Assembly: GCA_016199245.1 (NCBI GenBank)
Contig: JACQHC010000166.1
Coordinates: forward strand, 1 to 41,984
DNA: 41,984 nucleotides
Direction: 5' to 3'
Source of the DNA: Gemmatimonadota bacterium
Lineage (GTDB): Bacteria > Gemmatimonadota > Gemmatimonadetes > Gemmatimonadales > GWC2-71-9
Under the pieces are notes generated by a model. That model searched no databases and was not told the DNA's origin. It saw only the letters and a program-made list of their open reading frames with translations. The position numbers and the translations under genes are program-made. Positions 1-41,984 of this stretch are shown here, piece by piece (position 1 is the first letter of the stretch; each line of letters begins with the position of its first letter).

Positions 1-366
1 GCCGGGATCCTGCTGCTCAGCCAGTTCGGTGGCCATCCGGTGGCGTTCGTGGCCCTGAGCGGACTGGTGTTCTTTGCCTGGGGGGAGATCTACAGCCTGT
101 TTCCGGCCACGTGCGCGGATACGTACGGCGTGCGATTCGCCGCCGCAAACGCCGGGCTGCTCTACACGGCGAAGGGCACGGCGTCCCTCCTGGTACCCGT
201 GACGAGCGTCATGGCCGTAGCAAGCGGCGGCTGGCAGGCGGTGTTCGTTGCGGCCGCAGCCATGAATCTCCTCGCGGCGTTGCTGGCCATCATGGTTCTC
301 AAACCGCTGTGCAACCGCGCGAGAGCGGCGCCGACCGGCGTCATGGCACCCGCGCCGACGCCTTGA
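1..366 (+). CDS. MFS transporter, C-terminal part (oxalate/formate antiporter-like); truncated by window start
   Basis: Frame 1 open from base 1 (AGILLLSQFGGHPVAFVALSG...); hydrophobic TM segments; FFAWGEIYSLFPATCADTYG...NAGLLYTAKGTASLLVP resembles OxlT-type MFS. Confidence 0.75.
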   Translation, partial: AGILLLSQFGGHPVAFVALSGLVFFAWGEIYSLFPATCADTYGVRFAAANAGLLYTAKGTASLLVPVTSVMAVASGGWQAVFVAAAAMNLLAALLAIMVLKPLCNRARAAPTGVMAPAPTP

Positions 367-382
367 CGGAGCGCAGCCTGGC

Positions 383-1384
383 GTGAAGATCGTCGTGGTC
401 GGGGCCGGGGCGATTGGCGGGTACCTGGGCGCACTGCTCGGGGCGGCCGGGGAGACCGTCACATTCATCGCGCGCGGCGGCAATCTGGAGGCGATCCGCC
501 ACGACGGGATGAAGGTCACGCTGGAGGATGGCCGGGAGGTGACGGGTCGCAGCGCGGCGGTGGCAAGCCTGGCTGACGCGGGGCCACACGACGTCGTGCT
601 GCTCACCGTCAAGGCACACCAGGTAGCGGCCATCGCGCCGCAGGTCGGCCAGCTGTGCCATGAACATACGAGCATCGTGACCATGCAGAACGGGATTCCG
701 TGGTGGTACTTCCAGCGCCACGGCGGCGAGCACGAGGGGAAGCCGGTGCGCGCCGCCGATCCCGACGGGACGATCGGCCGGCACATCGACCCGGCGCGGG
801 TGGTGGGCTGCGTGGTCTATCCCGCCGCCAATCTCGTGGCGCCGGGCGTGGTGCAGGTCGTCGAGGGCCGGCGGTTCACGCTCGGTGAGCCGGACGGCAC
901 GACCACGCCGCGGATCGAGGCGATTGCGGCAACTCTGACCAGGGCCGGCTTCAAGGCGCCAATCACGAGCGACATTCGCGGGGAGATCTGGCTCAAGCTG
1001 ATCGGCAATTTGAGCTTCAATCCGATCAGCGCGCTCACGCACGCGACACTGGTGGACCTCCTCAAGTTCCCGCTGACGCGCGAGCTGTGCGTGGAGATGA
1101 TGCAGGAAGCCCAGGCCGTGGCCGAGCGCCTCGGCGTCACGATTCGCGTACCTATCGAGCGACGCATCGCGGGCGCGGAAAAGGTGGGCGCGCACAAGAC
1201 CTCCATGTTGCAGGACGTGGAGCACGGGAAGGCGATCGAGTTCGAGGCACTCGTGGGGGCCGTGGTGGAGCTGGGCCGTCTGGCCGGGACCCCAACGCCG
1301 CATATTGACGCGGTGTATGCGTGCGCGGCGCTGCTGGCGAAGACTCTTGCCGATGCAGGCGGCCGGCTCGTCGTCGGGCGGTAG
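383..1384 (+). CDS. 2-dehydropantoate 2-reductase family protein (ApbA/PanE-like)
   Basis: N-terminal MKIVVVGAGAIGGYLGALL Rossmann motif, conserved E/K/N motifs (GEIWLKLIGNLSFNPISALT). Confidence 0.85.
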   Translation: MKIVVVGAGAIGGYLGALLGAAGETVTFIARGGNLEAIRHDGMKVTLEDGREVTGRSAAVASLADAGPHDVVLLTVKAHQVAAIAPQVGQLCHEHTSIVTMQNGIPWWYFQRHGGEHEGKPVRAADPDGTIGRHIDPARVVGCVVYPAANLVAPGVVQVVEGRRFTLGEPDGTTTPRIEAIAATLTRAGFKAPITSDIRGEIWLKLIGNLSFNPISALTHATLVDLLKFPLTRELCVEMMQEAQAVAERLGVTIRVPIERRIAGAEKVGAHKTSMLQDVEHGKAIEFEALVGAVVELGRLAGTPTPHIDAVYACAALLAKTLADAGGRLVVGR

Positions 1385-1473
1385 CAGGCCGTGAAACACG
1401 CAGGCCAGCTGGCGACACTGCCTTCACTTCACCAGCCTGCCAGGATCGTGGCGCACCAGACGGAAGAGCGCGA

Positions 1474-3006
1474 ATGACCGAACGGGAATCGACGATTCTC
1501 CAGCTGCTGGCGACGGGCGCTGCCAGGGCCACTGCGCTCAACGCTCCTGGGGGCGCGCCGCTCGTGTACCAGGGACTGCGCGACCTGGTGTCCGAGACAC
1601 TGGGCGGGCTGGCCCGGCGGGGCATTGGACGGAACGATCGGGTGGCGATCGTGCTGCACAATGGCCCGGAGATGGCGGCGGCGTTCCTCTCCGTGGCGAG
1701 CGGTGCGACCGCCGCCCCGCTTAATCCCTCATACCGCGCCGAGGAGTTCGAGTTCTTTCTGACCGATCTTGGCGCGAAGCTCGTCATCGTGGGTCATGAC
1801 TCAACCTCGCCCGCCGTACACGTCGCGGGGAAGCTCGCGATCCCGGTCGCGTGGCTGGTGCCGCATCCCGATCGCGGGGCCGGGAGCTTCACGCTGGAGT
1901 TCTCGAACGGGACGGTCTCCCATCGCGCCGCGCCGCCGGAAGCGGCCCGGGAGGACGACGTCGCGCTGGTACTCCACACCTCGGGCACCACGTCCCGGCC
2001 GAAGCTGGTGCCGCTGTCCCAGCGGAACATCTGTGCTTCGGCCCGAAACATCCGGCGCACCCTGTCCCTCAGGCCGGACGACCGCGGCCTTGCGGTCATG
2101 CCGCTCTTCCATATTCACGGTCTGATGGCCGCGCTGCTGGCCCCGCTTTTGGCTGGGGGCGAGGTGTGCTGCACACCGGGCTTCAACGCGCTCAAGTTCT
2201 TCTCGTGGCTGGCCGATGTCCGGCCAACGTGGTACACGGCTGTCCCCACCATGCATCAGGCCATTCTCGCGCGCTCGGCCGGGCACGCCGACGTGGCCCA
2301 GCGGAGCCGCCTGCGCTTCGTGCGATCCTCATCGTCGGCGCTCCCGCCCACGGTGATAGGCCAGCTGGAGGATGTGTTTCACGCGCCCGTGATCGAGTCC
2401 TACGGCATGACCGAGGCGGCACACCAGATGACGAGCAACCCGTTGCCGCCGGGCGTGCGCAAGCCGGGCACGGTGGGCACGGAGGCCGGACCCGAGGTGC
2501 GGGTTGTGGATGAGCGCGGGGAGCCGCTGCCGCCGGGGCATACCGGGGAGATCGTGATCCGCGGGGAGAACGTGATGGGCGGATACGACAACAACCCGGG
2601 GGCCAATGCCAGCGCGTACATCCTGGACTGGTTTCGCACCGGCGACCAGGGCGTGATGGACACAGACGGCTATCTGAGCATTACGGGACGCTTGAAAGAG
2701 ATCATCAACCGAGGGGGAGAGAAGATTTCACCACGCGAAGTGGACGAGATCCTCCTGGAACATCCGGCCGTGCATCAGTGCGTCACATTCGCCGTGCCGC
2801 ACGAGATGTTGGGGGAAGAAGTGGCGGCGGCGATCGTGCTCAAAGACGGTGCGCAGGCCACCGACAAGGAATTGCGCCAGTTCGCCGCCGGCCGGCTGGC
2901 GCCTTTCAAGGTGCCGAGCAGGATTGTTTTGCTCAAAGAGATTCCGGTGGGGCCGACGGGCAAGCTGCAGCGGATCGGGCTGGCCCGGACCCTCGGCCTG
3001 AGTTGA
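1474..3006 (+). CDS. AMP-dependent acyl-CoA synthetase, oxalate-CoA ligase-like
   Basis: AMP-binding motif LHTSGTTSRPKLVPLSQ; ESYGMTEAAHQMTSNPLPPGVRKPGTVG; GRLKEIINRGGEKISPREVD; internal ATG at 1474 chosen over ORF start 1321. Confidence 0.85.
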   Translation: MTERESTILQLLATGAARATALNAPGGAPLVYQGLRDLVSETLGGLARRGIGRNDRVAIVLHNGPEMAAAFLSVASGATAAPLNPSYRAEEFEFFLTDLGAKLVIVGHDSTSPAVHVAGKLAIPVAWLVPHPDRGAGSFTLEFSNGTVSHRAAPPEAAREDDVALVLHTSGTTSRPKLVPLSQRNICASARNIRRTLSLRPDDRGLAVMPLFHIHGLMAALLAPLLAGGEVCCTPGFNALKFFSWLADVRPTWYTAVPTMHQAILARSAGHADVAQRSRLRFVRSSSSALPPTVIGQLEDVFHAPVIESYGMTEAAHQMTSNPLPPGVRKPGTVGTEAGPEVRVVDERGEPLPPGHTGEIVIRGENVMGGYDNNPGANASAYILDWFRTGDQGVMDTDGYLSITGRLKEIINRGGEKISPREVDEILLEHPAVHQCVTFAVPHEMLGEEVAAAIVLKDGAQATDKELRQFAAGRLAPFKVPSRIVLLKEIPVGPTGKLQRIGLARTLGLS

Positions 3007-3016
3007 GGAAGACACG

Positions 3017-3541
3017 TCAAGCGCTCTTGCAGGTCTCCTCCACCGCCCGCCGAAACGACGGGGCGTGGATCGCCGGATACTTATACAGGTCAGGCTCAAC
3101 TCGACTGAAGTACTCCAGCAACCGTGCCGGCTCGATGAGCCGCCGCGCTAGCATCTCCCGCACATCGCCCAGGTCCAGCGCGTGGCCACGCTCCAGCTTT
3201 GCCAGCGCCTGCGCATAGAGATCGAAGTGGTAGAATGACAGTCGTCCCGCGTCGGCGATGAAAACGCTCCGATCTTCCCACCCTTCGGCGACCGGAATGA
3301 AGTCCGCGGGTGACGCCAGTTCGACATTGATCTTGAGCTTTTCCTTGAGTCCGGGAATCGCCCGCAGCAGCGTGTCGTGCTCGGGCACCAACTTCACATC
3401 GACGTCGATGGTGCTGGAACGCCAACCGAACAGGACCGCCGTGGCTCCGCCCGTGAAGTAGACGCGGCCGGAGGCGGTGGCGGTTGCACCGAGCGCCTCC
3501 ATGAAGCGGCGAATCCGACTGGCGTCGGCTAGCTCGCGCAC
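3017..3541 (-). CDS. DUF6036-like nucleotidyltransferase (putative toxin-type NTase)
   Basis: GGATAVLFGWRSSTIDVDVKL = minimal NTase G-G...DxD motif; overlaps upstream small gene. Confidence 0.7.
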   Translation of the reverse strand: MRELADASRIRRFMEALGATATASGRVYFTGGATAVLFGWRSSTIDVDVKLVPEHDTLLRAIPGLKEKLKINVELASPADFIPVAEGWEDRSVFIADAGRLSFYHFDLYAQALAKLERGHALDLGDVREMLARRLIEPARLLEYFSRVEPDLYKYPAIHAPSFRRAVEETCKSA

Positions 3542-3801
3542 TCGGCCGCCCGCTCGAAACTCACCAATCGGCGGATCAGCGCGTTGTATCGGGAGTGTGC
3601 GGTGGCAGGATCTTCCCGGTGGAGCAACTCGTACAGCCGGTGCTCAGGACTCGGAACAGGCGTGGGCACGGTGATGCCCAGTCGGCTCAGTCGGGGGGCG
3701 CCGATCGATACCAGCAAGGCAGGGATCGTCTCCAGACGCTGACCAAGATCGTCGATGCCCTCGCGAATGAGGTCGCCGCCGGGATACGCCGCTGTAGCCA
3801 T
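3529..3801 (-). CDS. Small conserved-looking protein, operonic partner of the nucleotidyltransferase
   Basis: ORF 3529..3810, second Met gives 3801; overlaps downstream NTase start by 13 bp. Confidence 0.6.
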   Translation of the reverse strand: MATAAYPGGDLIREGIDDLGQRLETIPALLVSIGAPRLSRLGITVPTPVPSPEHRLYELLHREDPATAHSRYNALIRRLVSFERAAECAS

Positions 3802-3918
3802 ACGACCCAAGTATACGCCAGCGATTCACGCCCGTGGAGCCGCGTAACTGGAACTTGCTTGGGCCGCACCCCTGACCCGTCCACTTGCCGAACAGTTCCG
3901 CCGGACAAGATTAGCGGC

Positions 3919-4090
3919 GCTGCTGAAAAACGGGCGCCAGTGAGCGACCGAGCGGACGCACTCGTCGAAGCGATGCCGGGGCGCCAACCCCGTAACTCGT
4001 CACGTCGCTCGTGGTCGGCTCGGCCGATAGGCATCGCGGGAAGTGAGTGCGTCCGCTCGGTCGCAAACCCGATGCCCGTTTTTCAGCAGC
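3919..4090. repeat. Long imperfect inverted repeat (MITE-like or structured element)
   Basis: 3919-3963 gctgctgaaaaacgggc...gcgaccgagcggacgcactc versus 4045-4090 gagtgcgtccgctcggtcgc...cccgtttttcagcagc: 20 bp + 16 bp perfect arms separated by a 9/10-nt bubble. Confidence 0.85.
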
Positions 4091-4160
4091 CTGTTAGGCT
4101 TGCCTGTGATCGGGCTACGCCGATCGCCATCCTCGCGCCCGTCAACGTCCGGAGGTACCC

Positions 4161-5048
4161 GTGCGTCAACCGATCAGTTTCCTGCTCGTCTTCGCCGCGG
4201 TTGCGATCCCATTGCCGGCTCAGGATGTCGGCCCCGCGCCTGGCGCGCTCGTGATCGTGGGCGGGGGCTTGCGGGATCAGGCCATCATCGAGCGGTTCAT
4301 CGAGCTCGCCGGTGGCCCCGACGCCCCGATCGTGGTCATCCCGACGGCCGGCGAGGAAGATGCGTACGACCAGCACTGGTCAGGACTCCGCGCCTTTCGG
4401 GAAGCAGGTGCCAGGCGCCTCACGGTCTTGCACACGCGCGATCGCAAAGCGGCCGACACGCCGGAGTTCTCGGCTCCCATCCGAGAAGCGCGCGGCGTGT
4501 GGTTTCCCGGCGGCCGCCAGTGGCGGCTCGCCGATTCGTATCTCCATACGCGGGTACACGAGGAGCTGCGCGGCGTGCTGGCCCGCGGCGGCGTGATCGG
4601 CGGCACGTCGGCCGGGGCAACGATTCTCGGCTCCTACCTCGTGCGCGGCGACACGAAGGGCAACACGATCATGATGGGGGACCACGAGGAGGGGTTCGGC
4701 TTCCTGAAGAACGTCGGCATTGACCAGCACTTGCTGCGCCGCAACCGCCAGTTCGATCTCATCGAGGTGATCGAGAAGCGACCGGAGCTGCTCGGCATCG
4801 GCATCGACGAAAACACGGCGATCGTCGTCCGCGCCGACTCGTTCGAGGTGATCGGGCAAAGCTATGTCGTGATCTTCGACCGCGAGCGCATGGTGGGCGT
4901 CAGCGGCCGGTTCTACTTCCTGGCGCCCGGGGATCGGTACAACCTGAAGACGCGGGAGGCGTTCAGGCCGGCGACGACGGTCCGCCCGCTCGAGGCGGCC
5001 GTGCGGCGCGAATGGCCCAAGCGGGACGGCTCGAAAGACGGACAATAA
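4161..5048 (+). CDS. Cyanophycinase-like peptidase S51 family protein, predicted secreted
   Basis: Signal peptide MRQPISFLLVFAAVAIPLPAQ; VIVGGG, GGRQWRL, GGTSAGATILG nucleophile-elbow motif, GIGIDENTAIVV. Confidence 0.88.
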   Translation: MRQPISFLLVFAAVAIPLPAQDVGPAPGALVIVGGGLRDQAIIERFIELAGGPDAPIVVIPTAGEEDAYDQHWSGLRAFREAGARRLTVLHTRDRKAADTPEFSAPIREARGVWFPGGRQWRLADSYLHTRVHEELRGVLARGGVIGGTSAGATILGSYLVRGDTKGNTIMMGDHEEGFGFLKNVGIDQHLLRRNRQFDLIEVIEKRPELLGIGIDENTAIVVRADSFEVIGQSYVVIFDRERMVGVSGRFYFLAPGDRYNLKTREAFRPATTVRPLEAAVRREWPKRDGSKDGQ

Positions 5049-5165
5049 CGGCTTCTGTTCTCCTTGTGGCTGCACGTGCCGGTGGGTAACCTCACGGTGC
5101 GAGGCTGGCCGAGAACGACACGCGGCCTACGACAGGCGGCTGCGTGCAGCTCGTGGGGATGCTGC

Positions 5166-5543
5166 ATGATTCTGTTTCACCGCACCACGATCGGCGAAGC
5201 CCGGTCGATCGTCGAGGACGGTTTTCAGGACGCCGACTGGGACTTCGGCCTGCGCGACGCTCGAACCGGCGAGGACGTCAGCATCACCGGCGTGTGGCTG
5301 GCCGACCGCGCCCTCGGTGAGGAAGACGGACTGAAGGGCGATGCGCTGCTCGAGGTGGATCTCGACGTCCCTGAAGATGAGTTGCAGTCGTTTGAGCTGC
5401 AGGGCCTGCTGTGGAACGGCCGTTTCTGGGTCGCGCCCGCCGAGCTCGTGAACAAGCACGCCACAACGCGGATCCTCAACGTGGACCCGCGGACGTCCTG
5501 GGGGTGGCGCGCGGTGAACGACGCCGACGAGGAGGCGGGGTGA
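5166..5543 (+). CDS. Small uncharacterised protein, possible ADP-ribosyltransferase-like fold
   Basis: MILFHRTTIGEARSIVEDGFQDADWDFG; HRTT...A..I...GF pattern as in small ART-fold proteins; internal ATG 5166 in ORF 5064..5543. Confidence 0.6.
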   Translation: MILFHRTTIGEARSIVEDGFQDADWDFGLRDARTGEDVSITGVWLADRALGEEDGLKGDALLEVDLDVPEDELQSFELQGLLWNGRFWVAPAELVNKHATTRILNVDPRTSWGWRAVNDADEEAG

Positions 5544-5560
5544 GAGTCGGGAATGAACAT

Positions 5561-5613
5561 GCGTAAGGGGTGAGAGGGCCCCTTACCCCTCCTTCACACC
5601 TTACGCCTCACGC
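5561..5613. repeat. Phased inverted heptad array / hairpin between convergent genes
   Basis: GCGTAAG.GGGTGAG then CCTTAC..TTCACAC.CTTACGC.CTCACGC at 7-bp steps. Confidence 0.7.
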
Positions 5614-5621
5614 CTTTTCCC

Positions 5622-7142
5622 CTATCTCACCGCCACGAACCGCCGCGCCTCTTCGAGCCCAGGCAACCCCGCATCCGCCGAGTGCCACACTTCCCGTAGC
5701 AGTTCGTAGGCCCGCGTAGCCGCGGCGCGATCCCCCGCCGCCGCGGCGGCACGACCTAGTCCGCGGAGCGAGAGCGCCCGCCGGGGCGCCATCTCCAGCG
5801 CCCGCTCGAACTCGCGCTGCGCCTCGGCCGGCCGCTCGAGCGCGAGCAGGGTTTCGCCAAGCAGCTCGCGCGTGGGCTTTACGACGTCCGGCGGCCCAAA
5901 CTCGACCGGCATTACATCTTCCAGCTTCGCCGCCTCGCGCAGCAGTCCCAGAGCCCGATCCGTCTCGCCCGCGCTCAGAGCCGCAATACCGTTGAGCTCT
6001 GTGGCCAGGATCTGCGGCACGGCACCACTCACGGCTCGCAGCCGCTCGAGTGCCCCCGCGGTCGCCGCGCGATCGCCTCGCCGGTCAGCGACAAAGCCGG
6101 CGAGGAACGCGTCAATCGCCTGCGCTACGGGGCTCGCCCGGGACACGTCGACGGTCCACGCCAGTGCCGCGTCGTCCCATCGCTCCGTGTGGATCACGTA
6201 GTGGGCGCGCATGCTCGCCAGATACGCCACGCGCTGAGCCGTGGGCCGATTCGCGGGCAGGTCCTTGGCCCGGGTGAGCTGCGCCTGCGCCGCCCCGTGC
6301 TTCCCCTGTTGCAGCAGGCCGTACAGGTGCCACGACGGATAGTGCCCTGGCCCCCAGTCGGTGAGATCGGCGGCGATCTTGTTCTGCGACACCACCTCGT
6401 CCCACATCCCCATCGCGAGGAAGATGTGGGTCGTCATATGCTGCGCGTGGGGCGCGTCCGGGGCGATCTTCGAGTACGCCCGGGCCGCCCGCAGGCCGAG
6501 CGGCGCGTGCGTGGGATCATCGTAGGAGTGAATCAGGTAGTGCGCCGCTCCCGGGTGATTGGGGTTGTCGCGGAATACCTCTTCGGCCAGGGCCGCGGCA
6601 CGCATGTAGGACGGCACGACGCGGACGCCCTGGCTCAGTCCCTGGAGGGCCAGCGCGAGAAACAACCGCGCCTCCGCATCGTCGGTGAAGGAGCGCACCA
6701 GGCGCTCCATGGCGGCGGCGTAAGCCGTATCCCGCTCTGGCTTGGGGCCCTCCTCGTACAGGACCTCGACTGCATCGAGGTACATCCGCTCGCGCTCGGT
6801 GGGTGCCTTCGCGCGACGCGCCTCACGCGTGGGCGCCAGGCGGTTCAAGGCAGCCATGGCGGCGGTCCGGTCGCGCTGGTTCCAGATCGGGTGGTTGTAC
6901 GTCAACGCCTCACCCCAATACGCCATCGCGAAGCCCGGCTCCGCTTCCTGAGCCCTGCGAAAGGCGCGCGTCGCGTGATCGTACTCGAAGGAATGCATGT
7001 ACAGCACGCCCTCGAGAAAGGGCGACTGGGCCGACGCCGAACCGGACGTCGGGAACTGAATCGAGCCCAGGCGCGCCTGGGCCGCCAACGGGGCTTGAAC
7101 GCCAAGGGCGAACAGCAGCACGAAGCGATGACGGAGGGTCAT
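5622..7142 (-). CDS. TPR-repeat protein with signal peptide
   Basis: MTLRHRFVLLFALGVQAPLAAQ signal; repeated helical A-x-AEPGFAMAYWGEAL / FERALEMAPRRALSLRGLGRAAAAAGD motifs. Confidence 0.8.
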   Translation of the reverse strand: MTLRHRFVLLFALGVQAPLAAQARLGSIQFPTSGSASAQSPFLEGVLYMHSFEYDHATRAFRRAQEAEPGFAMAYWGEALTYNHPIWNQRDRTAAMAALNRLAPTREARRAKAPTERERMYLDAVEVLYEEGPKPERDTAYAAAMERLVRSFTDDAEARLFLALALQGLSQGVRVVPSYMRAAALAEEVFRDNPNHPGAAHYLIHSYDDPTHAPLGLRAARAYSKIAPDAPHAQHMTTHIFLAMGMWDEVVSQNKIAADLTDWGPGHYPSWHLYGLLQQGKHGAAQAQLTRAKDLPANRPTAQRVAYLASMRAHYVIHTERWDDAALAWTVDVSRASPVAQAIDAFLAGFVADRRGDRAATAGALERLRAVSGAVPQILATELNGIAALSAGETDRALGLLREAAKLEDVMPVEFGPPDVVKPTRELLGETLLALERPAEAQREFERALEMAPRRALSLRGLGRAAAAAGDRAAATRAYELLREVWHSADAGLPGLEEARRFVAVR

Positions 7143-7238
7143 GACACGGTCCATGTGGAGGGGCACGTCGCCAGCGATACAGGTCGAGATTACCGGACGA
7201 CCGCGGTGAGAGCAAGCCTGGCCGCTCGGCCGGGGACG

Positions 7239-7384
7239 CGCTAGCGGTGTCCTCAGCGCAGGTCGCTGCCGTAGGTCCCGAGCGCCGCGTCAGTGAGCGG
7301 GGCCCGGCGTACCAGCTCTCCTCACTCGCGAACTGCAGCGGCGTGAGGGACCTGCTGCGCGACTTGCGCTGAGGTTGACTAGCG
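7239..7384. repeat. Long nested palindrome with multi-segment stem in divergent intergenic region
   Basis: CGCTAG/CTAGCG, CCTCAGCGCA/TGCGCTGAGG, GTCGC/GCGAC, AGGTCCC/GGGACCT, CGCCGC/GCGGCG, AGTGAG/CTCACT all nested in order. Confidence 0.85.
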
Positions 7385-7450
7385 TCGCGGAGTTGCGAAC
7401 TGCAGGTTAGCGTCGGTGATACTCCGACATCAGACGAAGGAGAACAGACA

Positions 7451-7927
7451 ATGACGATCGTGCAACAGCACGCCACGCGTGGCACGGTGGCCGCTCTGAC
7501 CCTCGGCGTTGTGACTGCCATCGCCGCGACTACTGCACAGGCGCAGGCTCCGCCGCGCGGCGACCCCAACACTCCGTTTGTGGTGGACTACTACTACAAA
7601 GCACGGTGGGGCTTCGCGGCGGAGTTCATCCAATTGTTCAAGCGCAATCACTATCCCGTCCTGCAGAAACAGATCGGCATGGGTCGAATCCTCCAGGTCA
7701 CGGCCGTCACGCCGCGATACCATGGCACCGAAGATGGACGGTGGGATTATCGGGTGACGATCGTGTTCAAGAACGCGGCCGCTCACGACCAGGAGCCGGA
7801 CCTCGAGCCGATCCTGCGGGAGCTCTACCCGGATCGCGCGAAGTTCGACCGCGAGGAGCAGCGCCGATTCGAGATTCTGCTGGCGCACTGGGACGTACCG
7901 GTGACGCCGGTGGACCTCACCCGGTAA
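7451..7927 (+). CDS. Hypothetical secreted protein
   Basis: Signal peptide ...LTLGVVTAIAATTAQAQA, good ORF with AAGGAG-like RBS upstream. Confidence 0.75.
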   Translation: MTIVQQHATRGTVAALTLGVVTAIAATTAQAQAPPRGDPNTPFVVDYYYKARWGFAAEFIQLFKRNHYPVLQKQIGMGRILQVTAVTPRYHGTEDGRWDYRVTIVFKNAAAHDQEPDLEPILRELYPDRAKFDREEQRRFEILLAHWDVPVTPVDLTR

Positions 7928-7951
7928 ACCGGGAAGCTCCCAGCAAGGCCA

Positions 7952-8635
7952 ATGTCCGTCGCACGGCACCTCGGCATCGACCTGGCGGACTACGACCAGC
8001 GCATCCGAACGTTCATTCCGCACTACGAGGAGATGCTCGACGTAGTGGCGGGCGCCGTACGCCTCACATCGGCTCGGCAGCCGACGATCGTGGACCTCGG
8101 CATCGGCACCGGGGCGCTGGCAGCCCGGTGCCTGGCCGCGAGACCGCGGGCACTGCTCATCGGGATCGACTCCGACGGGGATATCCTCGCGGCTGCGGCT
8201 CGCCGGTTACGGAGATCGCTGAAAAGACTCCGGCTGATACACGGCAGCTTCGCGCGGACGCGGCTGCCCAAATGCGACGTGATGGTGGCGACGCTCGCGC
8301 TGCATCATATCCGGACCGCACGAGCCAAGCACCGGTTCTATCAGCGGTGTTTCCGGGCGCTCCGGCCCGGCGGCGTGTTCGCGAGCGGCGACGCGTTCCT
8401 GGCCGACGACAGCCCTGTCACGGAGCAGTTCCTGGCCACGTGGCGACGCCACATGGCTCGGTCCTACAGCACGCGACAGGCGCGTGCGTTTCTCCGATCC
8501 TGGGCGCGCGAGGACCGCTACTTCTCCCTCGGCAGCGAAGGGGCGATGCTCCGCGCAGCGGGGTTCCGCGTGGAAGTGCTCTGGCGACGGGCGCCGTTTG
8601 GCGTGTTGCTGGGCCGCAAGGAGCATGTGGGCTAG
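7952..8635 (+). CDS. Class I SAM-dependent methyltransferase
   Basis: VDLGIGTGALAARCL motif I, LLIGIDSDGDILAAA, DVMVATLALHHI, LRPGGVFASGD. Confidence 0.88.
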   Translation: MSVARHLGIDLADYDQRIRTFIPHYEEMLDVVAGAVRLTSARQPTIVDLGIGTGALAARCLAARPRALLIGIDSDGDILAAAARRLRRSLKRLRLIHGSFARTRLPKCDVMVATLALHHIRTARAKHRFYQRCFRALRPGGVFASGDAFLADDSPVTEQFLATWRRHMARSYSTRQARAFLRSWAREDRYFSLGSEGAMLRAAGFRVEVLWRRAPFGVLLGRKEHVG

Positions 8636-9778
8636 TCAGGCCCGCGACCGGCATCGCGCGATGATCTCGCGTCGCACGGACGCCGGGTCACCGATGACGC
8701 GGTAGAATGCATCGAGGTAGGCGCGCGTCTCCCTGGCATACTTGGGATCCAGATCCGCTAGGCCCTCGTAGAGCTCAGATGCCGCATCCTTGACCTGTGC
8801 AAACCGGTCCACGATCGGCACCCACTGCTCCTCGGTCCGGCACTGGCCACGGTACAACCGCTGCCGCACCGACGAGAGCCGCAGCCGTTCATCCGGAACG
8901 GCGTACTCGGCGTCGACGAGCCCGCTCCAGTCGAAATCGTACGGCACGGCATACACCGTCCCGCTCAGCGTGTCCTGCATCAGGCGGATGTTGTGCAGAC
9001 CCCAGATGGACCAGTCCGTCCCGCCGATCATGTACTCGAACAGGGACACGAGACCGGCGTTGTCGAAGTCCAGGTGCTCGAATCCCGCCCCTTCGATCTC
9101 GAGCAGCCGCGCACCATGCCGCGCCACCAATTGGTCCTGGTCTTCGACGAAGAACGAGTACCGTTTGAGCGGCTCCATCCGTCCCCCGGCATCCACGTAG
9201 GTGACCAGTGCCAGCCGGGTGTGGAAGCTCAGTGGTGTCAGCAGCCGGTAGAGCCGATACACCAGGTACTCCCGCAGCACGTACTGCTCGTGCTCCTGGC
9301 GCTTCGGCCGGCACGGCGTCGTGAGCTTCAACTTGTCCTGGCCGGCAAACGGCGAGCCGGGCGGCTGCTCGCCCTGGAAGTCGAGGCGGAGCTGCGGGAA
9401 GTCGCAGTGATCCGGGTCCAACCGCCAGTGCCCTCGCGTCTTCACCTCTACGGCCAGCTGGACGGTTGACCCACCTTCCCCCACGTAGGTGAGCGTCGCC
9501 GGGTACCACTGGGCCCTGGTGGAGTCCCGATCCCGAATCACCGCGCGGAGGTCGGTCTCGAGGGTCAGCTGGATGACGTCGTCGCTCGCGAACAGCGGCG
9601 CGGGAGACGCGGGAAGGGGCTGGCCGGGCTGCGACGTGGGTCCCTGAAGCCGGGCGAGGGCGGCTCCGCTCTGGACGGCCGTCCCAACGACGGCTGCGAG
9701 CAACTGCGAACCGAGGCGCACGCGTCGGGACACGGGAGAGAATCGCATGGCGGCGACCAGGGGACGGAGGTCGATCAA
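8636..9778 (-). CDS. CotH-like hypothetical protein, predicted secreted
   Basis: Overall CotH-type layout (KLKLTTPC...YVLREYLVYRLYRLLTPLSFHTRL...YSFFVEDQDQL...YAVPYDFDWSG); start may be 9748. Confidence 0.5.
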   Translation of the reverse strand: MIDLRPLVAAMRFSPVSRRVRLGSQLLAAVVGTAVQSGAALARLQGPTSQPGQPLPASPAPLFASDDVIQLTLETDLRAVIRDRDSTRAQWYPATLTYVGEGGSTVQLAVEVKTRGHWRLDPDHCDFPQLRLDFQGEQPPGSPFAGQDKLKLTTPCRPKRQEHEQYVLREYLVYRLYRLLTPLSFHTRLALVTYVDAGGRMEPLKRYSFFVEDQDQLVARHGARLLEIEGAGFEHLDFDNAGLVSLFEYMIGGTDWSIWGLHNIRLMQDTLSGTVYAVPYDFDWSGLVDAEYAVPDERLRLSSVRQRLYRGQCRTEEQWVPIVDRFAQVKDAASELYEGLADLDPKYARETRAYLDAFYRVIGDPASVRREIIARCRSRA

Positions 9779-9821
9779 TCATACGACTCGACGGCCGTGC
9801 CTGGAAGGCGACGGGAACCCC

Positions 9822-12800
9822 TTAGAACCTGACCCCCACCCCGAACCGGAGCGTCCGCGGTGGGACCCGGGACCGGACCCGGCCATAGTCGCTGTCAAAC
9901 ACCGCCGCCACAGTGTTCACCACGTTCTCGATACCGGTGACGCTCCGGTCGCCCACCACGTTGAACGCGTCCACCGTCAGCGCCACCTCGCCGCGGCCCC
10001 GCGGGAAGCTCCGCTCCAGGTGCACGTCCAACGATGCGCGCGACTCGAACCGGTAGCTGCCACGAGGCTGGACGAAGATGCGGTGTCCGGTCGTCTGCCG
10101 GAACAGAAACCGATGGAACGTGAGCGTGTCGCTCACCGCCGGGTTCGAGGTCCGAGGCACGGACAGGGCATAGTTGGTCAGCAGGCCCGAGATCAACATC
10201 GTCGGCGTGACGCGATCGCCCGTCGCGTAGGAGAAGAACGCTCCGCCACGGAACCGCGCCGGCAGGACGCCGCCGAGGTATACCTTCCCCTCGAATCGGC
10301 TCTGGTTGTTGAGGTCGCCGAAGAAGTTGTACTGCTCGTTCAGCCGCACCCAGGGGCCGGGCCCGCCCGTGGTGTAGTCATCCGGTCCCGTGACGACGTT
10401 CATGTTGCCCCTGAGCGTAGAGAGGGTCGCCGATGCCCCGGCCCACCAAGTCCGGTACCGGGCTTCCAGCCGCAGCTGGAGCTGCTCGAACCGTCGCGTC
10501 GCCTCCGGCACGTTCGTGAGGACGAAGTCGGGGTCGTATCGCAGCGCGGCCAGCTCCGCCGCGCTCAGGTCCGGCGGGGCATAGAGCGTACTGGGTGCCA
10601 TTCCCGTCTCGAGGCCCTGCCGCAGCAGCTCCTGGACCCAGAGAATGTCCTCGTTGCTGATGGCCAGCTTTTCCAGCACTAGCGGCTGGCCCCCGAAATA
10701 CACCGGTCGGCCAAAGCGATCGCGAATCAGGACGTTTTCGACGACGGTGTAGTTCGAGGCCACGTTCCGGTCCACCAGCGCGACCATCTCGCGGTTGCGC
10801 CTGTGGACGTACGCCACTCCGGCCTTCCACCTGCTGCCGAAGGCGCGCTCCAACGACAGCACCGCCTGGTCCACGTACGGCTGACGGTACTTCTCGACCT
10901 GTCCGGCCTGATCCAGTCGATCCACTTCCTCGAAGCGGAACAGCCCAAGCGCGGCGAGCGAATCCCGTTGGGCGAGCGTGAACGCTTCCGATGAGGTCCG
11001 CACCGTCGGCCCGAGGTAGGACCAGATTTCCTCGTCGGTGTACGTGCCGGCCCCCTCGACGCGATCGAACAACACCGCGAACATCGGTTGGTGATACCGG
11101 CCCCAGTGGGCCTTGGCGACCAGCCCGCCCCGCCGGTCCAGGTCGGCCACGACGCCGATCCGCGGCTCAACGCCCTGATCGCGGACCGCCGTGAACCGTG
11201 TGCCCTGCGCCGGCGTGAGCGACCCACTCCACCACCCGAACCGATACCCCGGATTGAGCCGGAGCCAGGGAAGCAGTCCGATCGACTCCTGGATGAACAG
11301 CGCCGCGTTCCGGACGTCGGAGTCGAGCCTGACCTCCCCGCCCCACGCGGTGGGGATCGCGCCGCCATAGGCCCACGTGGCGGGAGCCACGGGATCGAAC
11401 CCGAGCGTGCGCAGCGGCTGCCAGGTCATCCCGCCGTTCCGCGAACGCGCGAAGTCCCACGCGCCCAGCGTGAACTCGCCGCCCAGCTTCAGCTCGTGAT
11501 CCACTCCGTCCAGCTGCCCCCGCCGTGTCCACATCGCTGTCAACCCGAGGCTCGACGGCGCTCCGCGCGTTCGGAATGGTGCGTTCTGATACCGCGGAGG
11601 GTTCACGCGTGTCAGCAGCTCGATGCCCGGCACCGGAAAGCCATTGTACGGATCGAACTGCTCCCGGGCGACAAAGCCACCCAGGCGCACGGTGAGCAGG
11701 CTCTGGAGTGACCAGCTGCGTTGCCAGGTGAGGTTGCCCGTCAGGTTCCACTGTCGCAGCCGGTCCGTGGCAGCCGCGTCCTCGTACCCGGTTTGTCCAA
11801 CCCGCTCGCCGTCCTGGCGCCGCCCCATGAGACTGCCCTGCACCAGATCTCGCCCCTCCGCCCCGGGCTTCCAGCTCAACTTCGCCAACCACCGGTAATC
11901 CTGAAGCGACGGTGATTGTGACACGAACGCGCCGCTCGTGCCCGATAGCTGGTCGAGTACCAACTCTCCGTGTCGGATGACCTGGCCGAACAGCGCGAAA
12001 TGCAGGCGATCGCGCACCAACGGGCCACGAACATGCCCGTCCAGCTCCCAGCGCCTGGAGAGTTCGCGTCCGATCTCGCCGGGGATCAGATTGGAGCCGT
12101 TGAGCCGGTGGGACTCGAACGAGCTGCGAAGCGCGCCCTCGAGGACGTTCCTGCCTTCCAGGGTCACCACCTCCACCAGGCCGCCCTGGGCTCCCCCCAC
12201 CTCCGCCCCGGCGCCGAGGCCGCGGACTTCGAGCGTCTCGATCCAGCTCGGGCTGGGCAGGAGTGATGCGCCGCCCACACCGGGATGATCGACCGTGGTG
12301 CCGTCGAGCGAATACGAATTGGCCTGGTCCGATGCGCCGCCCCAGATGTGATCGGGTCTTGCGCCTGGCGTGAGGGCAATCAGTTGGCGGAGGTCGAGCG
12401 TGGTGGGGAGCAACGCGATCTCCCCGATCGTGAGCTTGGTCCCCAACTCGGCGTCTGTGGTGGAGATGGAAGGCAGCACACCGCTCACCACCAGGGAGTC
12501 GAGCGTGAAGCGGACCAGCTCGAGCACGATGCTGAGCCGCGCGATGGTGCCGGGCTCGATCTGGACGTCTTGCTGGGAGGTGCGGTACCCCAGCCGGTTC
12601 ACCGTGACGCGGTAGACACCGGGTTCCAGCTGGGTGATCCGCCACACGCCGTCAGCGTCGGTCGTGGCACGAGCGGCGCGTGGCTCGCCCGCGCGGGGGC
12701 GGTCCACGCTCACCTCCGCGGACGCCAGCGGCCGGCCCGCCGGGTCGAGCACACGTCCTTCGACGCCGCCGCGCGCCTGCGCCTGGCCCACAGCTGGGAC

Positions 12801-12860
12801 CGCGACCGCCAGCAAGACGATCGCGGCGATCAGACGGGGCCTGCGTTTCCTGCCATTCAC
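9822..12860 (-). CDS. TonB-dependent receptor with N-terminal carboxypeptidase regulatory-like domain
   Basis: GGVEGRVLDPAGRPLASAEVSV...GVWRITQLEPGVYRVTVNRLGY; plug region DQANSYSLDGTTVDHPGVGG; C-terminal beta-barrel ending FGVGVRF. Confidence 0.88.
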   Translation of the reverse strand: MNGRKRRPRLIAAIVLLAVAVPAVGQAQARGGVEGRVLDPAGRPLASAEVSVDRPRAGEPRAARATTDADGVWRITQLEPGVYRVTVNRLGYRTSQQDVQIEPGTIARLSIVLELVRFTLDSLVVSGVLPSISTTDAELGTKLTIGEIALLPTTLDLRQLIALTPGARPDHIWGGASDQANSYSLDGTTVDHPGVGGASLLPSPSWIETLEVRGLGAGAEVGGAQGGLVEVVTLEGRNVLEGALRSSFESHRLNGSNLIPGEIGRELSRRWELDGHVRGPLVRDRLHFALFGQVIRHGELVLDQLSGTSGAFVSQSPSLQDYRWLAKLSWKPGAEGRDLVQGSLMGRRQDGERVGQTGYEDAAATDRLRQWNLTGNLTWQRSWSLQSLLTVRLGGFVAREQFDPYNGFPVPGIELLTRVNPPRYQNAPFRTRGAPSSLGLTAMWTRRGQLDGVDHELKLGGEFTLGAWDFARSRNGGMTWQPLRTLGFDPVAPATWAYGGAIPTAWGGEVRLDSDVRNAALFIQESIGLLPWLRLNPGYRFGWWSGSLTPAQGTRFTAVRDQGVEPRIGVVADLDRRGGLVAKAHWGRYHQPMFAVLFDRVEGAGTYTDEEIWSYLGPTVRTSSEAFTLAQRDSLAALGLFRFEEVDRLDQAGQVEKYRQPYVDQAVLSLERAFGSRWKAGVAYVHRRNREMVALVDRNVASNYTVVENVLIRDRFGRPVYFGGQPLVLEKLAISNEDILWVQELLRQGLETGMAPSTLYAPPDLSAAELAALRYDPDFVLTNVPEATRRFEQLQLRLEARYRTWWAGASATLSTLRGNMNVVTGPDDYTTGGPGPWVRLNEQYNFFGDLNNQSRFEGKVYLGGVLPARFRGGAFFSYATGDRVTPTMLISGLLTNYALSVPRTSNPAVSDTLTFHRFLFRQTTGHRIFVQPRGSYRFESRASLDVHLERSFPRGRGEVALTVDAFNVVGDRSVTGIENVVNTVAAVFDSDYGRVRSRVPPRTLRFGVGVRF

Positions 12861-12911
12861 CCCGACATCTCGGGCGAGCGTGGCCTTCAGTCCCGGCCTG
12901 ACGAGCCGCCG

Positions 12912-15900
12912 TTACATCACCGGACAGCCCTCGACCTTGACGCACCTCGGATCAAGCGGCGGCAAGCCAAGCCGCGATAGCTCGGCGTTCACCGCCCGCA
13001 GGTCCCTGGCCCAGACCTGCCCCAGCCGATCCGTGTACCCTTTCAGCTCCGTGGTCAGGATGGTGAAGATCTCCGACATGTTGTTCGTGGGGCGCCCATC
13101 GCCGCGCTCCGCCATGGACATCAGGTTGGCGAGCCGGTTGTTCACCCTGATGGGGAAATTGAGCGGATCCTGATTGCTCTGGTTTCGCACTTGGTAGATG
13201 TTCTCCTCCACGGCCGAGGCGTTGGTCCGCAGCGTCTCGCCGGTCGAACGCAGTCGCCCATCGTTGGACCGCTTCAGGCGATCCTCCAGCTGGCCCTTCA
13301 CCCGACGAATCTCCACGATCGCGGTGTTGGCCTCGTTCGCCTTGGCAAGCACCTGCCGCGAGAAGACATACTGCGCGTGGAGATCGCCGTCGGTCACGTC
13401 GGTGTTCCACGGATTCCGCTCGACGACCACCGGAGCCGTGAGTGTCCGTCCACCCGCCGTGAGGCGCAGCGTGTACCGGCCCGGCGGCGCGGCCGGGGCG
13501 TTGGTGCGGACGCCCCACATGATCATCCCGGGGAACGTAACCATCGGCTCGGTGCGCAAGTTCCAGTGGATGCGGTTGAGCCCCGCCGCATTGGGCAGCC
13601 ATTGCGTTCCGCCACCGGGCCCGCCGCCGCCGCCCGGTTGTCCGGCCGCGGGTCGCTCGGGCGGTGTCGTGTCCGGCTGCCAGGTGCGGAGCACCGCGCC
13701 CGCCGAGTCCAGCAACTCGAGCTGCGCGGTCTCCTGCTTGTTCTTGAGCCACCAGCTGAACGTGACACCCGGCCCGGAGCGGACCGCAACGGCAGGCGTG
13801 AACAACCAGGCATCCGCGGCGAACCGCTCAGGACTGGCTTGCCGAAGCGGCGCGATGTTGTCCAGCACCCAGAAGCCTCGCCCGTGGGTGGCGATGACCA
13901 GTTCGTTGCCTTCCACGATCACGTCTGAGACCGGGACATCCGGGAAGTTCGGGTTCAACGCCTGCCAACTGGCGCCGTCATCGTACGAGATGTAGACGCC
14001 GTGCTGGGTCCCGGCGTACAGCAGCCCGCGCCGGTTCGGATCCTCGCGCACGGCGTGCACGTAGGCGTCGGGACGGATGCCGTTCACGATCCTGGTCCAC
14101 GTGCGCCCGTAGTCGTTCGTCTTGAAGATGTACGGGGAGAAATCGTTGAGCAGCGGCCGGCGCACGGAGACGTAGGCCGTCGCGTTGTCGAACGCGGACG
14201 CGTCGATCTGGCTCACGCGCCCGAAGTCGGGCATCTCTCGCGGCGTCACGTTGGTCCACGTGGCACCGCCGTCCCGCGTGACGTGCACCAGCCCGTCGTC
14301 CGATCCCGTCCAGATGATATTCACGTCGCGCTTGCCCGGCCCCACCGAGAAGATGACGCCATACACCTCGGGGCCGTTCATGTCGCCGGTGATCGGGCCG
14401 CCGGACTTCTCCTGAGTCATCGGATCGTGCCGGGTGAGGTCCCCCGACAGCGCGTCCCAGGTTTTCCCTCCGTCGCGCGTGCGCCAGAGCCGCTGGGACG
14501 AGACGTACAGCGTCCGCGGATCGGCCTGCGAGAAGATGATGGGGAAGGTCCATTGCCAGCGCTCGCGAATGTCCTTGGAGGGCTCGCCGGAGTAGAACCA
14601 GGGATACGGGTTCACCTCGCGGGACGTATTCAGCCGCCGGTTGAACTTGTCGACGTAATTGCCGTTGTTGGTGCCGGAGTAGAACACGTCCGGATCGAGT
14701 GGATCGGGCGCGATGTATCCCGGCTCGCCCCCGCCGGCCACGTATGAGACGCGCATGCCGCCGGCTGTGATATCGCGCTGCTGGCCCCCGCCACCGCCGC
14801 CGCCGCCGCCAAACCCACCGCCGGCCCCGAACCCGAACGCCCCCGCATTCCAGTTGAACGGCGTGCAGAGCGTGCTGTTGTCCTGCTGTGAGCCGCACAC
14901 GTGATAGGGAATGTGCTTGGTGGTGACGGCGTGATACCACTGGGCCGTCGGGTAGTCCTCGTCGGTCCAGCTCGCGGCGTAGTTGGTGGATACGGCACCG
15001 CCGCCGTCGTTTCCCACCACGAGATGGTTCGGGTCGTCGGGATCGATCCACAGATCGTGAAAGTCGCCGTGCGTGCCGTTGTTGACGGACTCCATCGTCT
15101 TGCCACCGTCCGTCGAGCGGAACATGGTCGTGTTCTGCATGTACACCACGTCGGCGTTCTTGGGGTCCGCGAAGACGTGGGTGTAGTAGAACGCGCGCTG
15201 GCGGATGGCACGGCGGTCGTTGATCAACGCCCAGGTGGCCCCCGCGTCCTCACTCCGAAACAGGCCGCCGTTCTCGTTCTCGACGAGCGCGTATACGCGG
15301 TTCGAATTGGCCCCGGATACCGCGACGCCGATCTTCCCCACGAGCCCCGAGGGCAACCCGGAGTTCCGCGTGATCTCTGTCCACGTCTCGCCGCCGTCGG
15401 TGCTCTTGAACAGGCCGCTGCCCGGGCCGCCGCTCGACATCTGGTACTCTTTCCGATACGCCTCCCAGAGAGACGCGAACATCACGTTCGGATTGTTGCG
15501 GTCAATCGAGATGTCCACGGCCCCCGTCTTGTCGTCGCGGAACAGCACCCGGCGCCACGTCGCACCGCCATCGGTGCTCTTGTACACGCCGCGCTCGGGG
15601 CTCGGGACACTGTACTTGCCGAACGACGCCACGAAGACGATCTGCGGATTGGTCGGGTGAATGCGGATCTTGGCGATCCCGTGCGAGTCGCGAAACCCGA
15701 TATGCGTCCAAGTCTTCCCCCCGTCCGTGCTCTTGTAGACGCCGTCGCCGGGCATGATGTTGCCGCGGATGCAGGTCTCGCCGGTGCCGATGAACACGAG
15801 ATCGGGATTCGTCTCTGCAACGGCCACGGCTCCCACCGACGCGCTGCGAATCTGCCCGTCGGTGACGGGGGCCCAGGTCGCACCGGCATCCGTGGTTTTC

Positions 15901-16157
15901 CACAGGCCGCCGCCCACCGCGCCGAAATAGGCTTCGTTGGGGCGACCTTTCACGCCGCTCACCGCGATGGATCGGCCGCCGCGGTCCGGGCCGATATTGC
16001 GCCAGCGGTAGGCGGCAAGCAGCGTCGAGTCGAGCGTGACCGGGCGCAAGGAGGCGGCCGGCTCGGCCCCGGGACGCTGCGCGAGGAGGGACGGTCCCGT
16101 GAGAACGACGGATACGGCGGCGAGGAGTGGAACAGGGATTCGTGGCATGAGAGTCAT
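12912..16157 (-). CDS. VPS10/sortilin-like BNR-repeat (glycosyl hydrolase-like) secreted protein
   Basis: Repeated STDGG.TW / RDGGKTW Asp-box motifs; signal peptide from internal Met MTLMPRIPVPLLAAVSVVLTGPSLLAQ at 16157. Confidence 0.87.
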   Translation of the reverse strand: MTLMPRIPVPLLAAVSVVLTGPSLLAQRPGAEPAASLRPVTLDSTLLAAYRWRNIGPDRGGRSIAVSGVKGRPNEAYFGAVGGGLWKTTDAGATWAPVTDGQIRSASVGAVAVAETNPDLVFIGTGETCIRGNIMPGDGVYKSTDGGKTWTHIGFRDSHGIAKIRIHPTNPQIVFVASFGKYSVPSPERGVYKSTDGGATWRRVLFRDDKTGAVDISIDRNNPNVMFASLWEAYRKEYQMSSGGPGSGLFKSTDGGETWTEITRNSGLPSGLVGKIGVAVSGANSNRVYALVENENGGLFRSEDAGATWALINDRRAIRQRAFYYTHVFADPKNADVVYMQNTTMFRSTDGGKTMESVNNGTHGDFHDLWIDPDDPNHLVVGNDGGGAVSTNYAASWTDEDYPTAQWYHAVTTKHIPYHVCGSQQDNSTLCTPFNWNAGAFGFGAGGGFGGGGGGGGGQQRDITAGGMRVSYVAGGGEPGYIAPDPLDPDVFYSGTNNGNYVDKFNRRLNTSREVNPYPWFYSGEPSKDIRERWQWTFPIIFSQADPRTLYVSSQRLWRTRDGGKTWDALSGDLTRHDPMTQEKSGGPITGDMNGPEVYGVIFSVGPGKRDVNIIWTGSDDGLVHVTRDGGATWTNVTPREMPDFGRVSQIDASAFDNATAYVSVRRPLLNDFSPYIFKTNDYGRTWTRIVNGIRPDAYVHAVREDPNRRGLLYAGTQHGVYISYDDGASWQALNPNFPDVPVSDVIVEGNELVIATHGRGFWVLDNIAPLRQASPERFAADAWLFTPAVAVRSGPGVTFSWWLKNKQETAQLELLDSAGAVLRTWQPDTTPPERPAAGQPGGGGGPGGGTQWLPNAAGLNRIHWNLRTEPMVTFPGMIMWGVRTNAPAAPPGRYTLRLTAGGRTLTAPVVVERNPWNTDVTDGDLHAQYVFSRQVLAKANEANTAIVEIRRVKGQLEDRLKRSNDGRLRSTGETLRTNASAVEENIYQVRNQSNQDPLNFPIRVNNRLANLMSMAERGDGRPTNNMSEIFTILTTELKGYTDRLGQVWARDLRAVNAELSRLGLPPLDPRCVKVEGCPVM
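14785..14820. repeat. GGN trinucleotide tract encoding poly-Gly (FGGGGGGGGGQQ)
   Basis: ccgccaccgccgccgccgccgcc on + strand within the VPS10/BNR CDS. Confidence 0.8.
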
Positions 16158-16395
16158 CCGGTCGGATAGGTCTGTAGAATTGGGAACTCCAGCAAACCAT
16201 GTGACCCGCTGGACTTGCGCTGCTGGTCGCTCGGCAGCCTGCAAGCGGACAGAAGGTATCTCGGCCAACGCAACGTGGACAGAGCCGGAGCAACCCGCCT
16301 GACGGGACGCCGGCCTCGCCGCTATCATGTCCAACCAGCCGCGTTCGCGCCCTCCTCGCTGGCGACGCGGATCCACCATCGAAGACAGGATAACC

Positions 16396-17085
16396 ATGGC
16401 AACAGCCCTTCAAGGCTTCCGTAGCCTGCGGACGCGGGTTCCGCCATTCATAGCGTTGACGGGAGGACTCCTCGCCACCACGGCCGATGCGCAGGTCACG
16501 CCTCCGGCGGGCTGGCGCTGGGCCACGGACCCGGCGGCCGGCATGACGACCGAATGGAACCGGCCCGACTCGACCTGGCGCTTCGAGCAGATGGCCCCGG
16601 GGTGGCACATCACCACCCGCCCGGGCGCGCTGATGTACGACCGCGCCGCGGAAGCGACGGGCCGCTACGTTCTCGAGTCGGTGCAGATTCTGTTTCCGGG
16701 CACCAGCCAGTCGGGGTACGGCCTGTTCTTCGGAGGGCGCGAGCTGAATAGTCCTGAGGCGCGCTACTTCGCCTTCCTGGTACGGCGAGACGGTCACGTC
16801 ACAGTGGAGCAGAGGCGGTACGCAACGGTCACGCCGTTGCTTCCCTGGACGCCGGCGCCCTCGATCCACCGCGTGGCCGGCGACAGCACGGCCCGGAACG
16901 TGCTCCGTGTCGTCGTCGAGCGGGACTCCCTGCTCTTCGAGGTCAATGCCGTGCGGGTTGGCGCGCTCGCCCGGCGCGATCTCCCGACTGACGGACACTT
17001 CGGGTTCCGGACCGGGCCCGATCTCAACCTGCACGTGACGACGCTGGACTACACTCGCCGTCTCGCACCAGTCCCGAGCAGGTAG
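16396..17085 (+). CDS. Hypothetical secreted protein
   Basis: ATG 16396 after aggataacc; signal-like VPPFIALTGGLLATTADAQ; jelly-roll-like RLVRRDGHVTVEQR...HFGFRTGPDLNLHV. Confidence 0.7.
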   Translation: MATALQGFRSLRTRVPPFIALTGGLLATTADAQVTPPAGWRWATDPAAGMTTEWNRPDSTWRFEQMAPGWHITTRPGALMYDRAAEATGRYVLESVQILFPGTSQSGYGLFFGGRELNSPEARYFAFLVRRDGHVTVEQRRYATVTPLLPWTPAPSIHRVAGDSTARNVLRVVVERDSLLFEVNAVRVGALARRDLPTDGHFGFRTGPDLNLHVTTLDYTRRLAPVPSR

Positions 17086-17135
17086 ATCCGCGATGGATTC
17101 CCCTCATCCGGGCACCCGCGCCATTCGAGACCTAG

Positions 17136-17210
17136 TACCTGGACGTCCTCCACCGAGCCGACACCGGCCGGTGGGAGGTCGTGTACCGCATGTGGAGCGA
17201 AAACCGTTGA
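17136..17210 (+). pseudogene. Possible C-terminal remnant of a DUF4440/SnoaL-like protein
   Basis: In-frame YLDVLHRADTGRWEVVYRMWSENR* preceded directly by an in-frame TAG and no usable upstream ORF. Confidence 0.4.
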
Positions 17211-17319
17211 GCGGCGCTTCGTTTGTAGCCGCCGCAGCATCACGCTACGTTAGGGAGCCTCTGCACGTCGCGACTTGCGCAGAGCTTCCATAGCCCCGGA
17301 TTCACGTCGTGAGGCGACC

Positions 17320-17571
17320 ATGCCCATCTTCGACTACTCCTGCCAGGCCTGCGGACATCAGTTCGAGGTGCTCGTGCGCGGGAAGAGGACCGTCCGGTGT
17401 CCTTCCTGTGACAGCCAGGATCTGAAGCGATTGTTATCGGCTCCCAGCCTGCGGACCTCGGGCACCCGGCACAAGAGCCTCGACAGTGCCAGACGGCGTG
17501 ACGCCGCGCAGGCGAAGGACCGCATGCACGAACAACTGCAGTACGAGAGAAGTCACGATCGACACGGGTGA
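17320..17571 (+). CDS. FmdB-family zinc ribbon protein
   Basis: MPIFDYSCQACGHQFEVLVRGKRTVRCPSCDSQDLKRLLSAPS. Confidence 0.92.
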   Translation: MPIFDYSCQACGHQFEVLVRGKRTVRCPSCDSQDLKRLLSAPSLRTSGTRHKSLDSARRRDAAQAKDRMHEQLQYERSHDRHG

Positions 17572-17586
17572 CACAGCGGGGCTCCC

Positions 17587-18084
17587 GTGCTGCCGTTGAT
17601 TCGCGCCCTGGTCTACGCCACGTTGTTCGTGGCGTTCGTGCTCGTGTTCGTGCCCGCACGAATCATCGAGTCCACGGGCATTACCCGGCCCGCCACGATC
17701 GGCGCTGCCCAGTTGGCCGGCGGCCTGATCACCGTTCTCGGCGGTGGCCTGGCATTGTGGTGCGTGCTGACGTTCGCGCTGGTGGGGCGCGGCACGCCGG
17801 CGCCGTTCGATCCGCCGCGCCGACTCGTAGCAACGGGCCCGTATCGGTTCGTGCGCAACCCGATGTACAGCGGCGCGGGCGGCGCCCTGGCGGGCGCTGC
17901 GCTGTTCTATGCATCGCTGGCCCTGCTGGGCTACACCGTGCTGTTCTTCCTCATTACGCACGTGTTCGTCGTGGCGTACGAGGAGCCGGTGCTGCGTCGG
18001 ATGTTCGGCGCGGAATACGAGGCGTACTGCGCGACGACGCGCCGGTGGTGGCCGCTCCCCCATCGCGAGGGGAGACCGCGCTGA
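17587..18084 (+). CDS. Isoprenylcysteine carboxyl methyltransferase/PEMT-like membrane methyltransferase
   Basis: LVATGPYRFVRNPMYSGAGGALAGAAL ... EEPVLRRMFGAEYEAYCATTRRWWP. Confidence 0.88.
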   Translation: MLPLIRALVYATLFVAFVLVFVPARIIESTGITRPATIGAAQLAGGLITVLGGGLALWCVLTFALVGRGTPAPFDPPRRLVATGPYRFVRNPMYSGAGGALAGAALFYASLALLGYTVLFFLITHVFVVAYEEPVLRRMFGAEYEAYCATTRRWWPLPHREGRPR

Positions 18085-18088
18085 GGGG

Positions 18089-18117
18089 TTGACCGCGTGC
18101 CCGGCCGCTCGTATTGT
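18089..18117 (+). promoter_or_regulatory. Sigma70-type promoter
   Basis: TTGACC (18089-18094), 17-nt spacer, TATTGT (18112-18117). Confidence 0.6.
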
Positions 18118-18123
18118 GCGACC

Positions 18124-18192
18124 ATGACCAAGACCTGCCACGGTCGCAACCACAACTTCGGGAATCCGCGGGCGCCCCGGCGACCCGGCTAG
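18124..18192 (+). CDS. Putative 22-aa leader peptide MTKTCHGRNHNFGNPRAPRRPG (possibly leaderless)
   Basis: ATG 7 nt after the -10 box, short ORF, followed by terminator and tRNA-Asn. Confidence 0.3.
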   Translation: MTKTCHGRNHNFGNPRAPRRPG

Positions 18193-18219
18193 CACTCGTT
18201 GATCCAGTAGATCGCGACG

Positions 18220-18252
18220 GCCCGCCGGGGGTTTCTGCCGGCGGGCGTTTTC
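18220..18252 (+). terminator. Intrinsic terminator (or attenuator)
   Basis: GCCCGCCGG-gggtttctg-CCGGCGGGC perfect 9-bp stem followed by GTTTTC. Confidence 0.8.
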
Positions 18253-18268
18253 GTATGTAGGAGTATCT

Positions 18269-18341
18269 TGGGGTGTAGGTCAATTGGCAGACCGCCGGAC
18301 TGTTAATCCGGAAGTTGCAGGTTCGAATCCTGCCGCCCCAG
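18269..18341 (+). tRNA. tRNA-Asn(GTT)
   Basis: Acceptor TGGGGTG/CGCCCCA, anticodon stem CCGGA-CTGTTAA-TCCGG, T arm GCAGG-TTCGAAT-CCTGC, anticodon GTT at 18302-18304. Confidence 0.95.
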
Positions 18342-18392
18342 TCGTTCCGTCGTGCCGTTCCAACGTGATTCCAACGCGGCGGTGGCCGAACC

Positions 18393-19880
18393 ATGATCAC
18401 ACACATCGTTCTTCTCGCGGCCGGAAGCGCGAGGGCTTTGTTCGCCCCGCAGGACCGGGCGCCGTCACGACCATCCTTTTCACCCGTGCAAGTGGAGGTG
18501 TTCGCCACGCCGGGTGCCCAGCCCAACGCCTGGGCGGATTACGACAATGACGGCGACCTGGACCTCTTCGTTGGGTTTCGCGGGGCTCGGAACCGGCTCT
18601 ATCGCAACGACGGCGGACGCTTCACGGACGTCGCGGCATCCGTGGGGCTCGATGACCTCCCGGAGACGCGTGCGGCCGCCTGGGGTGATTTCGATCGCGA
18701 CGGCCAGCTGGACCTGTACGTCGGGTTCGCGGGCCGGGACAGCGTGGCGAACCGCCTGTACCGCAACGAAGGGAACGGCACTCGGTTCACCGACGTCGGA
18801 GCGCGCTACGGCGTCGCCGTGATCGGGGTTACGCGGCAACCCTCCTGGGTCGATTACGACAACGATGGCGATGTGGACCTGTTCGTGGCGTTCCGCGACC
18901 AACCCAACCGGCTGTTCCGCAACGACGGGACCAGGTTCACGGACGTGACCGCGCAGTCCGGCATCGGCGACCCGCGCCGCACGGTCGGCGTGGCATGGTT
19001 CGACATGGACACGGACGGTGACCTGGACGCGTTCGTGGCGAATCAGGACGGCGATGAAGACGGCGTGTTCCGGAACGACGGTGGGCGCTTCACGGACGTC
19101 GCCCGGGCGCTGGGCATGCACCAGCCGGGCCGCGCGAGCGACCACGGCAGCGTCGGGCCCGCCGTGACCGACTACGACAACGACGGCGATCTCGACATCT
19201 TCATCGCGACCTACGGGCCGGACGTGTTATGGCAGAACCAGGGCGCCGGCACGTTCCGGGAGGTGGCCCGGGGGACACCGTTGAGCGGCGACTATCACTC
19301 CACGACCGCCGCCTTCGGCGACTACGACAACGATGGATGGGAAGACGTGTTCGTCGCATCGTATCTCGCCGATCAGGCCGAGGCGCCGGACCACCTGTTC
19401 CGCAATGAGCGTGGCGTGTTCTCCGACCTCACTCCGAAAGCAATGCTGGAGAAAGGCGCGAGCCACGGTGTGACGTGGGCAGACTATGACGGGGACGGCG
19501 ATCTCGACCTGGCGCTCGCCAACAACCATGCCAGGGGAACGCACGTCCTGTATCGCAATGACCTTCCGCCCGCCGCTGCAAGTCGCTCGCTGTTCGTCCA
19601 GGTGCTGGACGCCGACGGGCGGTACACGCGCGCCGGCTCCGAAGTGCGGCTGTTCGACGCAGTGTCCGGGCGCCTGCTCGGCGCCCGGCTGGTGGACAGC
19701 GGCGGCGGCTACTGCTCGCACGGAACAGCGCCTGTGCATTTCGGGTTGCAGTCCGGGGTCGAGCGGGTTCACGTCCGCGCGACGGTGATGACGCCAGCCG
19801 GCCGGCGGGACATCGAGATGCGGGACGTGGCGCCGGATCGGCTGCTGCGGCGCACGCTCGACGTGCGGGCCCCGCGCTAA
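18393..19880 (+). CDS. FG-GAP/VCBS repeat protein with C-terminal ASPIC/UnbV domain (CRTAC1-like)
   Basis: Repeated DYDNDGDLDLFV Ca-binding motifs and LFRNDGGRFTDV; C-terminal RAGSEVRLFDAVSGRLLGARLVDSGGGYCSHGTAPVHFGL. Confidence 0.92.
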   Translation: MITHIVLLAAGSARALFAPQDRAPSRPSFSPVQVEVFATPGAQPNAWADYDNDGDLDLFVGFRGARNRLYRNDGGRFTDVAASVGLDDLPETRAAAWGDFDRDGQLDLYVGFAGRDSVANRLYRNEGNGTRFTDVGARYGVAVIGVTRQPSWVDYDNDGDVDLFVAFRDQPNRLFRNDGTRFTDVTAQSGIGDPRRTVGVAWFDMDTDGDLDAFVANQDGDEDGVFRNDGGRFTDVARALGMHQPGRASDHGSVGPAVTDYDNDGDLDIFIATYGPDVLWQNQGAGTFREVARGTPLSGDYHSTTAAFGDYDNDGWEDVFVASYLADQAEAPDHLFRNERGVFSDLTPKAMLEKGASHGVTWADYDGDGDLDLALANNHARGTHVLYRNDLPPAAASRSLFVQVLDADGRYTRAGSEVRLFDAVSGRLLGARLVDSGGGYCSHGTAPVHFGLQSGVERVHVRATVMTPAGRRDIEMRDVAPDRLLRRTLDVRAPR

Positions 19881-19885
19881 GCGCC

Positions 19886-20971
19886 CTACATCCAGACCGA
19901 GAGTGGGACCGTGCGGCGCAGCGCGGCGGGGCGTCGGCGGAACCAGGAAAGCAGCAGCAGCATCTCGTCGAGGTCGGAAGGCTTTGTGGTCTCCTCGGCG
20001 GCGGATCCCGCATGCGCGGCCACGAGAGCGCGGAAGGCCACCTGCTCGATCGGCGTCCGCGGCGCCGGTGCGGATGCGCGGACCGTGGCGCGTCGGATGA
20101 CGTAGGCCCGATCATCCCCGAACGTGCCGGGATCCGTGTACACGAACGTGAGGGACTCGACGGCGCTCCGGGCGCGCGCGACCGCCGCCAGTAGCCACTC
20201 CAGCGCCTCGAACCGCTCGCGCCACCACGTTGCCCGCTCGAAGTCCTCGCCGTCGCTCGCCGCCGCCATCCCGGCCACGACGCCGTCCAGCGGCGCGAGA
20301 CTCCGCCCCTCGAGAAACGCCACTGCCGCCTCCACCCGCCGCCGGTATTCGGCTTCCGCCACGAGCCCAGCGCAGGGACCGGTGCACGTGCCGAAATCAT
20401 AGCGCATACAGGCGGCCCGACGCGTGCCGAACAGGTCGCCCTGATCCGGGTACACAACCGGCATCCGCAGGGCGCAGTCCCGCAATCCCAACAGATCGTT
20501 CAGCACGCGCACCGACTCGACGAGCCGGGAGGGCACCACGAACGGCCCGTAGTAGCGCATTCCGTCCTCCGCGGCCGATCGGGACACGAACACTTTGGGT
20601 GCGGCGCCGCCGGACACCTTCACGAATGCCACGTTGGAGCGCCGGTTCATCCGGACGTTGAACACGGGCCGATGGAACTTGATGTGACGCAACTCGGCAA
20701 GGCAGGCGGCGAACTCGGACGGCTGGTAGTCCCACGCGATGTCGGCGGCCGTGCGAAGAATGCGGCCCGCCTTCTCGTCCAGGTCCAGCTTGCCGAAGTA
20801 CGACAGCAGGCGCACGCGGAGCCGCTTCGCCTTCCCCACGTACACGACCCGCCCGGCTGGGTCCATCATGCGGTACACGGCGGGCCGGTTTTCGGCCAGC
20901 GCGCTCACGCGGCGTCGCAGCGTATCGAGATCGCCGAGCGGAAGGGCGAGGGCGGTCAGGCGGTTCTCCAA
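19886..20971 (-). CDS. UvrC/Cho-like GIY-YIG nuclease-domain protein lacking the UvrC C-terminal nuclease half
   Basis: PAVYRMMDPAGRVVYVGKAKRLRVRLLSYFG; AELRHIKFHRPVFNVRMN; CMRYDFGTCTGPCAGL; TTG start at 20971 overlapping upstream gene. Confidence 0.78.
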   Translation of the reverse strand: MENRLTALALPLGDLDTLRRRVSALAENRPAVYRMMDPAGRVVYVGKAKRLRVRLLSYFGKLDLDEKAGRILRTAADIAWDYQPSEFAACLAELRHIKFHRPVFNVRMNRRSNVAFVKVSGGAAPKVFVSRSAAEDGMRYYGPFVVPSRLVESVRVLNDLLGLRDCALRMPVVYPDQGDLFGTRRAACMRYDFGTCTGPCAGLVAEAEYRRRVEAAVAFLEGRSLAPLDGVVAGMAAASDGEDFERATWWRERFEALEWLLAAVARARSAVESLTFVYTDPGTFGDDRAYVIRRATVRASAPAPRTPIEQVAFRALVAAHAGSAAEETTKPSDLDEMLLLLSWFRRRPAALRRTVPLSVWM

Positions 20972-21969
20972 CGGCCGCGCGCGTAGTCGTGCAACGCGAG
21001 GAATTTCTCGTAGGTGACGAGCCCCTTGCGCTTGCGCCCCAGCTCGGCGAACAACTCCCGCATGCGGCCGCGGCGCGTGACGTAGAAGCGGAACGTCTCG
21101 GCGAAATCTTCCTGTGGGTGCGTGGCGGCATACGCCGAAACGTGATCCACCAGCGTGGTCGCCACGCGGCGGCGCTGGAAGTCCACCCACGTCGTGTCCA
21201 CGCCCCGATACGCCTTGTCCACCTCGCCGAACACCCGGCGGAACCGCTCCGTTCTGGTCCAGCGCCAGTTGTGATACAGGTAGCTGTGGCCCAGCTCGTG
21301 CGCGAGCAGCCCGACCAGCATGGGCCACGGAATCTCATCCCGCTTCCGCTTGCCAATCACGTATTGCTGGTCGATCTCGACGATCTTGGGGAACCGCGGG
21401 TCCACGCCGGAGACGCCAGGACGGAGCAACACGCGGTAGCCCCACGGCCGGATACGTGATACGAGCAACAGCCGGCGCACGCGGGTCAATGCTTCGGGGA
21501 TGAGGTCCTGACCCGCGGCGTCGCCGCCGCACCATGGGCAGACGTTCATCCAGTCGTCCACGCCGCGACCGCAATGGGGGCAGTCCCCGTCGAACTCGTT
21601 GTCCTCGCTCCAGCTCTGCTCGCGGCCGCACCAGGGACACTGTGGCATGGGGTACTCGACGCCGCCGCCGCAGCCCCAGTCGCACCGCGCGTGGAACGTG
21701 AACCCTTTTGGGGCCTTGAGCGGCGACTCGGCGGAGGAGCCTTTCTCGTAGATCCGCGCGCCGCACCAGGGACAGTAGGAAAAACGGTCGGACACGATCC
21801 AACCGCACTTGTAGCATTCCGCCCCGGTTTCCCTTGCGGTGTCCGGCCACACCTGCTTCCGCGCGCAATTCGGGCAGAAACGCCAGTAGCGCCCGAGCTC
21901 GTAGCCGCACGCGCAGCGGAGCTCCGGCTTGGGCGTCGCCGGCCGGCGCCGTCTAGCCTTCGCGTTCAT
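20956..21969 (-). CDS. Multi-zinc-ribbon zincin-type metallopeptidase (Peptidase_Mx/SprT-like)
   Basis: Four paired CxxC ribbons (CACG..CPNC, CYKC..CPWC, CDWGC..CPWC, CPHC..CPWC) followed by HELGHSYLYHNW and HPQEDFAETFRFYV. Confidence 0.75.
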   Translation of the reverse strand: MNAKARRRRPATPKPELRCACGYELGRYWRFCPNCARKQVWPDTARETGAECYKCGWIVSDRFSYCPWCGARIYEKGSSAESPLKAPKGFTFHARCDWGCGGGVEYPMPQCPWCGREQSWSEDNEFDGDCPHCGRGVDDWMNVCPWCGGDAAGQDLIPEALTRVRRLLLVSRIRPWGYRVLLRPGVSGVDPRFPKIVEIDQQYVIGKRKRDEIPWPMLVGLLAHELGHSYLYHNWRWTRTERFRRVFGEVDKAYRGVDTTWVDFQRRRVATTLVDHVSAYAATHPQEDFAETFRFYVTRRGRMRELFAELGRKRKGLVTYEKFLALHDYARGRWRTA

Positions 21970-21987
21970 CCAGCCGGTTGGCTCGTT

Positions 21988-22821
21988 TCACGCTCGCCCT
22001 TGGCAGCGAAAGCAGAACGTCGTGGCCCGGCCGTCGATGGCGTGTGTGGTGACGAGTCCGGTACCGCACCGCGGACAGGGCCGGCCGCCGCGACCGTACA
22101 CCCGCAGTGCGTGCTGGTGTGCGCCCCGCTCCCCGGTGCCCGTACGGTAATCGCGCAACGTGGTACCTCGGTTGACTAGCGCGTTCTTGAGCACGTCCAG
22201 GATGGCCCGACGCAGCCGGCGCACGGCCGCCGGGCTGAGCTCGCTGGCTGGCACCGACGGGTCCACTCGCGCCCGGAACAGCGCCTCGTTCGCGTAGATG
22301 TTCCCGACACCGGCCAGGCGGCGCTGGTTCATCAGCACCTTCTTGACCGCCTGGCGGGTACCGCGCAGGCAGTCAGCGAACCGGGCCAGGTCGAAGTCCG
22401 CGGCGAGCGGTTCCGGTCCGATGCGCGCAGTATAGGATTGCCAGCCCGCTTCGTCCAACAGCCACACCGTGCCCAATCGCCGAACGTCCCGGTAGAGAAA
22501 CACGCGGCCATTTCCCAGCGCGGCTTCGAGCACCGTGTAGCGTCGAGCACCAGGCGGAGGACGCTGCGGGTAAACGACCAGAGACCCGGTCATGCGTGGC
22601 TGGATCACCACGCGGTGGCCGCTGGCCAGGCGGAACACAACGTGTTTCGCCCGTCGCATGACATCCACCACCCGGTTGCCCCGCAGCGTGGCAAGCAGTC
22701 GCCTGGCGGTCACCCGGCGCAATACGTCGGTAGCATGGAGTCGAGGACGGCGCAGCGTGCGGCCTACGAGCGCCGGCCGGAGCTCGCGGACGATCGTCTC
22801 GACCTCAGGAAGCTCCGGCAC
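21988..22821 (-). CDS. mutM: Formamidopyrimidine-DNA glycosylase
   Basis: GTG start, PELPEVETIVRELRP N-terminus, GVGNIYANEALFRARVDP, C-terminal zinc finger CPRCGTGLVTTHAIDGRATTFCFRCQ. Confidence 0.95.
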   Translation of the reverse strand: MPELPEVETIVRELRPALVGRTLRRPRLHATDVLRRVTARRLLATLRGNRVVDVMRRAKHVVFRLASGHRVVIQPRMTGSLVVYPQRPPPGARRYTVLEAALGNGRVFLYRDVRRLGTVWLLDEAGWQSYTARIGPEPLAADFDLARFADCLRGTRQAVKKVLMNQRRLAGVGNIYANEALFRARVDPSVPASELSPAAVRRLRRAILDVLKNALVNRGTTLRDYRTGTGERGAHQHALRVYGRGGRPCPRCGTGLVTTHAIDGRATTFCFRCQGRA

Positions 22822-24079
22822 GTGCCGCTTCGCGCCAGCCGATGTCCCGGCGGAACACCCGGCCGCTGAAGGTGACGGCTTCGGCGAGCCGACGACTGCG
22901 CTCGGCCGCCGTGGGCACGTCTGGTCCCAGGCCCGTCGCGCAGAGGATGCGGCCGCCGGCAACCCGCAGTGTGCCGTCGGGATCGCGCGCGGTGCCGGCA
23001 TGGAACAGCAACGTCTCCGCCGGCAGGTCGGCCGGCAGGGTGATCGCGGCCCCCTTCTCCGGGGCGTCCGGGTACCCGCGCGCGGCAACGACCGTCGTGA
23101 CAGCCGCTCGAACGGCCGGCAGCCGCTCGGGTGGCCGCCATGTCTCGCGGGTCGCGATGCGCCAGCAGTGCGTGGCGAGATCATCGTCCAGCGCCGGGAG
23201 CACGGCCTGGGTTTCCGGGTCACCGAAGCGGCAGTTGAACTCGAGCACGTACGGATCACCGGACGGTGTCACCATGAGGCCCGCGTACAGCAGGCCGCGG
23301 TACGGGCATCCGGCACCGGCGAGCGCACCGAGGACCGGCCCGATCACTCGCTGCTCAACTCGCTCGAGCAGATCATCCGTGACGATCGACACCGGCGTGT
23401 AGGCGCCCATGCCTCCCGTGTTGGGTCCGGTGTCCCCGTCGCCCAGTCGCTTGTGGTCCTGGGATGCGGGAAGGAGCATCCAGCGCTCGCCGTCAGTCAT
23501 CACGAAGACCGACAGTTCCTCGCCTTCCAGGAATTCCTCCACCAGCACTTCGCGCCCGGCCGCGCCGAACCTGCCGCCGAGCATATCGGCGGCGACCTCT
23601 GCGGCTTCGACGCGCGTCGCGCAGACGACGGCTCCCTTTCCGGCGGCCAGTCCCGACGCCTTCACCACGAGCGGTTCGGCGTGCCCCTGGATGTACCGCT
23701 TCGCGTCTGCGGTGTCGGTGAACGTTCTCGTCAGGGCGGTCGGGACTCCGGCCTGGGCCATGAGCCGCTTGGCGAAAGCTTTCGAGGCCTCGATCCTGGC
23801 CGCGGCGGCCGTGGGACCGAACGCGGCGACCCCGGCAGCGGCCATCCGATCCACCAGTCCCGCCGCGAGCGGCGCCTCGGGGCCGACCACGACCATATCG
23901 AGTCGGCGTGCGCGAACTGCTTCGATCAGCTTATCGGGGTCATCCGCTGCGACAGGCAGGTTGGTTGCGACGGCGGCCGTGCCCGGGTTCCCTGGGGCAC
24001 AAAAAACCACGGCGGCACGGGACAGCGCCCAACACAGGGCGTGCTCCCGGCCGCCGCCGCCGATGACGAGGATCCTCAC
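22805..24079 (-). CDS. purD: Phosphoribosylamine--glycine ligase
   Basis: MRILVIGGGGREHALCWAL, GPEAPLAAGLVD, VKASGLAAGKGAVVC, QDHKRLGDGDTGPNTGGMGAY. Confidence 0.96.
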   Translation of the reverse strand: MRILVIGGGGREHALCWALSRAAVVFCAPGNPGTAAVATNLPVAADDPDKLIEAVRARRLDMVVVGPEAPLAAGLVDRMAAAGVAAFGPTAAAARIEASKAFAKRLMAQAGVPTALTRTFTDTADAKRYIQGHAEPLVVKASGLAAGKGAVVCATRVEAAEVAADMLGGRFGAAGREVLVEEFLEGEELSVFVMTDGERWMLLPASQDHKRLGDGDTGPNTGGMGAYTPVSIVTDDLLERVEQRVIGPVLGALAGAGCPYRGLLYAGLMVTPSGDPYVLEFNCRFGDPETQAVLPALDDDLATHCWRIATRETWRPPERLPAVRAAVTTVVAARGYPDAPEKGAAITLPADLPAETLLFHAGTARDPDGTLRVAGGRILCATGLGPDVPTAAERSRRLAEAVTFSGRVFRRDIGWREAARAGAS

Positions 24080-25080
24080 CGCCGAGTGGCGTCCTTGAAG
24101 GCGTCCGTGAAGGCTCGGGCCGCTCGCTTGGCCGCATCCGCGACGTCGCCGACCGTCTTCTTGGCCTCCGAAGCGTAGTACGAGGCGGCCGCGCCAACCT
24201 CGTCCGCCAGGCTCTTGTCTTCCGGCGAGCCGCGGCGCACGTACTCTCCGCTGAGGATCCGCTCGTAGACTCCCGCGTCGATCCAGCGCTTCAGCTCGGC
24301 GGCCCGGAGCGTGTTAAAGGGATGCGTGGCGCCCAGCGTGTTCAGGATCTTGTAGATCGTATCGAGTGCCCCGCCCTTCTCCTCGTACTCGGCCGCCTGC
24401 CGCATGAACGCGCCAAGATCCATGTCCGGCCCGGTGCCGCCCCCTGCCAGCTTCAGGAACACGCGCATGGACGCCGTGGCGTCCTGGCTGGCGAGCAGGC
24501 CCGCGCGGTCGGCGGACAGTTCGCTTTTCCGGTACCACTCCAGCAGGGCGAGCTTGATCGGCAGGAGTGCGATCCCGGCCAGGAACGGCAGATTCTGGAA
24601 CCCCAGCTCCAGGAGCAGGATGAGTACTGTGCGATACAGCGCATGACCGCTGATCACGTGTCCCAGCTCGTGGCCGATCAAGACCCGCATTTCGTCGGTC
24701 TCGAGCAGGCTCACCGCGCCGGAGTTGAGCACGATGAAGGGGCGCTCCACCCCAACGGCTCCGGCGTTCACCATCGGCGTTTGCGTGACGTACAGCTCCG
24801 GAGGGTCCGGCCAATCCATGGTGGCCGCAGCCTCGATCATCAACGTGTGCAGCGTGGGAAACTGGGTGGGTCCCACGCGGACCGCGTTTGCCTGGAACAA
24901 GAGGCGGATGCCCCTCTCACCGAACGTGCCGACGATCTTGCGCACCGCTTCGTCGAAGCCCGGAATGGCACGCAGCGTTTGCAGCGCGGCGCGGTCCGAC
25001 TGATGCTCCCAACTGATGGGGGCAATGGCAGGCAGGACCTTTCGGGGGCGAGTGGCGGGAAGGCTCGTGGGGTCGGTCAT
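24076..25080 (-). CDS. M48 family metallopeptidase
   Basis: LIGHELGHVISGHALY; SELSADRAGLLASQD. Confidence 0.9.
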   Translation of the reverse strand: MTDPTSLPATRPRKVLPAIAPISWEHQSDRAALQTLRAIPGFDEAVRKIVGTFGERGIRLLFQANAVRVGPTQFPTLHTLMIEAAATMDWPDPPELYVTQTPMVNAGAVGVERPFIVLNSGAVSLLETDEMRVLIGHELGHVISGHALYRTVLILLLELGFQNLPFLAGIALLPIKLALLEWYRKSELSADRAGLLASQDATASMRVFLKLAGGGTGPDMDLGAFMRQAAEYEEKGGALDTIYKILNTLGATHPFNTLRAAELKRWIDAGVYERILSGEYVRRGSPEDKSLADEVGAAASYYASEAKKTVGDVADAAKRAARAFTDAFKDATRR

Positions 25081-25148
25081 GGCGTTCTCCGGCTTTGGGA
25101 ATGGGCGCGCTCACACCTACGGCGCGCCGCCGGCGCGGTTTCAGGCGG

Positions 25149-26327
25149 CTACCGCGCGGCCGCCTTCTTCAGCGCTTGATCCAGGTCCGCCTGCAGGTCC
25201 TCCACGTCCTCGATCCCCACGGACAGCCGCACCAGGCCGTCCGTGAGACCCATGGCCTCGCGCATCGCCTTCGGAACGCTCGCGTGCGTCATGGACGCGG
25301 GATGTCCAATGAGGCTTTCGACGCCGCCCAACGACTCCGCCAGCGCGAAGATGCGCGTGCTCTCGGCGACGACGCGCGCCCGCTCCGGCGAGCCTACGTC
25401 CAGCGAGATCATGCCGCCGAAGCCGCTCATCTGCCGGCACGCCAACTCGTACTGCGGGTGGTCCGGCAAGCCGGGGTAGTACACCCGCTCCACGGCCGGG
25501 TGGTGGCGCAGCCACTCGGCGAGGCAGCGGCCGGACGCGTCGTGTTGGCGCATGCGCACGGCCAACGTCTTGGTCCCCCGGAGCGCGAGCCAGCAGTCGA
25601 ACGGACCCGGCACGGCGCCCGCCGCGTTCTGGAGGAAGGCCAGGCGCTCGGCCAGGTCGTCCCGCGTGGTGACGACCACGCCGCCCACCATGTCGCTGTG
25701 GCCGTTCAGGTACTTCGTGGTGGAATGCAGCGAGATGTTCGCCCCGAGCTCGAGCGGACGCTGAAACACCGGCGTGGCGAACGTGTTGTCCACCACGAAC
25801 AGCAGCTCGTGTTGGGCCGCGATCCGGCCGACGGCCGCGAGATCGGTGAGCCGCATCATCGGATTCGACGGCGTCTCCACGAAGATCATGCGCGTCGCCG
25901 AGATGACGGCGGCCGCGACCGCCGCGGGGTCGCGCGTGTCCACGAACGTGAACGACAAGCCCAGCCGTTCGAAGACGTGCGTCATCAGGCGGTGCGTCCC
26001 GCCGTACACGTTCTCACCGCAGATCACGTGGTCGCCGGCTGACAGGAGCTTCAGCACCGTGTCGGTGGCCGCGAGTCCGGAGGCAAAGGCGAAGCCGTGG
26101 GGGCCGCCTTCGAGCGCCGCGACGTTGCGTTCGAGCGCGTCGCGAGTGGGGTTGCGCGTGCGCGCGTACTCGAACCCCTTGTGCCGCCCCAGACCGGGTT
26201 GGACGTAGGTCGAAGTCTGGAAGATCGGCGTCATGATGGCGCCGGTGGTTTCTTCCGGGGCCTGCCCGGCGTGCACTGCTTTGGTCGAAAGCCGGAGCCG
26301 GAGGTCGTCGTCGGAGGCGCGGGTCAT
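25149..26327 (-). CDS. Trans-sulfuration enzyme family PLP protein (cystathionine gamma-synthase/beta-lyase-like)
   Basis: TKAVHAGQAPEETTGAIMTPIFQTSTY; SLHSTTKYLNGHSDMVGG PLP-lysine motif; SLGGVESLIGHPASMTHA. Confidence 0.93.
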   Translation of the reverse strand: MTRASDDDLRLRLSTKAVHAGQAPEETTGAIMTPIFQTSTYVQPGLGRHKGFEYARTRNPTRDALERNVAALEGGPHGFAFASGLAATDTVLKLLSAGDHVICGENVYGGTHRLMTHVFERLGLSFTFVDTRDPAAVAAAVISATRMIFVETPSNPMMRLTDLAAVGRIAAQHELLFVVDNTFATPVFQRPLELGANISLHSTTKYLNGHSDMVGGVVVTTRDDLAERLAFLQNAAGAVPGPFDCWLALRGTKTLAVRMRQHDASGRCLAEWLRHHPAVERVYYPGLPDHPQYELACRQMSGFGGMISLDVGSPERARVVAESTRIFALAESLGGVESLIGHPASMTHASVPKAMREAMGLTDGLVRLSVGIEDVEDLQADLDQALKKAAAR

Positions 26328-26491
26328 TCGCGGGGTCGCTGGGTGTGGCGGAACCTACACGGAGAGTTCAGGCGGCGGCAAGCGAAGGCACGCGCGTGTC
26401 GCGGTGACACGAGCGGTCACTCGCCGCGGCGCTGTACGACGTCGCGCGCCGGTACTGGCTCGCGGTGCGGTCGCGAGATACGTTAGGGGCA

Positions 26492-27589
26492 ATGACCGCA
26501 TCCGGTGACCACCGCTGCCTCGTGGTGGACGATGAGCCCGCGCTCCGGGCGGTTCTGGCCCGGACGCTCGCGGGTGCCGGATACCCATGCGAACAAGCGT
26601 CGTCAGGGACCGATGCGCTGGCCGCGCTGGAGCGGACCAGCTTCGCCCTGGTCCTGTCCGACATCCGGATGCCCGGCATGGATGGCGTGGCGCTGTTGCG
26701 GGCCGTGCAGGACCGGTGGCCCGATACCGCGGTCATCATGCTGACTGCGGTCGCCGAGGTGGACACCGCCGTCGCCTGCCTCCAGGTCGGGGCGTACGAC
26801 TACATCCCCAAGCCGTTCCAGGTTGACGAAGTCCGTGCCCGTGTGGCCAAGGCGCTGGACAAGCGCCGGCTCGTGCTGGACAACCGGCGGTATCAACTGC
26901 ACCTGGCCGAAATGGTCCGCCAGCAGGCCGTGCGGATCGAGGAGCTGTTCCTGGAGGGCGTGCAGACGCTGGTGCACGCCCTGGAAGCGAAAGACCCGTA
27001 TACCCAGGGGCACTCGGCACGGGTCGCGGCGTACGCGGGAGCCGTGGGACGCGAGCTGGGGCTGGAAGAGGCAGACGTGCAGGTACTCGAGTTGGGCGCG
27101 GAGCTGCACGACATCGGGAAGATCGGCGTCAGGGAGGCGGTACTCCGCAAGGACGGCCGGCTGACGCGAGAAGAGTACGAGCACATCATGTCCCACACCG
27201 TCATTGGCGCGCGCATCCTGGAACCGCTGCTCAAGCACGACCCGCAGGCGATCGCGATCGTGCGCTCCCACCACGAGCGCCTGGACGGCACCGGCCTGCC
27301 GGACGGGCTGCGTGGCGAGCAGATTCCGTTTCTTGCGCGCATCGTGACCGTCACCGATTCGTTCGACGCCATGACGTCGGAGCGCCCGTACCGGCCGGCG
27401 CGGCCGGTGGCGCACGCGCTGGCCGAGCTAGAGAACAGAAGCGGGGACCAGTTCGATCCGTCCGTGGTCGTCGCGTTCAAGCAGGCGAGCGCGCTCCTGG
27501 GAGCGCTGCCGCTGCCCACTCCGAAGATCGTTCAACGACGGGTGCCGAGCAGGCTCGCCGTCGGGTCGATTGCGAGCGCCGAACGGTAG
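26492..27589 (+). CDS. Response regulator with HD-GYP-type output domain
   Basis: Receiver VVDDEP..SDIRMPGMDG..IPKPF; HD motif ELHDIGKIGV; RSHHERLDGTGLPDGLRG. Confidence 0.92.
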   Translation: MTASGDHRCLVVDDEPALRAVLARTLAGAGYPCEQASSGTDALAALERTSFALVLSDIRMPGMDGVALLRAVQDRWPDTAVIMLTAVAEVDTAVACLQVGAYDYIPKPFQVDEVRARVAKALDKRRLVLDNRRYQLHLAEMVRQQAVRIEELFLEGVQTLVHALEAKDPYTQGHSARVAAYAGAVGRELGLEEADVQVLELGAELHDIGKIGVREAVLRKDGRLTREEYEHIMSHTVIGARILEPLLKHDPQAIAIVRSHHERLDGTGLPDGLRGEQIPFLARIVTVTDSFDAMTSERPYRPARPVAHALAELENRSGDQFDPSVVVAFKQASALLGALPLPTPKIVQRRVPSRLAVGSIASAER

Positions 27590-27639
27590 CCGATGTCCGG
27601 TGTCTGCATGATCGCTCGGCAGACACTAGCTTGTAGCCC

Positions 27640-29082
27640 GTGAGCAGCACGTTGATGGTCAGCGTGTCGGGCGTGCGCGGGCTGGTCGGCCAGGACCTGA
27701 CGCCGGAGCTGGTGGCCCGCTACGCGGCGGCCTTTGGCGCGCTGGTCGGCGATGCCGGGCGCGCTCCCGTGGTGGTGGTCGGACGTGACGCGCGGACGTC
27801 GGGCGTCATGTTCGCCGCCGCCGTGCAGGCGGGACTCCAGTCCGTCGGTGCGACGGTGATCGACTGCGGAGTCGTGCCGACACCCACGGTTCAGCTCGCC
27901 GTCGAACATCACGGCGCGGGCGGCGGCGTGGTGATCACCGCGAGCCACAATCCGATCGAGTGGAACGCGCTGAAGTTCATCGGGGCGGACGGCATCTTCC
28001 TCGACGCGGAGCGAGGCGCCCGGCTCAGCGAGCTCGTCGCGAGCGGCCGGCTGGCGCGGGCGGGATGGAACGGGATCGGCTCGTTCATGCTCGATCAGCA
28101 GGCCGTGGCTCGCCACGTGGATGGCGTGCGCGGACTGCCCTACCTGACTCTGGAAACCATCCGTCGTCGCCGGTTCACGGTGGCACTGGATTGCGTGCGC
28201 GGCGCGGGCGGCACCATCATGCCGGCCGTCCTCGAGGCGCTCGGCTGCCGTGTGGCGGGTATCAACCTCGAAACCGACGGCCGGTTCCCCCGGCCGCCAG
28301 AGCCCGTGCCCGAGCACCTGGACGAGCTGAGCGCGCTCGTGCGACAGAGCGGCGCCGATGTCGGGATGGCGGTGGACCCGGACGTAGACCGATTGGCTCT
28401 CGTGGACGAGCAGGGAACGCCCATCGGCGAGGACTACACGCTGGCCTTCGCCGTCCGCGCCGTCCTGGGGGCGAGCGGGGCGGGGGCGACGGGGGCGCAA
28501 CGGGCGTCCGGTGGGGGGCGGCGGGGGAATCAGACGACCGTCGTATGCAACCTGTCCACCAGCCTCGTGGTCGAGGACGCGGCGCGCGACTTCGGGGCGG
28601 CCATCGTCCGCACGCCGGTGGGCGAGGCGAACGTGGCCCGGGCGATCATGGAAACGGGTGCCGAGATCGGCGGCGAGGGGAACGGCGGCGTGATGCTGCC
28701 GGCGCTCCACGTCGGGCGGGATGCCCCCGTGGCCGCCGCCCTGGTGCTCGAACTCCTGGCTCGCAGCGCCAAGCCCGTGAGCGCCCTGGTGGCGAGTTCG
28801 CCGCGCTACGCGATCGTGAAGTCCAAAGTTCCGCGAGGGGCCGAGCTCCGACGCGTGTACGGCGCCATCGAGCAGCGTCTGGCCGGGGCGACCGTGGACC
28901 GAACGGACGGGATGCGGCTGGCGTGGCCCGATCGCTGGCTCCACGTTCGACCCTCCGGGACGGAGCCGATCGTGCGCCTCATCGCCGAAGCGCCGACGGA
29001 GGCGCTGGCGCGGGAACTGGTCGCCGCCGGGGCGGGCGCGCTCGAGATCGAGGGCGCCGGGCGTATCGGACCCCAGGCATAG
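27640..29082 (+). CDS. glmM: Phosphoglucosamine mutase/phosphohexomutase
   Basis: GTG start; SGVRG, TASHNP catalytic serine loop, DPDVDR metal site, RPSGTEP phosphate loop; adjacent to glmS. Confidence 0.88.
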   Translation: MSSTLMVSVSGVRGLVGQDLTPELVARYAAAFGALVGDAGRAPVVVVGRDARTSGVMFAAAVQAGLQSVGATVIDCGVVPTPTVQLAVEHHGAGGGVVITASHNPIEWNALKFIGADGIFLDAERGARLSELVASGRLARAGWNGIGSFMLDQQAVARHVDGVRGLPYLTLETIRRRRFTVALDCVRGAGGTIMPAVLEALGCRVAGINLETDGRFPRPPEPVPEHLDELSALVRQSGADVGMAVDPDVDRLALVDEQGTPIGEDYTLAFAVRAVLGASGAGATGAQRASGGGRRGNQTTVVCNLSTSLVVEDAARDFGAAIVRTPVGEANVARAIMETGAEIGGEGNGGVMLPALHVGRDAPVAAALVLELLARSAKPVSALVASSPRYAIVKSKVPRGAELRRVYGAIEQRLAGATVDRTDGMRLAWPDRWLHVRPSGTEPIVRLIAEAPTEALARELVAAGAGALEIEGAGRIGPQA

Positions 29083-29095
29083 GAGGATACGGACG

Positions 29096-30922
29096 ATGTG
29101 CGGAATCGTGGGGTACGTGGGGCAGCGGCAGGCGTCGCCGCTGGTCCTGGAGGGCCTGAAACGGCTCGAGTACCGCGGGTACGATTCGGCCGGTCTCGCG
29201 TCCGTGGACGATGTGCGGCTATCCGTTGAAAAAGCGGCGGGCAAGATCGCCGTGCTGGAGGCGCGTTTGAACGGTCGCCTGCCCCGCGGTTCGGTAGCGG
29301 TGGCGCACACGCGCTGGGCCACGCACGGCGTGCCGTCGGACGCCAACGCACACCCGCATACGGATTGCGGCGGGACCATCGCGCTCGTGCACAACGGAAT
29401 CATCGAGAATGCAGGCCCGCTCCGCCAGGCGCTCGAGCGCCGTGGCCACAAATTCCGCTCGGATACGGACACGGAAGTCCTCGCCCACCTGATCGAGCAG
29501 CATTACTCCGCCTCGCTCGAGCTCGCCGTCGCCGCCGCCTTGCAGCAGGTGGAAGGCACGTACGGCATCGCCGTGCTCTCCACCAAAGAGCCCGCGTTGC
29601 TGGTGGCGGCGCGCAAGGGATCTCCGCTCCTGATCGGCATCGGCGAAGGGGAGCATTTCGTGGCCTCCGACGCCGCGGCCCTGCTGCAGCACACGCGCTC
29701 GGTGGTGTACCTCGACGACGGCGAGATCGCCGTGCTGTCGCCGGACGGCTACCGCGTTACGGATCTGCACACCGAACCCGTGGAAAAAGTGATCAGCGTG
29801 GTGGACTGGGATCTGGCCACGGTGGAGCGAGGCGGCTACGAGCACTTCATGCTGAAGGAGATCATGGAGCAGCCCGAAAGCGTGCGGACGACGCTGCGCG
29901 GCCGGCTGCTCGAGGACGCGGGGGGCGCGCGGCTCGGCGGCCTCAATCTGAGCGACGACGAGCTGCTGGCGGTGGATCGCGTCGTGTTGACCGCCTGCGG
30001 GACCTCCTGGCATGCCGCGCTCATCGGCGAGTACATGCTGGAGGAACTCGCCCGGATCCCGGTCGAAGTGGAGTACGCGTCCGAGTTTCGCTATCGCAAT
30101 CCCATCCTGGATCACCGGACGCTGGTGGTAGCCATTTCTCAGAGCGGCGAAACGGCGGATACCCTGGCGGCCGTACGCGAGGCGAAGCAACGCGGCGCGC
30201 GCGCACTCGGCATCGTGAACGTCGTGGGAAGCACAATCGCGCGGGAGGTGGATGGCGGAGTCTACATCCATGCGGGGCCGGAGATCGGCGTCGCGAGCAC
30301 GAAGGCGTTCAGCTGCCAGGTCGCCGCTCTCTCCCTCCTCACGCTCAGGCTCGGACGGCTGCGTGCCCTGTCGGTGCTGCAAGGGCGAGACATCGTGCGG
30401 GCGCTCGCGCGCCTGCCCGACCAGATCGCCGAGACGCTGGCCCGGGCGCCGGACGTGGAGCGCGTGGCGCAGGCGTTCGCGCACGTGCACAACGCCCTCT
30501 ACTTGGGGCGGGGGTACAATTTCCCGGTGGCGCTCGAAGGCGCGCTGAAGCTGAAGGAGATCTCCTACATCCACGCCGAAGGGTATCCCGCGGCGGAGAT
30601 GAAGCACGGCCCGATCGCGCTGATTGACGACAACATGCCAGTGGTCTTCGTGGCACCTCACGACGCGGTATACCAGAAGATCCTGTCCAACGTCCAGGAG
30701 GTGAAGGCGCGACGGGGACGGGTGGTCGCCGTCGTGACCGAGGGTGATCGGGAAATCGCCGAGCTGTCGGACCACATCGTCACGATTCCGCAGACGATCG
30801 ACTTGCTGACGCCGGTCCTCAGCGTCATTCCGCTTCAGCTGCTGGCGTACTACATCGCGGTCCAGCGCGGGTGTGATGTGGACAAACCCCGCAATCTCGC
30901 CAAGTCGGTCACGGTGGAGTAG
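29096..30922 (+). CDS. glmS: Glutamine--fructose-6-phosphate aminotransferase
   Basis: MCGIVGYVGQRQ N-terminal Cys nucleophile; two SIS domains; C-terminal DKPRNLAKSVTVE. Confidence 0.97.
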   Translation: MCGIVGYVGQRQASPLVLEGLKRLEYRGYDSAGLASVDDVRLSVEKAAGKIAVLEARLNGRLPRGSVAVAHTRWATHGVPSDANAHPHTDCGGTIALVHNGIIENAGPLRQALERRGHKFRSDTDTEVLAHLIEQHYSASLELAVAAALQQVEGTYGIAVLSTKEPALLVAARKGSPLLIGIGEGEHFVASDAAALLQHTRSVVYLDDGEIAVLSPDGYRVTDLHTEPVEKVISVVDWDLATVERGGYEHFMLKEIMEQPESVRTTLRGRLLEDAGGARLGGLNLSDDELLAVDRVVLTACGTSWHAALIGEYMLEELARIPVEVEYASEFRYRNPILDHRTLVVAISQSGETADTLAAVREAKQRGARALGIVNVVGSTIAREVDGGVYIHAGPEIGVASTKAFSCQVAALSLLTLRLGRLRALSVLQGRDIVRALARLPDQIAETLARAPDVERVAQAFAHVHNALYLGRGYNFPVALEGALKLKEISYIHAEGYPAAEMKHGPIALIDDNMPVVFVAPHDAVYQKILSNVQEVKARRGRVVAVVTEGDREIAELSDHIVTIPQTIDLLTPVLSVIPLQLLAYYIAVQRGCDVDKPRNLAKSVTVE

Positions 30923-30923
30923 A

Positions 30924-30985
30924 GCGGCATGAGGGCACACGCGGCATGGGCGGCATGAAACCCGATCACATGCCGCTCATGCCGC
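30924..30985. repeat. Inverted word array (GCGGCATG x3 then CATGCCGC x2)
   Basis: GCGGCATG at 30924, 30941, 30950; CATGCCGC at 30969 and 30978. Confidence 0.85.
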
Positions 30986-31040
30986 CGGGGCGGGGCCGGG
31001 CCGTGCGGGGATGCCGCCCCTGCCGGCGGCGGGGTGCGGG

Positions 31041-31481
31041 GTGAGGGCGGTCGTCCAACGCGTCTCCCGCGCGTCCGTCACGATTGGCGGGCGCGTCACG
31101 GGCTCAATCGGCGCAGGATTCGTCGTGCTCCTCGGCGTGGCGCCAGGCGACGGCCCGGATCACGTCACCTGGATGGCGGACAAGGTCGCCGGGCTCCGGG
31201 TGTTCCCCGATGAACAGGGGAAGATGAATCGGGACCTCGCCGCCGTCGCTGGCGGCGTCCTCGTGGTTTCCCAGTTCACCCTCTACGGCGACGTGAGTCG
31301 GGGGCGCAGGCCGTCGTTCGTTGGGGCCGCGCCGCCTGAGACGGCCGTCCCGATGTACGAGGCTTTCATCCATGCGCTCAAGGAGCGCGGACTCCAGGTC
31401 CAGACCGGCGAGTTCGGTGCCATGATGCAGGTGGAGCTGGTCAATGACGGACCCGTCACGTTGATTCTGGAACGGCCGTGA
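31041..31481 (+). CDS. dtd: D-aminoacyl-tRNA deacylase
   Basis: [56 protein letters not shown]. Confidence 0.96.
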
Positions 31482-32050
31482 TCGTCCTCGCCTCCAGCTC
31501 CCCCAGGCGCCGCCAGCTACTCGAGATGTTGGGGATTCCGCACATCGTGGACGCGGCGACCATCGACGAGCGCCAACAGCCCGAGGAGTCGCCGGAAGTC
31601 TTCGCCTCGCGGATCGCGAAGGAGAAGGCGTTGCAGGTGGCGCCGCGCCACCCGGAGCGCGCGATACTCGGCGCGGACACGGTGGTGGTGGTGGACTCCG
31701 CGACCCTCGGCAAGCCGGAGTCCCCGGACGATGCCACGCGGATGCTCGAGCTCCTGGCGGGCCGGGAGCATCGCGTGGTGACGGCGGTGGCCCTCGTTCG
31801 CCAGGGACACGTGGACGAGCGGCGCGACGTCACCCGGGTGTGGTTTCGGCCGCTGTCTCCGGAAGAGATCCGCGCCTATGTGGCCACCGGGGAGCCGCTC
31901 GACAAGGCCGGCGCCTATGGCGTGCAGGGACGAGGCGGCGCGCTCGTTGACCGGATCGAAGGGGACTTCTTCAGCGTAATGGGACTGCCGCTGCGACTGG
32001 TGCTGGAGTTGCTCGCGGCGGCCGGGATGCCCTACAGCTTCACGCGATAG
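31478..32050 (+). CDS. maf: Maf family nucleoside triphosphate pyrophosphatase
   Basis: [58 protein letters not shown]; 4-bp overlap with dtd. Confidence 0.95.
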
Positions 32051-33654
32051 ACCTGGACGGCTTGAGCCTTGCCCTTGAGCTGCATGGGCTCCACCGCTTC
32101 GAGGGCCGGCGGGTGCTTGAGCTGCTTGAAGAACGGCTCGGAGATGATGATCTCTCCGGGGCCGGCCTTGGAGCAGAGGCGTGAGGCCGTATTCACCGCG
32201 TCGCCGATCACCGTGTACTCGAGCCGGCGGTCGCTCCCGATGTTTCCCGCGAACACCTCGCCGAAGTTGATCCCGATGCCGATGTTCACGGGCCGACGGC
32301 CCGTTTCGCCCCACTTCTTGTTCAGCGCGACCAACACACGCTGCATGTTGATCGCCGCCCTCATGGCGCGATCGGCGTCGTCCTCATGACGGAGCGGCGC
32401 TCCCCAAATCGCCATGATCGCGTCACCGATGAACTTGTCGAGCGTTCCCTCGTGCTCGAAGATGATCTCCACCATCTCCGTGAAATACTCTGACAGCAGC
32501 GTGGTGATCTCGTCGGGCCCCATCGTCTCCGACATCGGGGTGAACCCCCGGATGTCGCTGAAGAAGATCACCACGGGCCGCTTCTCGCCGCTCCCCAGCT
32601 TGACGGATCCCGCCTGGCTGGCAATCTCCGCGGCCACGTTGGGGGCGAAATACCGCTGGAAGTTGGACAGGACAACGGCTTCGCGCCGAACCCGCTCCGT
32701 CAGCTGGCTGTTCTCGATCGCCACGGCCGTGATGCCGGAGAACGCGATGAGGAACTCGAGATCCTCGTCCCCGAAGGAGTTTGTCGCCGTCAGGTTGTCC
32801 ACGTAGATGATGCCGAGGACCTTCCCCTCACTCCCCATGAGCGGGGTACACATCGCGGACCGCACGCTCTGCATCAGGATGGACTGACCCTTGAACCGCT
32901 CGTCCGCGGCGGCGTTGTCCGTGAGGATCGCGAGGCGCTCGTTCACGGCCCGCCGGGCGATCGACTGCGGTACGTGGCGGCTGCCGCCCGCGTCGCCCAG
33001 GCGGTTCTTCGAGACCCGCGGTACCAGCTCGCCGGAGCCCTCCACCATCAGCATGGATACCCGGTCCACGTTCATGACCTGGAACGTGATGTCCACGACT
33101 TTCTGCAGCAGCTTGTCCACCTCCTGCTGCTTGGACAGCTCCTTCGAGATGTCGAGCAGCAAGGAGAGCTTGGTGGACTGCCGTTCGGACGTGGAGTCGC
33201 CAATCACCTTGAGCTGCGAGGCGCCGCTTGGCCGCCCCTGGATGCGCGCCTGGATATTCCCCAACTCTTCCACCGGTAGCTGGCGGACGATCGTGGCTTC
33301 GGGCGGTCTGGGGCCGAAGCCCGCGTGCGCCTCGGGCTTGGGCGGCGGCTTCATGGCCGGGGGCGTCACCTCGCGCACCCGGAATGCCACCTTGCCGAAC
33401 GTCACGGTGTCACCGTCCTGGGCCACTGCCTGGTCGGTGATCTGCGTGCCGTTGATGAAGGTCCCGTTGCTGGAGCCGAGGTCCCGCACGGACACGCTGC
33501 CGTTTCTCAGAACCACTTCGGCGTGCCGCCGGGAGACCGTGGGGTCGTAGATCGGGAGGTCGCTCGTCACCGCGCGGCCAACCACGATGGACCGGCCCTC
33601 AGCGAGGTCGACGGTCTGGTCCCCGGAAGTGCTGATCAGCTTGATTGCGGACAC
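32032..33654 (-). CDS. Adenylate/guanylate cyclase with N-terminal FHA and GAF domains
   Basis: FHA: VGRAVTSDLPIYDPTVSRRHAEV..DLGSSNGTFING; GAF; cyclase: VVIFFSDIRGFTPMSE..KFIGDAIMAIWGAP..GIGINFGEVFAGNIGS..YTVIGDAVNTASRL. Confidence 0.94.
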   Translation of the reverse strand: MSAIKLISTSGDQTVDLAEGRSIVVGRAVTSDLPIYDPTVSRRHAEVVLRNGSVSVRDLGSSNGTFINGTQITDQAVAQDGDTVTFGKVAFRVREVTPPAMKPPPKPEAHAGFGPRPPEATIVRQLPVEELGNIQARIQGRPSGASQLKVIGDSTSERQSTKLSLLLDISKELSKQQEVDKLLQKVVDITFQVMNVDRVSMLMVEGSGELVPRVSKNRLGDAGGSRHVPQSIARRAVNERLAILTDNAAADERFKGQSILMQSVRSAMCTPLMGSEGKVLGIIYVDNLTATNSFGDEDLEFLIAFSGITAVAIENSQLTERVRREAVVLSNFQRYFAPNVAAEIASQAGSVKLGSGEKRPVVIFFSDIRGFTPMSETMGPDEITTLLSEYFTEMVEIIFEHEGTLDKFIGDAIMAIWGAPLRHEDDADRAMRAAINMQRVLVALNKKWGETGRRPVNIGIGINFGEVFAGNIGSDRRLEYTVIGDAVNTASRLCSKAGPGEIIISEPFFKQLKHPPALEAVEPMQLKGKAQAVQVYRVKL

Positions 33655-33713
33655 GGAGCGCTCCCCAGCGACCGGGAATATACGCGGGCCCCGCGAACGA
33701 CGCTAACGCACGC

Positions 33714-33830
33714 GGGCGATGCTAGGCGATGGCAGGCGACGACAGGCGATGTCGGCATGGTGAGCGGCCGACTGCTACCGACACGGAAGCGGAGATCGCC
33801 GGTGATCGCCCTTCATCGCCTGTCATCGCC
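33714..33830. repeat. Inverted decamer array (GGCGATG words then CATCGCC words)
   Basis: GGCGAYG at exact 10-bp steps (words starting 33714, 33724, 33734, 33744) and YATCGCC/GATCGCC ending at 33800, 33810, 33820, 33830. Confidence 0.85.
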
Positions 33831-35313
33831 CTCCCGCGAGCGCCAGCGCGCGGAGCACGGCGCGGGCCTTGCTCTCCGTCTCCTCGAACTCGCGCGCCGG
33901 GTCGCTGTCCGCCACGACGCCCGCGCCGGCCTGCACCCAGGCGCGCCCGCCGGCCAGCACCGCCGCCCGGATCGCGATCGCCGTGTCGAGCGTTTCCGCC
34001 CCCCAACCAACGTATCCGACGGCCCCTGCGTACGGGCCGCGACGCACGGGCTCCAACTCGTCGATCAATTGCATGGCCCGGACCTTGGGCGCGCCACTCA
34101 CCGTGCCGGCGGGGAAGCTCGCGCGCAGCGCGTCGAGACCATCCAGGCCGGGCCGCAGCCGTCCCCGCACCTCGCTCACGATATGCTGCACGTGAGAGTA
34201 CCGCTCGATGACCTCCTGCTCCGTCACGCGCACGGTCCCGAACTCCGCAACTCGGCCGACATCGTTGCGCCCCAGGTCGACCAGCATGCGGTGCTCCGCA
34301 AGCTCTTTCTCATCGGCCAGCAACGACCGCGCCAGGGCATCGTCCTCCTCGGGCCCGGCGCCCCGCGGCCGCGTGCCGGCGATCGGCCGAACGATGACCT
34401 CCCGGTCCGCGACGCGCACCAGCACTTCCGGCGAGCTCCCGACCAGTGCCAGCTCGTCGAGCTGGAGGAAGAAGAGATAGGGCGCCGGGTTCAGGGCTCG
34501 CAGCGCCCGGTACACGTAGAACGGATTGGCGGCGCAAGGGAGCTCCTGGCGCCGCGAGAGCACCACCTGGAAGACATCGCCGGCGCGGATGTGTTCCCGG
34601 ATCTGCTCGACGTCGCGCTCGAACGCTTCGCGGCCATACGGCGACGTGGGCGCCGGCTCCCCGCCTCCATCGAGGGCGAGCGCAGGAAGCGACGGCGGAT
34701 GAGTCAGTCGGCTCAGCAACTCTTCGATGCGCTGCTCGGCGCCTTCGTAGGCGCGGGCCAACACGTCGCGCGTGGCGCCTGGCGGTACGTCCGCGTTCGC
34801 CACGATGACAGCGCGGCCAAATACGTTGTCGAGTATCACCAGCGTATCCGCCAGCATGAACATGGCGTCCGGGAGACCGCGGTCGTCCGCCGGCGGCGTG
34901 GGCAATCGCTCGATGCTCCGCACCACGTCGTAGCCCAGGTATCCCACGAGCCCCCCGGTGAACGGCGGCAGCCCTGGCGTGCGCTCAGCCCGCCGCGGTC
35001 GGACGAGCGAGCCGATGTGGGCGAACAGGTCCTCGATCGGGCCAGCGGAATTCCACCCTTCGTCGGGGCTCCATCGCTCCGCCGAGCCCGCCCGGTAGCG
35101 CCACGCTTCACGGGGCGCCGTGCCCACGAACGAGTATCTGGCCCACCGTTCTCCACCGACGACCGACTCCAGAAGAAACGCGAACGGAGGACGTGCAACG
35201 GCAGCGCAGGCTACGACGGGCGTCAGCGTGTCGGCGGAGAATTCCCGGGAGACGGGAATGAGCCCGCCGCGCACGGCGCGGGCCGCGAACGCCTCAAAGC
35301 CGGTGGTCGTCAC
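33823..35313 (-). CDS. trpE: Anthranilate synthase component I
   Basis: PFTGGLVGYLGYDVVRSIE; GDVFQVVLSRR; RPIAGTRPRG; HRMLVDLGRNDVGRV; FPAGTVSGAPKVRAMQLIDELEP. Confidence 0.92.
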   Translation of the reverse strand: MTTTGFEAFAARAVRGGLIPVSREFSADTLTPVVACAAVARPPFAFLLESVVGGERWARYSFVGTAPREAWRYRAGSAERWSPDEGWNSAGPIEDLFAHIGSLVRPRRAERTPGLPPFTGGLVGYLGYDVVRSIERLPTPPADDRGLPDAMFMLADTLVILDNVFGRAVIVANADVPPGATRDVLARAYEGAEQRIEELLSRLTHPPSLPALALDGGGEPAPTSPYGREAFERDVEQIREHIRAGDVFQVVLSRRQELPCAANPFYVYRALRALNPAPYLFFLQLDELALVGSSPEVLVRVADREVIVRPIAGTRPRGAGPEEDDALARSLLADEKELAEHRMLVDLGRNDVGRVAEFGTVRVTEQEVIERYSHVQHIVSEVRGRLRPGLDGLDALRASFPAGTVSGAPKVRAMQLIDELEPVRRGPYAGAVGYVGWGAETLDTAIAIRAAVLAGGRAWVQAGAGVVADSDPAREFEETESKARAVLRALALAGGR

Positions 35314-35906
35314 CGAGGCGCGGCCGCTACGTATCGCCCGCCGCCGCTCAGGCTGGCGGAGACGGCGTCCGAACCGGTGCCACCGGACCCGACGGCCGCC
35401 GCCCAGCGATCGACGCTCACTTCACGCCACACGTCGAGCGCAGTCGCGTAGGAGAGGACGTCCGGGTAGCGCGGGGAGTCAAGGCCGGCCTCCAGGTCAC
35501 CGTACCGAACGTACGACAGGGTGACCGTCGGCCGCGCGCCGGCCGCGAAGGCGAGCCCCGCCGGCGATAGGGTAACCCCGTATGTATCCGCATCGGGCGT
35601 GACGGTGATCCGGACCGAGTCCCCTGCGCCGATCGGCGCGCCGTCCAGACTCGCCAGCGAACCGGCCGGGAACCGCACGTCGGCGAACAGCGTCGCGGCA
35701 CCATCGGAATGGCGCAGCGTGCGGGAGACGGTTCGGGAGTTCACGGCGTAGAAGGTGGCCGCCGCGACGGTCGGAGTCCCCGCCTGCTGCGGCAACACGA
35801 TCAAGTCGGCTCCCGGGATGCCGCTACCGGGGATTTGCAGGTCCTCGCACGCGACCAGGAGCGACAGCGCGGCGCAGCTTGCCGCTGCCCGGAGTCGCCG
35901 TGATAT
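35310..35906 (-). CDS. Hypothetical lipoprotein (N-terminus uncertain)
   Basis: LRAAASCAALSLLVACED lipobox; stop overlaps trpE start by 4 bp; no ATG/GTG/TTG in frame close to the signal peptide, so start is approximate. Confidence 0.5.
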   Translation of the reverse strand: MSRRLRAAASCAALSLLVACEDLQIPGSGIPGADLIVLPQQAGTPTVAAATFYAVNSRTVSRTLRHSDGAATLFADVRFPAGSLASLDGAPIGAGDSVRITVTPDADTYGVTLSPAGLAFAAGARPTVTLSYVRYGDLEAGLDSPRYPDVLSYATALDVWREVSVDRWAAAVGSGGTGSDAVSASLSGGGRYVAAAPR

Positions 35907-35915
35907 TGCCGCTCG

Positions 35916-37913
35916 ATGCGCCGAGGGATCGCGGCGATGGTGATCGGACTGGTCGCTGTCGCCGGACGCCGTGGGGAGACCCAGGAATGGAACACGCCCG
36001 CGACGGCCGCGCTCGTGGAGCGGGCCGTTGCGCGCCGGGCGGGCATGCAGGCCGATAGCGGTCTTCTGGCGTTTGAGGCTCGCGCGCACGGGTTCGTCTT
36101 CTTCCTGGGACAGTTGGGCGAGGAATTGACGACACCGCGGCTGATCAAGGCGGATCAGCTGGTGGTCGAAGTGTACTGGCGCGCTCCGGACCACAGCAAG
36201 CAGCGGATCGTCGGCTGGCGCGACCGGGTGGATCTTCCGGCCGGCATCCAGTACCACCGCGACCACCTGGGCATCGTCACCAACGGGTTCGGCGACCGCA
36301 TTCGGCTGGGCGAAGGCGACGAAGTTCGGGACGTGCCGCATCCCCTCTCAGCCGACGGTCGCCTCGTGTACGACTACGCCCTGTCGGACTCGCTCACCAT
36401 CACGATGCCGCAGCGCGCGGTGCGAGTTCACGAAGTGTTGGTGCGCCCCAGGGATGTCGCGGCCCCACGCGTCGCGGGCGCGCTGTACCTCGATGCGGCG
36501 GACGCCGAGCTGGTGCGCTTCCGCTTCAAGTTCACGCGCAGCGCCTATATCGATCCCACCCTCGAGGACATTACCGTCGAGCTGGACAACGGGCTGTGGG
36601 ACGGCCGGTACTGGCTGCCCCGGCGCCAGGAGATCGAGATTCGCCGGCACACCGAATGGTTGGACCTGCCGGCCCGCGGCATCATCCGCGCCCGCTGGGA
36701 GATCGGCGACTACCGCCTCAACGTGGCGCTGCCCGAATCCGAATTCCGGGGCCCGGAGATCGTCGCTGCACCAGCGGACCAACGGGCGGCGTTCCCGTGG
36801 CCGGATCCGATCGACGCCGCCATCGCGGAGGCGGCCGACACGCGAGTGCTGAGTCTCGCCGAGGTCAACTCGGCGGTCCAAGAGCTGGTAGGGGGAAGAG
36901 CCCTTTCGGCGCTGCCTCGAGCGCAGGCAGGCGCCCGCTCGCTGTCCGACGTCATGCGCATGAACCGCGTCGAGGGGCTCGCCCTCGGTGCGGGGTGGGT
37001 GTTGCGGCCGTGGAACGGCCTTGTCGAAGTGCGGAGCGGACTCTCGTACGGCACGGCCGACCGCCGTCTCAAGGGAAGCGTCCGGAACTCCTCCACGCGC
37101 GGCCTGTGGCAATGGTCCCTCGCCGTCTCACGCGCCGTGCAGGACGTCGGCGACGAGCCGCTCGCGAGCGGACTGGTCAATTCGCTGCTGGCGCAGGAAG
37201 CGGGGCTGGACTACGGCGACTACGTCCTGCGCGATGAGGCGCGGATCGCCGTGCGGGGACCGCTGGGACCACGGAGCGCGCTTACCGTGGCGGCCTCGGT
37301 GGAGCGCACCGCGAATCTGGACACGGTAGCGCAGCCGGTGTTCGGGACGTACCGCGCCAACGCCCCTCTGGGCGCGGGACGATTCGCGGTGGTGCGGGTG
37401 AGTGCGGAGCAGGCAGGCGGGGCGGATGGCGCGGCCGCGGACGCACGGGCCGGCGTGTCGCTGGAAGTGGGCGTGGGGGACAGCACCGCGTTTGCCCGAG
37501 CCCGCGGGAGCGTTCGCGTGCAGGTTCCCATCCGGGCGACGGCGCTGGCAGTTTCCGCGTGGGCCGGGTGGGGCTCGAATGACCTGCCACGACATCGCGC
37601 GCTGCTGTGGGGCGGGCGGGGCGTGGTGCAATGTGAGCCCATTGCGCGCTGCGGTGGCCGATACGGTGTGGCTGGAACCGCCGAATGGCGCTTCGGCTCG
37701 ACGCTGGTCGTGGCGCCGTTCGTCGCTGCGGGATACGTGGGCGGGTCGGTCAGCGGAGCGCCCTGGGCAGGAACAGGCGGTATCGAGCCGTTTGCCGGCG
37801 TCGCCACCGAGTGGTTTCGCCGCCTGCTACGGGCCGAGGTCGGGGCCGGCCTGAGGACCGGGCGTGTGGGAGTTCAGGTCGATGTCACCCGGGACCTGTG
37901 GGCGATACTCTAA
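35916..37913 (+). CDS. Hypothetical protein, probably cell-envelope with C-terminal beta-rich/barrel region
   Basis: Long ORF; alternating beta pattern near the C-terminus (VQVPIRATALAVSAWAGWG...VVAPFVAAGYVGGSVSG...LRAEVGAGLRTGRVGVQVDVTRDLWAIL). Confidence 0.7.
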   Translation: MRRGIAAMVIGLVAVAGRRGETQEWNTPATAALVERAVARRAGMQADSGLLAFEARAHGFVFFLGQLGEELTTPRLIKADQLVVEVYWRAPDHSKQRIVGWRDRVDLPAGIQYHRDHLGIVTNGFGDRIRLGEGDEVRDVPHPLSADGRLVYDYALSDSLTITMPQRAVRVHEVLVRPRDVAAPRVAGALYLDAADAELVRFRFKFTRSAYIDPTLEDITVELDNGLWDGRYWLPRRQEIEIRRHTEWLDLPARGIIRARWEIGDYRLNVALPESEFRGPEIVAAPADQRAAFPWPDPIDAAIAEAADTRVLSLAEVNSAVQELVGGRALSALPRAQAGARSLSDVMRMNRVEGLALGAGWVLRPWNGLVEVRSGLSYGTADRRLKGSVRNSSTRGLWQWSLAVSRAVQDVGDEPLASGLVNSLLAQEAGLDYGDYVLRDEARIAVRGPLGPRSALTVAASVERTANLDTVAQPVFGTYRANAPLGAGRFAVVRVSAEQAGGADGAAADARAGVSLEVGVGDSTAFARARGSVRVQVPIRATALAVSAWAGWGSNDLPRHRALLWGGRGVVQCEPIARCGGRYGVAGTAEWRFGSTLVVAPFVAAGYVGGSVSGAPWAGTGGIEPFAGVATEWFRRLLRAEVGAGLRTGRVGVQVDVTRDLWAIL

Positions 37914-38032
37914 GCGGCGTGAGGGGTTAGAGGAAGACGCCTCTAGCACTTCCCGCTCCGTTGCCGTGGCCCCCCGCACCTCACGGTCTTATCTTGGGAA
38001 AGTCCGGGCGGAGTGTCCCGGCGCAACCGGAG

Positions 38033-40327
38033 GTGGCTGTAATACGGTTCCAGGATGAGTGGCTCAGCGCCACCCTCGAGGAGTTGCTCGGGGCCGAGCA
38101 GGTCGAGGCGATCCGGGGGGGCGAGAACCCCGGCGAGACACTGTGGGCGGCGGTCGTATCCCAGGGCAAGGCGACCGACGAGCAGATCGTCAGCGCCCTT
38201 GCCACGCGGTTCCGTCTCAAGCTCGCCGACCTGACGCAGAGCGACCGTCACGCGCGCGAGTTGGTGACGGAGCAGGTGGCACGGCGGTATCGCGTGTTGC
38301 CGCTTCGCGTAACCGATTCCTACCTGGAGATCGCGGCGGCCAATCCGTTCGATCTCGACTGCGAGAAAACCCTCGCCTTTGCGACCGGTCGCGAAGTCCG
38401 TGTGAACCTCGCGAGCCCGGCCAAGATTCAGGAGAAGATCGACGAGTTTTACCGGCCGGAGAACGTGATCGACACGCTGCTGGAAGGCATGCGATCCAGC
38501 GCCGAGATCACGACGCTCCAGGAAGAACAACCGCCGCCGGACGAGATCGCGATCACCGCCGCCGAGGCTTCGCAGCGGCCGGTGGTGCGGTTGGTGGACC
38601 TGATCCTGTCGGAGGGCATCGTTTCGCGGGCGAGCGACATCCACATCGAGCCCGAAGAAGGCGGTGTGGCCGTCCGGTACCGCATTGACGGCGTGCTCCG
38701 CCAGGTCATGAAGATCCCGCGTGCCGCCGGCCTGCCGCTCATTTCGCGGATCAAGATCATCTCGTCACTCGATATCGCGGACCGCCTCCGACCCCAGGAC
38801 GGACGGGCGCGCGTGGCGGTCAACGGGCTCCCCGTGGATCTCCGCGTCTCCACGCTGCCCGCCTCGCTGGGCGAGAAGGTCGTGATCCGGATTCTCGATT
38901 CCAGCCGGACCGTCCTGTCCCTCGACTCGCTGGGGTTCAATCCCGACGAGTCCGCCGGGATCCGGACGCTGCTTGAGAACCGGGACGGAATCATTCTCGT
39001 CACGGGACCCACCGGCTCCGGCAAGACCACGACGCTTTACTCGGCGCTGCGACACGTGCAAAGCGAAGGCGTGAACATCGTGACGGTCGAGGATCCGGTG
39101 GAGTACCGCCTGGCGGGCATCGTGCAGGTGCAGGTGCACGAGAAGGCGGGCCTCACCTTCGCCGCGGCGCTGCGCTCGATCCTGCGGCAGGACCCGGACG
39201 TGGTGCTGGTCGGCGAGATCCGCGACAAGGAGACCGCGCAGATCGCGGTGCAGGCGTCGCTCACCGGTCACCTGGTCCTGTCGACGCTGCATACGAACGA
39301 CGCGCCAAACGCGGTCACGCGCCTGGTCGACATCGGGATCGAAGGGTTCAAGATCGCGACCGCCCTGCGGGGCGCCGTGGCACAGCGGCTGATGCGGCGC
39401 CTGTGCCCCACCTGCAAGGAGGTCTGGGTGGAGACGATCCCCGCCAAGCTGCACCGCTGGATTCCGCCGGACACGCCCTTGTATCGGGCGGTGGGTTGCC
39501 CGGAGTGCGCCATGACCGGGTACCGGGGCCGGTTCTCGATCGTCGAGGTGCTCACGGTGACGCCGGAGGTGGAGCGACGGATCGGCGCCAATGAGACAGC
39601 CGACCGGATCGCCGACGCCGCGCGGGCCAGTGGCATGAAGACGCTGTGGGATAGCGGCCTGTCTCACGTGCTGCGCGGCGAATCCACCATCGACGAATTG
39701 CTGCGCGTGGTGGATGTACCGCAGGAGGACATGGGCGCGGCGCCGCCCCCCCGCACGTCAGGGGCGAAGCGCGCCTCCGGGACCGTGGCGGCCCCCGGGC
39801 GCCCGTCGCGGGAAGCCCGTGTGTCGAGCGAAGCGCCACCGGTGGCGCCGGAGGTAACGATACCCTCCCCTCGACCTCCCATCCTGGGCGAGTTCGAGCT
39901 AGTCGGCCCTACCGAACCGCCCAAGCCGGAAGCCGTGAGCGCCCGGGTGCTGCTGGTGGACGACGAAGACATGCTGCGCCGCGTCATGCGGGATCTGCTG
40001 GAGCGGGACGGATACACGGTGGTGGAAGCGGCGGACGGAGTCGAGGCGCTCGATCAGGTGGATCGGCATGCGCCGGATATCATCGTCCTCGATCTCAATC
40101 TTCCAGGTCTCGACGGCTACGGAGTTCTCTCACACCTGCGGTCGCGGCCCGCCACGACCACGATTCCGGTCGTCGTGCTGACGGCGCGGGGGGACGAGGA
40201 TAGCGAGGTCCGCGTGTTCGAGATGGGCGCCGACGATTTCCTGAGCAAGCCGTTCCGTGCCCGCGCGCTGTCGGCTCGCCTGGCGGCCGTCCTGGGGCGC
40301 GTGCGCCGGAGGCAGGAGCAGACCTGA
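38033..40327 (+). CDS. PilB/GspE-type secretion/pilus assembly ATPase fused to C-terminal response-regulator receiver domain
   Basis: Walker A GPTGSGKTTTLYSAL, Asp box TVEDPVEYRL, Walker B DPDVVLVGEIRDKETA, zinc CPTC..CPEC; then VLLVDDEDMLRRVM...IIVLDLNLPGLDGYG...LTARG...LSKPF; GTG start 38033 chosen. Confidence 0.92.
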   Translation: MAVIRFQDEWLSATLEELLGAEQVEAIRGGENPGETLWAAVVSQGKATDEQIVSALATRFRLKLADLTQSDRHARELVTEQVARRYRVLPLRVTDSYLEIAAANPFDLDCEKTLAFATGREVRVNLASPAKIQEKIDEFYRPENVIDTLLEGMRSSAEITTLQEEQPPPDEIAITAAEASQRPVVRLVDLILSEGIVSRASDIHIEPEEGGVAVRYRIDGVLRQVMKIPRAAGLPLISRIKIISSLDIADRLRPQDGRARVAVNGLPVDLRVSTLPASLGEKVVIRILDSSRTVLSLDSLGFNPDESAGIRTLLENRDGIILVTGPTGSGKTTTLYSALRHVQSEGVNIVTVEDPVEYRLAGIVQVQVHEKAGLTFAAALRSILRQDPDVVLVGEIRDKETAQIAVQASLTGHLVLSTLHTNDAPNAVTRLVDIGIEGFKIATALRGAVAQRLMRRLCPTCKEVWVETIPAKLHRWIPPDTPLYRAVGCPECAMTGYRGRFSIVEVLTVTPEVERRIGANETADRIADAARASGMKTLWDSGLSHVLRGESTIDELLRVVDVPQEDMGAAPPPRTSGAKRASGTVAAPGRPSREARVSSEAPPVAPEVTIPSPRPPILGEFELVGPTEPPKPEAVSARVLLVDDEDMLRRVMRDLLERDGYTVVEAADGVEALDQVDRHAPDIIVLDLNLPGLDGYGVLSHLRSRPATTTIPVVVLTARGDEDSEVRVFEMGADDFLSKPFRARALSARLAAVLGRVRRRQEQT

Positions 40328-40331
40328 GGCG

Positions 40332-40411
40332 GTGAGAGGTAAGAGGTCAGAGGTGAGAAGTCGACCAGCCGCCGTCTCACCTCTTACCACTCCTCACCTC
40401 TTGCCTCTTAC
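40332..40411. repeat. Inverted heptad array (GTNAGAG words then CTCTNAC words) between convergent genes
   Basis: GTGAGAG.GTAAGAG.GTCAGAG.GTGAGAA at 40332-40359; inverted GTCTCAC.CTCTTAC.cac.TCCTCAC.CTCTTGC.CTCTTAC at 40374-40411. Confidence 0.9.
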
Positions 40412-41984
40412 GTCTTCCGCCTCACCGCCGCCAGCACCTCTCCCGCTGCCGCTCGCAGTTCGGCGACGTTGAACGGCTTCCAGAAAAAGCGACACCCCAG
40501 CCCCTTCAGCCACTCCTCTGTTCCGGGGCGCACATCCGCCGTCGCGAGGATCGTGCGCTCGCGCAGCGCCGGCCATCGGGTCAGCAGGATGTCGGCGAAC
40601 GCGCTCCCGTCAGGCACCGAGGCTCGGGGATCAGCGATGACCAGGTCGAATTCCCGCTGCCCCAGCAGCTCCACGCCGTGCGCGGCATCGGGCGCCGCCT
40701 CCACGTGATGACCGTCCGAGGAAAACAGCGCGCTGATCATGCGGCGGACCGCGGGATCGCCGTCCACCACTAGCACGTTCTTCGATCGGCGCGATCCCGC
40801 GGCTGCGCTTGGTGCGGAGGCCGGGGTGACAGCCGACGGCCCGCGCGAGGACGGGATGCTCATGACGAACAGAGCGCCTCCCAGAGTCCCGCGCCGCGCC
40901 TGGAGCGTGCCGCCGTGCCGCTCAACGATGTTGAAGGACAACGACAAGCCCAGTCCCGTGCCCTGGCCCGGTTCCTTGGTCGTGAAGAAGGGGTTGAAGA
41001 TGTTGGTGAGAAGCTCGTCGGGCACACCGGGGCCCGTGTCCTCGACCTCCAGGAGCACGCGGCCGTCCGCGTTGCGAGTCCGCAGGGTGACCAGTCGCGG
41101 CTGGCCGGCGGGATTGTCGCCCACGGCCTGGACCGCGTTGGTCAACAGGTTCACCACGACCTGCTGCAACTGATAGCGGTCCCCGCGCACCAGCGTGAGG
41201 TCGGACGCGAGCTCGGTCCGGAGATCGATCTCGCGCAGCCGGACCTCGTAGCCGATTAGCAGCGCCGTGCGCCGCGCGACGTCGTTCAGATCCACCGCGC
41301 CCATCTCGGCCTGACCCTGCCGGGCGAAGGAGAGCAGGTTGCGCACGATCTTGCCGGCACGCTCCGCTTGCTCGTGCACGACGCTCAAATGCTCCCGCGT
41401 CCGCACCGTCGTGTCCGATTGCTCGAGCAGCAGGTCCGCAAGGCCCGCAATCGAAGTCAGCGGGTTGTTGAGCTCGTGCGCCACTCCGGAGACGAGCTGC
41501 CCGACAGCGGCCATCTTCTCGTGTTGAATGACCTGCGCCTCGAGCGCCTTCTGCTCGGTCACGTCGTCGACCAGCGCCACGACGGACCCCCCCTCGGCGC
41601 CCGGCATCGGCGCGGCGTGCACCTGGAAGATGCGCCGGAGCCGCTCCGACCGGAGCGTGAGTCCCGGCGGCCGCGCGCCGCCCCGGGCCTGGATCAGCAT
41701 GCTCGCGACCTCAGCGGATTGGCCGAAGACGGCCGCAACGAACGGCAGGCCCGTGACCTCGGTGATCGGCCGGTCAACGATCTTCGCGAAGGCGCGATTG
41801 GCGCGCCGGACCAGGCCCCGGTCGTCCAGGACCGCTATGCCGTTCGCCAGCGCATCGAACGTGCCTTCCCATTCCTCCTTGCCCGTCTTGATCAGCTGGA
41901 ACAGGTGGCCGTTGGTAAGCACGGTGGCCGTATGGACGGCGACCGTTGTGAGCAGCCGGATCTGCCCTTCGGTGAAGGCTTCGC
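40408..41984 (-). CDS. Hybrid sensor histidine kinase (GAF remnant - PAS - HisKA - HATPase - receiver); truncated by window end
   Basis: EKMAAVGQLVSGVAHELNNPLTSIAGLADLL H box; NLLTNAVQAV; DTGPGVPDELLTNIFNPFFTTKEPGQGTGLGLSLS; C-terminal receiver VLVVDGDPAVRRM..WKPF; reading frame open to base 41984 (EAFTEGQIRLLTTVAVHTATVLTNG). Confidence 0.92.
   Translation of the reverse strand, partial: EAFTEGQIRLLTTVAVHTATVLTNGHLFQLIKTGKEEWEGTFDALANGIAVLDDRGLVRRANRAFAKIVDRPITEVTGLPFVAAVFGQSAEVASMLIQARGGARPPGLTLRSERLRRIFQVHAAPMPGAEGGSVVALVDDVTEQKALEAQVIQHEKMAAVGQLVSGVAHELNNPLTSIAGLADLLLEQSDTTVRTREHLSVVHEQAERAGKIVRNLLSFARQGQAEMGAVDLNDVARRTALLIGYEVRLREIDLRTELASDLTLVRGDRYQLQQVVVNLLTNAVQAVGDNPAGQPRLVTLRTRNADGRVLLEVEDTGPGVPDELLTNIFNPFFTTKEPGQGTGLGLSLSFNIVERHGGTLQARRGTLGGALFVMSIPSSRGPSAVTPASAPSAAAGSRRSKNVLVVDGDPAVRRMISALFSSDGHHVEAAPDAAHGVELLGQREFDLVIADPRASVPDGSAFADILLTRWPALRERTILATADVRPGTEEWLKGLGCRFFWKPFNVAELRAAAGEVLAAVRRKT

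Follow-up and report, generated by a model that had tools for sequence, protein, structure and literature searches.

A phased decamer array at the 3' end of trpE is one copy of a dispersed hairpin-forming repeat in a Gemmatimonadota genome

The trpE gene of a Gemmatimonadota bacterium ends in a series of short words spaced at exact 10-bp steps and accompanied by the same words in inverted orientation, which raises the question of whether such an array was built in place from the end of the gene or arrived as a copy of an element that spreads. We analyzed a stretch of 41,984 nucleotides of this genome (the window), in which trpE, encoding anthranilate synthase component I (33823..35313, minus strand; Pfam Chorismate_bind, 1.3e-90, and Anth_synt_I_N), is followed downstream by a gene for an FHA-GAF-adenylate/guanylate cyclase (32032..33654, minus strand; Pfam). 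Between them lies an imperfectly palindromic element of 117 bp (33715..33831), whose limits were taken from the orthologous junction and are uncertain by a few bases. Its first arm (33715..33750, plus strand) consists of the words GGCGAT, GGCGAT, GGCGAC, and GGCGAT, starting at 33715, 33725, 33735, and 33745 and joined by the linkers GCTA, GGCA, and GACA. The arms are separated by a loop of 44 bp (33751..33794), the first bases of which, GTCGGC, match the loop end conserved across the family described below. The second arm (33795..33830, minus strand) carries the words of the first arm inverted, with ATCGCC starting at 33795, 33805, 33815, and 33825, again at steps of exactly 10 bp, and reads GGCGATGACAGGCGATGAAGGGCGATCACCGGCGAT on the minus strand.

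The pattern GGCGAYNNNNGGCGAY matched the window six times, always at the trpE array, as compared with 0.29 matches expected, and none of 100 shuffled sequences reached six matches. The exact 10-bp array and its inverse, which a preliminary description of this DNA had placed at 33714-33830, are therefore real, as is its observation that the stop codon of trpE lies within a word: the minus strand ends GGA GGG CGA TGA, so that the first word, outermost in the second arm, supplies its TGA as the stop (33823-33825). The phased GGCGATG and GGCGACG heptamers that it named are present, but they vary slightly, and the constant core, both here and in the decamer family, is GGCGAY followed by a degenerate 4-nt linker. 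The predicted RNA fold of the element was strong (-78.8 kcal/mol, z = -5.8), and the element has terminal inverted repeats of the kind used to define MITEs. A pattern scan for intrinsic terminators, with a hairpin followed by a U-tract, recovered no terminator-like site at the array, and an Rfam scan of the window returned only a tRNA.

We then surveyed the genome of this bacterium for further copies. A blastn search with the element gave 41 matches, some of which represented the two strands of one palindrome. A pattern of at least three phased words matched the 2.58-Mb genome 120 times, whereas the reversed-pattern control gave no match. Among the 100 matches listed, these triple words occupied at least 44 loci on at least 34 contigs, a few of which were GGCGAC-rich and may be coding. 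The GGCGAY decamer is a dispersed family, and the array after trpE is a single copy of a short, hairpin-forming repeat that occurs at no fewer than 40 sites in the genome, most of them gene ends. The preliminary description had taken the word to be specific to this locus and had named dispersal of the decamer throughout the genome as evidence to the contrary; such dispersal is what we observed. Like REP and REPIN sequences, the family consists of many copies of a palindromic unit that is short and intergenic. The best pair of copies detected by blastn within the genome was approximately 80% identical over most of its length, with no near-identical pair, and thus no recent transposition was seen. 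Three loci (L014, L016, and L019) contained GGCGAY arrays with a single arm, some apparently within genes or at gene starts.

The placement of these arrays was related to gene ends. In a 571-kb sample, 21 of the 24 GGCGAY arrays of at least three words lay between called genes even though 90.6% of the sample was coding, with both the coding fraction and the intergenic calls derived from a simple custom gene caller, not benchmarked against standard software. At 27 gene ends, the array began no more than 27 bp past the stop codon or overlapped it; the listing spanned -40 to +60 bp and accordingly describes adjacency at those genes rather than the frequency of more distant arrays. The stop codon was the TGA of a word in 8 of these 27 cases, and this was the first word in six of them. 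Positions between divergent genes seemed under-used (3 of 32 elements, as compared with 62 of 294 gaps).

To describe the anatomy of the family, we analyzed 23 distinct elements, obtained from 26 two-armed matches after setting aside two that duplicated overlapping ones and a third that was rich in GGCGAC. Four words were present in the left arm of 15 elements and in the right arm of 15. Word positions 1-5 were approximately 97% constant, as compared with 49-80% at linker positions, a figure favored by the detection procedure, which required exact word pairs and extended arrays only with at least five of six word matches. In a fairer test, the middle word was exact in 90 of the 108 cases in which both neighbors were exact. 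The loop ends, GTCGGCCTCCG and its inverse, were common to the two-armed copies, and 26 of 253 loop pairs scored 20 or more as compared with 2.6 in shuffled loops; relatedness of the loop interiors was not detectable among the 23 copies. The shared loop ends indicate that the two-armed copies are copies of one element. Adjacent linkers within an arm were alike at 2.00 of 4 positions, as compared with 2.11 after shuffling. This check for a slippage signature, which the preliminary description had proposed, indicated that slippage in place was not the origin of most copies, since neighboring linkers were no more alike than shuffled ones.

Facing linkers matched at a frequency of 0.468, as compared with 0.53 in permuted pairs (lower-tail p = 0.004-0.01), and this deficit persisted once the elements had been oriented with a two-profile fit. 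A selected RNA stem was rejected as an explanation of the family, because facing linkers in the two-armed copies showed no covariation and, if anything, slightly the reverse. Insertion at hairpin tips was likewise rejected: the quasi-palindromic flanks at trpE were suggestive, but over the 23 copies such flanks occurred at chance level (p = 0.36). Direct repeats in the flanks, sought as target-site duplications, were only marginally above permuted expectation (p = 0.03-0.10), and no clear duplication emerged. In a separate case (L138, 4780-4909, on C129), one arm comprised eight ATCGCC words with seven identical linkers, a GGCGATGACG run that looks like a recent tandem expansion.

The orthologous junction in relatives bears directly on how the array came to lie at trpE. 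In G018, G005, and G016, the TAG stop of trpE stands exactly 20 nt before a TATATT motif, and the junction between trpE and the FHA gene carries no array. The window retains a TAG at the same 20-nt spacing just past the array (33703..33705, minus strand), probably the ancestral stop of trpE, followed by TATATT (33677..33682, minus strand), a motif that is kept in relatives and may be promoter-like. When the 117 bp were removed, the reading frame ended in LALAGRVR-TAG, resembling ALALARAGD and ALALARAAG in relatives. An insertion next to an ancestral stop that was kept is supported chiefly by the identical spacing of TAG and TATATT, the reading frame left without the 117 bp, and the array-free relatives, with the empty site read from spacing and frame rather than from near-identical DNA, as the relatives compared are distant (TrpE approximately 67% identical). 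Judged from these sequences, the array seems not to have grown from the 3' end of the gene, as formerly supposed, but to be a 117-bp element that landed within the final codons of trpE, where it now provides the stop codon. Other same-family relatives had different spacings. In G014 (L062), the same junction held a different phased inverted array, composed of AGGCGGTCA words at 9-bp and GAGCCGCC words at 8-bp steps. The comparison of orthologous trpE ends, suggested earlier as a means of seeing whether the word changes while phase and inversion persist, thus gave a divided answer: no array in three relatives and a different array in one. An FHA-type gene, read from sequence rather than from Pfam, followed trpE in most same-family relatives examined, and a TATAT-like motif often preceded it.

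Outside this genome, the decamer was rare. The triple-word pattern had no match in the 24 same-family genomes searched and matched once in one genome of the same order. In genome_contigs, the scan revealed a single similar array; it lies in L081, from a Gemmatimonadaceae MAG that elsewhere contained only scattered word pairs; the remaining matches in that collection were judged by eye to be unrelated. The single match among viral contigs looks like coding sequence, the plasmid scan for the element found none, and a literature search by sequence string returned nothing relevant. The decamer family looks specific to the lineage of this bacterium. Independent-looking inverted arrays of GGCGAT- or GGCGAC-like words were seen in two unrelated genomes, Halorussus (L087) and Pseudomonas GM21 (L090).

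The window contains two sister arrays with other words and periods, one of GGTNAGA heptads and inverted heptads at 7-bp steps (40331..40427) and one with a 9-bp step that pairs GCGGCATGR words with inverted TGCCGC (approximately 30935..31040). A de novo scan for any fixed-step word with a nearby inverse identified, besides the decamer, CGGCATGAG (9 bp), ACGGCATA and GGCGGTTG (8 bp), CGATGTT and AGGTGAG (7 bp), and two further 10-bp words. In a 529-kb sample of the genome, from which the window was excluded to be scanned apart and whose contigs were partly picked for holding arrays, inverted-word sites numbered 25, as compared with 4 in the reversed and 2 in the complemented control (23 versus 5 and 2 at a second setting); the control counts are above zero, so chance should account for a few of these sites, and one (L142) falls within a coding region. 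Twenty contigs taken regardless of arrays (approximately 203 kb, L141-L160) contained four sites, including L142, and zero two-armed decamer elements, which places the whole-genome density below that of the chosen contigs. GCGGCATGR-like inverted arrays with a 9-bp step were present at three more sampled loci (L122, L134, and L139). Inverted-array architecture next to a stop codon therefore recurs with unrelated words and with periods of 7, 8, 9, and 10 bp in one genome. The preliminary description's idea of an architecture shared among differing words is supported in modified form; its corollary, that the decamer itself is confined to one locus, did not hold.

Sister words were distributed patchily across relatives. 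Of 395 genomes from the phylum, 18 contained the GGTNAGA heptad, with up to 88 matches in one. Six inverted-array sites were read from the sequence of a G014 sample; they do not constitute a controlled count, as the single run with the reversed word yielded 119 raw hits, which had not been merged and are incomparable with merged sites. Samples of 14 other relatives gave none in most cases, and nine matches in G016, G012, G025, G033, and G003 looked by eye like coding sequence or chance. The 5' arm was richer in G than in C in 11 of 13 word families and tied in two (sign test, p = 0.001), a value that is only indicative, since the families were delimited by eye and the words chosen after the arrays had been seen.

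We assign a probability of about 0.6 to the reading that the array is one copy of a dispersed, non-autonomous, imperfectly palindromic intergenic repeat family that spreads as a unit and inserted at the end of trpE. The family is probably mobile. The typical unit opens with four GGCGAY words spaced every 10 bp, continues through a spacer whose ends are conserved, and closes with the inverted words. It would spread whole to gene ends; at trpE, it would have inserted a few codons ahead of the original stop, the first word now providing the stop codon. Insertion may depend on a trans-acting recombinase or transposase recognizing the phased words or a folded single strand. The likeliest effect would be a strong RNA hairpin between trpE and the cyclase gene, which could end or shield the trpE transcript. 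A search for a mobilizing enzyme that covered the Y1 transposase and reverse transcriptase families found neither in the genome of this bacterium (67% complete), nor any Y1 transposase in three relatives that carry heptad arrays and are nearly complete (G050, G034, and G028). Y1/RAYT and reverse transcriptase were not favored as mobilizers, having shown no association with array-bearing genomes.

The strong fold, the adjacency to stop codons, and the seeming scarcity between divergent genes would also suit bidirectional hairpins that the host maintains by selection as transcription ends or mRNA 3' shields and that are not mainly mobile. We consider this unlikely, albeit worth weighing, given the missing U-tract, the lack of covariation between facing linkers, and the absence of arrays from all 24 same-family genomes searched. 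The 10-bp step, the constant words amid variable linkers, and the modal count of four words per arm would also suit sites for a putative nucleoid or regulatory protein binding one face of DNA, with copies kept for binding. The earlier suggestion that a 10-bp phase sets the words on one face of the helix agrees with the retention of words while linkers vary, but sister arrays at 7-, 8-, and 9-bp steps differ in phasing and, moreover, binding by a transposase would equally predict word retention; a host binding protein accordingly appears doubtful.

The origin proposed in the preliminary description, in which replication slippage and template switching make arrays in place with locus-specific words, could draw on arrays that look recently stretched, such as the GGCGATGACG run in C129, and on the different array at the G014 junction. 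For the decamer family, it is already largely refuted by dispersed copies sharing loop ends; one word at so many loci, adjacent linkers whose resemblance did not exceed that after shuffling, and flank palindromes at chance level also stand against it, rendering it very improbable. It is a long shot that inverted arrays of short G-rich words at gene ends across this bacterial family are all built by a single process, the choice of word and of period (7 to 10 bp) depending on the lineage or on the element family; in that case, the G-rich word would make up the 5' arm, as though a templated word had been added to each of the two 3' ends of a break before they were joined.

Among known systems, the inverted arrays of GGGAATC heptads in Xanthomonas come closest. 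These and the GGGGA(C/T)T repeats of Nostoc are dispersed and intergenic, mostly comprise four units, lie downstream of a gene with the G-rich word on its coding strand, are under-used between divergent genes, and have no known function (PMC4692102). The Xanthomonas heptads often form two convergent (inverted) arrays, and they share unit number, inversion, polarity, gene-end placement, and dispersal with the arrays described here (PMC4692102). The decamer differs from the Xanthomonas and Nostoc heptads in its 10-bp unit, with a 6-bp constant core and a degenerate linker instead of 7 bp (the separate array at 40331 is a heptad array), in the presence of only GG runs in the GGCGAY core, without the GGG or longer runs that can form quadruplexes, in the common loop ends of its copies, and in the coexistence of several word families in one genome. 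The STRR of cyanobacteria are short tandemly repeated heptads; they share with the decamer family the short-unit tandem array, whereas inverted pairing, a 10-bp unit, and common spacer ends distinguish the latter. Heptads of Calothrix are cited in the same source as those of Xanthomonas (PMC4692102). The TAACTGA repeats of Beggiatoaceae are likewise lineage-patchy, dispersed, short direct repeats and mostly intergenic but, unlike the decamer arrays, sit for the most part immediately before start codons and hardly ever occur in inverted form (PMC4679880). REPINs and REP-BIME sequences with their RAYT transposases (PMC3116915, PMC8266576) resemble the decamer element in being short, palindromic, intergenic, and multi-copy, with two inverted parts and a spacer; the present family is built of phased decamers, and no Y1 transposase was found in this genome (67% complete) or in several near-complete relatives bearing heptad arrays.

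Inverted arrays of heptad words between genes were thus already known from Xanthomonas, with neither function nor mechanism established, and this genome carries several unrelated word families of one architecture, including a 10-bp family. As the 10-bp copies share loop ends, copying can be separated from slippage, and this genome provides a test case for the spread of word arrays and for their role at gene ends.
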